Assembly (NCBI GenBank): GCA_029261155.1
Contig: JAJDBW010000014.1
Location: forward strand, 1-51,504
From: Nitrospirota bacterium
GTDB lineage: Bacteria; Nitrospirota; Nitrospiria; SBBL01; JAADHI01
DNA length: 51,504 bases
Direction of reading: 5' to 3'
Position numbers and translations under genes: made by a program
Shown here: piece after piece, positions 1-51,504 of the stretch
Layout of the letters: the number at the start of each line of letters is the position of its first letter
How positions within the stretch are numbered: position 1 is the stretch's first letter
The notes under the pieces: model-generated
The model's input: only the letters and a program-made list of their open reading frames with translations
Database searches by the model: none
What the model was told of the DNA's origin: nothing

Positions 1-18
1 ATCTATTTTTCGATACAT
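1..18 (-). CDS. 5' tip of a leftward gene running off the window (partial, unidentified)
   Basis: On the minus strand an ATG at 18-16 is followed by six open codons (MYRKID) to the window edge. It is preceded, five bases away, by AGGAG (plus-strand CTCCT at 24-28). Good Shine-Dalgarno spacing is the only evidence. Six residues cannot identify a product. The call would fail if the frame closes just outside the window. Confidence 0.4.
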
Positions 19-415
19 GGACTCTCCTGGTGCACGCTTTTGGAGGGGGAACGGGTTATTTCTTTGCACTTCAGACATTATACTGAAACTAAATTATTTT
101 TAAAATCAAAAACTTAGATGTTTTTCAGCAAGCCCTAAATACATTCAACATCGTTTTTTAATACACAAAATCTACATAATATATCGGATAAAATTTAGAA
201 GAACTTAAGTCATTGGCCTATAAAATCTTTTAAAAATAGTGCCTTGTGAGATATTTGGTTTATAAGAATAATCGTTTGCTGTTTATGGGCGAGGGTCAGA
301 ATATTGAGATAAATAGTAGGAGATGAAAATGGCCTGAGCTAAATTCTCAGCATTCCCTAAGTTCAGATTCGATTTTATGACATTCAGGACTAAATTTTAA
401 AACTTAGGGAGGTGT
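19..415. other. AT-rich intergenic stretch
   Basis: About 400 bases without a convincing gene on either strand. It probably holds the promoter of the leftward gene starting at 18 and the 3' flank of the tRNA. The only structures I see are a small hairpin (CTGAG 334-338 / CTCAG 346-350) and the 10-bp inverted repeat at 354-410. Confidence 0.5.
354..410. repeat. 10-bp perfect inverted repeat with 37-nt loop next to tRNA 3' end
   Basis: TCCCTAAGTT at 354-363 is the exact reverse complement of AACTTAGGGA at 401-410. It lies a few bases beyond the CCA end of the leftward tRNA. There is no T-run in the expected place, so it is not a classical terminator. It could be a processing structure or a remnant of a small mobile element. 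Confidence 0.45.
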
Positions 416-491
416 TGGTAGCGGCGGAGGGACTTGAACCCCCGACCAAGTGATTATGATTCACCTGCTCTACCGACTGAGCTACGCCGCC
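416..491 (-). tRNA. tRNA with CAT anticodon (tRNA-Met elongator or tRNA-Ile2)
   Basis: The minus strand folds as a complete 76-nt cloverleaf with encoded CCA (416-418) and discriminator A (419). The acceptor stem GGCGGCG ends in a G1-U72 pair, the D arm is GCTC/GAGC, and the anticodon stem GGTGA/TCACT carries the loop ATCATAA, giving anticodon CAT. The T-loop reads GTTCAAGTC. The acceptor resembles elongator tRNA-Met genes of many bacteria. The stretch from GCAGG through CTTGGTC resembles, from memory, the E. coli Ile2 (lysidine-modified CAU) tRNA. Initiator tRNA is unlikely because the anticodon stem lacks three G-C pairs. Identity between Met and Ile2 is left open. Confidence 0.93.
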
Positions 492-507
492 AAATCGAAG
501 GCGATTG

Positions 508-537
508 GTTATAACATCTTTCTTTTTGTCCCGTCAA
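508..537 (-). promoter_or_regulatory. sigma70-type promoter of the tRNA gene
   Basis: Reading leftward, TTGACG (532-537) and TATAAC (508-513) are separated by 18 bases. They sit 17 bases upstream of the first tRNA base (491), giving a short leader typical of tRNA transcripts. Confidence 0.6.
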
Positions 538-690
538 TCTTCTCCGAAGAATGACCTTTTACGATCCTTGAAACATGCGCGCATATCGGCACACCTATAT
601 TTTTTCGAGGAATGACGAAGCCGTGAATAAGGTTTCCGGGAAAGATGTCGACTAAGACAATCTTTGCAAACCCTTATTAATGAAGGGGGA

Positions 691-719
691 TTGACTTCAT
701 TCCTGGTTTGAGCTATGGT
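691..719 (+). promoter_or_regulatory. sigma70-type promoter upstream of ndk
   Basis: TTGACT (691-696) and TATGGT (714-719) are spaced by 17 bases. The predicted start near 726 leaves a leader of about 35 bases with an AAGGGAG ribosome site at 752-758 before the ndk ATG. The 492-690 stretch before it holds the tRNA promoter and nothing else I can recognise. Confidence 0.5.
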
Positions 720-762
720 AGCGTGGATTTGATTCAGGCTATATTTCGTGTAAAGGGAGACC

Positions 763-1191
763 ATGATCGAACGGACCTTATCTATTTTAAAACCGGACGC
801 AGTTTCAAAAAACCACATCGGACAAATTATCGCCCGCTTCGAAAAAGCCCAGTTAAAAGTGGTGGGGCTAAAAATGCAAACCCTGACTCCGGAAGACGCC
901 AAAGCTTTCTATCGTATTCATCAAAATCAGCCGTTTTTCGAAAGCCTTGTTTCCTTCATGTCTTCAGGCCCCATCGTGGCCCTTGCCCTCGAAGGAGAAA
1001 ATGCAGTCTCGAAAACACGGTCTCTTATGGGCGCGACCGACCCCAAAAAGGCCGACCCTGGAACGATCCGGGCCGATTTTGCAGAAAGCATCGACGCCAA
1101 TGCCGTTCACGGCTCCGATTCTCCCGAAAATGCGGCCATTGAAATCCCTTTTTTCTTCCGGACGCTCGATCTCGTCCTTTCGTCCCCCTAA
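763..1191 (+). CDS. ndk: nucleoside diphosphate kinase
   Basis: Ndk transfers the gamma phosphate from ATP to nucleoside diphosphates through a phosphohistidine, balancing cytoplasmic NTP and dNTP pools. The 142-residue protein matches the family length. It starts with the typical [12 protein letters not shown] segment (Lys10) and carries the active-site motif NAVHGSDS with His116, followed by the usual [13 protein letters not shown] end. The ATG at 763 follows AAGGGAG by four bases and a sigma70-like promoter at 691-719. The oxidoreductase gene begins 27 bases downstream on the same strand, so the two may be co-transcribed. All catalytic features look intact. Confidence 0.97.
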
Positions 1192-1218
1192 ATTATAAAG
1201 GGAAGCACGCCAATTACG

Positions 1219-2661
1219 ATGGCCGACCAGCGCTACGATGCTGTTTTTCTCGGGAATAGCCTCACTTCGCTGGCCGCTGCCGCGCTCCTCGCAAAAAAGG
1301 GCCGCCGCGTTTTCCTGCTCGACGACCTAGACCGCCGTCTTTCCCATATTCCAGACCCAGCCTTCGAGTTTTCTAGTGGCCCGCTCCTCTATTTCGGTTT
1401 TGAGCGATGGGGCGCCATGGAAGGCTTTTTCGCGGAACTCGACTTTCCCATTCCCATGCTCCAAAAACGCGGTCTAGACTACAAACGTTGCGCACCTTTA
1501 TTACAGGTGATTCAGCCGGCCCACCGTATCGATCTCTATTCCGCGGGCGAAGATTATTTGGATGAGTTGAAACGGGAATACGGAAACCAAGTTCAAAAAT
1601 TGAAAATCCTCTTCGAGCAAGCCGAGCGCGAGGCTGCGGGCTTCTATCCTTTTTTAGGCCAATTTCAGCAGATTGAGATCAACGGCATGGGCGATCGTTT
1701 GGGCGAATGGCGGAAGCAGCTCGATTTTTCGAAGGCGGTGCGCACCCAACAAAAAACCTCAGCGGCCGATTTTTTATCGCAATATGTATTTAGCTCGTCC
1801 CTGCGTAAGTATTTCGAACTCCTCTCTCTCTTCGCCTATAAAAAACCCTTTGCGGAACTGAACGCCTTCGATTTAATTCTGCTGCTCTCCGCCCTTCAAA
1901 AAGGCGGCGCACGCTTGACCGGGGGGTATCCAAAACTGGTGGCTTTCTTTCATCAATTAATCAAAGGTTGGGGCGGAGTCGTTTTCCAAAACAATAAACC
2001 TTCAGCATTTGAACGAAAGGGTCGGACAATCACTTGCCTACGTCTCCCGAATGGGAACAGGCTCAGCGCACCGCAATATATCCTCTCGAAACCCGAGAGC
2101 AATGTCATTCCTGATTTTTTCTTTAGCCTCCCACAGGAACTGCTCCCGATGCCGATGAAGGAAAGCCTCATCATGGCCTGGGGAGACCAAAGGCCGGCCG
2201 GATTCTCGGATCTCATGGTCCTTCGACTCAACCTTCCGGAAGACGCCTTGGATCAGGACGATGCGACAAGACGCATCGCTGTCTCGGTCTTCCCTGTGGA
2301 AAGACGCAAGGCCTTGTTGTATGACCGCACAAGCTTGGAAGCAAAGATTCTCGAGCGGCTCTATTGGCTGATTCCCTTTTCCCAATCCAAAATCGCGACG
2401 CATGCCGCGAACCCCTTACGAGAAACAGCCCCCTTTGAAGAAGCTTATATTTTTGATTCCATGCGAAGCGGCGACACCTCCGAAATTAAGACAAAAAGCA
2501 GTGGTGACCGAAAAGCTTTGCTCAAGGGAGTCTCGTATTACCTGCGGTCAAAAGAATCCAAAAACCTAATGATTCTTTCTTCGGACCTCTGCCACAAAGT
2601 CGCTTGGGGAAGCGCTTTTGTGGCCGGAAAGCGCTTGGCAACACTGATCGAAAACCTTTAA
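1219..2661 (+). CDS. FAD/NAD(P)-binding oxidoreductase of the phytoene-desaturase-like type, function unknown
   Basis: The 480-residue product begins with a Rossmann beta-alpha-beta unit (residues about 6-35: AVFLGNSLTSLAAAALL, then an acidic LLDD strand end). It ends with a short segment (about 445-480, SSDLCHKVAWGSAFVAGKRLA) like the C-terminal FAD-contacting part of amine-oxidase and phytoene-desaturase relatives. The nucleotide loop is degenerate, G-N-S-L-T-S rather than GxGxxG, so cofactor binding may differ. No substrate can be inferred. The ATG at 1219 has AAAGGGAAG only at about 13 bases distance. It lies 27 bases after ndk and converges on the M50 protease gene. Confidence 0.7.
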   Translation: MADQRYDAVFLGNSLTSLAAAALLAKKGRRVFLLDDLDRRLSHIPDPAFEFSSGPLLYFGFERWGAMEGFFAELDFPIPMLQKRGLDYKRCAPLLQVIQPAHRIDLYSAGEDYLDELKREYGNQVQKLKILFEQAEREAAGFYPFLGQFQQIEINGMGDRLGEWRKQLDFSKAVRTQQKTSAADFLSQYVFSSSLRKYFELLSLFAYKKPFAELNAFDLILLLSALQKGGARLTGGYPKLVAFFHQLIKGWGGVVFQNNKPSAFERKGRTITCLRLPNGNRLSAPQYILSKPESNVIPDFFFSLPQELLPMPMKESLIMAWGDQRPAGFSDLMVLRLNLPEDALDQDDATRRIAVSVFPVERRKALLYDRTSLEAKILERLYWLIPFSQSKIATHAANPLRETAPFEEAYIFDSMRSGDTSEIKTKSSGDRKALLKGVSYYLRSKESKNLMILSSDLCHKVAWGSAFVAGKRLATLIENL

Positions 2662-2721
2662 ACGCCGATGATGCGTCCAGAATGCTATCGAATTGAAGGA
2701 TTCGGATAAAGGGGGGAAAAC

Positions 2722-3705
2722 TTAAGATCCGACGATAAAGGGGTTTGGCATAAAGGTGAGGATGAAGATCATCACGGAACTTATCCCGATCAATCGGTGT
2801 TTAAAGTCGAGCGGCACATCGCCGTCCGTCACAGGCGGATGACGGACACCCATCATCGCTGTAAGCACAGCCCAGAGGAACCACCCCTTCCAACCGAATG
2901 TGCCCAATAAAACGAGTACCAGAATAAATGCCATTGAGATGTAGCGCGCTTTTTTTCCGATGAGGGCGTAGGTAATATGCCCGCCGTCCAATTGTCCGAT
3001 AGGAAGAAGATTTAAGGCAGTAACAAAAAAACCGATCCATCCGGCAAAGGCGACTGGATCCAAGGCAATATCGTAACCTTCAGGCGGAATCTTCCCCATC
3101 ACGGTCGCAATCAATGTAAATATGAGTGGATCGCCCAAACGGAAAAGCGCACTAAAATCGGAGATCACGACGATTTGTGAAGATTGAAGTCCAACGGCAA
3201 CGGCAATGATGGAAATAATAAACCCGGCAATCGGGCCAGCCGCGCCAATATCCAACAAGGCCGTTTTTTTAAAGATCGGCGATTTAATTCGGATAAATGC
3301 ACCAAAGGTTCCAATTCCAAAAGGAAACCAGGGACCCGGAATAAAGTAGGGTGGAGAGGTGTTAACGCCATACCGTATCGATGTGAGGTAGTGCCCCATC
3401 TCATGGCAAAGTAGGATGGAAAGCAAGGTAAATGCGAAGGGGATCCCCTTCGCCAATTCTGCAGGATCGCGGAAGGGATCTCCACCCAACTGATAAGACC
3501 CCGCCAGTAGGGTTGTGACTGAGGTCAGCGCAAAGAGAAGTACGGGAAGGGCAAAGCGCATTTTTTTAACACGCTTGGGTTTAACGACAGGCGCATCCGA
3601 GTGAGAGGGGGAATATCCATTCCCATTCAGAACCTTCGGCTCGATCTTTTGGCCTTCCGCCAAGCCCGGACCGGATTGAATCGGGCCTTCTTCACCTTCA
3701 TTCAT
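2722..3705 (-). CDS. M50-family (site-2 protease-type) intramembrane metalloprotease
   Basis: A 327-residue polytopic membrane protein. After a roughly 50-residue polar N-terminus come membrane segments. One carries the zinc motif HEMGH (His101, Glu102, His105); the distal NLLPIGQLDGGH motif supplies the third ligand Asp240. This arrangement is diagnostic of peptidase family M50, which cleaves transmembrane substrates inside the bilayer. There is no PDZ domain, so it resembles the compact S2P/EGY-like subgroup more than RseP. The gene starts three bases after the stop of the LSm-like gene, so translation is probably coupled. Substrate unknown; it could act in an envelope signalling pathway. 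Confidence 0.9.
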   Translation of the reverse strand: MNEGEEGPIQSGPGLAEGQKIEPKVLNGNGYSPSHSDAPVVKPKRVKKMRFALPVLLFALTSVTTLLAGSYQLGGDPFRDPAELAKGIPFAFTLLSILLCHEMGHYLTSIRYGVNTSPPYFIPGPWFPFGIGTFGAFIRIKSPIFKKTALLDIGAAGPIAGFIISIIAVAVGLQSSQIVVISDFSALFRLGDPLIFTLIATVMGKIPPEGYDIALDPVAFAGWIGFFVTALNLLPIGQLDGGHITYALIGKKARYISMAFILVLVLLGTFGWKGWFLWAVLTAMMGVRHPPVTDGDVPLDFKHRLIGISSVMIFILTFMPNPFIVGS

Positions 3706-3708
3706 GGG

Positions 3709-3891
3709 CTAGGTCTTTCCTTCCGCCGACGCTTGAACCGAACTGATGCCTGACATAGGCAAAACCACCCGGTTACTCGTGGTCTGCAAATGGATCTCCG
3801 TCGGACTCGCGCCGATCAGTTTTCCTTTATAGCGCATCCCTTGATAAACGACTTCGACGGATTTGCCCTTTAGCTTTTGTATTGTATCCAT
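3709..3891 (-). CDS. small LSm/Hfq-like protein (60 aa)
   Basis: The start is taken at 3891 (MDTIQKLKGKSVEV) because AGGAAAGA stands just upstream; a longer in-frame start at 3933 lacks support. The 60-residue product looks like one small beta-barrel: KSVEVVYQGMRYKGKLIGAS, then EIHLQTTSNRVVLPMSGISSV. This fits the Sm-fold strand pattern, in which a ligand-binding turn is followed by a final strand. The family call comes from pattern reading, not a profile hit. It lies between the TM2-like gene and the M50 protease, three bases from the latter. It could bind RNA or simply be a small SH3-like barrel. Confidence 0.65.
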   Translation of the reverse strand: MDTIQKLKGKSVEVVYQGMRYKGKLIGASPTEIHLQTTSNRVVLPMSGISSVQASAEGKT

Positions 3892-3991
3892 GAGATTCTT
3901 TCCTATTATAGGCCAGCGGGGAATGAGGAGCAAGCCGAATCGAAAACCGAGACATTCGGAAGAACCAAGTTAGAACGAGGAAAAGTCAGAC

Positions 3992-4318
3992 TTAAGGTTT
4001 GAGGGATGTTCCGCCCTCTTCGGCATTTTTTCGCTTGACGGTTCGATCGGCATCGATCACGGCCCACATCCGAAAACTACCCAAGAGAACTAAACGGAAA
4101 TAGAGACTGAGGTTCATGTCGACCTCCCCTTTTAAAATTCCCCAATAGCCTTCGGGGAGCAGATAGATATCCAATGCGATAGAAGCGAAAAAAAAAGCGG
4201 CGCCTTTCGGAAAATTTCCGCCGTAGAGCTGTCCCAATCCGGGAAACAGGGCGGAGAAGACAATGGCCGCTTTATTCGATCTGGGTGAATGGGTTTCTGT
4301 CGACACCAGGGCCCTCAA
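3992..4318 (-). CDS. small TM2-like membrane protein
   Basis: The product (about 104-108 aa) has a hydrophobic core with the signature FPGLGQLYGGNFPKGAAFF, typical of TM2-like small membrane proteins with two or more helices, and a charged tail. The first start is a TTG at 4318 with no ribosome site. A GTG at 4306 preceded by AGGG is at least as likely. It sits between the TraF_2-like outer-membrane gene and the LSm/M50 pair on the same strand. The function of TM2-like proteins is largely unknown. Confidence 0.7.
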   Translation of the reverse strand: MRALVSTETHSPRSNKAAIVFSALFPGLGQLYGGNFPKGAAFFFASIALDIYLLPEGYWGILKGEVDMNLSLYFRLVLLGSFRMWAVIDADRTVKRKNAEEGGTSLKP

Positions 4319-4367
4319 GACAAATGGGTTGTAAAGGTGTCGATCCTAACGAAAAGCGCCCATGAAG

Positions 4368-5846
4368 TCAAAATAACATTGAAAGTGCGAGGGTGCCTCT
4401 CGCCTCTTCCGGAATGGAATCGCCATCGAAATCGGTCTTGTCCTTAGACAAAGCCACGCCAACATCCAGGTTAATCAGCCATAGGTTCAAACCAAGGCCT
4501 GCGGTATACACCATGCCAATATCGTTTTTGGCGAGGTTTCGATACAGGCCGCCCCGCAACATCAAGATCTTAAGCAGGCGCAGTTCGAGCCCCGCCGCGA
4601 TATTTTGCGATTTAAAACCGCCGCCGATGGTCGTCTCGTTTTTCGTTAAGTCAAGGTCGGCGGCCAGGGTCACGAAGCTCAGGGGCTTGTAGGCCACACC
4701 GGTCCGCACCTGGGCGCGCTGTTTTATGCTCCCAAACTTGGGAGAGTTAAGATTCCGAATCACCAAGCCCACCCGGAGATCATCGCCAAATCGATAAAGC
4801 CCACCCAGATCGAGTCCGACATTGGTCTTGTCCGAATAATTGTCCAAGGCCCGATCTAACTTTTCACCAAAGTCGTCGTCCTTGCCAAAAACGGGAATGG
4901 ACAAATCGTAAACACGGGCCTTCATAAACTTGAGATTGCCGCCGATCGAAAGGTCTTCCGACAAGGCGTGGCCGTAGGTTAAGGGTACCTCGACCAATCC
5001 GATGCCTTTGAAGAGAAGACTGGAGTTGTTGTTGGATAACTCCCCACCGGCACCCGCCGCGACATCGGCTGTCGATGCTACGTTATTGATCCGCTCGACA
5101 TCCTGGGTTGTTGGCGTCTCACCCGCATTAACAAAACCGTTGTCCATCGCATTAATATAGTTCGTTTTGTCTGTATCAGACCAATTATTTAAAGTATCAA
5201 GGTGCTCTCTAATATTTGTTCTCTGAACATCACTGAACGCACTAGATGAATTGCAAGGCGACGGACATCCAAAATTGTCGGGGTTGGAAAAATCTGAGAT
5301 AGAAAACCCTGCGCCGCTCCCAACGGGTGCGATGTTGTTCAGATCGATATCCCCTTTTGCCGAAACATCGACAAGACTGGTGACCCCAAAGCCGAAATGG
5401 CCGAACTGAGATCTTAAACCCCCATCGACAAAGATGCTGACGGCGCGGTTTTCATTGTCCGAAAAAACCTTGAGTTGGTCGACGAGCCCGATAAAATCTG
5501 AAACTTGGTTTGCGGAAAGCGGACCATTATCCAAGGCGTCAAAATCGAATTTCGAGATCTTATCGACTTCTTGAACCAAATCTTCATGGGTCTGCGCGCC
5601 GACACCCGCGCCCACTTGGCTGCTCCATCCGCGATTTCCGTAATCGCCGCCCGCTTCCGGATTATTAAAAAAACCGAAGGCACCAGGATTCCAGTAGCTG
5701 GCCGTCGCATCGTCGGCCACCGCCACATTTGCACCGCCCATGCCTAAGGCTCTGGGTCCTACGATTTGCCACTCCCCGGCAAAGCTCTGCGATGCGGCCA
5801 ACACAATCGTCCCGACAATGGCCAGCCCTACTCGAACGGATTTCAT
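4368..5846 (-). CDS. outer-membrane protein of the TraF_2 / FadL-like beta-barrel type
   Basis: The start is set at 5846 (MKSVRVGLAIVG), eight bases after a strong AGGGAGGACC site and giving a clean signal peptide ending SFA-GEW; the longer frame from 5885 would bury it. The 492-residue mature-type sequence opens with GPRALGMGGANVAVADDATASYWNPG, characteristic of TraF_2 and FadL-related barrels. It continues with amphipathic strands such as LGGLYRFGDDLRVGLVIRNL and ends in Phe. The mid-region (about 70-260) is a low-complexity, Asn/Asp-rich loop-like insertion. Despite the family name there is no conjugation gene nearby. It is probably an outer-membrane channel or structural barrel co-expressed with the upstream lipoprotein. 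Confidence 0.8.
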   Translation of the reverse strand: MKSVRVGLAIVGTIVLAASQSFAGEWQIVGPRALGMGGANVAVADDATASYWNPGAFGFFNNPEAGGDYGNRGWSSQVGAGVGAQTHEDLVQEVDKISKFDFDALDNGPLSANQVSDFIGLVDQLKVFSDNENRAVSIFVDGGLRSQFGHFGFGVTSLVDVSAKGDIDLNNIAPVGSGAGFSISDFSNPDNFGCPSPCNSSSAFSDVQRTNIREHLDTLNNWSDTDKTNYINAMDNGFVNAGETPTTQDVERINNVASTADVAAGAGGELSNNNSSLLFKGIGLVEVPLTYGHALSEDLSIGGNLKFMKARVYDLSIPVFGKDDDFGEKLDRALDNYSDKTNVGLDLGGLYRFGDDLRVGLVIRNLNSPKFGSIKQRAQVRTGVAYKPLSFVTLAADLDLTKNETTIGGGFKSQNIAAGLELRLLKILMLRGGLYRNLAKNDIGMVYTAGLGLNLWLINLDVGVALSKDKTDFDGDSIPEEARGTLALSMLF

Positions 5847-5868
5847 CACATGGTCCTCCCTGTAGTTG

Positions 5869-5890
5869 AGGGCTTGCTGCAACAAGCCCT
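5869..5890. repeat. perfect 8-bp hairpin between lipoprotein and barrel genes
   Basis: AGGGCTTG (5869-5876) and CAAGCCCT (5883-5890) are exact complements around a six-base loop. The hairpin overlaps the stop codon of the lipoprotein gene and lies just upstream of the ribosome site of the barrel gene. There is no T-run, so it is more likely a message-stabilising or partial attenuating structure than a terminator. Confidence 0.6.
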
Positions 5891-6470
5891 AATGTGGCAT
5901 CTCTTTGATCATGATGCGCAACAATCTATCGGCAACATCGTTTAGCTTCGGCTTGAAGACCCAGTAATCTTCAACCAATTCGTGGTTGGCCTTCCAAATG
6001 ACAGTGCCTTTTGTCGCATCAACAAGTTTCACACCGAGTCCAACACGGCAGACCTTATTCCCTGCCTGCCTCCCATATTCCCAGGAGGTGACGTCGGTGA
6101 TAAAAAAGGCATCCGCCTGCAGGGCTTCTCCCAGCTTGGCCGTTTTTTCAGGATCCGAAACCCCAAGCGTATTTATTTGTTGGAGATAGCTCGTGAGCTC
6201 GGCCGCCAAATCTGGGGAGGAGATGGATTGTGACTTAATGGTCTCCGCATTGACAACGGCTTCAAACCAGCCTTTTTTCGCCAATGCCTGGGTCACCGCA
6301 AGGTTGACCACATCACGCGCAGATTCGTGTTGTCCAACGGTTTCGGGAAGCACGGCAATTCTTTTTGGATGAAAATGCGCTGCATCCGGGTCCATGTGAC
6401 TGAAATCGAGGCCGGAACAAGCCGAAAGGAGCGATACGGTAATAAGGTGGAAGGCGGTCAATCTGTTCAT
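5889..6470 (-). CDS. outer-membrane-type lipoprotein resembling the GNA1162/DUF799 family
   Basis: A 193-residue lipoprotein: a short hydrophobic signal with lipobox LLSAC (Cys18), then a globular domain. That domain has RIAVLPETVGQ at the start, a central QADAFFITDVTSWEYG strand and a GVKLVDATKGTVIWKANHE segment. This layout is typical of the GNA1162/CsgG-like putative lipoproteins. The ATG at 6470 follows CAGGAG and a good -10 box at 6503-6508. It is the first gene of the leftward envelope operon, 42 bases before the TraF_2-like barrel, and may be its periplasmic partner. The family name is a recollection from motif layout. Confidence 0.75.
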   Translation of the reverse strand: MNRLTAFHLITVSLLSACSGLDFSHMDPDAAHFHPKRIAVLPETVGQHESARDVVNLAVTQALAKKGWFEAVVNAETIKSQSISSPDLAAELTSYLQQINTLGVSDPEKTAKLGEALQADAFFITDVTSWEYGRQAGNKVCRVGLGVKLVDATKGTVIWKANHELVEDYWVFKPKLNDVADRLLRIMIKEMPH

Positions 6471-6502
6471 GTAAATCTCCTGATTAAATAAAAAGAAAAG
6501 GC

Positions 6503-6508
6503 ATTATA
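6503..6508 (-). promoter_or_regulatory. -10 box of the leftward envelope operon
   Basis: The minus strand has a perfect TATAAT at 6508-6503, about 33 bases upstream of the lipoprotein start. No clear -35 hexamer stands at the right distance, so this is a one-element promoter guess. Confidence 0.4.
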
Positions 6509-7077
6509 CTTTGGTTGGTTTAAATTAGAAAGATAAGAACAAGTAAAACAAGATAGGATAGAAACAATATAAAGGAGGGACTCTTTTTCAAAAATCGGTA
6601 TCAAATGATCAATCTTAGTTTGAAAGGGCCAATATTAAGCTTAAATTTCCATTTATTGCATAGGCTTATAAGGTAGCAATGGACTGGGACCTTGTCAAGA
6701 AAGTTCAATGCAGGTAAACTATTCCGATTTTCAAAGCCAAGAATAATCAAAGACAGATCAGATAAAACGTGTACTTCGGAAGCAATATCATTAGAAAATA
6801 GACTTGCCCTATTTCCCAATAAAAATAAAACGTCAAAATAACTACATAATTTTATTATGAACTACTTGATATTTTATTATTATAACGCTATAACTTTAAA
6901 AATAAAATGCCTGAGTTTGAGAAATAGTCACTTCGCAGCAATGGAGAACCGACAGCAAACAATAAAATAATAACCATATCTCTATATGTAGTCGAGCTTT
7001 TTCGCTTTCCAATTCCACAGAAGCCGCTTCGCATTCTCGTTTCGGCAAACGACAACTGAGAGAAACAGCGACCCTTT
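6509..7077. other. AT-rich divergent intergenic region, no gene recognised
   Basis: About 570 bases between the leftward lipoprotein operon and the rightward GGDEF-EAL gene. Two minus-strand frames of 72 codons (6601-6819 and 6888-7106) lack ribosome sites and recognisable domains. The second overlaps the start of the large gene. I treat the region as non-coding regulatory DNA or the remains of a decayed gene. Confidence 0.5.
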
Positions 7078-10000
7078 ATGCAAAGACCCCATCTTCGCAA
7101 GGTCAACTACAGTGGTCTCAAAAAAACAAACGCCCTTTTAAAATCGATCAATCGAGCACAAGCCTTGATGCTCGCACCATCCAATCCTCAGGACGTTTTC
7201 GATAGCGTCCTCAAAGACCTCATAAACCTAACAGACAGCCCACTGGCTTTTATAGGCCAAGTCGACCAGGGACCCGGAGAACACCCTTCACTAAAAATAC
7301 TCGCTATAAATACCTTAGCCTGGAATGAACACATTCAGTCCGATGCTAAAATCAATAACCCAGAAGGACTCGTGTTTTCAAGCCTGAAAAAATTGTCCGG
7401 CAATGTGATAAAAGAGGCCAAAACCATGGCGGCGAATGATCCTTCGGCGCCTCCCCTTAAGATTATAGGCCGCAAATCGAAAAACCATCTCCAACTCGAG
7501 ACATTTTTAGGACTTCCTGTCTTTTTCGATGATCGAATAATCGGGATCATCGGACTCGCGAATGGCCAGGGGGACTACGACGAAGCGCTGATTCGTTATT
7601 TAAGACCCTTGTTGGACACCTGCAGTGAAATGATCCGCTGGCTTTCTCAACCGAGCAAAATGGAAGCTTTGTATGTGCCTCAGGACAAGAACGAACATGA
7701 TTCAGGAAAAGCCGTGCTTGAAGAAACGGCTGCACTCTATCCCTCTGCATCAAGCCTGGATTTAGAAAGTAGAGCATCCCTTTCTAGGCTGATCGACCAT
7801 CTCCCTGGGATGCTGCTGCAAAGCCGGTTCAACAAAGCGCGTCAACTCATCTTTGCGAGCGAAGGCTGTCATGCCCTCACGTCCTACAAAACCTCGGATT
7901 TTCTCCGCGAAGTCCTTCACTATGGACAAATCATACACCCTGAAGACCAAGACGGAATTTGGGCACGCATACAAGCGGCAGTACGAAAACGCATCCCCTA
8001 TCAGTTGACCTATCGTATTTCAACTGCAGGGGGTGAGATCAAATGGGTTTCGGAAGACGGTCGCGGAATTTTTTCGGAAGATGGCGGACTTCAGTATCTC
8101 GAGGGCTTTGTTACCGATATTACCGAACGGAAACGATTTGAATATCAAGCCTATTTCCGCAATCAGCGCTTAAAAAAACTCACCGAACTCAGCCTAACGC
8201 TCTCGGGCGATCCCTACGATGTTTTCAAAAAAATCGTACAAATGATTTCTGAAATTCTAAAGGTCCCCGTCGTTTGTCTTTCGGAGGTTCGGGGCGACAC
8301 CCTTTATTTTTCTTGTGTTTATGCAAATGGACAAATCTTAACAGACGTCGGTGAATGCCCATTAGATATTGCCCCCTGCGGCATTGTCGAAAAAACCAAG
8401 ACCATCCAAGTCTTCGATCAGGTTATGGAAACCTTTCCACAGGTTGAAATTCTAAAGCAATTCCAAGCTTATTCTTATTGCGGATTCCCTTCTTTAGACA
8501 GCAAGGGCAAGGTCGTGGCCGTCACGTGCCTAGTCGACGATAAAACCCACTCTTTTAAGGAAGAAGATCAAGATCTCTTACGTATTCTTGGACAACGCAT
8601 TGCCGCCGAGATTGAACGAAAACGGCAGCTTCAAAAACAGAAAAAAACGGAGCAAATTCGCCAGCAGTCTGAAGAAAAATGGCGTTCGATTACCGAATAC
8701 TCTCCCGATCAAATTATCTTATTGGATCGAGAATATAAAATTCAATTTATTAATCACATCGAAACAGATCTAACCTTGGATCAGGTCATCGGCTCCTCTA
8801 TTTTAAAATTCATTTCCAAAAAATATCAGATGCGGGCGAAAGCCTGTTACGATCGCGTATGGAAAACCGGTTTGCCCGACCGCTTTGAAACGCAATACAA
8901 AGACGCGCAAGGCGTAGTGCACTACTTTGAAGAACATGTCGGTCCAATTCAACATGAAGGCCAAATTAAATCGCTGATCGTCTGCGCCCGGAATGTGACC
9001 GCCCGCAAAGCAGCGGAAGAAAAACTCCGGCAGTCGGCCACCGTGTTCGAAAATACTGCGGAAGGGGTCATCGTCACCGACGCAGATAATAACATCACTG
9101 CCGTAAACAGAGCCTTTAGCGAGATTACCGGATATAACGAAGGGGAAGTACTCGGAAAAAGCCCTCGTCTCCTGAAATCTGAAAGGCAGGAACGAGACTT
9201 CTATTATAAAATGTGGGCGACCATAAAAAAAGTGGGTATGTGGCAAGGCGAGATATGGGATCGGCGGAAAAACGGGGAGGTCTACCCCGCATGGGCCACC
9301 ATTACTGCCTTGCATGACGAGGAAGACCTTCTCACCAATTATATTGCCGTTTTTTCTGATATTTCGACAATTAAGCGCTCACAAGAACAAATGGATTTTT
9401 TGGCCTTTCACGATCCCCTCACCGATTTGCCCAACCGGATTTTGTTTAACGATCGTCTAGAGAGTGCCTTAAATCGCGCCAGAAGAGAAGGAACACAGAT
9501 TGCGGTTCTGTTCTTGGATTTTGACCGATTTAAAAATGTGAATGACAGCCTCGGCCATCCCATTGGCGACATCCTATTAAGAAAAGCCGCCGAACGAATC
9601 AAACAGCAAATACGAGAAGAAGACACCGTCGCGCGGCTGGGTGGAGATGAATTTATCCTCATCATCAACGACGTGCACGATCCACAAGATGTGGCCCTCC
9701 TGGCGCAAAAAATCATGGAAGCATTTCATCAGCCTATCCGGGTAAAAAAACACGATCTCCACCTCACGGTGAGCATGGGCGTTAGCCTTTTTCCGGGGGA
9801 TGGGCAAGATACGGCGACCCTAATCAAAAATGCCGATGCGGCAATGTACCGCGCCAAGGAAGAAGGGCGAAACAATTACCAGTTTTACACGGCCAAACTC
9901 ACGGCAGATGTTTTTGAGCGATTGACCTTAGAAACCGCACTGAGGCATGCCTTGGAAAACAATGAACTTGTCATCCATTACCAACCTCAGTACTTGCTGA

Positions 10001-10692
10001 AAAATCGAAAACTGATGGGAGCAGAGGCGCTTATCCGCTGGCAACACCCCAGTATGGGCCTGATCTATCCGGCCAAATTCATCCCCTTGGCCGAGGATTC
10101 GGGCATGATCATGGCCATCGGCGAATGGGTCCTCTACCAAGCGTGCACACAAATGAAAGAATGGCTGGCGGCAGGTCTGGAACTCGACCGGATCGCGGTT
10201 AATGTTTCCAGCCTACAGTTTCAGCGTGCTGAAATTGTTACGACAATCCGAAAAGTATTAGCAGAAACCGGGCTCGATCCGCACTATCTAGAACTCGAAC
10301 TCACCGAGAGCGTTATCATGCAGAAAACCGATTCTATCGGCACGCTTGATGATTTGAAAACCTTGGGCGTACGCTTGTCAATCGACGACTTCGGCACGGG
10401 ATACTCTTCTCTTAGCTATTTAAAACGATTGCCAATCGATAAACTCAAGATCGACGGATCCTTTGTACGCGATATTCCGAAAGACCCAAATGACGAAGCC
10501 ATCACCCGCGCCATTATCGCCTTGGGGCAAAGTCTGCAGATCAACCTCATTGCCGAAGGGGTCGAAACAGAAAGCCAGGAGACCTTCCTCAAGGCCTTAG
10601 GATGCGAAGAAGCCCAGGGCTTTTTATACAGCAAAGCGGTCACGGCCAAACGATTCAAGCGGCTCTTGGACGATGGTCGATACGCCCCCTAA
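7078..10692 (+). CDS. GAF/PAS-GGDEF-EAL cyclic-di-GMP turnover protein
   Basis: A 1204-residue cytoplasmic sensor with no membrane segment. Order: GAF (about 20-190), PAS_3-like (about 238-345, ending VTDITERKR), GAF (about 365-505), PAS (about 533-645), PAS (about 650-770), GGDEF (about 780-935), EAL (about 950-1195). The cyclase motif GGDEF is intact at 855-859, with an RxxD inhibitory site at 846-849 exactly five residues before it. The phosphodiesterase keeps EAL (983-985), NVSS, ELTES, DDFGTGYSSL (from 1103) and KIDGSFV. Both activities are therefore possible; which dominates cannot be read. The ATG at 7078 lacks a Shine-Dalgarno but is the first start after an in-frame TGA at 7057. Confidence 0.93.
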   Translation: MQRPHLRKVNYSGLKKTNALLKSINRAQALMLAPSNPQDVFDSVLKDLINLTDSPLAFIGQVDQGPGEHPSLKILAINTLAWNEHIQSDAKINNPEGLVFSSLKKLSGNVIKEAKTMAANDPSAPPLKIIGRKSKNHLQLETFLGLPVFFDDRIIGIIGLANGQGDYDEALIRYLRPLLDTCSEMIRWLSQPSKMEALYVPQDKNEHDSGKAVLEETAALYPSASSLDLESRASLSRLIDHLPGMLLQSRFNKARQLIFASEGCHALTSYKTSDFLREVLHYGQIIHPEDQDGIWARIQAAVRKRIPYQLTYRISTAGGEIKWVSEDGRGIFSEDGGLQYLEGFVTDITERKRFEYQAYFRNQRLKKLTELSLTLSGDPYDVFKKIVQMISEILKVPVVCLSEVRGDTLYFSCVYANGQILTDVGECPLDIAPCGIVEKTKTIQVFDQVMETFPQVEILKQFQAYSYCGFPSLDSKGKVVAVTCLVDDKTHSFKEEDQDLLRILGQRIAAEIERKRQLQKQKKTEQIRQQSEEKWRSITEYSPDQIILLDREYKIQFINHIETDLTLDQVIGSSILKFISKKYQMRAKACYDRVWKTGLPDRFETQYKDAQGVVHYFEEHVGPIQHEGQIKSLIVCARNVTARKAAEEKLRQSATVFENTAEGVIVTDADNNITAVNRAFSEITGYNEGEVLGKSPRLLKSERQERDFYYKMWATIKKVGMWQGEIWDRRKNGEVYPAWATITALHDEEDLLTNYIAVFSDISTIKRSQEQMDFLAFHDPLTDLPNRILFNDRLESALNRARREGTQIAVLFLDFDRFKNVNDSLGHPIGDILLRKAAERIKQQIREEDTVARLGGDEFILIINDVHDPQDVALLAQKIMEAFHQPIRVKKHDLHLTVSMGVSLFPGDGQDTATLIKNADAAMYRAKEEGRNNYQFYTAKLTADVFERLTLETALRHALENNELVIHYQPQYLLKNRKLMGAEALIRWQHPSMGLIYPAKFIPLAEDSGMIMAIGEWVLYQACTQMKEWLAAGLELDRIAVNVSSLQFQRAEIVTTIRKVLAETGLDPHYLELELTESVIMQKTDSIGTLDDLKTLGVRLSIDDFGTGYSSLSYLKRLPIDKLKIDGSFVRDIPKDPNDEAITRAIIALGQSLQINLIAEGVETESQETFLKALGCEEAQGFLYSKAVTAKRFKRLLDDGRYAP

Positions 10693-10891
10693 AATTCATA
10701 AAAAGACACACTTACTCAGGCAATAAAAGCGAAATCATACCAATAAAATTACGATTTTAATTCACAATCCCCCATCTCATGAAAGAATCGGAGGGAATCT
10801 CATCCCGCAATCCTTTTCATTATGATATCCCACCCTAGAATCCGAATTTACGCTAGTATTAACTAAAAAAAAATAGTTCCCTTCGATTCGC

Positions 10892-10919
10892 TTGACTCCC
10901 CTGATGAACCGGGTATTAT
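10892..10919 (+). promoter_or_regulatory. candidate sigma70 promoter of the receiver-CheC-cyclase operon
   Basis: TTGACT (10892-10897) and TATTAT (10914-10919) are 16 bases apart. A start near 10926 would give a leader of about 200 bases before the response regulator gene. The wider gap 10693-11129 holds no gene that I can support. Confidence 0.45.
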
Positions 10920-10938
10920 TTATATAGATATAGATCAA

Positions 10939-10969
10939 TTGAGGATGCCTCAAAAGCGAGGTCCGCCTC
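10939..10969 (+). promoter_or_regulatory. two adjacent GAGG/CCTC hairpins in the operon leader
   Basis: TTGAGG-ATG-CCTCAA (10939-10953) is a 6-bp stem with a three-base loop. GAGG-TCCG-CCTC (10958-10969) follows directly. The two stems share arms, so each left arm can pair with the other right arm, allowing alternative folds. They would lie at the very 5' end of a transcript from the 10892-10919 promoter. A regulatory role is speculative. Confidence 0.35.
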
Positions 10970-11129
10970 ATAGCGTCATCGAAAAAAAGCTCGAAATCCC
11001 GTTATATTAAACGAAATATGGAAATCGGTTCATGGTAATTTGTCGTATTGGCGTTTTTTTGACACAGGAATACAACCCCACGACATTCTTTGGTTACCGC
11101 TCTAACACGCAGAATCTTTTGGAGGTCTT

Positions 11130-11513
11130 ATGATTAAAACAATATTATTGGTTGACGACTCGCCTGTCGCGATCAAGATCCTTAAACGCTGTCTTCCGGC
11201 CGAATACGAATTCGAAAGCCATGTCGCCAACAACGGGGCTGAAGGGTTTGAAATGTATAAAAAAATGAAACCGGACCTCACCTTCTTAGATCTCACCATG
11301 CCCGTCATGGACGGGATTGAAACCCTTGAGGAAATCATACGTTTCGACAAGGATGCCCTGGTGGTCGTGGTGACGGCCGATGCCCAGAAAAAAGTGTACG
11401 ACAAGGTGATGGCGCTCGGGGCCTTCATGATGCTTTCTAAGCCACCCTCTAGAGACGTTGTCAAGGCCGCGATATTGAAGGCAGGACTTGCCAAGGAAAA
11501 ATTGGGGGTATGA
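11130..11513 (+). CDS. single-domain response regulator (CheY-like receiver)
   Basis: A 127-residue stand-alone receiver. The acidic pair Asp9-Asp10, phospho-acceptor Asp54 (FLDLTMP), Thr82 and Lys104 (SKPP) are all present, so it should be phosphorylated and switch normally. It has no output domain. The ATG follows TTGGAGGT by a proper distance. Its stop overlaps the start of the CheC gene by four bases (ATGA), and the CheC gene abuts a PAS-GGDEF gene. The receiver is thus the likely phosphatase substrate of CheC. The cognate kinase is not obvious locally; the hybrid kinase at 30.7-34.5 kb is one possibility. Confidence 0.93.
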   Translation: MIKTILLVDDSPVAIKILKRCLPAEYEFESHVANNGAEGFEMYKKMKPDLTFLDLTMPVMDGIETLEEIIRFDKDALVVVVTADAQKKVYDKVMALGAFMMLSKPPSRDVVKAAILKAGLAKEKLGV

Positions 11514-12157
11514 CGATGATTGCAAAAAATACAAGCTTGGAATTTTCACAAGACGAACAGGAAATCCTGCAAGAAGTGATGAATGTCTCATTCGGTCAAG
11601 TGGCCGCCGATTTAGCCGAGATCATCAATGTCCTGGTGATCTTAAGCGTGCCAAAAGTCACCTTATTATTAGGAAAAGACTTCCCCAAATATCTAAAAGA
11701 AAAGCTGAGTCTTTCCCCACCTTTTGACGTTGTCGAGCAAAGTTTTTCAGGAAAACTCAATGGCGTCGCTTTTTTGGTTTTTCCCGCCGGATCGGGAAAA
11801 ACGCTCGTGACCATGTTTGACGAATATAAAGAAACGCCAAATGGGGAAGAAATGACGAGGTTAGAGAAGGAAACCATGACGGAAATCGGCAACATTCTCA
11901 CCGGGGCCTGTGTAGGAAAACTAGCGGAGCAGCTCAAGGAGGTCGCTTATTATTCCGAGCCCCGGGTTGCCATGAGTTCAACACCATCATGGGAGATCCC
12001 CGGAAAACTCATTGACCCTGACAGTATTGTCATTCTGGTTAAAACGGAATTCAAATTTGAATCTAATGACACCAACGGATTCCTTTTTCTCATTACCAAC
12101 CAAGAATCCTTCGGTTGGCTTAAGAAGGCCCTGAATAGGTATATCGAACAGTTCTAA
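11510..12157 (+). CDS. CheC-family phosphatase
   Basis: CheC-type proteins dephosphorylate CheY-like receivers. This 215-residue protein carries both helices of the family signature E-x2-N: Glu22/Asn25 (QEVMN) and Glu125/Asn128 (TEIGN), about 103 residues apart as in two-site CheC. A beta-rich middle (KVTLLLGKDF, GVAFLVFPAGSG) completes the fold. It overlaps the receiver gene by four bases and the cyclase gene by one base (TAATG), which implies translational coupling. No cheA, cheW or cheD is in the window, so the module probably serves a non-flagellar or accessory pathway. Confidence 0.85.
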   Translation: MTMIAKNTSLEFSQDEQEILQEVMNVSFGQVAADLAEIINVLVILSVPKVTLLLGKDFPKYLKEKLSLSPPFDVVEQSFSGKLNGVAFLVFPAGSGKTLVTMFDEYKETPNGEEMTRLEKETMTEIGNILTGACVGKLAEQLKEVAYYSEPRVAMSSTPSWEIPGKLIDPDSIVILVKTEFKFESNDTNGFLFLITNQESFGWLKKALNRYIEQF

Positions 12158-13056
12158 TGGACAGCGCGCAAATCATCGAGACAATCGATACCGGCATCGT
12201 GATCTTTGATAGTGATTTCAAGGTCACTTACTGGAACGGCTGGATGGTGGCGCATAGTCAAATCGACAAAGAAGAAATAATTGGCCGCTCCCTGTTTGAT
12301 TTTTATCCCAACATCAAAAAACAACGCTTTTTGAGAAGCTGCAAGTCGGTTTTGGCCTTTGGCAACTTGGCCTTCCATCCACAAGATACTTATGCCTATC
12401 TGTTTGAAATGAAACCGATCGAGTGGTTTCGGTTCCAGTTTGAATTCATGCAGCAAAGTTGCACCATCGGGCCCATCCGTAACGCGGACAATAAGATCAC
12501 GCACCTAGTGGTCTCGGTCCGAGACGTGACGGAAGAAACCGCATACAAACAAGAACTCATAAAGCTCGCCCAGCGGGATCCTCTAACGGGAAGTTATAAC
12601 CGAAGGTATTTGAAGGGTTTTCTCGAAGAAGAGCTCTATCGCTGTGTGCGCTATCATCGACCGATGAGCCTCATCATGCTGGACATTGATTATTTTAAAC
12701 AGATAAACGACCAATACGGGCACCCCTTTGGGGACAAGGTTTTGAAGATCATCGCGTCGACCATTCAAGCCAGCATAAGAAAATCGGAGCGCTTTGCCCG
12801 ATACGGGGGAGAGGAGTTTTGCATCGTAATGCCGGAGACAGCGATAGAAGGGGCGCTTGTTTTTTCGGAGAAGATCAGGGTCTTAATCGAAGAAATAACA
12901 CTCTATTCCGATAAAACGCTGGTAAAAATTACAGCCAGCTTCGGGGTCGCTGCCTTCACAGAAAAAGTAAAAGATATCGAAACGCTCATCAAAAAAGCTG
13001 ACGACGCCCTCTACAAAGCAAAGCGTGGGGGAAGGAACCAGACTATGGCCTGTTGA
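12157..13056 (+). CDS. PAS-GGDEF diguanylate cyclase
   Basis: A 299-residue soluble protein: PAS domain at about 1-130 (GIVIFDSDFKVTYWNGWM, ending VRDVTEETAY) and GGDEF at about 140-298. The catalytic motif is GGEEF at 217-221, competent in known cyclases. The product-inhibition site would be RxxD but reads R208-K-S-E211, a conservative change that may weaken feedback. It begins inside the CheC stop codon (TAATG). The arrangement suggests c-di-GMP output tied to the receiver/CheC pair, although the cyclase itself has no receiver domain. Confidence 0.93.
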   Translation: MDSAQIIETIDTGIVIFDSDFKVTYWNGWMVAHSQIDKEEIIGRSLFDFYPNIKKQRFLRSCKSVLAFGNLAFHPQDTYAYLFEMKPIEWFRFQFEFMQQSCTIGPIRNADNKITHLVVSVRDVTEETAYKQELIKLAQRDPLTGSYNRRYLKGFLEEELYRCVRYHRPMSLIMLDIDYFKQINDQYGHPFGDKVLKIIASTIQASIRKSERFARYGGEEFCIVMPETAIEGALVFSEKIRVLIEEITLYSDKTLVKITASFGVAAFTEKVKDIETLIKKADDALYKAKRGGRNQTMAC

Positions 13057-13206
13057 AATCGAAACATCCCATCCCTAGGTCGCTCCCACGCGCCCAAGAT
13101 GCCCCACACATATTCGCTGATTCACCTTCTGACACCTCATGATACGTCGTATTCATTAATGCAAATACCCGTATAACTGCGGTGATATGAAAAATCCTCT
13201 ATGAAC

Positions 13207-13878
13207 TTAAAATGGATTGAGGCTTAAATAATCGGTCGGCGGCGAAAAAAAATCTGGCGGCATCAGTCCACCCGCCCTAGGATCGTAATCGACAATGACC
13301 GTTTCGTCCGCCGGGCCTGCATAAATAATCCGGAACAAACGCTCCTTCAAATCGTCACTGACCCATCGTAGCGAATAAGCCTGCCTCCCATCGCGCGCCA
13401 ATGTGACCAAATAAAGCCTCGCCGGTTTTTCTCCAAGTGGTCCGCGCCAGAGCAAGCGCTTTGAAATCGTGTAGGGTTCGGGTGGAGCACTCCATCCTTC
13501 CTTCGCTGCCTTAAGGCTTTCCGCGATCGATAAGGCGGTTCTAAAATAGATCTTGTCTTCTGGAAAAATACGGAATTTTAAAGACCGCTCGAAATCGTAG
13601 AGATCGATTTCCTTGCTGCCACTCGGCTCGATTCGAACCTTCAAGCCCTCCTGGAAAATATTGCCCTTGGAGATGATCGTCTCCGTCCGGGGTGAGAGCA
13701 CCCGAATTGTAAATTCTCCCTGCCAAGATGCAGCCTCCAGCGATTTCGGCGCACAGAACAAGATCGCCATTGTCGCCCAGAACAAAAGGCCCGAAACAGG
13801 TGGCATCGACACCCGAAGGGGCAAGCTGCAAGAATCCAGGCTTGAAGAACGAGAAGGGAGGAAATTAATCGGAAACAT
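13207..13878 (-). CDS. secreted protein of unknown function
   Basis: A 223-residue frame. A start at 13806 (MPPVSGLLFWATMAILF) gives a textbook signal peptide ending LEA-ASW and about 199 residues. The first ATG at 13878 adds a polar extension and overlaps the M16 gene by 14 bases. The mature part has beta-strand character with phrases such as EFTIRVLSPRTETIISKGNI and RWVSDDLKERLFRIIYAG, reminiscent of periplasmic proteins of the outer-membrane lipoprotein-sorting (LolA-like or DUF4412-like) fold. I do not claim that family. It sits directly downstream of the two M16 protease genes and probably shares their transcript. Confidence 0.65.
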   Translation of the reverse strand: MFPINFLPSRSSSLDSCSLPLRVSMPPVSGLLFWATMAILFCAPKSLEAASWQGEFTIRVLSPRTETIISKGNIFQEGLKVRIEPSGSKEIDLYDFERSLKFRIFPEDKIYFRTALSIAESLKAAKEGWSAPPEPYTISKRLLWRGPLGEKPARLYLVTLARDGRQAYSLRWVSDDLKERLFRIIYAGPADETVIVDYDPRAGGLMPPDFFSPPTDYLSLNPF

Positions 13879-15259
13879 GCTCTTTTATCGATTCGAGCGT
13901 AATCATCTCTTGCTGGCCTACAGCCACAACAGCCATGTGTTTTGGATGGAGGTATTTGAGCGCCACACGAAAGACATCCTCCCGGGTTACGCTTTTAATC
14001 CGCTCTACATAGGACTCGAGATAGTCGAGTCCTAAATCGTGAAAAGCAAGGGTCGTTAAATACGATGCGATCTTTCGGGTGGTATCGATCCGGAGCGGAA
14101 AACTTCCCGTTAAATAGGACTTGGCCTCGCTTAGCTCCGTCTCAGTCACTCCTGTATTGCGGATGTTATTCAGGGCTTCTAGCACGGCCCGAATCGCTTC
14201 GGCCGTGCTGCTGTTTTTTGTTTGAAAAGTCACACTGAAGGCCCCCGGAAAACGATTGGCTGAAAAATGAGAATAAATCGAATAAACCAGGCCTTTATCA
14301 TCGCGAACATCCTTCATCATCCGCGAAGAAAACCCGCCACCTCCCAAAATATAATTCATCACCTGAATGGCGTAGTAGTCCGAATTCGCCCGGTCGATGC
14401 CCACATGACCCAAGATCACCGTCGCTTGGCTTAAGTCCTTTTCAATTCGTTTTACCGACGACGTCGGCAGCGGTTGGCTTGGGTGTGCGGTGAAAAAAGA
14501 GGCCGACCCTTTTTCCCAGGCCCCGAAATAAGTGCGCACTAAGGTCTTTGCCTCGGCTTCCGTGAGGTCGCCTACCACGGCAAGGATAGTGTTCTCGGGC
14601 TGATAATAGCGATTGTGAAAGCGCACGAGGTCTCTCCGATGGATTTTTTGAATGGTCTCATCCAATCCAATGTTCGGATAGCGATAGGGATGGTCGCCAT
14701 AAATCATTTCTTGAAAGGCGATTCTGGCGATGATCCCCGGCTGATCTTGCTGGGCCAAAATTTCCCCCGCGATCTGTTTGCGAATCCGCGCGATCTCCTC
14801 GGGTTCGAATTTGGGATGAATCAAGAGATCCGATAAGAGGTCAAAGCCCGTCTCGATGTCTTTTTTTAAAACCCGGATTTGTATGGTTGTAAAATCCTTC
14901 GAGGCATTGATCGAAAGGTCCGCCCCGATGGAATCGAGGGCCTCCGACAGTGCAAGGGCGCTTCGCTTTGCCGTGCCCGCTTCCAGGAGCACGGCCGCCA
15001 TATTGGCCAAGCCGATTTTCGATTTGGGATCGTCGCTTCCGCCGGCGCGGACAAGCGCTTGGATCGTGACAATGGGCAATGCATCCTGTTCTAGGCTCAA
15101 CACGCGCATCCCATTCTCGGTTTGAAACTGTGTCGGTGTAATTTGGGCCGCCGCAACTCGGCTGGGCCCCAGAAAAACCACGCACATCATCAAGCCTGCG
15201 AAGAGCGGCCACAGTAAGCCGAGGGCGCCACGACCCTGCGTCCGAAAAGGTGTGCTCAC
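13865..15259 (-). CDS. M16-family peptidase homologue lacking the zinc motif (non-catalytic partner)
   Basis: A 464-residue exported protein: signal segment to about residue 39 (LFAGLMMCVVFLG ... VAAAQ), then two M16 repeats. At the place of the HxxEH zinc site the sequence reads NMAAVLL, so it cannot bind zinc there. The rest of the fold is conserved, for example LILHPKF-like and YQPENTILAVVGDL segments and the glycine-rich GGGGFSSRMMKDVRDDKGLVYSI stretch in the second half. The start is GTG at 15259, two bases after AAGGAGGGG, and overlaps the catalytic partner gene by four bases. Such active/inactive pairs form heterodimeric M16B proteases. Confidence 0.9.
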   Translation of the reverse strand: MSTPFRTQGRGALGLLWPLFAGLMMCVVFLGPSRVAAAQITPTQFQTENGMRVLSLEQDALPIVTIQALVRAGGSDDPKSKIGLANMAAVLLEAGTAKRSALALSEALDSIGADLSINASKDFTTIQIRVLKKDIETGFDLLSDLLIHPKFEPEEIARIRKQIAGEILAQQDQPGIIARIAFQEMIYGDHPYRYPNIGLDETIQKIHRRDLVRFHNRYYQPENTILAVVGDLTEAEAKTLVRTYFGAWEKGSASFFTAHPSQPLPTSSVKRIEKDLSQATVILGHVGIDRANSDYYAIQVMNYILGGGGFSSRMMKDVRDDKGLVYSIYSHFSANRFPGAFSVTFQTKNSSTAEAIRAVLEALNNIRNTGVTETELSEAKSYLTGSFPLRIDTTRKIASYLTTLAFHDLGLDYLESYVERIKSVTREDVFRVALKYLHPKHMAVVAVGQQEMITLESIKEHVSD

Positions 15260-16587
15260 TCCCCCTCCTTAACGGTGTTTTTGGGAATCAGCAGGCCAAC
15301 ATTTTTGGTCTCGTCGCTTAAGTATTTTAGGGCAACGGCTTTCACGTCTTCGGCGCTGACCTTATTGATATTTCCAACATAGTCGAAGACATAACGGTAA
15401 CCCGCGCCCACCGTCTCCGCCGTCCCGATTTTCATCGCACTATAAAAATTGGAATCGGAAGCGAAAAGATAAGCCGCAGAGATTTGGTTCTTCGCCTTTT
15501 CAAGTTCTTCATCGCTCACGGTCTCCGTCCGCAGCCGAGCGATTTCTTTCTCTAGCGCCGCTTCTACGATTTCCAAGGTCGAATCGGGCCGCGCGGTCGC
15601 ATAATAGTAAAAGAGCTCAGGATCGCTGGTGAGTCCATCGTAAGCGCCTCCCACTTCGAGGGCGATTTGCTGCTCGTAGACCAAGCTGCGATACAGGCGC
15701 GAACTTTTGCCTGAGGCAAGCAAGGTCGACAACACGCTTAAGGCATAGGTATCGGGGCTTTGGTAATTCGGCGTGTGGTGGCCGACAAAAACAAAGGAAA
15801 GCTGGGCCTCGCGTTTCACCAGCGAGCGCCGCGTTCCCATCTGCTGGGGCTCGGGCGAAACCGCCTGAGGCGGTTCAGGCCCTCTCGGAATTTTACCGAA
15901 GGCCGCCTTAATCTTGGGTAGAAGTTCATCCATATAGAAATCGCCGACGACCACAATGGTGGCGTTGTTCGGCACATAATATTTTTTGTAGTAGGCGTAA
16001 ACATCATCCCGGGTCAGGTTTTTCAAATCGCCCATCCAACCGATCACCGGCGCGTGATAAGGGTGAACCAAGTAGGCGATGGCGTAAAGGTTTTCGATGA
16101 GATAGGAATAGGGATCGTCTTCCACGCGCGTCCGGCGCTCTTCGATCACCACCGAACGCTCCAACTCGAATTCCTTGGGATCGACGATCAGATTTTGCAT
16201 CCGGTCGGCTTCCAATTTCAGGGAAAGGTCAATACGGTCGGCCGAAAAGTTTTCGAAATAGGCCGTGTAGTCGTTGCCTGTAAAGGCATTTTCTGTCCCG
16301 CCATTCTTGGCGACAATGCGCGAAAATTCACCTTTGCCGTGCTTTTCCGTCCCCTTAAACATCATGTGCTCCGTCACATGCGAGAGGCCCGTCTTGCCCG
16401 TCTTCTCATTGCGCGAACCCACCCGATACCAAATCTGAAAAGTCACCACGGGAGCCTTGTGCTCTTCCACAAGAACCACGGTCAAGCCGTTATCCAGCAC
16501 AAAGCGGCTGATATCGGAAGCGCCGGCCAAAGGGATGTGGAGGACCGTTAGGAATACAACAATATAGGGAAGGAATTTACGCATCAT
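15256..16587 (-). CDS. M16-family zinc peptidase, catalytic subunit
   Basis: A 443-residue exported metallopeptidase with a signal peptide (about 1-23, ending AGA-SD). The inverted zinc motif HVTEH is intact (His70, Glu73, His74), with downstream acidic ERSVVIEERR near 145-155 supplying the third ligand. It is the size of pitrilysin-type M16B half-enzymes, which pair into a closed chamber and degrade peptides. The following gene, overlapping by four bases, encodes the matching zinc-less half. A promoter TTGACA-N18-TAAGAT lies at 16612-16641. The likely site of action is the periplasm. Confidence 0.94.
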   Translation of the reverse strand: MMRKFLPYIVVFLTVLHIPLAGASDISRFVLDNGLTVVLVEEHKAPVVTFQIWYRVGSRNEKTGKTGLSHVTEHMMFKGTEKHGKGEFSRIVAKNGGTENAFTGNDYTAYFENFSADRIDLSLKLEADRMQNLIVDPKEFELERSVVIEERRTRVEDDPYSYLIENLYAIAYLVHPYHAPVIGWMGDLKNLTRDDVYAYYKKYYVPNNATIVVVGDFYMDELLPKIKAAFGKIPRGPEPPQAVSPEPQQMGTRRSLVKREAQLSFVFVGHHTPNYQSPDTYALSVLSTLLASGKSSRLYRSLVYEQQIALEVGGAYDGLTSDPELFYYYATARPDSTLEIVEAALEKEIARLRTETVSDEELEKAKNQISAAYLFASDSNFYSAMKIGTAETVGAGYRYVFDYVGNINKVSAEDVKAVALKYLSDETKNVGLLIPKNTVKEGE

Positions 16588-16611
16588 TACTCAGCAAATT
16601 GGAAGAAAAAC

Positions 16612-16641
16612 ATCTTAACAGATGCTCAAAAAGGGTGTCAA
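16612..16641 (-). promoter_or_regulatory. sigma70-type promoter of the M16 pair
   Basis: Leftward reading gives a perfect TTGACA (16641-16636), an 18-base spacer and TAAGAT (16617-16612). The predicted start falls about 20 bases before the ATG at 16587. Confidence 0.5.
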
Positions 16642-16713
16642 TCAAAGGGGGCTGGGGCGCTAGGGTTGGCTCGAACGAATCAACGCGGCTCGACGCAACT
16701 CAAACAGATCCGC

Positions 16714-19065
16714 TCACTTTTTATTCAGCCGCGCCTTTTCGAGCGCGGCGGCCATGGCATTGAAGGAGGGCGAAGGCATTCGGCTTTGTTGCGGAGGCTG
16801 CTGTTTATCCGCTCGTTTTTTTTCGGGTCTTTTCCTCGGCTTTACGGTGGGTATTGCTGCAGGCTTTTTTTCTTGTTTTTCAGTGGGAGTGTCCGTCCGC
16901 ATCGTCAGTGAGATCCGTTGACGATCGAGATCGACCGATTGCACGGTGACCTTGACGATGTCACCCGCCTTGACCACCTGGTGCGGATCCGAGACATAGC
17001 GGTCAGCCAGTTGAGAGATATGCACCAGGCCGTCCTGGTGCACGCCCACATCCACAAAGGCGCCGAAGTTCGTAACATTGCTCACCACGCCTTCGAGCTG
17101 CATGCCGGGTTTGAGGTCGCTCACCTTTTCGATGCCCGTCTTAAATTGAGGCATCTTGAATTCGGGGCGGGGGTCGCGTCCCGGCTTCTCCAATTCCATG
17201 AGGATGTCGCGCACGGTCGGCTCGCCAAATTGTTCGTCGGTAAAATCCGAGATCTTTAAAGACCTCAAAAAAGCCGCGTCGCCGATGAGGGTGTCGATGC
17301 CACGTCCGTTTTGTTTCGCAATCTTTTCCACCACGGGATAGGCCTCGGGGTGCACGGTGGACGCGTCGAGTTTATTCTCGCCCTTCATCACGCGCAGAAA
17401 GCCCGCGCACTGCTCGAAGGCCTTGGGCCCAAGTCGCGGGACCTCCTTCAGTGCCGTCCGGTTTCGATAAGGCCCGTAAGCATCCCGGAAACTGACGATA
17501 TTTTTTGCCAAGACGGGACTCAGACCCGAAACGAAGGTCAGGAGCGGGACGGAGGCGGTATTGAGGTCGACGCCCACAGCATTCACGCCGTCTTCAACCA
17601 CGTGGCTTAAGGAGTTTCCCAGGCGAATTTGATTCACATCGTGCTGGTACTGGCCCACACCAATCGCCTTGGCTTCAATTTTCACCAATTCCGCCAAGGG
17701 ATCTTGCAGGCGGCGAGCGATGGACACCGCGCCTCGTAGCGAGACATCCAAGTCCGGAAATTCTTGGGAGGCGAAAGCCGAGGCCGAATAGACCGAGGCC
17801 CCCGCTTCGGAGACGATCATCTTTCTCAAATTGAGTTCGGGGTGGCGTGTGATGAGATCGGCCACCAAGCGGTCAGTCTCCCGCGAAGCCGTGCCGTTGC
17901 CGATGCTGATCAATTCCACGCCGTGCTTCGCGCAGAGTTTCGCCAGCGCGGCAATGGATAGATCCCATTCGTTTCGAGGGGCATGCGCGTAGAGCGTGGC
18001 CGTGTCGCAAAGCTTGCCCGTGCCGTCGATCACGGCGGCTTTAATGCCCGTGCGAATGCCGGGGTCGAGCCCCAGCGTCACGCGCGGTCCGGCCGGAGCG
18101 GCCAAAAGCAAATCGTGCAGGTTGCGGGCAAAGACCTTAATCGCCTCTTCTTCCGACCGCTCCCGGATCTGGCGTTTCATCTCCAAATCTAGATGCAGCG
18201 AGAGTTTTACGCGCCAGGCCCAACGCACCACCTCCAACAACCACGGGTCCGCTGGACGGCCTTCGTCTTTAATCTCGAAATGGCGGGCGATCATCCGCTC
18301 ACCCTGGGTCGACCCTTCCACCGCTTTGCCTTCGACTTCCCCTTCGTCGAAGATGATATTCAGTCGGAGGATCTCTTTTTTTTGCCCCCGGAAAAGGGCC
18401 AGGGCACGATGCGAAGGGATGACTTTGATTGGCTCGATAAAATCGAAGTAGTCCGAAAATTTATCGCCTTCCTTTTCCTTGCCCTCAATCACCCGCGCCT
18501 GAATCTTTCCCTGGTCTTGCGCGTGTTCCCGCAGGGCCGCCAGCAGAGCGGCGTCTTCCGCGAAGTGTTCCATTAATATATCCCGTGCGCCCAACAAGGC
18601 CTGCTGCGCGTCTTCGATGCCTTTTTCAGGATTGCGGTAATTTCCCGCCGCGATTTCGGGATTTAAAGCCGGGTCCTTGAGCAGGGCAAAGGCCAGAGGT
18701 TCTAAGCCCGCCTCGCGGGCGATCTGTCCCTTCGTCCGGCGTTTCTTCACATAGGGGCGATACAAATCCTCCAGCCGCACTTTGGTTTCCGCCGCCAGAA
18801 TGCCGGCCTTCAAGGCCTCGCTGAGTTGGCCCGCCTCTTCAATCGCTTTAAGGACGACCGTGCGCCGGTCTTCCAGTTCGCGCAAGTAGGTAAGACGTTC
18901 CTCCAAAAGGCGAAGCTGAATATCGTCCAAACCGCCCGTTGCCTCTTTTCGATAACGCGCAATAAAAGGCACTGTCGCCCCTTCATCGAGCAAGGCGACG
19001 GCCGCCGCCACCTGCTTCTCGTCCGCTTTCAATTCCTTCGCAATACTCTGATGCAGATTCATCAT
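16714..19065 (-). CDS. tex: Tex, RNA-binding transcriptional accessory protein
   Basis: A 783-residue protein with the full Tex architecture: N-terminal helical region ([20 protein letters not shown]), YqgF/RuvC-like domain (about 325-450, [17 protein letters not shown]), helix-hairpin-helix segments (about 490-560, ending [16 protein letters not shown]) and a C-terminal S1 domain (about 640-715, [28 protein letters not shown]). A Lys/Pro-rich tail of about 60 residues follows. Tex binds nucleic acid and influences transcription and stress tolerance. The length matches the family. The gene is monocistronic as far as can be seen. Two ATGs are adjacent at 19065 and 19062; either could be used. 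Confidence 0.96.
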
Positions 19066-19117
19066 TCTATTTATCCCTACCGGTTTTAAGCTGAGGCATC
19101 TTATCAGAAAAAGAATG

Positions 19118-19154
19118 GGAGGTCTTTAGGGGAGGTCTTTAGGGGAGGTTTTTT
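19118..19154. repeat. 13-bp tandem direct repeat, 2.8 copies, upstream of tex
   Basis: The unit GGAGGTCTTTAGG occurs at 19118-19130 and 19131-19143, with a partial third copy at 19144-19154. It lies 53-89 bases upstream of the tex start, just above a possible -10 (TAAGAT, plus-strand 19098-19103). The -35 would therefore fall inside the repeat. It may be an operator or simply slipped DNA. Confidence 0.6.
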
Positions 19155-19281
19155 GAGGAAATATTTTTTCGTGGTAATTCGAAGCAGGCCGTAAAACAGA
19201 GCGCATTTAATTGGACTTGAGATAAAAAAATTTGTCCACAAAAATAATATTTTCTGAAATGCCTACAGACGGAAACTTACT

Positions 19282-19866
19282 TCAAGGCCCTTTATCGAGC
19301 TTCATAAAAAGTGCTGCGGGGAACTTGTCTGGGAACTCAGCATGTCGCTTGGTAGACATTGCTAGGTTTACTACACCGGCTGCTACCCCGGCAGCAGCCA
19401 AAAAACTTGCATGCCCTGTAGATATTAAAGGCCCAGCAGCTAATAAACCGGTAATGGTTTCGGCCCCAACCATCTTCAATAGATCATTGTCTATCTGCTT
19501 CCATTCTACTTCCGCCTCCTGAATTTTTTCTTGTAGCTCCTCAGCCAAGAGCAATGAGTTTGTCTCATCGAACGAATTTTCATCACAAGCGTCTTTCCAT
19601 GCCCGCCGTAAAAATATTCTGAATGGCTCAAGTCGACCCTCTTTTCGTAAAATCAGTGCATGTTCTAGGTTTAATCCATTTAAATATTTAAGTTGTATAT
19701 CCTGCATTGCCTTTGCAAAAGGAGTCCAAACTTTATTTTCGGCATTACTATATTTCCTATCTAACTCAATTTCTCGCCATCTTACTGATATGTCTGTGAC
19801 TAAATAAAACTTCGTAATACTAGCGGTTAATTTTGCAATATCATAGCTAGCACCAGTAGTCATCAT
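19282..19866 (-). CDS. hypothetical protein, probably 5'-truncated by the IS256 element
   Basis: A 194-residue product of no family I recognise. It has a charged helical middle (about 55-130, including SLLLAEELQEKIQEAEVEW) and a small hydrophobic Ala/Gly stretch (about 138-170, TGLLAAGPLISTG ... LAAAGVAAGVV). The frame stays open upstream of the first ATG (19866) through about 15 sensible codons right up to the edge of the insertion sequence at 19912, and closes inside the terminal repeat. The original start was therefore probably removed by the insertion. The DNA is clearly more AT-rich than its neighbours and looks acquired. It may be silent or may start at 19866. Confidence 0.6.
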   Translation of the reverse strand: MMTTGASYDIAKLTASITKFYLVTDISVRWREIELDRKYSNAENKVWTPFAKAMQDIQLKYLNGLNLEHALILRKEGRLEPFRIFLRRAWKDACDENSFDETNSLLLAEELQEKIQEAEVEWKQIDNDLLKMVGAETITGLLAAGPLISTGHASFLAAAGVAAGVVNLAMSTKRHAEFPDKFPAALFMKLDKGP

Positions 19867-19912
19867 ATGTAATTGTCCCGATGTAAAGTTAGGGCCAAAT
19901 GGTTCGGCGATG

Positions 19913-21306
19913 TCCTAAACTCAGTTGAAATTGCAATATGACCTCCGAGTCCATATTGTGTTTTTTGCAATCGGCGAAAACCACAAAAAAGACAAACGAA
20001 CTCAGGAGGCCACATGCGAAGCGTAAAGAAAAAACAGGCAAAAAGCAATGCAAGAGAACGCGTTGAAGCGACAATGAATCTGATCAACGGGAAATACGAG
20101 GTGGAGAGCTGGCTTGCGTTGATCCAGCAGCTCATCCCGATCGGGCTGATGGCCGTCGAAGAAGAACTGCAGGCAGAGGTTCGGGCATTAGCCGGAGTAC
20201 CTTACCGCCGTGACGACAATCCGCGAAAACGCTGGGGATCGAACCGTGGTTCTGTTCATCTAGGCGATCAGAAGCATTCCATCCGGGTGCCGAGGGTTCG
20301 GGATCAGGCCAGTGGAGAGGAGGTTCCGTTGAAGCGCTATCAAGCCCTTCAATCTCCCCGGCAGATCGATCGTCAAACGCTGGCCGGTGTCATTAACGGG
20401 ATCAGCATGCGGAAATTCGAGAAAGCCGCGATCCAGATCCCGACCGCCTTCGGTATTCAAAAGAGCAGTGTTTCCCGAAAATTCATTCAAGCTTCCGCAA
20501 AGAAGTTGAAGGCCTTTCAGGATCGGGATCTCAGTGCGAATGACATCATCGTTATTTTTATGGATGGCAAGTGTTTTGCCGAAAACGAGATAATCATTGC
20601 CCTGGGCGTCACATTGGGCGGGGAAAAGATCGTTCTTGGGGCGATTGAAGCCGGCACGGAAAATCAGAAAGTGGTCCGGGACTTTTTAAACCAGCTTCAA
20701 GAGCGCGGGCTAAAATCGGAGAAGAAAATTCTATTTGTCATTGATGGATCAAAAGGTTTACGTAAAGGGATTCAGACCGTCTTTGGGGAAGGGGCAATCA
20801 TCCAAAGATGCCAATGGCATAAGCGGGAAAATGTGGTGGCCTATTTGCCCAAAAGTGAGCAAGGCCGTTTTCGTCGAAAGCTACAGAAGGCCTACGAAGA
20901 AACAAGCTATGCAAAAGCAAAACAGAAGCTTGCCGCAATTCGAAATGAATTGCGGCTCATTAACGAATCGGCCGTTCGCAGCTTGGATGAAGGACTGGAA
21001 GAGACGCTGACCCTGCATCGTTTGGGACTTTTCGAACAACTAGGCATCAGCTTGAAAACGACCAACTGCATCGAATCGCTGAACAGCCAACTGGCGCAAT
21101 ATACAAGAAGGGTCACCTACTGGAAAAACAGTAACCAACGGCAGCGGTGGGTCGCCACGGCCTTGCTGGAAATCGAACCTTCGCTTAGAAAGCTCAAAAG
21201 CTATCGGTTCCTTCCAGCTTTAAGGATCAGTATGGAGCAGTTCACTCAAGACAAAGAGCAGTCAAAAGCAGCATAGGTCATACGCAATTTTCAACTAGAT
21301 TTGGGA
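19913..21306 (+). mobile_element. IS256-family insertion sequence with 32-bp imperfect terminal repeats
   Basis: The left end (19913-19944) and right end (21275-21306) are imperfect inverted repeats sharing AGGTCATA at the inner side, TCAACT in the middle and TTT.GGA at the tip. They bracket a single mutator-type transposase gene. The 8-base flanks (CGGCGATG left, TTGACTCG right) do not match. No target duplication is therefore visible, which suggests a later rearrangement, or that the ends are misplaced by a base or two. The right tip is only 22 bases from the start of the porin gene. Confidence 0.85.
20014..21276 (+). CDS. IS256/Mutator-family transposase
   Basis: A 420-residue full-length DDE transposase. 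Catalytic residues are visible at Asp184 (FMDGK), Asp244 (VIDGSKG) and Glu354 (NCIESLN), with the family C-x2-H motif at RCQWHKREN. The start at 20014 follows AGGAGG closely. No frameshift or internal stop is seen, so the element may still be active. It reads toward the porin operon downstream. Confidence 0.95.
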   Translation: MRSVKKKQAKSNARERVEATMNLINGKYEVESWLALIQQLIPIGLMAVEEELQAEVRALAGVPYRRDDNPRKRWGSNRGSVHLGDQKHSIRVPRVRDQASGEEVPLKRYQALQSPRQIDRQTLAGVINGISMRKFEKAAIQIPTAFGIQKSSVSRKFIQASAKKLKAFQDRDLSANDIIVIFMDGKCFAENEIIIALGVTLGGEKIVLGAIEAGTENQKVVRDFLNQLQERGLKSEKKILFVIDGSKGLRKGIQTVFGEGAIIQRCQWHKRENVVAYLPKSEQGRFRRKLQKAYEETSYAKAKQKLAAIRNELRLINESAVRSLDEGLEETLTLHRLGLFEQLGISLKTTNCIESLNSQLAQYTRRVTYWKNSNQRQRWVATALLEIEPSLRKLKSYRFLPALRISMEQFTQDKEQSKAA

Positions 21307-21328
21307 TTGACTCGAAAGGAGGGTTTCA

Positions 21329-22525
21329 ATGATTAAAAAGCTACTCTTGCTAAATAGCTTTGTTGTTATTTTAATGTTACTTGCTCCCCCCAATGCCCGG
21401 GCCGTCAATATCGAATTTTCAGGGTTCGGCGACATGTCCTTCGGTTTTCTATCCGGCGGGCCGGCCGACGACGCCGACGCCGCCTTGTTTGCCACAGACG
21501 GCACGGATGCCCATCCATTAAGTCAAAATGATGGGTTTGGCAACGTCGGCACAGATTTTGTGGTCTTCGCCGAATTAAACGATCGGCTGTCCCTTCTGAC
21601 TGAAGTCAACCTACAGCTCGAACGCGGCGGCTCGGGCGATATCGGTTTGGACGTGGAACGCACCTATCTCGATTACCGGATCATCCCTACCTTCAATGTT
21701 CAGGTGGGGTCCTTCTTTACCCCGATCGGCTTCCATAACCGGACCTTGTATAGCCGGGCCTGGTTGATGACCTCCATTCAGATTCCCGATTTTGACGAAG
21801 AGGAACTCGGTTTTGTTCCCACGCATACCACCGGCATCCACTTCTATGGAAATACCCCGACCACAGGCGCGCATTCCTTAAATTATGCCGCTTCCATCGG
21901 AAACTCCCGGGGAGAGACCCCGGATGCTTTGATCTTAAACAGAGATGAAGGTGAACGTAAAACCGTGACGCTTCTGCTCGAATGGATCTTCCCAATGTAC
22001 CGGGACTTTCGATTCGGCCTAAGTGGCTGGCAGGCGCAACTCAATACCCGCTTCGTCGGACCCAACATTGGCGATACGGAGGCCGCTCCAGGCCCGGGCG
22101 CGCCGGTTCGCCTCGATGAAACAGGCTTCAACCCCTACTTAATTCTCTATTCGGAGCACTTTAATCTGAGCTTGGAATACGTCACATTAACGCAAGACGA
22201 CGATCGGGGCAACCTCTCCCCCAGTTCTTATGATTTCACAAGTTTCAGTGGGCAGATCGCCCTAAACATCATGGATGACAAACTGCACCCTTATGTTCGC
22301 TACGACGAAACCAATCTGCCGGGAACCGGCGGGCCTTATCTCACACTTCGAGAAAACGATGACGGCTTGCTGGAAAGAAAATTTATCCCGGAGATGCGCG
22401 CGATCATCGTCGGTGCGGCATACGATCTCTACGCCCTCAACCGGATAAAGGTGGAGTGGGTCCGCAACTTAGATGGACCCCGAGCAAAAAATGCATTCAG
22501 TGTTCAAACAGCCTGGGCATTTTAA
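21329..22525 (+). CDS. outer-membrane porin-like beta-barrel protein
   Basis: A 398-residue exported protein: signal peptide (1-25, LLAPPNARA-VNIEF), then alternating strands characteristic of trimeric-porin-like barrels. Examples are VFAELNDRLSLLTEVNLQLE, RTYLDYRIIPTFNVQVGSFF and FNLSLEYVTLTQ; the last residue is Phe as in outer-membrane barrels. The phrase QVGSFFTPIGFHNRTLYSR resembles the conserved segment of OprO/phosphate-selective-type porins. Start: AAAGGAGGG then ATG. It heads a rightward trio with a PstS-like solute-binding protein and a chemoreceptor. The IS256 right end lies 22 bases upstream, so its native promoter has been displaced or replaced. Confidence 0.8.
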   Translation: MIKKLLLLNSFVVILMLLAPPNARAVNIEFSGFGDMSFGFLSGGPADDADAALFATDGTDAHPLSQNDGFGNVGTDFVVFAELNDRLSLLTEVNLQLERGGSGDIGLDVERTYLDYRIIPTFNVQVGSFFTPIGFHNRTLYSRAWLMTSIQIPDFDEEELGFVPTHTTGIHFYGNTPTTGAHSLNYAASIGNSRGETPDALILNRDEGERKTVTLLLEWIFPMYRDFRFGLSGWQAQLNTRFVGPNIGDTEAAPGPGAPVRLDETGFNPYLILYSEHFNLSLEYVTLTQDDDRGNLSPSSYDFTSFSGQIALNIMDDKLHPYVRYDETNLPGTGGPYLTLRENDDGLLERKFIPEMRAIIVGAAYDLYALNRIKVEWVRNLDGPRAKNAFSVQTAWAF

Positions 22526-22556
22526 CCCAACTTTATGTATGGAAATGGAGGAGACC

Positions 22557-23009
22557 ATGAATTTTAAAATGACACTATGTTTATCCGCCTTAGTCCTATT
22601 ACTGGGCGCGCCCTTAAAAGCCTCTTCGGAAGAGATCGCCATCATCGTCAACGTAGAAAACTCTGTAAACGAGCTCTCTCACGATGACATCCGAAAATAT
22701 CTTTTGAAAGAAAGCATCTCATGGCCGGACGGCAAGAAAGTCCGTTCGGTGGATCGGGTCGGCACATCGCCACTTCGGAAAACCTTTCTTGAAAATATCG
22801 TTAAAATGTCCTCCGATCAACTGGAGAAATACTGGGTCGGCAAGCGTTATCAAAATGGCGTGCCCGTCCCGCCCAAGTTGAGCGGAGACGACCAGATCAT
22901 CGAATATGTCCAATCCTTTCCAGGCGCGATCAGTTATGTAAACGCCGCCAGTATTCGAGACGATCAACGCAAAACCTTAAAAATAGTCGGGACCTTTCCA
23001 ATGCAATAA
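22557..23009 (+). CDS. small periplasmic phosphate-type solute-binding (PstS-like) protein
   Basis: The start at 22557 (MNFKMTLCLSALV) is chosen for the preceding GGAGGAGA and a clean signal peptide ending LKA-SSEE; 150 residues. The mature domain is one lobe of a PBP-like fold: IAIIVNVENSVNELSHDDIRKYL, a KVRSVDRVGTSPLRKTFLEN segment and the PstS-like end PGAISYVNAAS. It has about half the length of transport PstS proteins, and no ABC permease is near. It lies between a porin and a chemoreceptor. A role in delivering ligand information to the receptor is plausible but is inference. Confidence 0.75.
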   Translation: MNFKMTLCLSALVLLLGAPLKASSEEIAIIVNVENSVNELSHDDIRKYLLKESISWPDGKKVRSVDRVGTSPLRKTFLENIVKMSSDQLEKYWVGKRYQNGVPVPPKLSGDDQIIEYVQSFPGAISYVNAASIRDDQRKTLKIVGTFPMQ

Positions 23010-23073
23010 ATAATCGAACCGCGCATCACCCTAGGGTTTTGAAGAGAGCCAATTTCAGGTTTGAGGTTGAATC

Positions 23074-24699
23074 ATGTTTGATCGCTTTAAAAATATGACG
23101 ATACGAACTAAGCTTTTGTCGAATACGGCAGTCGGCCTGCTGTCCATTGTCTTAGTTTGGTATTTAATCATTCAAGTCATCAATACGGCTGACATCGGTT
23201 TTAACGAGGCGGAAACCGTATTGAAAGTATCGAATGCCGTAGGCCAGACTGCCAAAGCGATTCAAGAACTTTCGGAACCGGCAGGTCATCTACTGTACGA
23301 CTGGAATGTCATGGTCGCGCTGAGCGCTTTCGAGGAAAAAAAGAAAAACTATCGAAATCGCATTGCCCTACTGAAAGAACTACTCAAAACCGAAGATAAC
23401 CCAATTGTCGGCGAAAACAGGCTTAAGACAGAAAAGGCCGTGGAATCGATTCTTCTTATTTCAAAGGAAGTCTTCGTTCAAGCCGAGAATAAAATCACCG
23501 CTGAAGGAAGCGGTAAAATGTTTGCGGCACAAGCTGCGGTGGAAGAGGCCAATGCGCTCATGTCCCAAATCAATAAACTAGACATCCAGGCCGTCGATGC
23601 CATGCGAAACATAGAGGCCTTTCTTGGAGATCGGACGGAAAAGATCTTTCAGCAAAGTCTCAGCTCTAACGCCCGGTTTTCATACCTTTCTTTCGCCGTC
23701 TTACTCTTCAGCATTTCGCTCACGACGGCGGTGAGTTTTTTGATTTCAAGATCGATTACCCGACCGGTTACCCTCCTCCGGAATGCCGCGATCGAAATTG
23801 GACAAGGAAACCTCGCTTACAAAATCGAATCGGATTCCCACGGCGAGTTAGGCCAGTTGGTGTGTGCTTTTTCAGATATGGTCGCCAATCAACGGCGTTT
23901 GGTGACCGAAGTCAAAAGCAGCTCGAAGCAAATCGCATCGGCTTCGGTCGATCTTTCCGCTTCGAGCCACCAAATGACGGAAAACTCAGAACGCGCCGCA
24001 AAGCAGGTCGCTACGGCATCGGAGGCAAGTAAGCTCACCAGCGATAACATTCAGGCTGTTTCTGCCGCTGCCGAGGAAATGTTGAGTACGATAGCCCAAA
24101 TTTCTGAAAGCATTCAGGAAGAATCGCGCATTGCTTCTAATGCCGTTGTCCTTTCGAAAAACACAAATACCAGTATTTCAAAATTAGGCAAATCGAGTCA
24201 GGAAATTGGTGAAATGGCCGAAGTCATCACAGGAATAGCCCAACAAACCAACCTGCTTGCCTTAAATGCAACCATTGAGGCCGCCCGCGCGGGTGAACTG
24301 GGTAAGGGCTTCGCTGTTGTCGCCAATGAAGTCAAAGAGTTGGCAAATAAAACCGCAACAGCGACAGAAGGAATTAACACAATGATTCGTGAAATTCAGG
24401 AAGACACGAAAAATGCAATCATTGCAACAGAAGACATCAGCAAGGTGATCAATGAGATCAATAGAATCTCCGAATCTGTCGCGGGAGCGATAGAGGAACA
24501 AACGGTCGCCACCCAAGAGATTGCCCGTAATATGGCGCAAGCGGCAACAGGATCGAAAAAAGTATCGGACAGCAATAATACTGTTGCAGAATCCTCTAAA
24601 AATACGGCAAAAGGCTCAGAAAACATACTAAAGGCCGCTCAGAATCTTTCGAAGATGAGCGATGAGTTCTTAGAGCTTGTCGATCGTTTTAAAAATTAG
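23074..24699 (+). CDS. methyl-accepting chemotaxis protein
   Basis: A 541-residue transducer: TM1 (about 14-34), a helical periplasmic sensor (about 35-205), TM2 (about 207-230, [18 protein letters not shown]), HAMP (about 230-282, [14 protein letters not shown]) and a signalling domain (about 300-540). The hairpin tip is intact near 387-426: [19 protein letters not shown] followed by [15 protein letters not shown], so it should couple to CheA/CheW. No CheA or CheW gene is in the window. It follows the solute-binding gene by 64 bases, apparently in the same unit. Confidence 0.95.
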
Positions 24700-24852
24700 G
24701 ATTTAGGATTACATTCACTCAGCGTTTCCAAAATTAAAGTTCATCTCTTTTACCGAATACCCGCTTAAGCCCTCTTTGTCCGCACGGCAATCTCACCAGG
24801 CATCTCTTCTTTTCTGAAAAAGCCATCTTGGAGTCTTTCCCGATCCTCTTTC

Positions 24853-24883
24853 TTGACATCCGGTCAATCCTTAGTGAGATAAT
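24853..24883 (+). promoter_or_regulatory. candidate promoter of the 1239-aa oxidoreductase gene
   Basis: A perfect TTGACA (24853-24858) precedes GATAAT (24878-24883) with a long 19-base spacer. The predicted leader is about 80 bases. The spacing is suboptimal, so confidence is limited. Confidence 0.4.
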
Positions 24884-24972
24884 ACATTATTATTAATAAA
24901 TCTCAGTGCTTTCGTTAAACGGTTTCCTTTAGCTCCCTAACGAAGACCTGGAAATAGGGTGCACGAAGTACA

Positions 24973-27900
24973 ATGACAATAACATCACCTCCACAAATAA
25001 AGTCGGATTCCTTTCCACTCGGAATCGATCCTTTCTCTTATCGCGATCTTTACCGACCCGCGCGTCTTGAGGCCCTATACATGGCCTTCGAACAGCAGCT
25101 CCAAGAGCACGACCCAGACTTATTTATACATTTTTGCGCGTATCAAAAATCGCAAACACAAATATTAAACCCACCCGATGAATCCGAATTGCTTATTCGG
25201 GTTGCCAGGCATCTGAGTGCTTTTATCGCCCAACTCTTTCATGTTGAACCGGAACGTGCTGAATTAATAAAAAGCATTCAATCCCAGAAACCGATTTTTA
25301 GATTTAAAAAAGAATTCGTTCAAAAACGTGTCCTTAAATACGAAACGACAGCCCCCCTCTCCAACCAAGCAGTTCAAAATCTGGAACATAGAGTCTGTCA
25401 AGTCATTAAAGCGCTACAAGGACAGAGTCCAGGTAACCAAGATCAAGAAACCCTTTGGGCGACCGCCATTTGTAAACTCCTTGATGCGGAGAAAGCAATT
25501 GACTTATATCTGAAACGGAAGGAGCCTTTTCCCGAAGGGGTAGGAGAAACGCTTTCCCGGCTTCAAAGCCATTTGGGTGAGTCGCAAAAAAACATTATAG
25601 ATTTAGGCGGCATGAACCCCGCCGCATTAGAGGCGGTGCAGAAAGAATTGGCGGCATTCACTCAATATTTCCACGCCCTGCTCCATAATCCAGAGGACAC
25701 GACACTCAAGGAATGGAGCGCTTTCCATTTCCCGAAAAAAATCGATTTCATGCATCTCGTCGAGAACGAACGGCCCAGCACGGAGAGGCCCGAATGGATG
25801 GTCGGCCCCGAGACGCGACTTCGCCGGCGCGACGGCTTCCAACTCACCGACCGACGTTATTCCGAAAAACAGGTCTTGGACGAGATCGACTACTGCGTGA
25901 TTTGCCACCCGCGAGAAAAAGACAGCTGCCGCATCGGCATTCACAAAAAGAAATCCCTCGAGATCGAAAAAAACCCGCTGGGCATCGACCTCAACGGTTG
26001 CCCACTGGATGAAAGAATTTCAGAGATGCACGTCCTTCAAGGCGAAGGCGACGCCATCGCGGCATTGGCGATGATTATCTTAGACAACCCCATGGTCCCA
26101 GCCACCGGCCATCGAATCTGCAACGACTGCATGAAGGGCTGCATTTATCAAAAACAAGAACCGGTGAATATTCCGCAAGCCGAAACCCGCATCCTGACGG
26201 ATGTCTTAGACCTTCCCTATGGCTTCGAGATTTACAGCCTCCTCTGCCGATGGAACCCGCTCAATCGGAAACGGCCCTATGCCCTCCCCTACAACGGGAA
26301 AAAGGTCTTGGTCGTTGGAATGGGTCCGGCGGGGTTTACCCTCGCCCATTTTCTATTGAACGAAGGCTTCGGCGTCATCGGTATCGATGGCTTAAAAATC
26401 GAGCCGCTTCCAAAAGCACTTGTGGGAGATGCATCTACGACGCCACAGCCTGTAAAAGACATCTCGACCCTCTATCATGAACTCGACCAACGGGTATTGT
26501 CGGGATTCGGCGGCGTGGCCGAATATGGCATCACCGTGCGTTGGGATAAAAATTTTCTCGATCTCATTCACCTTTGCTTGGCTCGGCGCAATCACTTTCA
26601 GGTCTACGGCGGCATCCGCTTTGGCGGGACACTCACTGTCGAGGACGCCTGGGCGCTCGGCTTTGATCACATCGCCATCGCGGCGGGCGCGGGCAAGCCG
26701 ACGATTTTGGATATGAAAAACAATCTCATCAAAGGCATCCGCAAGGCCAGCGATTTTTTAATGGCCCTGCAACTGACCGGCGCCTTCAAGAAATCGTCTC
26801 TGGCAAACCTGCAACTTCGTCTTCCGGCCCTTGTGATTGGCGGCGGTCTTACCGCCATCGACACCGCAACCGAGGCAATGGCCTACTACCCCGTGCAGGT
26901 CGAAAAAACCTTGTCGCAATTCGAGGCCCTCTGCGCCCACAGTGGCGAAGACAAGCTGCTCTCGATATTTGACGAAGAAGAAAAAGGAATCCTTCAGGAA
27001 TATTTAGCGCATGGGCGGGATATTCGAGCGGAGCGAACCCGCGCGGAAGCCTCAGACGAAGCGCCAAATTTTATCCCCTTGCTTCGCGCCTGGGGTGGCG
27101 TCTCCATCGTTTACCGAAGAGAGATCGAAGACTCTCCAGCCTATCGCCTCAACCACGAAGAGATTATAAAATCCTTGGAGGAAGGCATTGACTACTACGA
27201 AACCCTTAGTCCCATCGAAGCGATTCCCGACCGTTTCGGGGCCGTCGCTGGCGTCCGATTCGAAAAACAACAATTGAAGGATGGCGATTTGATCGGCTCG
27301 GGCGACTATTTGGATCTGCCCGCCAAGGCCGTTATGGTCGCTGCGGGAACCACGCCGAATGTCATCTACGAAAAAGAACACCCCGGAACCTTTCAAATGG
27401 ACGGACGGAAAAAATTCTTTAAACGCTATCAGCCCAATTGGGAGAGCGCGGATGCACCCAGGCTTGAGGCCTCCGACAATTGGACCACGCCCGCAGTTTT
27501 CACCTCGTATCAAAAAGACGGAAAGTTTATTTCCTACTACGGCGACAATCATCCCATCTATGCGGGGAATGTGGTTAAGGCCATGGCCTCGGCGAAAGAC
27601 GGTTATCCCGACATCGTCCGGCTTTTTGAATCGGAACTTGCAGCCCTTTCATCGAAGGATCAAGCAAAACGCGATGCGGCCTTTTCATCCTTTTCAAATT
27701 CCCTCAATGAAGCGCTTCATGCAAGCGTCGTCGATGTGGTCCGCCTCACGCCGACCATTATCGAAATCATCGTGAAGGCCCCCATGCAGGCGCGGCAGTT
27801 CCGGCCCGGCCAGTTTTATCGTCTGCAAAGCTATGAAACCGGCGCTAAAATGATTGAAGGATATTCCCTGCATACGGAAGGGATCGCGCTCACCGGGGCC

Positions 27901-28692
27901 TGGGTTGATCCAGAAAAAGGTCTCCTTTCGCTCATCACCTTGGAAATGGGGGTCAGCTCCCGACTCTGCGCGGCATTGAAACCGGGCGATCCGGTTGTGG
28001 TGATGGGGCCGACCGGCGCGCCGACGGAGATTCCGACGGGAGAAACGGTTCTCCTTGCCGGAGGCGGACTCGGCAATGCCGTCCTTTTTTCCATTGGCAA
28101 GGTCATGCGTGCGGCGGGCAACAAAGTCATCTATTTTGCAGGCTATAAAAAACCGGAGGACGTTTATAAAGTTGAGGAAATTGAAGCGGCTTCGGATTTG
28201 ATTGTGTGGAGCGTCGATGCCGGTGCGCCCATTCAACCGGGACGTCCCCAGGATAAAAACTTCGTCGGCAATATTGTCGAGGCCATGGTGGCCTATGCCG
28301 GAGGCAAGTTGGGCGACACCCCGCTCTTACTTCAGGATGTCGACCGGATCATCGCCATTGGTTCCGATCGCATGATGAATGGCGTAAAAATGGCGCGACA
28401 TGGTGTCCTCTCACCTTATTTAAAACCGGGCCACATTGCCATTGGCAGTATCAACTCGCCCATGCAATGCATGATGAAGGAGGTCTGCGCCCAATGCCTG
28501 CAAAAGCACGTCGATCCGATTACAGGCAAAGAAAGCTGGCCGGTCTTTTCTTGCTTTAATCAGGACCAAGCCCTCGACGAAGTCGATTTCAAAAATCTAA
28601 ACGACCGCTTAAAACAAAATTCTGTCCAGGAAAAATTAACAAATAAGACCTTGGATTTATTGATGAAGAAAGAAAATATCATGCGTGTTTAA
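24973..28692 (+). CDS. NfnAB-like fused flavin/iron-sulfur pyridine-nucleotide oxidoreductase
   Basis: A 1239-residue single chain. Residues 1-300 are a helical region of no recognised family. Cysteines 308, 311, 319, 343, 383, 386 and 390 match the [4Fe-4S] region of glutamate synthase small-subunit-like (GltD/NfnL) proteins. A Rossmann FAD site VVGMGPAG begins at 447, and a second nucleotide-binding segment VIGGGLTAID follows near 615. The C-terminal part (about 900-1195) is a PyrK/FNR-type module with RQFRPGQFYRLQ, LLAGGGLGNA and [2Fe-2S]-type cysteines 1166, 1172, 1175 and 1194. NfnAB normally splits these over two subunits and bifurcates electrons among NADH, NADPH and ferredoxin. Whether this protein bifurcates is unknown. 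Confidence 0.85.
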   Translation: MTITSPPQIKSDSFPLGIDPFSYRDLYRPARLEALYMAFEQQLQEHDPDLFIHFCAYQKSQTQILNPPDESELLIRVARHLSAFIAQLFHVEPERAELIKSIQSQKPIFRFKKEFVQKRVLKYETTAPLSNQAVQNLEHRVCQVIKALQGQSPGNQDQETLWATAICKLLDAEKAIDLYLKRKEPFPEGVGETLSRLQSHLGESQKNIIDLGGMNPAALEAVQKELAAFTQYFHALLHNPEDTTLKEWSAFHFPKKIDFMHLVENERPSTERPEWMVGPETRLRRRDGFQLTDRRYSEKQVLDEIDYCVICHPREKDSCRIGIHKKKSLEIEKNPLGIDLNGCPLDERISEMHVLQGEGDAIAALAMIILDNPMVPATGHRICNDCMKGCIYQKQEPVNIPQAETRILTDVLDLPYGFEIYSLLCRWNPLNRKRPYALPYNGKKVLVVGMGPAGFTLAHFLLNEGFGVIGIDGLKIEPLPKALVGDASTTPQPVKDISTLYHELDQRVLSGFGGVAEYGITVRWDKNFLDLIHLCLARRNHFQVYGGIRFGGTLTVEDAWALGFDHIAIAAGAGKPTILDMKNNLIKGIRKASDFLMALQLTGAFKKSSLANLQLRLPALVIGGGLTAIDTATEAMAYYPVQVEKTLSQFEALCAHSGEDKLLSIFDEEEKGILQEYLAHGRDIRAERTRAEASDEAPNFIPLLRAWGGVSIVYRREIEDSPAYRLNHEEIIKSLEEGIDYYETLSPIEAIPDRFGAVAGVRFEKQQLKDGDLIGSGDYLDLPAKAVMVAAGTTPNVIYEKEHPGTFQMDGRKKFFKRYQPNWESADAPRLEASDNWTTPAVFTSYQKDGKFISYYGDNHPIYAGNVVKAMASAKDGYPDIVRLFESELAALSSKDQAKRDAAFSSFSNSLNEALHASVVDVVRLTPTIIEIIVKAPMQARQFRPGQFYRLQSYETGAKMIEGYSLHTEGIALTGAWVDPEKGLLSLITLEMGVSSRLCAALKPGDPVVVMGPTGAPTEIPTGETVLLAGGGLGNAVLFSIGKVMRAAGNKVIYFAGYKKPEDVYKVEEIEAASDLIVWSVDAGAPIQPGRPQDKNFVGNIVEAMVAYAGGKLGDTPLLLQDVDRIIAIGSDRMMNGVKMARHGVLSPYLKPGHIAIGSINSPMQCMMKEVCAQCLQKHVDPITGKESWPVFSCFNQDQALDEVDFKNLNDRLKQNSVQEKLTNKTLDLLMKKENIMRV

Positions 28693-28744
28693 GAAGGCAT
28701 TTGAAATAATGAGGGCTTGCAAACGGAAAGTATTAGGCTGGGGA

Positions 28745-29170
28745 TCACCCTTGCTTTTCTTTGATCTGAAGAAACGCTTCTAAAATGTCTTGTACTTTCT
28801 CGGCCTCTTCGAGATCACCTTCTTTGAGCAATTGCTGCCGAGTAGACGAGAGTTCGTCTTCCACGAACTTCTCACTTAAATGCTCAAAGGAAGCAAGCTC
28901 AAGGAGTTCATGGAAATAACGCTTGCCTATTTTAGCTTTAAATCGCTCTTCCGGCGTTTTAAGATAGGCTCCGAACACCTCCCGAAGCGTCCGAAGGTTT
29001 CTTTCTTCCAGATGATCTTCCGCTCTTTTATATTCGGTTAAAACCACATCCGAAACAAATTCGCGCTTCAGGCCCTTGCCGTAGACGATGGCAATGGCAT
29101 CGTAATAATCCTGCCTTGCGATCTTATCTTTGAAGCGCTCCTCCGGCGTTTTTGAACTAAAAAACCCCAT
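28745..29170 (-). CDS. hypothetical protein made of two tandem ~70-residue repeats
   Basis: A 141-residue highly charged helical protein, no signal or membrane segment. It has an internal duplication: KTPEERFKDKIARQDYYDAI (about 7-26) recurs as KTPEERFKAKIGKRYFHELL (about 71-90), each followed by a FV-D/E-V/E-L-rich helix. The start at 29170 follows GGAGCGAGG. I do not recognise the family. A perfect hairpin stands in its leader at 29198-29235. It lies between the converging oxidoreductase gene and the upstream CBS gene on the same strand. Confidence 0.75.
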   Translation of the reverse strand: MGFFSSKTPEERFKDKIARQDYYDAIAIVYGKGLKREFVSDVVLTEYKRAEDHLEERNLRTLREVFGAYLKTPEERFKAKIGKRYFHELLELASFEHLSEKFVEDELSSTRQQLLKEGDLEEAEKVQDILEAFLQIKEKQG

Positions 29171-29197
29171 CGCCTCGCTCCACGCAGATAAGCTTCT

Positions 29198-29235
29198 CGA
29201 AGGGTGCCCTGCCTTCCTTTGGAGGGCACCCTTCG
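29198..29235. terminator. 13-bp perfect stem-loop between the CBS gene and the tandem-repeat gene
   Basis: CGAAGGGTGCCCT (29198-29210) and AGGGCACCCTTCG (29223-29235) form a perfect stem with a 12-base loop. The short TTTT follows on the plus side only. On the minus strand, where both flanking genes lie, it would act as a stem without U-tract. It may therefore be a weak terminator, a processing site or a leader structure of the 141-aa gene. Confidence 0.6.
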
Positions 29236-29296
29236 TTTTCGAACATCAAGGTCAGTCAGGCGAGCTCCGCCTAGCGAAGGCAAAGCTGATTATAAA

Positions 29297-29749
29297 TTAC
29301 ATCCACCAAGGAATATCGCCGGTCTCAGATTGGAGATAGCCTTTTAATACGTCCGTTCTCGAAACCACGCCGATGACGGTTCCATCGGGGTCCACAACCG
29401 GAACGCGAATAAAATGTTTTTCCTCCAAGGTCTTCATCACTTCGTCCGCCGAGGCTTTTTCATCGACGCAAACCGGCTTTGTAGTCATCACCTCTTTTGC
29501 GGTCACCTTACTCAGATCTTTACCCGCACGGAGGGATTTAAGAATATCGAACTCGCTGATAATCCCAACAAGATGTCTCTTTTCATCGACGACAGGGAGG
29601 CTGCCAAATCGTCCTGTCGTAATCGCGACGGCAACCCTATCGGCCATTGATCCTTGGAAGCAAGTGGTCACCTGCGATTCCATGAAATGTCCAGCGGTCA
29701 GTGTATTAAACGCAGTCTTTCCTGTAAGGTAGTCGACCCGTCGCCCCAT
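29297..29749 (-). CDS. tandem CBS-domain protein
   Basis: The start at 29749 (MGRRVDYLTGK) is preferred: AAAGGAGGT stands six bases upstream. An in-frame start at 29812 adds a basic leader with no support. The 150-residue product is two CBS domains (about 18-72 and 82-142) with the usual LPVVDEKRHLVGIISEFDIL and VPVVDPDGTVIGVVSRTDVL strands. Stand-alone CBS pairs bind adenine nucleotides and act as energy or redox-linked regulators. No partner enzyme is fused or obvious nearby. It ends in IPWWM, an unusual aromatic C-terminus. Confidence 0.9.
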   Translation of the reverse strand: MGRRVDYLTGKTAFNTLTAGHFMESQVTTCFQGSMADRVAVAITTGRFGSLPVVDEKRHLVGIISEFDILKSLRAGKDLSKVTAKEVMTTKPVCVDEKASADEVMKTLEEKHFIRVPVVDPDGTVIGVVSRTDVLKGYLQSETGDIPWWM

Positions 29750-30036
29750 GATGATACCTCCTTTTTTATTGTGATTTTTCTTCCCTTCCTCCCTACACCT
29801 TTGAAGACTCATCCTCTCTCTAACGTGCCTTCTTTAAGCTGTATGCCTTTTGGGTTAAAAAATCAATCCATATCATTAGAAGGTTTTTTCTCTCACGCAA
29901 AGCCTTAAGAGGTTCTGTTTGTAGAATGCCTTCCCTTAGAAAATCGAGCGTCACAGACTTTCTGTGTCCGTAAGAGCACCAGTATGCCTCGACGCATAGA
30001 GGCGTGAGCTGGGACATCAGGAAGGTCAGATCGGAA

Positions 30037-30060
30037 AAGGTCCTGTAACACCAAGACCTT
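30037..30060 (-). terminator. probable terminator hairpin at the end of the HugZ-like gene
   Basis: AAGGTCCTG (30037-30045) pairs with CAAGACCTT (30052-30060) with one mismatch and a six-base loop, overlapping the stop codon of the leftward gene. T-runs flank both sides (ATTTTTT on plus, TTTT on minus), so it could work in both directions. Confidence 0.55.
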
Positions 30061-30577
30061 ATTTTTTAGGTTTTTGGGCTGGCCCGATCGGGCTCAAATG
30101 CCCCGCAGGAAAATCGATCGTATACGCTTCTCCAAAACCCACTGTGTACTGTCCACTTTCGGGATGCAAGGCGAACAAGTGAAAATCGGGCAATCCGCGC
30201 AAAACGCCCACGACCTCTCCGAACTGTTCCGCCATGGCATCGAGCCGTCGATGATAATGTTTATCGGAGCGCTCGACTTCCTCGACACGGCAGCGAAAGA
30301 CGGCCCGTTCTCTTGCAAACAAATTTTCGGATTCAGACTCCGGCCGAATGAAGAGGATGGCGGCCTGTGGGTGGTGCATCAGGTTCACGGTATGGCGGGC
30401 CAATTCGCTGATGAAGATATAGAATATCCCTTTTTCGTCCCGCACAAAAGGGGCATAACTAATCTCAGGATGCTTGTCCACGGAAACGGTCGAAAGCAAG
30501 AGTGTTTTTTTGGAGGCGATTAGATCACGAAGCCCCACCGCCAGGTGTGCTAAGTTTTCCGTCTCCGAATCAGGCAT
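30059..30577 (-). CDS. HugZ-like pyridoxamine-phosphate-oxidase-fold protein
   Basis: A 172-residue split-barrel flavin/heme-binding type protein. Motifs: LLSTVSVDKHPEISYAPFV at about 27-45, a FYIFISELARHTVNL segment, FRCRVEEVER, and the C-terminal GFGEAYTID that characterises HugZ-type haem-utilisation proteins of the PNPOx superfamily. It has the length of the short HugZ group without the extra C-terminal DUF2470 domain. Its function here, whether haem degradation or flavin redox, cannot be settled. It is a single gene ending in a hairpin. Confidence 0.85.
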   Translation of the reverse strand: MPDSETENLAHLAVGLRDLIASKKTLLLSTVSVDKHPEISYAPFVRDEKGIFYIFISELARHTVNLMHHPQAAILFIRPESESENLFARERAVFRCRVEEVERSDKHYHRRLDAMAEQFGEVVGVLRGLPDFHLFALHPESGQYTVGFGEAYTIDFPAGHLSPIGPAQKPKK

Positions 30578-30666
30578 GCCAAATACTCCCTATCATGGCT
30601 TTTGGGGGTTCAATTTTTCACATCGTGTATTTCTTTTGTAAAATGTGATGTAGGAGGTCATGGATC

Positions 30667-33600
30667 TTAACTCCCCTCTTGCATTGCCTCTTTTATTTTT
30701 TGAGCCAGACCAGAGAGACTGAAAGGCTTTTGAATGAAATGAATCGTTTCGGTAGGCGATGCGCGATTCAAAACAATATTGGAAGTATAACCAGACATGT
30801 AAAGGACTTTAATATTTGGAAGACCTTCTGAAATTTTATTTTTTAACTCCGTTCCAGACATCTCTGGCATCACGACATCAGTAAGTAAGAGATCCAAGTG
30901 TGTACCTTCGTCCGCGCAATAAGATTGCGCTTGCTTTGCGCTATTAGCCGCCCACACCTTATAACCTAATTTTTTCAACATCGCTTCTGTCATACCGCGA
31001 ACCAATTCATCGTCTTCAACCAATAGGATTGTACCCCGACCCGGCACGAAGGGAGTGGCTCGAGATTCCGTCTTTATTTCGAACGATTTTTCAATTTTCG
31101 GAAAATAAATATTTAAGGTTGTGCCCTGTTCTGGCGCACTAACGACTCCAATCAGCCCCTCCGCTTGACTCACCGCCCCATAGACCATGGCCAAACCCAA
31201 ACCCGTCCCTTTATCCATTTCCTTGGTCGTAAAAAAGGGCTCGAAAATTTGAGATAAAGTCTCTTTGTCCATTCCGATTCCATTGTCGCGAACACACAAG
31301 TGGACATAATGACCTGGCTTGAATCCGTAATGTGCACGACAGTCTTCCTCGTTCAGTACCACATTCGCTGTTTCAATATGGAAAATTCCACCTTGAGGCA
31401 TTGCATCTCGTGCATTGACAGCCAAATTGATAATAATCTGATCGATCTGGGACGCATCACAGAAAATCTTCCAAAGGGTGTCTCCCGAATGGAATCGCAA
31501 TTCGATGTCTTCACCAATTAAATGGGACAGTGTATTTTGGATATCCTGAATACGATCATTAAGATCCAAGACCTGAGGGTTTACGATTTGTTTTCTAGAA
31601 AAAGCAAGCAGATGCTCCGTTGTGTTTTTCGAACGATCGGCCGCTTTTTCGATCTCGATCAGACTACCCAAAATCGGATCGTCTGGCGACACTTGACCTC
31701 GAATCAATTCGGAATAGCCTAGAATCACGCTGAGCATATTATTAAAATCGTGAGCGACGCCCCCGGCCAAGCGGCCAATGGACTCCATCTTTTGGGCTTG
31801 GCGTAATTGAAGTTCTAGTTTTGCTTTTTCTTCTTCCGACCGTTTGTGTTCGGTAACGTCATTGCCAAAAGAAATGGTCGCAACGACCTGACCGTTTACT
31901 TCGATGGGGTTATTCTCCCAGATAATGTGACGTTCTTCACCCGATTTAGTCAGGATGAGATTTTCGTATGTCCTGGGAACACCGCCCGCCAATAAACGCG
32001 TAAATTCAATATAAACGTCTGGATAACGGTCTTTAGGAACCAAGGTCTCGAACCAGTTTTTTCCGGCCATTTCTGCGGCGCTGTAACCGGTCACTTTCTC
32101 GGCAGTTTCGTTGAAGATATCAATCCTTCCCTCATGATCCATGCTGAGGATCATGACATTGGCCGTTCGAATTAAATTCTCAGAAAATTCTTTGGCCTGC
32201 CTCAGTTCCTCTTCAATTTGCTTTTGCTCACTAATATCACGGGAAACGCCATAGAGGCCAAATACTTTGCCTTCTTCATCGCACAAGGGCCCTTTTGTGG
32301 TTAGGAAAGTCCGATTTTCACCCTCGGTTTTCGGCACTGTTTCTTCAAACGTAACCGTTAGGCCCTTATCCAGAATTTCGCGGTCTTTATCTCGAAAAGC
32401 CTCAGCGAGAGCTTGAGGAAAAATAGAGAAATCGTCTCGACCGAGTACGTCGGCAGGGGACTTTCCAATCACCTTTCCGGCGGCAGTATTGAATAGCCCA
32501 TAATGCCCCTCCAGATCTTTCGCAAAGACGGCATCAGGCGTATTCTCTATAATCGCCTGTAAATAACTACGATGCTTGCTCAAGGCCATTTCCATCTCTT
32601 TTCGGCCTGTGATGTCAATATGAGAACCCATCAAACGGATTGGCTTTCCTCCTTTATCGTAAAGAAGGGACCCTTGCGACAAGATCCAGCGGTACGACCC
32701 GTCTCGGTGTTTGAAACGAAATTCTTCCTCATATTTTGGTTGTGGATCGTCGACGAAAGTCCGCGCCCGATTCAACATTCGCTCGCGATCCTCTGGATGT
32801 AATCGGGATTCCCATTCGTAAAAAGTATCCGTAATTTCACCCACAGCATAGCCAATTTGACTTTTCCATTCCGGTGAATAGTGCACTCGATTCGTGCCAA
32901 TTTCCCAGTCCCAGAGGCCAACATTTGCAGCATCAATTGCGAGCCGTAAGCGCTCCTCGCTCTCACGAAGTGCACCTTCCGCTTGCTTTCGCTGAGTGAT
33001 GTCGGTCACAAAACCTTCGAGGGCACTCAAAACACCTGCCTCCGAAAAGATACCGAGGCCTTGCTCCCAAATCCACTTCACATCACCCTGCACGGTCAGA
33101 ATTCGGTAGACAAGTTGGAAAGGACGACGCGCTTCCAAGGCCGCTTGTACCTGTGCCCAAACGGTTTCCCGATCATCCGGAAAAATCACATCCTGGCCAA
33201 AAGAGACACGTCCTTCTAGAAAGTCTGAAGGCGAATACCCTGTCAATTCAAGAACCCCGTCGCTAATAAACTCCATGCTCCAATTTTCATCGTTTCGGCA
33301 GCGATAAACAACGCCCGGCAAATTGTTAAGCAAGGTCGTCTGGAATCGTTGATGCTCCCGCAACGTGGTCTCCGCGCGTTTACGCTCGCTAATATCCTCG
33401 ACAATCGCCAAGTGATAATCGGGCGCCGAACCCTGAAACCATAGAGGCATAACCGTAAGTCGAACGAAGACTTCTATACCATTCTTGTGGATATACCTTT
33501 TTTCCATCTGAAAGGTCTCAAGCGCGCCCGCCCGTAACTGGGCCATATTCTTCAGATCTTCTTCCAGATCGTCGGGATGGGTAATGGATTGAAAATCCAA

Positions 33601-34521
33601 GTGCAGCATTTCTTCAGCGCTATAGCCCACCATGTCGCAATAGTATTGATTAATACGCGTATAGGCACCGGTATGGCTGTTTATCTCCGCTACACCCACT
33701 GCGGATTGATCAAACAAGGCACTATAGAAACGATCACTTTTTCGTAAGGCATCCTCAACCCGTTTTTGTTCGGTGATATCACGGACAACGACAGAAGCGG
33801 CCGAGATCCGCCCATCTTCGTCACGGAGTGGATCGAAGCGAATATCCATAAATCTCAGATCCAGGTTCCTGGGCTTCATCCACATTTGATAACGCACCCG
33901 TTCCCCCTGAAAACACTGATCTAGTTTCGGTTTGAGGGATTGCTGAAACACCTCTTCTCCCAATAAGTTGGCCACCGATTTTCCAACAATTTCTCCCCGT
34001 GTTTTTCCAAAAACGGAAAGATAGGTTTCATTGACCGCTTGATAAACATAGTTCCGATCCAAAAATGACATGAAATCGCTAGAAACCGAAACGATTTGTT
34101 CGTATTTTTTCAAGGCCTTTTCTTCATGCTTCCGCTTACTGATATCTCGGGCAAAGGCCACATGGAACTCCGACTTAGCGTACCAAAAATGTTTCGCATC
34201 AATCTCTACGGGGAAAAAACTGCCATCCTTACGTCGATGAAACGTTTCGAGCTGAAAGGTATTCACCGATTCGCCTTGCCCTTCGTTTTCCCATATCGCG
34301 TCCCATTTTTCCATGGGGTAGGCCGGATCGATATCCGAAAGATGTAATGCCATTAATTCTTCTCGCGTATAGCCCAATGAACGGCAGGCCTGGTTATTCA
34401 CATAGGTAAAGCCCGCATTCCGATTCATCCAAAATACAGCAATTGGCGCTTCGTCAATTGTAAAGTGGAACATCTTCAGGAACGATTCATTCAATTCGTT
34501 ATCTTCACGATTCATGATCAT
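30667..34521 (-). CDS. seven-PAS hybrid histidine kinase with C-terminal receiver
   Basis: A 1284-residue soluble kinase. Seven consecutive PAS/PAC units (about 12-130, 133-255, 258-380, 385-505, 515-640, 645-765, 775-895) end in phrases such as DISKRKHEE, VVRDITEQKR and HIDITGRKE. The HisKA domain has phospho-acceptor His924 in GGVAHDFNNML, followed by ATPase boxes (NLAVNARDAMPQGG, GIGMDKETLSQIFEPFFTTK, GTGLGLAMVYG) and a receiver (about 1160-1284) with phospho-Asp1215 (LLTDVVMP). No DNA-binding output exists, so phosphate must pass to another receiver, possibly the orphan one at 11.1 kb. The NFNN-type H-box is common in delta and Nitrospira-like lineages. The start MIMNRE has two possible ATGs. 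Confidence 0.94.
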   Translation of the reverse strand: MIMNREDNELNESFLKMFHFTIDEAPIAVFWMNRNAGFTYVNNQACRSLGYTREELMALHLSDIDPAYPMEKWDAIWENEGQGESVNTFQLETFHRRKDGSFFPVEIDAKHFWYAKSEFHVAFARDISKRKHEEKALKKYEQIVSVSSDFMSFLDRNYVYQAVNETYLSVFGKTRGEIVGKSVANLLGEEVFQQSLKPKLDQCFQGERVRYQMWMKPRNLDLRFMDIRFDPLRDEDGRISAASVVVRDITEQKRVEDALRKSDRFYSALFDQSAVGVAEINSHTGAYTRINQYYCDMVGYSAEEMLHLDFQSITHPDDLEEDLKNMAQLRAGALETFQMEKRYIHKNGIEVFVRLTVMPLWFQGSAPDYHLAIVEDISERKRAETTLREHQRFQTTLLNNLPGVVYRCRNDENWSMEFISDGVLELTGYSPSDFLEGRVSFGQDVIFPDDRETVWAQVQAALEARRPFQLVYRILTVQGDVKWIWEQGLGIFSEAGVLSALEGFVTDITQRKQAEGALRESEERLRLAIDAANVGLWDWEIGTNRVHYSPEWKSQIGYAVGEITDTFYEWESRLHPEDRERMLNRARTFVDDPQPKYEEEFRFKHRDGSYRWILSQGSLLYDKGGKPIRLMGSHIDITGRKEMEMALSKHRSYLQAIIENTPDAVFAKDLEGHYGLFNTAAGKVIGKSPADVLGRDDFSIFPQALAEAFRDKDREILDKGLTVTFEETVPKTEGENRTFLTTKGPLCDEEGKVFGLYGVSRDISEQKQIEEELRQAKEFSENLIRTANVMILSMDHEGRIDIFNETAEKVTGYSAAEMAGKNWFETLVPKDRYPDVYIEFTRLLAGGVPRTYENLILTKSGEERHIIWENNPIEVNGQVVATISFGNDVTEHKRSEEEKAKLELQLRQAQKMESIGRLAGGVAHDFNNMLSVILGYSELIRGQVSPDDPILGSLIEIEKAADRSKNTTEHLLAFSRKQIVNPQVLDLNDRIQDIQNTLSHLIGEDIELRFHSGDTLWKIFCDASQIDQIIINLAVNARDAMPQGGIFHIETANVVLNEEDCRAHYGFKPGHYVHLCVRDNGIGMDKETLSQIFEPFFTTKEMDKGTGLGLAMVYGAVSQAEGLIGVVSAPEQGTTLNIYFPKIEKSFEIKTESRATPFVPGRGTILLVEDDELVRGMTEAMLKKLGYKVWAANSAKQAQSYCADEGTHLDLLLTDVVMPEMSGTELKNKISEGLPNIKVLYMSGYTSNIVLNRASPTETIHFIQKPFSLSGLAQKIKEAMQEGS

Positions 34522-34543
34522 GCCCTATTATTGCAAAACGGAT

Positions 34544-35377
34544 TCATTCTATCTCCTCAATAAATTGCATCATTGCCTGATAATACGCTTGTCCCCCAAT
34601 TATATAGGAATCGTTGTGACCGGCATTGGTTATAGTATAAAACCGTTTGGGTTCGTTGGCGGCCTCAAATACGCTTTGGCCCTGCCGGTAAGGCACCACC
34701 GCGTCTCGGTCACCGTGCAGGATGAGAAGAGGTAAATGAACCTTTCGGATTTTTGATAGGTTATCGTATTGGATTTTAAGCAATCTACTGGGAAACCAGG
34801 GAAAAGATTCCTTCGCCATCGCCTTAACAGAGGCAAAAGGCGCTTCGAGGATGAGGCCGCCAAACTCGATTTCCGTCGCAAGATCGACCGCGACTGCGGC
34901 CCCAAGCGAACGCCCAAATACAAGCACTTTTCGCGGATCAACGTCAGGCCGACCCATGAGATAATCGTAGGCCGCACGCGCATCGCGGCGGGTGCCCTCT
35001 TCCGATATTTCGCCCTCGCTCTTTCCGTAGCCCCGATAATCGATGATGAGAATATTTATTTTGAGATTGCGATGCAATCGGGAAAGAAGATCCACCCGAT
35101 TGCCGATGTTTCCGGCATTTCCGTGAAACCAGAGCAGCGTTTTACGACTTCCATCGAAAGGCACGTACCAGCCATGAATTCGAACCCCATCTTCCGTGGT
35201 AAGTGTGAGATCCTCAAAAGAAAGGCCGATGTCCTCAGGTGTGGCAAGGAGGTTTTTTTCGGGAAAATAGAGAAAGGCTTTTTCCATCGAACAAGCACTT
35301 AGAATAAAAGAAGCAAGCAGAAAAAAAATAAGCGCAAGAGAAGGAAGATCGTAGAGGAGGAGCCGATTCAATCGCAT
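34544..35377 (-). CDS. lipoprotein alpha/beta hydrolase (BEM46/S33-like)
   Basis: A 277-residue hydrolase tethered by a lipobox (ILSAC, Cys29) after a hydrophobic helix. Fold landmarks: FHGNAGNIGNR oxyanion region (about 84-94), nucleophile elbow GRSLG with Ser157, acid Asp223/225 in HGDRDAVVP and His254 in NAGHND. This matches BEM46-like membrane-bound serine hydrolases of unknown substrate. It lies 22 bases upstream of the hybrid kinase and 76 bases after the second MoeB-like gene, all leftward. It may therefore be the last passenger of the sulfur operon. Confidence 0.88.
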   Translation of the reverse strand: MRLNRLLLYDLPSLALIFFLLASFILSACSMEKAFLYFPEKNLLATPEDIGLSFEDLTLTTEDGVRIHGWYVPFDGSRKTLLWFHGNAGNIGNRVDLLSRLHRNLKINILIIDYRGYGKSEGEISEEGTRRDARAAYDYLMGRPDVDPRKVLVFGRSLGAAVAVDLATEIEFGGLILEAPFASVKAMAKESFPWFPSRLLKIQYDNLSKIRKVHLPLLILHGDRDAVVPYRQGQSVFEAANEPKRFYTITNAGHNDSYIIGGQAYYQAMMQFIEEIE

Positions 35378-35453
35378 CGGTCGCCTGAAGGTTTCGCGTT
35401 GCAGGCGATTCGCCTTGCAATCATTGTTAAACCTGTCGCAAAGCGCTCCCGGT

Positions 35454-36278
35454 TTAGTCGTTTACCGGAAGTCCACAGGAAATTTCGTAGTCGAGCAATT
35501 CGGTGATGCTCGGGTTCGGACCACAGAGGAGACACTTGGGGTTTTTGGGAACTTTCACATTTTGGAAGCGCATCTCCAAGGCATCGTAAATCAATAGACG
35601 TCCGGCCATAGACTCGCCAATCCCAAGGATTTCTTTGAGGGCCTCGGCGGCCTGCAGAATGCCGATGGTTCCCGCCAGCACGCCCAACACGCCTGCTTCT
35701 TGACAACTGGGCACCAGGCCCGGCGGCGGGGGTTCGGGATACAGGCAGCGGTAACAGGGCTTCGGTCCGTCGTCCGTGTGGTGCGGTTTTAATGTGGTCA
35801 GTTGACCCTCAAAACGAAAGATACTGCCGGAAATCAAAGTCTTCTTTTGAAAAAAAGCGGCGTCGTTGACTAAGAAGCGCGTGGCGAAATTGTCGGAGCC
35901 ATCGAGAATGATGTCGTAGTCCTTGATCGTGTCCATGATATTTCCGGAGTTCAGACGTCCAGTATAAGCATTTACTTTTACATCAGGATTCATCTTTGCA
36001 ATGGTCTCTTGCGCCGATTCGACCTTTGGACGATTAACCGTTTGCGTACTGTGAATGATTTGCCGTTGCAGGTTAGACAAATCAACCTGGTCATCATCGA
36101 TAATCCCCAGCGTGCCGACGCCCGCCGAGGCCAAGTACAGGATGGCGGGTGAACCCAGGCCACCTGCGCCAATGAGAAAGACCTTCGCCTCCGCAATCTT
36201 TTTTTGGCCCTTGCCGCCCACTTCCTTCAGGAGGATCTGGCGGCTATAACGCTGGAGCTGTTCTTCGGTGAATGACAT
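35454..36278 (-). CDS. MoeB/ThiF-family E1-like sulfur-carrier adenylyltransferase (second copy)
   Basis: A 274-residue E1-like enzyme that should adenylate the C-terminal glycine of a ubiquitin-like sulfur carrier. The ATP site IGAGGLGSP is at about 36-44, followed by DDDQVDLSNLQRQ and DGSDNFATRFL. The zinc ligands are Cys175/Cys178 and Cys249/Cys252, and the catalytic cysteine is Cys192 (PSCQEAGVLG). No rhodanese domain is fused, so another sulfur donor is needed. It is closely similar to the copy at 38130-38975, indicating duplication within the operon. It probably serves the CysO-like carrier or the ThiS domain of the cysteine synthase; which copy serves which is unknown. Confidence 0.92.
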   Translation of the reverse strand: MSFTEEQLQRYSRQILLKEVGGKGQKKIAEAKVFLIGAGGLGSPAILYLASAGVGTLGIIDDDQVDLSNLQRQIIHSTQTVNRPKVESAQETIAKMNPDVKVNAYTGRLNSGNIMDTIKDYDIILDGSDNFATRFLVNDAAFFQKKTLISGSIFRFEGQLTTLKPHHTDDGPKPCYRCLYPEPPPPGLVPSCQEAGVLGVLAGTIGILQAAEALKEILGIGESMAGRLLIYDALEMRFQNVKVPKNPKCLLCGPNPSITELLDYEISCGLPVND

Positions 36279-36315
36279 GATTTTCCTATTGGTTTTCGCG
36301 AATGCCTTGACGCCT

Positions 36316-36555
36316 TTATTCGATAATATTACGTTCGATGGGATCGACCTTCACGCCGCGCTGCTTCATCCATTGCACGGCCTCTTCGATCACCGAGACG
36401 TCCCCGGTCAGTTCAAGATCGACCCAGCCCGTCTTTTCATTGACATCCGCTCGGCGGACATTCGTGACAATTTGATATTTCTTCCCCACTTCATAAATGA
36501 TCGGTTCTTTGATCTTCTCTTCGGGAAATGTGATGTGTACCTTTAAATTGGCCAA
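36316..36555 (-). CDS. NIL-domain protein
   Basis: A 79-residue stand-alone NIL domain (KVHITFPEEKIKEPIIYEV, then TGWVDLELTGDVSVIEEAVQW). NIL domains occur at the C-terminus of methionine importers, where they bind methionine, and fused to ferredoxins in proteins linked to anaerobic homocysteine formation. It sits between the CysO-like carrier and the second MoeB-like enzyme, which points to sulfur amino acid metabolism. The start is a TTG at 36555 preceded by AAGGAGAG. Confidence 0.85.
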   Translation of the reverse strand: MANLKVHITFPEEKIKEPIIYEVGKKYQIVTNVRRADVNEKTGWVDLELTGDVSVIEEAVQWMKQRGVKVDPIERNIIE

Positions 36556-36607
36556 GTGCTCTCCTTCTTTTCGAGACGACCCGCTCGCGAGCCTCTGTCC
36601 AGGTTTC

Positions 36608-36877
36608 TTATCCTCCGGCTATGGCCGGAATTATAGACACCTCGTCCGAACTTTTCACCGGCGTTTGAAGTCCTTCGTGGAAACGGATATCTTCTTCGTT
36701 GATATAAATATTCACGAAACGGCGGAGGGCACCCTGCTCGTCGCACAGCCGACCTTTTATTCCCGGATAAGTGCGCTCCAAGGCCTCAATGAGGTCCGCG
36801 ACGTCCTTGCCTTCTGCAAGGACTTCCCCTTGGCCATCTGTCAGTTTTCTTAGCGGGGTGGGAATCCGTACTTTCAT
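36608..36877 (-). CDS. CysO-like ubiquitin-fold sulfur carrier ending in Gly-Gly
   Basis: An 89-residue MoaD/ThiS-superfamily protein with free C-terminal Gly88-Gly89. The segment [14 protein letters not shown] and the end IIPAIAGG strongly resemble mycobacterial CysO as I remember it. CysO's thiocarboxylate gives sulfide to CysM for cysteine synthesis. It begins inside the stop codon of threonine synthase (TAATG at 36877) and is followed by NIL and MoeB-like genes. It is therefore probably charged by one of the two MoeB-like enzymes. No Mec+-type JAMM peptidase, needed in Mycobacterium to release cysteine from CysO, is in the window. Confidence 0.9.
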
Positions 36878-38133
36878 TATCGATCTCCTTCTTCTTTCAG
36901 CGCATCGCTTTTTTTCAAGGCCTCCTGAAAACTCATGAGGCTGGGTTGAATTAGCCAGGGCGCGCCCACGGAAGGCGCAATGGCCTCCTGCGTTTTTAAG
37001 CCGTTTCCGGTAATATAGGCCACGACAGATTCGTCGCGCTTGAAGACCCCTTGTTCCGCCAGTTTTTTCAAAACGGCGATGGTCACGCCGCCAGCGGTTT
37101 CAGCAAAAATCCCTTCTTTTTGCGCCAACAGCATCATGCCTTGAACCACCGCTTCATCGCTCACCGATTCGATCAGACCGCCGCTCTCCCGCGCCACTTT
37201 AACGGCATAGAAACCGTCGGCCGGATTCCCGATGGCCAAGGACTTCGCAATGGTTTTGGGCTTGACCGGTTTAATAAAATCACGTTTTTCTTTAAAGGCC
37301 TCGGCCACGGGCGAGCAGCCTTCCGCCTGGGCGCCGTGGATCTTCGTGACCACAGGCCCCACAAGGCCGAGGCTTTCAAACTCGTGAAAGCCTTTGTAGA
37401 TTTTTGTCAAAAGGGAGCCCGAGGCGATGGGCACCACCACGTGGTCCGGCGCTTGCCAATCAAGATATTCCATCGTTTCGTAGGCCAGCGTTTTGGAGCC
37501 TTCCGAATAATAGGGGCGGATATTAATGTTCACAAAGGCCCAGGGATACTCGCCCGCCACCTCGCTGCACAAGCGGTTGACATCGTCATAGTTGCCTTCG
37601 ACGGCCACCACATTGGGCTTGTAAACCAAGTTGCCCAGGATTTTTCCCGCCTCTAAATCGGAGGGAATGAACACAAAACAACGCAGGCCCGATTCGGCGG
37701 CATGGGCCGAAACGGAATTGGCGAGGTTTCCGGTGGAGGCGCAGGCCACGGTATCGAAACCCAATTCCTTCGCCCGCGTCAGGGCCACGGCGACCACACG
37801 ATCTTTAAAGGAAAGCGTGAGGCAATTGACCGTGTCGTTCTTTAAGTAAAGGCGATCGAGGCCCAAGATCCGGCCCAAATTTTTCGCATGAATCATCGGG
37901 GTAAAGCCCGCATTCAGTCCGGCTGTGGGCTCGCCTTCGATGGGCAATAAATCTTTGTAACGCCAGAGGCTCTTGGGACCCTGTTGAATTTTTTCCTTAG
38001 AGATAACGGAGCGAATCGCATCGTAGTTGTACGCCACCTCCAAAGGGCCGAAACAGAATTCGCAGACATGAATCGCCTCGGCGGGGTAGGCCTTTTTACA
38101 TTCCTTACAAACCAGGCCTTTCATCTTATTCAT
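36877..38133 (-). CDS. thrC: threonine synthase (PLP-dependent)
   Basis: The start at 38133 ([14 protein letters not shown]) overlaps the preceding MoeB-like gene by four bases and gives 418 residues; a longer in-frame start at 38247 would lie inside that gene. There is an N-terminal zinc-ribbon-like part (Cys9, Cys12, Cys24, Cys27). The PLP lysine is Lys110 (LSFKDR), followed by [18 protein letters not shown] and a C-terminal ITGNGLKT. Threonine synthase converts O-phosphohomoserine to threonine. Its place between sulfur-carrier genes, overlapping both, raises the possibility that this homologue uses a sulfur nucleophile instead of water, to make homocysteine. That is speculation. Confidence 0.88.
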
Positions 38134-38975
38134 GGCGTGCCATCCCCTTTCGCTGCCGCAACCGTATCGAGATGACAAACCGGCTGTTCCGGCTGTTCCT
38201 GCATTTCCAGTTTTTCGATTGAGGGCTTCGTCCCGCAAAGCGGACAATCCGGATTACGCTGAATCTTAATCTCGCGGAATCGCGTCGTCAGCGCGCTATA
38301 GTTTAAGATGCGATTGGTCAAAAGACTGCCGATTCCCAGAATTAATTTTAGAACTTCGGTTCCTTGGAGCGTCCCGATAAAACCCGCAAGGGCACCCAAC
38401 ACGCCTGCCTCCTGGCAACTTGGCACAACACCGAGCGGCGGCGGGGCGGGGAAGACACAACGATAACAGGCCGATTCTTTGGGGACGATGGTAAAAAGTT
38501 GACCCTCGAAACGAAGAATACCACCATGCACAAGGGGCTTATTCGCAAAAAAAGCCGCATCGTTTATTAAAAATTTTGCTGGGAAATTGTCCGTACCGTC
38601 CACGATGACATCGTATTCGCCAAAAATTTGAAGCGCATTTCCCGGATTAATATATTTTTGATAAGGAATGACTTTGACATCCGGATTCAATGCCCCCACT
38701 TTATCCGTCGCTGACTTTACTTTAGATTGGCCGACATCGGCGGTGTGGTGGATAATCTGCCGCTGCAGATTGGTTAAATCAACGACATCAGCATCGGCAA
38801 TGCCAAGTGTGCCGACACCAGCCGCCGCTAAATAGAGCGCCAGCGGGGCACCAAGTCCACCTGCACCAACGATGAGCACCTTCGCGTCGCCGATCTTCTT
38901 CTGGCCTTTCCCTCCCACTTCGGAGAGGATGATATGCCTGCTATAGCGTACAAGTTGCTCTTCCGTAAAAGCCAT
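38130..38975 (-). CDS. MoeB/ThiF-family E1-like sulfur-carrier adenylyltransferase (first copy)
   Basis: A 281-residue enzyme with ATP loop VGAGGLGAP (36-44), DADVVDLTNLQRQ, zinc pairs Cys170/Cys173 and Cys244/Cys247, and catalytic Cys187 in PSCQEAGVLG. It starts 13 bases after the stop of the ThiS-CysK fusion and overlaps thrC by four bases. It is a near-parallel copy of the gene at 35454-36278, with a different Gln/Glu-rich C-terminal tail (about 255-281). It should activate carrier C-termini as acyl-adenylates before sulfur transfer. No rhodanese domain is present. Confidence 0.92.
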   Translation of the reverse strand: MAFTEEQLVRYSRHIILSEVGGKGQKKIGDAKVLIVGAGGLGAPLALYLAAAGVGTLGIADADVVDLTNLQRQIIHHTADVGQSKVKSATDKVGALNPDVKVIPYQKYINPGNALQIFGEYDVIVDGTDNFPAKFLINDAAFFANKPLVHGGILRFEGQLFTIVPKESACYRCVFPAPPPLGVVPSCQEAGVLGALAGFIGTLQGTEVLKLILGIGSLLTNRILNYSALTTRFREIKIQRNPDCPLCGTKPSIEKLEMQEQPEQPVCHLDTVAAAKGDGTP

Positions 38976-38988
38976 CGTTCCCTACTTT

Positions 38989-40128
38989 TTAGATGTTGAA
39001 ATATTTTTCGATGCTGATGTAACGCTCGCCCGTATCGGGCAAGATCGTGACGACGGTTTTATCTTTGCCCAATTCCTGCGCCACCTGCTTTGCCGCCCAG
39101 GCGTTTGCACCCGAAGAAATCCCCACGAGAAGACCTTCCTCTCGCGCTAAAGCCTTCGCAGATTTATAAGCCTCATCATCCGTTACAACAATTACGCGGT
39201 CGATGATGCTTCGGTTTAAAATATCCGGAATAAAACCGGCGCCAATCCCCTGAATTTTGTGCGGACCTGGATCTCCCCCTGAAAGGACCGCACACGTGGA
39301 CGGTTCGACGGCAATAATCTGTACTTTGGGGTTTTTGGCCTTTAAGACCTCTCCAACGCCGGTAATCGTACCCCCCGTCCCCACACCTGCGACAAAAGCA
39401 TCAACCGGCGCATCCAAGGCTTCCAATATTTCCGGACCCGTCGTTTGGCGATGGACTTCAGGATTGGCCGGATTGGAAAACTGTCCCGGCATGTAATAAT
39501 TCGAATTTTGCGAGATAATATTTTCCGCCTCTTTAATCGCCCCTCGCATGCCCTCCCAGGCCGGAGTTAGTACCAGTTGCGCCCCATAGGAAGAAAGCAG
39601 GCTTGCGCGCTCCAAACTCATCGATTCGGGCATCACCAAGATCAATTTATACTTTCTGACTGCCGCAACGAGGGCCAAGCCAATCCCCGTGTTACCACTC
39701 GTGGGTTCAACAATGGTCATTCCCGGTTTCAATCGGCCAGAGGCCTCAGCCGCCTCGATCATGCTGACGCAGATACGGTCTTTGACGCTGCCTCCCGGAT
39801 TAAAATACTCGACCTTCGCAAAAATACGGGCCGCTGGGGGCTTCGAGAAATATTTAATCTCGATCAGTGGCGTCTTCCCAATTAAGGTTGTAATATCGGA
39901 AGCATGCTTGGTCACCGATGTTTTGCCCTTCGCTCCGCCGCCCATAAAATAGATCAGCTCCAATTCATCGCCTTCCTGAAGAGGCGTTTGATCGAGATGG
40001 GCGCGATCCACCATTTTGCCGTTTAATTCGATCGTCACCATTCGCGGTTCAATGCTTTTCGACTTGAGCAGATCGATCAGTTTGGCTTCTTCAATGTCTT
40101 GATTTTTACCGTTAATTTTTAGGCGCAT
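38989..40128 (-). CDS. ThiS-like domain fused to CysK-type cysteine synthase
   Basis: One uninterrupted 379-residue frame. Residues 1-65 are a ThiS-type ubiquitin fold (TIELNGKMVDRAHLDQTPL, DELELIYFMGGG) with the glycine triplet at 63-65. A short linker leads to a complete fold-type II cysteine synthase from about 80: PLP Lys116 (NPGGSVKDR), TSGNTG loop, QTTGPEI, GTGGTITG and SSGANAWAA. The CysK-like residues are conserved, so it should use O-acetylserine. In normal ThiS the GG is C-terminal and is charged with sulfur. Here it is internal, so either proteolysis frees it or the domain is a docking module. Overall this is consistent with carrier-dependent cysteine synthesis. Its strong promoter lies at 40169-40198. 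Confidence 0.9.
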   Translation of the reverse strand: MRLKINGKNQDIEEAKLIDLLKSKSIEPRMVTIELNGKMVDRAHLDQTPLQEGDELELIYFMGGGAKGKTSVTKHASDITTLIGKTPLIEIKYFSKPPAARIFAKVEYFNPGGSVKDRICVSMIEAAEASGRLKPGMTIVEPTSGNTGIGLALVAAVRKYKLILVMPESMSLERASLLSSYGAQLVLTPAWEGMRGAIKEAENIISQNSNYYMPGQFSNPANPEVHRQTTGPEILEALDAPVDAFVAGVGTGGTITGVGEVLKAKNPKVQIIAVEPSTCAVLSGGDPGPHKIQGIGAGFIPDILNRSIIDRVIVVTDDEAYKSAKALAREEGLLVGISSGANAWAAKQVAQELGKDKTVVTILPDTGERYISIEKYFNI

Positions 40129-40168
40129 TGCTCTATTGCTCGCAGAAATCGTAAAACGTAAAGTCCTT

Positions 40169-40198
40169 TATTTATCAGATATATCGCGCTATTGTCAA
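40169..40198 (-). promoter_or_regulatory. sigma70-type promoter of the sulfur-transfer operon
   Basis: Leftward: perfect TTGACA (40198-40193), 18-base spacer, TAAATA (40174-40169). The predicted start is about 35 bases before the ATG at 40128. It is the only strong promoter seen ahead of the six sulfur genes, which follow with gaps of 13, -4, -1, 52 and 37 bases. Confidence 0.55.
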
Positions 40199-40306
40199 GA
40201 AAGTGGCGCATTTGTGAAATTCGTCTCTAGATCTTGAAAAAAACCTTAATTATCACCTTTTTAAAATTCGACAAAACCCTCTTTAGCCCTAAAGGCAAAG
40301 TGGATC

Positions 40307-41122
40307 TTAATCTTTGCCAAGGGCCTTGAAAAACCGGCGGATTCGAGTCGCATTGGCGCCGACATCACTCCGTCCGACACGCGAGGCGGAACGAATGTCC
40401 AGGCGGCTTCCCGTGTCCATGGGACGGATGCGGATAACGACGTCGTCCTTGAATCCGAACCACCAAGTCGTATCGGTCGCCTCAATCCGAAGAGCCTCCG
40501 GCTCGGCGGCGACAATTTCCCATTTGAGTGAATTCGCAACGGACAAGGCCTTTTCAAAGGCCACGGCAGGAGCCTCGGCCAGGAGTATCGTATCAATATC
40601 CGGATAGGCCGTCTGCTGTTGAATCGCAATTTCGAGACCGCCGTAGGCCGCGCCGTTCGGGGCCGCCTGCCGCGTGGGCAGCAAAGCCTCAAAGGAGGGT
40701 GGATCGGCCGTATCGGAGGTAATGTCGTGAATTCGCGGAACCTGCCTGGCCCGGTACAATGCCTGCGCCGGGATGCCAATCACCGCCGCGCTCAAGACCA
40801 GGGTGAATAGGTTTCGATAAAAGCCGAGCCGCCCTCGACCGGGCCGCGTCGCGATCATCCTCATGCCGGAAAGAATAAATGAGAGGATGGCGGCGTAGGC
40901 CGCCCATTTCAGGACGAGGAATCCGGTTTTAAATGACCACCACTCCCATCGGTGCCCCAAACCCGAGAGGACGGCGAAGCCCAAGGCCGCCAGACTTGTC
41001 GCGATCACAAAACGGGCGAAGATCCGATTCGGGCGCGATATCAAATCCCGCCTTTCGGGATTCCCTTCATCCCGTGCCTGAGGCCTCTCTTGCGCTTCGC
41101 CGGACATTAAGTCGTAATCCAT
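40307..41122 (-). CDS. DUF1499 membrane protein
   Basis: A 271-residue protein: two or three N-terminal membrane helices (about 35-60, 68-88, 100-120), then a DUF1499 domain (about 130-270). Its signature is DTILLAEAPAVAFEKALSVANSLKWEIVAAEP, a WFGFKDDVVIRIRP strand and SRLDIRSASRVGRSDVGANATRIRRF. The domain's function is unknown. The ATG at 41122 overlaps the DsbA-family gene by 16 bases. A second in-frame ATG at 41107 shares the TAATG junction and may be the true start, giving 266 residues. The two genes are thus translationally coupled. Confidence 0.88.
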   Translation of the reverse strand: MDYDLMSGEAQERPQARDEGNPERRDLISRPNRIFARFVIATSLAALGFAVLSGLGHRWEWWSFKTGFLVLKWAAYAAILSFILSGMRMIATRPGRGRLGFYRNLFTLVLSAAVIGIPAQALYRARQVPRIHDITSDTADPPSFEALLPTRQAAPNGAAYGGLEIAIQQQTAYPDIDTILLAEAPAVAFEKALSVANSLKWEIVAAEPEALRIEATDTTWWFGFKDDVVIRIRPMDTGSRLDIRSASRVGRSDVGANATRIRRFFKALGKD

Positions 41123-41736
41123 TCTTCAAGGCCGGGCCGCAAGGCCGTCATCGGCTGATAGCCGCGCGTCAACAGCAGCCCTCCGGAGGCCTTCTTCAAG
41201 AGCACCGTGGGAAAACCCCGCACACCCCATTCATGCGTCTGGGCAAAATGCGCCTCCGTTTTCCGGCGGACACCCTCGGATTGAAAAGCCTGTAAAAAGG
41301 CCTCCACCTCCAAACCTTGCCCTACCGCCAAGCCAGACAAGACCGGAGTTTGCGTCACATCCTGTCTTTCCGCGTAAAATGCCCTTTGCACGGCCTTAAA
41401 ATACGGAAATGCCAAGGCCGGATTCAGGCCGGAAACAGCTACCACCGCGCGGCAGGCCGGTTCCGTATCGTAGACGAAACCTTTGGGCATCGCCCCTTCG
41501 AATTGAAAGGGCTGCCCCGTCCGGCGATGGACTTCGCGCCAGTGGTGAAGGATCTCTTCGCGCAAGGCGGCATCCATGGGCTCAAGCGTCCTTGGACGCA
41601 GGCCGCCCATCAAGAGGGAAATACCCAAGCGATCCGAATATTCTTTTTGGATTGCCTCGATCACCGGACTGAAGCCCCAGCACCAAGAACACATCGGATC
41701 GGCCACGTACCAGAGAGTCGATTTTTCTGATGCCAT
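41107..41736 (-). CDS. DsbA-family thioredoxin-fold protein
   Basis: The start at 41736 (MASEKSTLWY) follows AAGGAG and yields 209 residues; a start at 41775 is less supported. The thioredoxin active site is CSWC (Cys16-Cys19) after VADPM, and the cis-Pro loop is GVRGFPTVLL (about 182-191). With DEPMCSW-like context and no signal peptide, it resembles cytoplasmic FrnE/DsbA-like proteins rather than periplasmic DsbA. The substrate is unknown. It overlaps the DUF1499 gene and diverges from thyA. Confidence 0.85.
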   Translation of the reverse strand: MASEKSTLWYVADPMCSWCWGFSPVIEAIQKEYSDRLGISLLMGGLRPRTLEPMDAALREEILHHWREVHRRTGQPFQFEGAMPKGFVYDTEPACRAVVAVSGLNPALAFPYFKAVQRAFYAERQDVTQTPVLSGLAVGQGLEVEAFLQAFQSEGVRRKTEAHFAQTHEWGVRGFPTVLLKKASGGLLLTRGYQPMTALRPGLEEWITT

Positions 41737-41778
41737 GGCTCTTTTTTCTCCTTGAAGCAGAGGACGCGCATTCATCTC

Positions 41779-41809
41779 TTGATTTTAGTCCCTCTTTCCT
41801 TCATATAAC
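41779..41809 (+). promoter_or_regulatory. weak promoter candidate for thyA-folA
   Basis: TTGATT (41779-41784) and TATAAC (41804-41809) are 19 bases apart and leave a leader of about 15 bases with GAAGG before the thyA ATG. The long spacer keeps this tentative. Confidence 0.3.
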
Positions 41810-41831
41810 AACAGTAAATTGAAGGCCACCG

Positions 41832-42647
41832 ATGAAACAGTATTTAAATCTCGTTAAAAACATCCTTGAAAACGGCGAAGAAAAAACCGACCGCACCGGT
41901 ACCGGTACGCTCTCGATCTTCGGTTGCCAAACCAAGTACGACCTCCGAGAGGGCTTTCCCTTACTCACGACAAAAAAAGTGCTCTTTTCAGCCGTCATTT
42001 ATGAATTGTTGTGGTTTTTAAGGGGAGCGACCAACATCAACGACGATTTAAAAACCCACACGCCAATCTGGAACGCCTGGGCGGATGAGACCGGCGAGCT
42101 GGGGCCGATCTACGGCTATCAATGGCGCAAGTGGGAAAAGTTTCTTTGGGACGAACAGACCCAAGCCTACCAGAAGACACAGGTCGATCAAATTCAAAAG
42201 GCCATCGAACTGATTAAGACCCAGCCCGACTCGCGCCGCATCATCGTGAGCGCCTGGAACGCAGCCGATATCGACCGCATGGCCCTGCCGCCTTGCCACG
42301 CTTTTTTTCAATTCTACGTCGTGAATGGCCGCCTCGACTGCCAACTCTACCAACGCTCGGCCGACGTCGCATTGGGCGTGCCCTTCAACATCGCCAGCTA
42401 CGCCTTACTGATGACAATGATCGCACAGGAATGCAAACTCAGGCCCGGCATCTTCGTCCACACCTTGGGCGACGCGCACATTTATACCAACCACATCGAA
42501 GGCTTAAAAACGCAATTGCAAAGAACACCCAAGGCCCTACCGGAAATCAAGATTGCCGACAAGCCTGCATTGGCGCTCACCTTCAACGACATCGAACTCT
42601 GCAATTACCAACACCACCCCTTTATTAAATTTCCCATTTCGGTTTGA
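41832..42647 (+). CDS. thyA: thymidylate synthase
   Basis: ThyA methylates dUMP to dTMP using methylenetetrahydrofolate, producing dihydrofolate. The 271-residue protein has the dUMP-binding arginine region ([15 protein letters not shown]), [11 protein letters not shown], the catalytic cysteine in [12 protein letters not shown] and [17 protein letters not shown] with DAHIYTNH. It is slightly longer than the 264-residue E. coli enzyme because of an insertion near residues 100-120 (around [11 protein letters not shown]). It overlaps folA by four bases, the classical pairing that recycles dihydrofolate. Confidence 0.97.
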
Positions 42648-43192
42648 GCGTGCGGTGGTTTTCAATCATCGTCGCGATGGATGAAAAACGCGGCATTGGA
42701 AAAGAAGGGACGCTGCCTTGGCATCTGCCAGGAGACTTAAAACATTTTAAAACCCTAACCACGACGACGGATGATCCCAAGAAGCAAAATGCCCTAATCA
42801 TGGGGCGAAAGACTTGGGACTCGATTCCGGAAAAATTCCGCCCCCTGCCTGATCGGCTTAATGTGGTATTGAGCAAAAACAAAACGCAATCGATGGCGCA
42901 AGACATGATCTCCGCCAGAAGCTTTGAAGAGGCTTTCGCCGCCCTAGAAACCCCAGAACAGAAAGATTTAGTCGATAAAATTTTTGTGATCGGTGGTGCT
43001 CAAATTTTTAAAATCGCCTTAGCCTCTCCGAGCTGCGAAGCATTGTACCTTACGCATATACAATCAACTTACGCTTGCGATACTTTTTTCCCTGACTTCG
43101 AATCCCAATACGAGTCCGTTGAATCTTCAACCGAGTTTGATGAAAATGGCACACGCTATTTTTTTAGCCTATACAAGCGGCATCGATTTTAA
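42644..43192 (+). CDS. folA: dihydrofolate reductase
   Basis: A 182-residue DHFR that reduces the dihydrofolate made by ThyA. Landmarks: [24 protein letters not shown] (active-site loop with Trp and Asp-type acid), [25 protein letters not shown] and the NADPH glycine pair [14 protein letters not shown]. The start is a TTG at 42644 that overlaps the thyA TGA (TTGA); a GTG at 42650 is possible. It is about 20 residues longer than minimal DHFRs, with the extra length before the last strands. Confidence 0.95.
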
Positions 43193-43210
43193 TAACCCAA
43201 TTTAAATGGC

Positions 43211-44833
43211 ATGAAACTGAAGGGGAAAACCAGTCTTATCTCTTCGCTTTTCTTCATCCTTCTGCTCATAGGCTGTACAGAAACCCGAGACGAAGGAAAG
43301 CGCCTCCCCATCCCCTTTCCACCCGCTTTTATCTCCGGCAGTGCTCATTTTGAGAAAAAACAAGTCAACAGCACCGGACTAACCAACACCCTGATATTAA
43401 CGCCAATACGATCCGCCGACGTCGAAATTTTTAGGGACGCGGATGGAACAGTCATCGCAACGGGAGAGACCGATTCAAACGGACAATTTAACATTCCTCT
43501 CCCCGTCGTCGAAACCAGTTTCCTATTAAGAACCCGCGTCATTGCAAGGCAAGTTAATGAGACCATGAATGTTCGGGTCGTTGACGGCTTGAACGAAACA
43601 ATCTCTCCCAACGAAATCACAGGCGAGTTATATGCCCTTACCTCAGATGTGTTTACAGGACCCCAATCTGGCCTGGAACTCCTGGCCAAAGCTGAGGACA
43701 GCACGGGAAGGCGGGCGGGGGCCTTCAATATTTTCGATGGATTTATCCGGGCAAGCGATTTCATCAAAACAGTCGACCCCAATGCCCTCTTTCCCCCACT
43801 CGTATTTCGATTTAAAGTCGGAGAAAACAAGGGCACTAATTTTTCAAGCAATGCCGTCGAAAGCCCCGAGGGCATTGCAGATCGAATACGAATTGGCGAT
43901 ACACCCTCCGATACGAACGACTTCGATGACAGTGTTATTTTGCATGAGATCGGTCACTACATTCTTCGGAATTTTTCAAAATCCAGTTCACTGGGCGGAA
44001 CGCATTTTTTAGGGCAAAGGCTCGATCCGCGTCTGGCCTTTGGCGAAGGCTGGGCAACCTTTTTCGCCCAAGCAATCCTCGGTAGCCACCTATACATTGA
44101 CTCTAAAAACCCATCCACCTTCACTTTTTCCCTGGAAACTTTTAATCCCTCAACCATGGCCTCAAGCTATGAAAGTGAAAGTTCGGTCGGAAACGTCCTA
44201 TGGGACCTCCTGGATACCCCTGTCGACTCAAGTGATGGCGACACGCTCGCCATGGGTTTTAAGTCGATCTGGGAAAATGGCATGCTACCCTTAGGCTCAC
44301 CTCAGGTCCGTTTTGTTTATCTGCACAGCTTCTTGGATCGATTAAAGGAGGCCGGCGTATTGAATGCCACGGAGATTAATGTGAATTTCTGCGGCGCGGG
44401 TCGGGAAGACATTTGCGAACCACACTTTAACGATGCATTTAATCCCGCGTCGCCGGTTTCTTTCCCTCAGCGGGTCATCGGCGAGAATCAGATCATCGAC
44501 TGCCGTATAAGTGGGCAATGTACCGTTGATGCGGGTACAGATCAATTTACCCTTGCTGTGGCCAGCGATTATTATCGCCTGGACCTTCAGACGGAAGGCA
44601 CCCTCACTGTTGATTTGACCGTCGATTTTCCGCTCCTTGACGATCTTGACCTTTTTCTTTTCGAAGATAACCAAGGACGCGTCCTCGCCTTCTCGGCCGA
44701 TGCAACGGGGACCGAACAAATTGCCATCCCGCTTCCTGCGGGAAGCTATATGATTCAAGTGCTCGGCTTTTCCAGCACCTCAGGTGCCGGACCCTTAATC
44801 CCCTATCGACTGAGCACATCTTTTGCCCCCTAA
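43211..44833 (+). CDS. secreted lipoprotein with HEIGH metallopeptidase-type site
   Basis: A 540-residue lipoprotein with lipobox LLIGC (Cys22). After it comes a carboxypeptidase-regulatory-like beta domain (about 60-130, ADVEIFRDADGTVIATGET). A metal-binding centre follows: His245-Glu246-x2-His249 (HEIGHY), with Glu279 (GEGWATFFA) as probable third ligand 30 residues later, a gluzincin-like layout. The C-terminal 100 residues (QFTLAVASDYYRLDLQTEG ... LPAGSYMIQVLGF) form a PPC-like beta domain often found in secreted proteases. The start lacks a strong ribosome site. It is followed after nine bases by a secreted beta-domain protein. Confidence 0.8.
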   Translation: MKLKGKTSLISSLFFILLLIGCTETRDEGKRLPIPFPPAFISGSAHFEKKQVNSTGLTNTLILTPIRSADVEIFRDADGTVIATGETDSNGQFNIPLPVVETSFLLRTRVIARQVNETMNVRVVDGLNETISPNEITGELYALTSDVFTGPQSGLELLAKAEDSTGRRAGAFNIFDGFIRASDFIKTVDPNALFPPLVFRFKVGENKGTNFSSNAVESPEGIADRIRIGDTPSDTNDFDDSVILHEIGHYILRNFSKSSSLGGTHFLGQRLDPRLAFGEGWATFFAQAILGSHLYIDSKNPSTFTFSLETFNPSTMASSYESESSVGNVLWDLLDTPVDSSDGDTLAMGFKSIWENGMLPLGSPQVRFVYLHSFLDRLKEAGVLNATEINVNFCGAGREDICEPHFNDAFNPASPVSFPQRVIGENQIIDCRISGQCTVDAGTDQFTLAVASDYYRLDLQTEGTLTVDLTVDFPLLDDLDLFLFEDNQGRVLAFSADATGTEQIAIPLPAGSYMIQVLGFSSTSGAGPLIPYRLSTSFAP

Positions 44834-44842
44834 GGAGCTTGT

Positions 44843-45322
44843 ATGAAGATATGGCGCATTACCACAATACTGTTTTCGCTCTGCCTAATATGCACCCTCT
44901 CTCCAATCCGCGCGGCGGCCGCCCCAGCCGCGCCGCTTCGCGTCGAACTCTCTGCGAGGAGCCATCCAGAAGTGAGCCTCCCCTTCTCCTTGCGTTTTTC
45001 CGTTACGACCTTAATTGATGCCCCTCGGATGCGGGTAATGATTGTGATTCCGGAGGGGGTGACAATTGTCACCGGCGCGACAGAGCAGATCTTATCGATG
45101 AGCGCGGGGGAGACAAGAATCTTCGACTTAAAACTGATGTTTCAACAAGCTGGCGTTTTCCAATTCATCGCCGGGGCGAGCATCGAGGTTGATGCAGAAA
45201 CGCGCTTGAGTGCGAACACCGATTTATTGATCGAGATTGGAAGCGGACAAACCCCGAGCCGACAATTTCAGAAGTCGAAAAAAAGATTCAAAACAAAAGA
45301 AGGTGAAGCGGTTATGGAATAG
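44843..45322 (+). CDS. small secreted beta-sandwich protein, function unknown
   Basis: A 159-residue exported protein with signal peptide (about 1-25, SPIRAAAA-PAA) and one Ig-like/CARDB-like domain: LRVELSARSHPEVSLPFSLRFSV, MRVMIVIPEGVTIVTGATEQ and ETRIFDLKLMFQQAGVFQFIA. A Lys/Gln-rich tail follows. AAGGAG precedes the ATG. It begins nine bases after the lipoprotein metallopeptidase gene and is probably its partner or substrate-side accessory. No family name is claimed. Confidence 0.7.
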   Translation: MKIWRITTILFSLCLICTLSPIRAAAAPAAPLRVELSARSHPEVSLPFSLRFSVTTLIDAPRMRVMIVIPEGVTIVTGATEQILSMSAGETRIFDLKLMFQQAGVFQFIAGASIEVDAETRLSANTDLLIEIGSGQTPSRQFQKSKKRFKTKEGEAVME

Positions 45323-45425
45323 ACCCTTGATCTGAGCTATGCGTGGAGGATCGGCGACGCTTTCATAGGAAGAGGCTTCAGGGAATTACGAATTAAGACA
45401 CAACTTCAAGATCTCTACTTCGCGA

Positions 45426-46211
45426 TCAGAGGATGAAGGCCAAACCGGCTGAAAGACTGGTTTGATTCACAAAGCGACCTTCTATACGAAGAGAGAACTT
45501 CCGATTTAAGAGGAAAGAAAAACCGCCATAGAGGCTCAGGAGTCCGTCTTCTTCCAAGTTCGCCGTACCGATCACGGTCACGCCCAAATTCGTGTAGCGA
45601 TCTAAAAAATCCTCATCCCCGCGAAGAAAAGAAACGGCAAAGCCTCCGAATGGCTTGAATCGAAACCCCTTCTTCAAGGTGAAGGATCGATGGAGTTCCA
45701 AGCCGATACCGGCCTCCCAATAGCTTTCTTCTTGCTCACTCTCGATATTGCCGAGACTCGGATCGAGGGTGCTTGCTTTATATTCGATCTTCGGCACATA
45801 GGTCCCAAAGCCGACGATCGATGCATCAAAGCTTCTGCCTTTATAAGCCAAGAGTCGAATTCCGCCACCAAAAATGGGGACGACACCTTCGGAGCCTTCC
45901 GGCTTGCTCATCCCCGCATCAAGATAAACATCTATTTTACGGCCCGTGGGAAAATGAAGCCTCGCTGAGACCCTTTCTTCTTCCTGTAAAGCCGATCGAT
46001 TCGGGAGAACAAAGGGCACGGTGGCGGCAGGGCCGGTGGCACTGAATCGGCCACCGGAAAGCTCAACATCTCGATTATATCGTTCATAAATAAGTTCAAT
46101 ACGCACATGCCCAATGGCGCGTGATGACGGCGTATCGGCAGCCTCGGCATTAATGCCATTGCGGAGAAAAAGGCTCACAAAAATAATAAACCCAAACAAA
46201 ATTCGCGTCAT
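45426..46211 (-). CDS. outer-membrane beta-barrel protein, unknown function
   Basis: A 261-residue exported protein: signal peptide (1-24, ending AEA-AD), then repeated amphipathic strands (HVRIELIYERYNRDVEL, KIDVYLDAGMSKP, YWEAGIGLELHRSF, GFRFKPFGGFAVSFLRGDEDF, LLSLYGGFSFLLN). It ends LSAGLAFIL. The strand count near eight to ten suits a small OmpA/OmpW-size barrel. It converges on the secreted-protein pair at 43-45 kb. No specific family recognised. Confidence 0.75.
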   Translation of the reverse strand: MTRILFGFIIFVSLFLRNGINAEAADTPSSRAIGHVRIELIYERYNRDVELSGGRFSATGPAATVPFVLPNRSALQEEERVSARLHFPTGRKIDVYLDAGMSKPEGSEGVVPIFGGGIRLLAYKGRSFDASIVGFGTYVPKIEYKASTLDPSLGNIESEQEESYWEAGIGLELHRSFTLKKGFRFKPFGGFAVSFLRGDEDFLDRYTNLGVTVIGTANLEEDGLLSLYGGFSFLLNRKFSLRIEGRFVNQTSLSAGLAFIL

Positions 46212-46326
46212 ATTCAGAAGGCCAAAGTGGAGCAGACAACGATTAAAAGATAATCGCTATTAAATCTTCGTCGATCGAACCCATTCATAAAAAAATCGAC
46301 CTCAAAAAATAAGACGTACGAACAGA

Positions 46327-46965
46327 TTATTGAAGGGGTGAAAAAAGAATACTTCCCGCAAGACCCTCAATAATGAATTGCACTGCGAGTGCCGTAAGTA
46401 AGATGCCAAAAATACGAGAGATGACATGACGGCCCGTGACACCCAAACTTTTTTGAAGATAACTCGCACTCAAGAGGGCGCCAAGGGTGATCAGCAGGAC
46501 GGCAAACATCGATGAGATCACCGCTATTTTAAGGGCCGCATCCCCTCCCGTATTTGCCATTAAAAGGATCGAAGCGCCGATTGCACCCGGCCCTGCGATA
46601 AAAGGTGTGGCGAGAGGAAAGACGCTGATGTCCGTTTTCATTATGGCCTCTTCAGATTCCGCTGCTCTGGCCGACATTTTTTCGGGTAAAATATCGAACA
46701 CGCGATCGATACCAATAATCATCAATAAAATACCACCGGCAATTTTTAAGGCTTGTAAAGAGATGCCCAGCAGCCCCAACAGGGCCTCTCCAAATAATGC
46801 GAAGACCAAGAGGATCGCTGCCGAAACAGCGGTGCCGCGAATGGCCATCGAACGACGTTGCCCAGGTGTGTTTTCTGAGGTGATCGCAGCAAACATGGCC
46901 GAAACGCCAATGGGTCCGATCGTCGCGAAAAATGTGGTAAAGGAAATGGCCGCAATCTGTAGCAT
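46327..46965 (-). CDS. MarC-family integral membrane protein
   Basis: A 212-residue six-helix inner-membrane protein with the MarC/NAAT pattern: TTFFATIGPIGVSAMFAAIT (helix 1), LLGISLQALKIAGGILLMIIGID (helices 2-3) and PLATPFIAGPGAIGASILL. It ends with RIFGILLTALAVQFIIEGL. MarC proteins were once linked to antibiotic resistance, but their function is unknown. The ribosome site is weak. It lies 115 bases upstream of the outer-membrane barrel gene on the same strand. Confidence 0.9.
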   Translation of the reverse strand: MLQIAAISFTTFFATIGPIGVSAMFAAITSENTPGQRRSMAIRGTAVSAAILLVFALFGEALLGLLGISLQALKIAGGILLMIIGIDRVFDILPEKMSARAAESEEAIMKTDISVFPLATPFIAGPGAIGASILLMANTGGDAALKIAVISSMFAVLLITLGALLSASYLQKSLGVTGRHVISRIFGILLTALAVQFIIEGLAGSILFSPLQ

Positions 46966-47025
46966 GTACTCGCACTCGATTTAAATTAGGACGCTTGGGT
47001 ATTCAAGCAGACGCGTATGGATCGC

Positions 47026-48198
47026 TCATTTTTGAGACCGAGGATAAAAAAGGGCCATACTATTTGTAAAACCGTGGAGGAAGGCCTTACTGCCGATGGG
47101 ACCGATCTCGCCCGCACAAAAAAAGCCAGCCGCAGGGAGAGGGCCAAGGTGATCTTGAAGGGTTTCGATGTCATGATGTTTACACGAAAAAAGGTTCTCT
47201 CCCCGACCGTTGCAGGTAAAAACCAGTGCGCCCTCGGGTTTGCGTCCCTCCATGCGCTGCTGTTGCAAGATTAGAAGTTCATTGAGGTCTTCAACGGCCG
47301 TTTCTGCGTCGCGCACATGAAATTGAATGCTCTGCCCCGCTTCAATGACATCGCCGATCATTCCTGCGCCCGTGTCTTGATCCAAGCGCATCAAGCTGCG
47401 TATTAAAAAATCACCCCGTTTGTAGCCTTTTTTTTGCTCGTCAATGGTCACGCCGATGAGTAAGGCTTGTTGAATTAAGCCCTGATCACGCGGAGAAGCA
47501 TTTTTGATAACTTCTTGGATCACTTCGATAAAAGGGCGGCCGGAGAGCTCATGAATAATATTTTCCTCCGCATGGGTCACAACAAAGACATCACCAATGG
47601 GGCGGCAACCTTGTGACACCACCGTATCGACGGTAATATCACCGGTTAGGGCAAGGCCCACGACACCTTCATCGTAAAACGTATCATCTAAAAAAAGGGA
47701 GTTTCCATGCGGCTGATTCGCACCGCTGGCGATACCGCCGATCATCGGGCAATTGGGATACGCAGCGTTAATACCATTCATCATAAAATTGATGTCCAAT
47801 ATAAATGGATCGGGCAAAAGCAGAAAAACGGGTTTTTCGTTTGGAAAGAAGTCGAAGAAAGCATGCCAATCGGAGGGCTCCTTTAATTCCGTCAAGCGAG
47901 ATTGATCGAGGTAGAATGGACTGATTGTGACACCGGGAAGTTTTGCGAGCAGCAAAGAAGCCGCCGGACGATTTTCAACCTCGACCTCGCCGCCGATAAT
48001 GCCCGCGCAGGTCCCGACCAGCAGATGCGATATGTCCACCTGCGCGCGAATTCCTTCTATCACTTCTTCCACCGATTCGTGAGACATCATAGAAAGAAAA
48101 AGAACCCCCAGGTCGTAGGTCCCCGCCGGGCCTTTCCCTAAAGCCGCGATTATGGCTTCGGGGTCAGAGGACTCTGTAAATCGATTTTCGAACTCCAT
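47026..48198 (-). CDS. stand-alone FIST-domain sensor protein
   Basis: The start at 48198 (MEFENRFTESSD) follows CGAGGTG and gives 390 residues; a start at 48270 is unsupported. Residues about 25-210 match FIST_N (GVLFLSMMSHESVEEVIEGI, LVGTCAGIIGGEVE, MIGGIASGANQPHG). Residues about 220-375 match FIST_C (GRPFIEVIQEVI, FLIRSLMRLDQDTG, GALVFTCNGRG). The end GFFCAGEIGPIGSKAFLHGF is the typical family closing motif. FIST domains are proposed small-ligand (possibly amino-acid) sensors, often joined to kinases or chemoreceptors. Here no output domain is attached. Confidence 0.93.
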   Translation of the reverse strand: MEFENRFTESSDPEAIIAALGKGPAGTYDLGVLFLSMMSHESVEEVIEGIRAQVDISHLLVGTCAGIIGGEVEVENRPAASLLLAKLPGVTISPFYLDQSRLTELKEPSDWHAFFDFFPNEKPVFLLLPDPFILDINFMMNGINAAYPNCPMIGGIASGANQPHGNSLFLDDTFYDEGVVGLALTGDITVDTVVSQGCRPIGDVFVVTHAEENIIHELSGRPFIEVIQEVIKNASPRDQGLIQQALLIGVTIDEQKKGYKRGDFLIRSLMRLDQDTGAGMIGDVIEAGQSIQFHVRDAETAVEDLNELLILQQQRMEGRKPEGALVFTCNGRGENLFSCKHHDIETLQDHLGPLPAAGFFCAGEIGPIGSKAFLHGFTNSMALFYPRSQK

Positions 48199-48499
48199 GT
48201 TTTCACCTCGATCCGCGGTTCTGTTCCATCTTAAAATAAGATCAAACTCGGACTGGAATAACCCCGCCAAGTTTAAAAAATATCGGCGAGGGACAAGGGG
48301 ACTAGAGCAAGCGCCCTTGTTTATATGAGGAGATTAAAACGCATTATAGTAACCTACTGCTTATGAAGCGTCAAATAATATTCCCTAAATACGCTGGGAA
48401 TCATTCAGATGATGACCCGAATGGGTTCGGGAAACTTGAATATTAGAACGATAAGTTCTTCTTGCAGAAGAGCGCGATCATAAGATATTCTCATGCGCC
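48199..48499. other. divergent intergenic region between FIST and C39-like genes
   Basis: Three hundred bases with no supported gene. The promoters of both divergent genes should lie here. The C39-like start has no clear Shine-Dalgarno. I see no strong hexamer pair and no long repeat. Confidence 0.5.
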
Positions 48500-49225
48500 A
48501 TGGCAAAACGGTCAAACAAGCAGCTTAAGCTCGCGGTGCAAGCCCAGCCTGACGATTCCACCTGCGGCCCCACCTGCTTGCACGCCGTGTACCGCTACCA
48601 CGGTGACCCGGTTTCGCTGGAACAGGTTATCGCTGAAGTCACGCCCCTGGAAGGCGGCGGCACCCTGGCCGTGTGGCTCGCCTGCCACGCCCTGCGCCGA
48701 GGCTTCGACGCCCAGATTCACACCTACAATCTTCAACTTTTCGACCCCACCTGGTTCGGCGAGGGTGTCGATCTCCGCGAACGCTTAATCGCACAGGCCA
48801 AGCAAAAACCCAATGGAAAACTGGCCCTGGCCACGGAGGCCTATTTAGAATTTTTAGACCTGGGCGGGGTTTTGGATTTTAAAGAACTGACCTCCGGACT
48901 CATCCGAGGACGCCTCAACTGCGACCTCCCTATTCTCACGGGCTTAAGCGCCACATATCTTTACGGCTGCGCCCGCGAATTCGAGGACGAATACGACGAT
49001 ATCCGAGGCAAGCCGACGGGGCATTTTGTTGTGCTCAGCGGCTACGACCGGATGAGGCGCTTGATCATGGTCGCCGATCCCTTGCAGGACAATCCCCGCT
49101 TTGGCTCGCATTATTACAGTGTGGGTATGGACCGGCTGATCGGCGCCATTCTCCTGGGCATCGTGACCTTCGATGCCAACCTCTTGGTTATTACGCCGAA
49201 GAAACGAAAACAGAACTCCAAATGA
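48500..49225 (+). CDS. C39-like papain-fold peptidase
   Basis: A 241-residue cytoplasmic protein, no signal or membrane segment, with a papain-like triad. Cys22 lies in DDSTCGPTCLHAVYRYHG, His175 in PTGHFVVLSGYD, and Asp193 in VADPLQD. This is the C39 (bacteriocin-leader peptidase) arrangement, but free of the ABC transporter that normally carries it. Its stop overlaps the start of an RLAN/ATP-grasp ligase by four bases, so the two proteins probably act together. A role in trimming or transferring peptides for the ligase is inference. Confidence 0.88.
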   Translation: MAKRSNKQLKLAVQAQPDDSTCGPTCLHAVYRYHGDPVSLEQVIAEVTPLEGGGTLAVWLACHALRRGFDAQIHTYNLQLFDPTWFGEGVDLRERLIAQAKQKPNGKLALATEAYLEFLDLGGVLDFKELTSGLIRGRLNCDLPILTGLSATYLYGCAREFEDEYDDIRGKPTGHFVVLSGYDRMRRLIMVADPLQDNPRFGSHYYSVGMDRLIGAILLGIVTFDANLLVITPKKRKQNSK

Positions 49226-50691
49226 AGATCTTAATCGTCGTGGAAAATCCCAAGCTTTGGCCCCTCGACATCCCCGGCACGGAAGTCGTCCAGGCCAAAG
49301 ATTATTTGACGGACCGGCGCTTCGTCACCCTCCGTCGTGCCAAGGTCTTTAATCTCTGCCGGACCTACGGCTACCAAACCGTGGGCTATTATGTTTCGCT
49401 GCTCGCTGCCGCGCGCGGTCACAAGCCCTTGCCCGATGTCACGACGATTCAAGACCTGCGGCTATCGCCCCTGGTCCGCATCGTCTCCGAGGAACTCGAA
49501 GACCAGATTCAAAAGGTGCTCGCGCCCATCAAATCGGCGCGCTTCACCCTGAGCATCTACTTCGGGCGGAATCTGGCCAAGCGCTACGACCGCCTCTGCC
49601 AGTTGCTCTTTAATCATTTTTCCGATCCCTTGTTGCGCGCCGAATTTATCTTTAAAAACGCGACATGGCAAATGAGCAATTTAAGACACATCGCCGTGGG
49701 CGAGGTGCCCGAAACGCATCGCGACTTCCTCGTCGCCCAGGCCCAGCGTTATTTCGCGCGCCCGGCCCGTTCCGATCCCAAGCGGCCCCGCTACGACTTG
49801 GCCATTCTCTACGATTCGGAAGAGGTCGATTCACCCTCGGACGAACGCGCCATCAAACGCTTTATCAAGGCCGGAAAGCCCTTCAACATGAGCGTTTCGA
49901 TTATTGGAAAGGAGGACTTCGGCCGCATCGCCGAATTCGACGCCCTCTTCATCCGCCAAACGACCTATGTGAATCACCACACCTATCGCTTCGCCAGCCG
50001 GGCCCAGGCGGAAGGCCTGGTCGTCATCGACGATCCGGAATCCATCGTGCGCTGCACGAACAAGGTCTATCAGGCCGAACTCTTCGACCGAAACAATATT
50101 CCCTGCCCTCGCACCCTCGTCGTGCACCCCGACAACGCGCACATCGTCGGAGAAACCCTTGGCTTCCCTTGCGTGCTCAAACGGCCCGACAGCTCTTTTT
50201 CGGCAGGCGTGGTCAAGGCCAAGGACCCGGAGGAATTGAAGGCGCACCTGACGGCCTTCTTCGATAAATCGGAGCTGGTGGTCGCCCAGGCTTTTCAGCC
50301 CTCGGATTTCGATTGGCGCGTCGGCGTCTTGGGCGGCAGGGCCCTTTATCTCTGTAAATATTACATGGCGGCTGGGCACTGGCAGATACAAAAGGCCTAT
50401 GGCTCAAGCGTCCGGCGCTACGGCAAGGTTGAAACCCTCGCCATCCAGGACGGCCCGGAGGGCGTCGTCGCCCTGGGGGTCCGCGCCTCGAATCTTATTG
50501 GCCAGGGCCTCTACGGGGTCGATATTAAAGAAATCAACGGAAAATATTTTGTGATGGAAATCAACGACAACCCCAGCATCGAGGCGGGCTGCGAGGATGC
50601 CGTGCTCAAGGACGCCCTGTATGACGAGCTTATGGGCTATTTCTACGAACGCCTCAATCAACACGAAAGCCCAATGGAGGCGGGACACTAA
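49222..50691 (+). CDS. RLAN-domain RimK-type ATP-grasp ligase
   Basis: A 489-residue enzyme. The N-terminal RLAN domain (about 1-180: TRRAKVFNLCRTYGYQTVGYY-type segment, LSIYFGRNLAKRYDRL) is fused to a RimK-like ATP-grasp (about 285-475). ATP and metal contacts include FPCVLKRPDSSFSAGVVK, FDWRVGVLGGRALYLCKYY and the metal-binding DIKEINGKYFVMEINDNPSIEAG. RimK-type ligases form amide bonds with amino acids such as glutamate. The substrate here is unknown. ATG at 49222 overlaps the C39-like gene by four bases. An IS481-type element begins within a few bases of its stop codon. Confidence 0.9.
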   Translation: MKILIVVENPKLWPLDIPGTEVVQAKDYLTDRRFVTLRRAKVFNLCRTYGYQTVGYYVSLLAAARGHKPLPDVTTIQDLRLSPLVRIVSEELEDQIQKVLAPIKSARFTLSIYFGRNLAKRYDRLCQLLFNHFSDPLLRAEFIFKNATWQMSNLRHIAVGEVPETHRDFLVAQAQRYFARPARSDPKRPRYDLAILYDSEEVDSPSDERAIKRFIKAGKPFNMSVSIIGKEDFGRIAEFDALFIRQTTYVNHHTYRFASRAQAEGLVVIDDPESIVRCTNKVYQAELFDRNNIPCPRTLVVHPDNAHIVGETLGFPCVLKRPDSSFSAGVVKAKDPEELKAHLTAFFDKSELVVAQAFQPSDFDWRVGVLGGRALYLCKYYMAAGHWQIQKAYGSSVRRYGKVETLAIQDGPEGVVALGVRASNLIGQGLYGVDIKEINGKYFVMEINDNPSIEAGCEDAVLKDALYDELMGYFYERLNQHESPMEAGH

Positions 50692-50693
50692 GC

Positions 50694-51504
50694 TGTAAGA
50701 AATATGCGCGAAGTTTACAGAATTTCGTGTAATTTAACGAAGAGGAGGTTCTGTAGACATGGTGATGCACAAGCGGATCAGGTTAACGCCCCTAGATCGA
50801 CAGGAGATCTGGCGTTTGTGGAAAACAGGGCACTGGAAGGCCGCCGTGCTTTCCAATCATTTTAGGGTATCGAGACCAACGATTTACAAGGTTCTGGCGC
50901 GGGCCAGGAAACAAGAATTTTCTCCGCGCCGGAGTGTCAACAAACGCTTCAAGACCATGCAGTTCGGACTGAAGCGTTTAGCCAAGCTTGAAAAAACGCT
51001 TGAGGAGAAACGAAAACAGGAAGCCCGGCGATACAACAAGTCTTACTCTGGCGAGATGCTTCACTTTGATACGAAGCGCCTGCCCCTCCTTAAAGGAGAA
51101 GAGGCCACCCGGCCAAGAGAACATCTGTTTGTAGGCATTGATGATTTTTCTCGTGAGCTTTATGCGGGCATTTATCCGGATAAGACACAGTATAGTGCTG
51201 CTGCCTTTCTCCAGCAGGTACTCGAAGAATGCCCCTATACCCTGGAATACAGCTATTCGGACAACGGCAAGGAATACAAGAGGACGGCTGACCACGCCTT
51301 TGTGAGTTTATGCCGGGAAGCCGGGATGGGACAGAAGTTCACGCGCTGTAGTCGCCCACAAACGAATGGCAAAGCGGAACGGGTCATTCGGACCTTGATG
51401 GAGATGTGGCATAAAAGAGAACAATTTACGGATAGAAAGCAAAGACAGATCAGCCTGTTGCGTTTCATTAACTTTTATAATACCGTCAAACCCCATAAGG
51501 GCAT
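50694..51504 (+). mobile_element. IS481-type insertion sequence, cut by the window edge
   Basis: An IS481/IS3-like integrase gene begins at 50759. The sequence TGT at 50694, two bases after the ligase stop codon, would suit the usual TGT tip of IS481 elements. The right end lies outside the window, so the terminal repeat cannot be compared. Confidence 0.6.
50759..51504 (+). CDS. IS481-type DDE transposase (partial, 3' end outside window)
   Basis: An ATG at 50759, preceded by GAGGAGG, opens a frame of 248 codons without a stop to the window end. It has an N-terminal helix-turn-helix (LTPLDRQEIWRLWKTGHW, SNHFRVSRPTIYKVLARA). An integrase catalytic core follows with Asp104 (HFDTK), Asp168 (YSDNGKEY) and Glu207 (NGKAERVIRTL). 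The D-D spacing and HTH order suit IS481. No frameshift is visible in the part present. Confidence 0.9.
   Translation, partial: MVMHKRIRLTPLDRQEIWRLWKTGHWKAAVLSNHFRVSRPTIYKVLARARKQEFSPRRSVNKRFKTMQFGLKRLAKLEKTLEEKRKQEARRYNKSYSGEMLHFDTKRLPLLKGEEATRPREHLFVGIDDFSRELYAGIYPDKTQYSAAAFLQQVLEECPYTLEYSYSDNGKEYKRTADHAFVSLCREAGMGQKFTRCSRPQTNGKAERVIRTLMEMWHKREQFTDRKQRQISLLRFINFYNTVKPHKG

Follow-up and report, generated by a model that had tools for sequence, protein, structure and literature searches.

At the downstream end of the window (the whole of contig C6, 51,504 bp, from a genome in 90 contigs that is 95.6% complete) lie overlapping genes for a C39-like cysteine hydrolase and an RLAN/ATP-grasp ligase, for which a role as a joint functional module is strongly supported. 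In our view, the chances are about even that these genes form the 5' half of a four-gene cassette, C39::RLAN::GCS2::FGase, which is conserved, acts in the cytosol and serves to build and modify a small peptide or amide of the gamma-glutamyl type, not to process a ribosomal precursor; that the cassette makes or trims a small compound of some kind is probable. The pair looks complete, yet it is half a cassette, ending at an insertion sequence and the contig end. Iyer, Abhiman, Burroughs and Aravind reportedly defined the RLAN domain in their survey of amidoligases in 2009 and listed RLAN plus RimK-type ATP-grasp proteins beside C39-like peptidase, GNAT, GCS2 or FGase genes. On that account the kind of cassette is already known, and what is new here is a truncated copy, which differs from those neighbourhoods in having no GCS2 and FGase in its assembly and an insertion sequence directly after it. 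A literature search gave no paper on the RLAN/C39/GCS2/FGase set and no functional study.

The two reading frames are present as the first-pass annotation had described them, sharing 4 bp (ATGA), and the Pfam assignments agree with it (Table 1). The downstream protein carries RLAN N-terminal to a RimK-type ATP-grasp domain, the arrangement that defines its family and the one that had been recognised from the translation, and no NCBIfam equivalog fits either protein. The peptidase had been described as free of any transporter and of a signal peptide, and we find the same: Pfam detects no ABC-transporter domain in this stand-alone protein, which is not the N-terminal domain of an ABC exporter, as the peptidases of family C39 that cleave double-glycine leaders are, and direct inspection of its N-terminus (MAKRSNKQLKLAVQAQPDD) reveals no signal-like hydrophobic stretch. 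Neither a forward promoter-like nor a terminator-like site was found in 48190-48560, and an Rfam search gave no match. On the opposite strand, outside the cassette, the window encodes a FIST sensor-domain protein (FIST and FIST_C; 47026-48198, minus strand) and a MarC-family membrane protein (46327-46965, minus strand).

Table 1. Features at the downstream end of the window, with the evidence for each.
Feature	Position	Strand	Evidence
C39-like (papain-fold) cysteine hydrolase, 241 aa	48500..49225	+	Pfam (Peptidase_C39_2, 35.9 bits, cut-off 24; Peptidase_C39, 28.3 bits, cut-off 22), conservation, structure model
RLAN + RimK/LysX-type ATP-grasp ligase, 489 aa	49222..50691	+	Pfam, alignments, structure model
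RLAN domain, residues 25-171	49294..49734	+	Pfam PF14401, 157.8 bits (gathering cut-off 25)
ATP-grasp catalytic domain, residues 280-455	50059..50586	+	Pfam PF08443 (RimK), 40.0 bits (gathering cut-off 21); invariant residues
ACTAAGC, left copy of the expected 7-bp IS target duplication	50687..50693	.	7-bp duplications of other copies
IS481-family element, 5' part, cut by contig end	50694..51504	+	rve/rve_3 Pfam matches; multicopy

Both proteins retain their catalytic residues. In the hydrolase, Q16, C22, H175 and D193 are invariant in 65 C39 relatives and in a second alignment (A2), and the Cys-His-Asp triad, with its preceding Gln on a papain fold, places the protein in peptidase family C39; the triad first read from the single sequence is kept in all these relatives. 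In the ATP-grasp domain, K281, K320, D434, E446, N448 and N450 are invariant in the alignment. The AlphaFold model of the hydrolase (pLDDT 91), compared with the PDB, matches the PCAT1 and ComA peptidase domains best, and also the pseudomurein endoisopeptidase PeiR and the glutathione-acting Alr0975, all with global, query-normalised TM-scores of 0.4-0.5, which make the fold class clear but not the closest function. For the ligase (489 residues, model pLDDT 88), the structures matched include those of the amide-forming enzymes LysX/ArgX, RimK and Ddl, with alignments that span about 300 columns; LysX/ArgX is the best fold match of the ATP-grasp part, at 20-21% identity. No solved relative, by sequence, covers the RLAN part, and we know of no function for this domain. 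Relative to the copies in the nearest relative, G157, both genes have a dN of about 0.15, saturated synonymous sites and a dN/dS well below 0.1, and have therefore been under purifying selection, although a dN of this size cannot date any recent relaxation.

In order to compare gene neighbourhoods, one genome per species was scanned for similarity with an alignment as the query, which returned at least 585 relatives; a scan with a single protein as the query returned none. The best 80 of these relatives, from about a dozen phyla as labelled in their records, were combined with three further loci of the same phylum and the window into a set of 84, which describes the window's own clade because it was picked by similarity to the window RLAN protein. 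In 78 of the 84 loci the gene immediately upstream of RLAN is C39, a pairing far beyond chance, so that the two genes are not mostly found apart in other genomes; GCS2 lies directly downstream of RLAN in 73 of 78, and FGase is present in 49 of the 72 loci with enough sequence, being missing in about a third. The annotation had taken the four-base overlap to imply joint function. The joint module is strongly supported, and neither of the two outcomes named beforehand as refuting it, a pair mostly apart and an unconserved triad, was obtained, but the overlap itself is not general, as the gap between C39 and RLAN ranges from an overlap to tens of bases.

To avoid the bias of selection by similarity, the RLAN Pfam model was also run on 369 genomes of a gammaproteobacterial class. 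It was positive in 81, and the 80 regions that were read comprise 17 with the GCS2 form (C39 stands alone in 16 of them, and the other has GCS2 only), clear GNAT-C39 fusion matches in 52, partial ones in eight, and three with neither form. Profile comparison shows the C39 parts of both forms to be homologous (E 8e-8 over 172 columns) and brings their catalytic Gln, Cys and His residues into register. In a tree of 162 RLAN-ATP-grasp proteins, rooted at the midpoint only, the two forms separate fully, the GNAT form gathering 62 tips with a support of 1.0. There are thus two RLAN clades, GNAT-C39::RLAN, which is without GCS2, and C39::RLAN::GCS2::FGase, and both window proteins fall inside the latter. 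A conserved third gene of the GNAT or glutamate-cysteine ligase-like type had been anticipated, and the neighbourhood comparison finds both, in different clades. The only fifth gene is a fusion of GNAT and a carbon-nitrogen hydrolase, in six scattered loci (L067, L060, L080, L081, L086 and L233), in the first of which it is placed between C39 and RLAN. RLAN-ATP-grasp ligases occur in many phyla, almost always beside a C39-like enzyme.

Within its own phylum RLAN is rare, scoring above the cut-off in four of 198 genomes, and the only genome of the same genus that was searched (G139) has neither an RLAN nor a C39 protein; because the distribution is patchy, it suggests horizontal transfer. The three other carriers (G157, G152 and G162) encode C39, RLAN-ATP-grasp, GCS2 (PF04107) and FGase (N-formylglutamate amidohydrolase-like, PF05013) in that order on a single strand, separated by very short gaps. 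The nearest, G157, belongs to the same class and shares 79% identity in both proteins, and the window ligase pairs with its counterpart there in the tree with a support of 1.0. On its contig C74 (L264), G139 encodes a different ATP-grasp protein next to one of 684 aa that shows an FGase-like match at its N-terminus; the two look like another amidoligase/amidohydrolase pair.

Where these relatives carry GCS2 and FGase, the window has an IS481-family element, which begins 2 bp past the RLAN stop codon (TAA, 50689-50691, itself contained in the ACTAAGC heptamer) and encodes a transposase (50759-51502). A full copy, as in contig C44, measures about 0.9 kb. The window's own assembly holds at least 16 left-flank and at least 13 right-flank copies, and many of its contig breaks are copies of this element. 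Elsewhere in the assembly, ten left and right junctions pair by identical 7-bp duplications, such as C74/C5 (CCTTACC) and C67/C45 (CCTTAAC), which allows ten pairs of contigs to be joined. The internal copy on contig C44, within the region 36500-40500 (L043), has unlike flanks, its left TGTCAGT matching the right flank of C16 and its right CATAAGG the left flank of C83, a pattern to be expected if two copies recombined or the contig was misassembled.

It is possible, if somewhat unlikely, that the pair is a non-functional remnant, left behind when the IS took out GCS2 and FGase, with decay now beginning in the two genes; this would be compatible with any function of the cassette. Protein and Pfam model searches find neither GCS2 nor FGase in the window's assembly, while the same models detect them in G157, G152 and G162, and neither gene occurs in the IS flanks retrieved, which extend for 5-6 kb each or as far as the contig does. 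In addition, none of the right flanks found carries the ACTAAGC partner of the window's element, and two close relatives, L113 (Polyangiaceae MAG) and L114 (Planctomycetales MAG), likewise keep RLAN-ATP-grasp with no C39, GCS2 or FGase in the flanks read. Against decay, both reading frames are intact, with all catalytic residues and the low dN/dS given above, the other RLAN clade has C39 and RLAN without GCS2, and in a draft genome of this completeness repeats such as the IS481 element are where the gaps lie. GCS2, which is not directly downstream of RLAN in the window, could lie in a gap, as could the FGase gene that follows GCS2 elsewhere; either explanation, an assembly gap at the repeat or a deletion brought about by the IS, is possible.

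Regarding the function of the complete cassette, carboxylate-amine bonds, gamma-glutamyl ones among them, are made by GCS2-family enzymes, and amides, via acyl phosphates, by ATP-grasp enzymes such as those of the RimK/LysX/GshB type; FGase-type enzymes hydrolyse N-acyl-glutamates, and papain-fold enzymes catalyse amide hydrolysis or transpeptidation. In the reading that we prefer, GCS2 would join the carboxyl group of glutamate, or of a similar acid, to an amine. The RLAN-ATP-grasp ligase would act next, as GshB does after GshA, and add another amide bond via an acyl phosphate. This product would then be hydrolysed or transpeptidated by the C39-like Cys-His-Asp enzyme, as glutathione is by Alr0975, and the FGase-like enzyme would take off a cap, either acyl or glutamyl. 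A role in making and trimming a small peptide or amide fits best because the cassette keeps a pair of ligases and a pair of amidases together over great distances, with neither a transporter nor a precursor, and it is further favoured by the recurring gene order, the invariant active sites, the ligase fold, nearest to amide-forming enzymes, and a C39 fold whose matches include Alr0975 and PeiR. Counted against it are the best C39 structural matches, which are leader-peptide proteases, at TM-scores that are only low, and the absence of FGase from about a third of the cassettes. The FGase-like partner matches PDB entries 2odf and 2q7s. For the GCS2 partner, a sequence search of the PDB at E 0.01 gave no match, and its similarity to YbdK-type models is only weak; since this protein scores far below all NCBIfam cut-offs for known carboxylate-amine ligases, the gamma-glutamyl nature of the product is extrapolated. 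A C39-fused GNAT takes the place of GCS2 and FGase in the sister clade, and because of this replacement we propose that capping, by acetyl or by glutamyl, may be a logic common to both clades. More tentatively, the cassette might make and recycle, in about a dozen phyla, an undescribed gamma-glutamyl or N-capped small peptide that is both distinct from glutathione and additional to it, the two clades capping the same core by acetyl (GNAT) or by glutamyl (GCS2), the latter removed by the FGase-like enzyme.

The main rival to small-molecule synthesis, which we consider unlikely but worth weighing, is protein tagging, in which an acceptor protein would be extended with amino acids by the RLAN-ATP-grasp ligase, as ribosomal protein S6 is by RimK, and the added residues would be trimmed or removed by the C39-like protease in the manner of RimB. 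The catalytic domain is RimK-like, RLAN could recognise the acceptor, and ligase/protease pairs of such logic are documented in RimK/RimB, which polyglutamylates S6 in Pseudomonas, and in RloC/RloA of the RloABC system (PMC12239564), with which the cassette shares a RimK-fold ATP-grasp ligase and a partner protease. It differs from both systems, however, in the extra RLAN domain, in a partner that is a cysteine and not an aspartic enzyme, and in GCS2 and FGase. The ligase scores below the RimK NCBIfam cut-offs (27.9 of 331 bits for the S6 glutamate ligase equivalog, and 70.1 of 143.4 bits), a constant second ligase together with an FGase-like enzyme suggests small-molecule chemistry, and no conserved acceptor gene was found beside the cassettes in the ORF clusters of 91 GCS2-containing loci. 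The same clusters contain no LysW-type carrier protein, which sets the cassette apart from LysW-linked lysine and arginine synthesis: although LysX/ArgX is the best ATP-grasp fold match, the 73.4 bits to the LysX model are far below its cut-off of 275.6.

The first-pass annotation had named a small peptide precursor as the missing piece, which would make the system a graspetide-like RiPP pathway, with the ATP-grasp enzyme cross-linking a small ribosomal peptide and the C39 enzyme removing its leader. Graspetide (microviridin-type) clusters do combine ATP-grasp ligases with C39 peptidases (PMC8939145), the graspetide ligase PsnB is among the structural matches of the window ligase, and PCAT1/ComA lead those of the hydrolase. 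Nevertheless, we regard this possibility as very unlikely because no short ORF recurs around the 91 loci, where the clusters obtained are close relatives or shadow frames, so that a precursor is largely excluded near the cassette; the missing piece is instead a GCS2-type ligase, with an FGase-like enzyme after it. Moreover, the C39 protein beside graspetide ligases is usually a C39-ABC protein, whereas the one described here is not fused to a transporter, and the graspetide survey (PMC8939145) does not mention RLAN. Finally, a substitute for glutathione synthesis, to which GCS2 plus ATP-grasp, with a papain-fold enzyme like the phytochelatin-synthase-like Alr0975, would correspond as GCS2-type and ATP-grasp ligases acting in series, is highly improbable, because 17 of 25 cassette carriers also have a GshB match with E below 1e-50 (the eight without a strong match include all four of the window's phylum). 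The cassette differs from GshA/GshB in a GCS2 well below the glutamate-cysteine ligase cut-offs and a RimK/LysX-like ATP-grasp enzyme with RLAN.

Since the gene sets are defined (GNAT-C39; GCS2/FGase) and the carriers include named organisms, among them Thiobacillus thioparus DSM 505, Blastopirellula marina DSM 3645 and Pontibacter oryzae, the metabolite or modification is directly searchable. Phages gave RimK-like partial matches only. Judging from gene order, the RLAN gene of P. aeruginosa is presumably PA1345, which appears in the literature searched only as a table entry for a Cpx site. Two MAG labels are doubtful, because the gene surroundings of L119 (labelled Rhizobium sp.) are the same as those of the Thiobacillus loci and L136 (labelled Klebsiella pneumoniae) clusters with gammaproteobacterial MAGs. 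A plasmid of Legionella adelaidensis carries, in the NCBI annotation, a RimK family protein, a glutamate-cysteine ligase family protein and an N-formylglutamate amidohydrolase, in an order that is partly the same.
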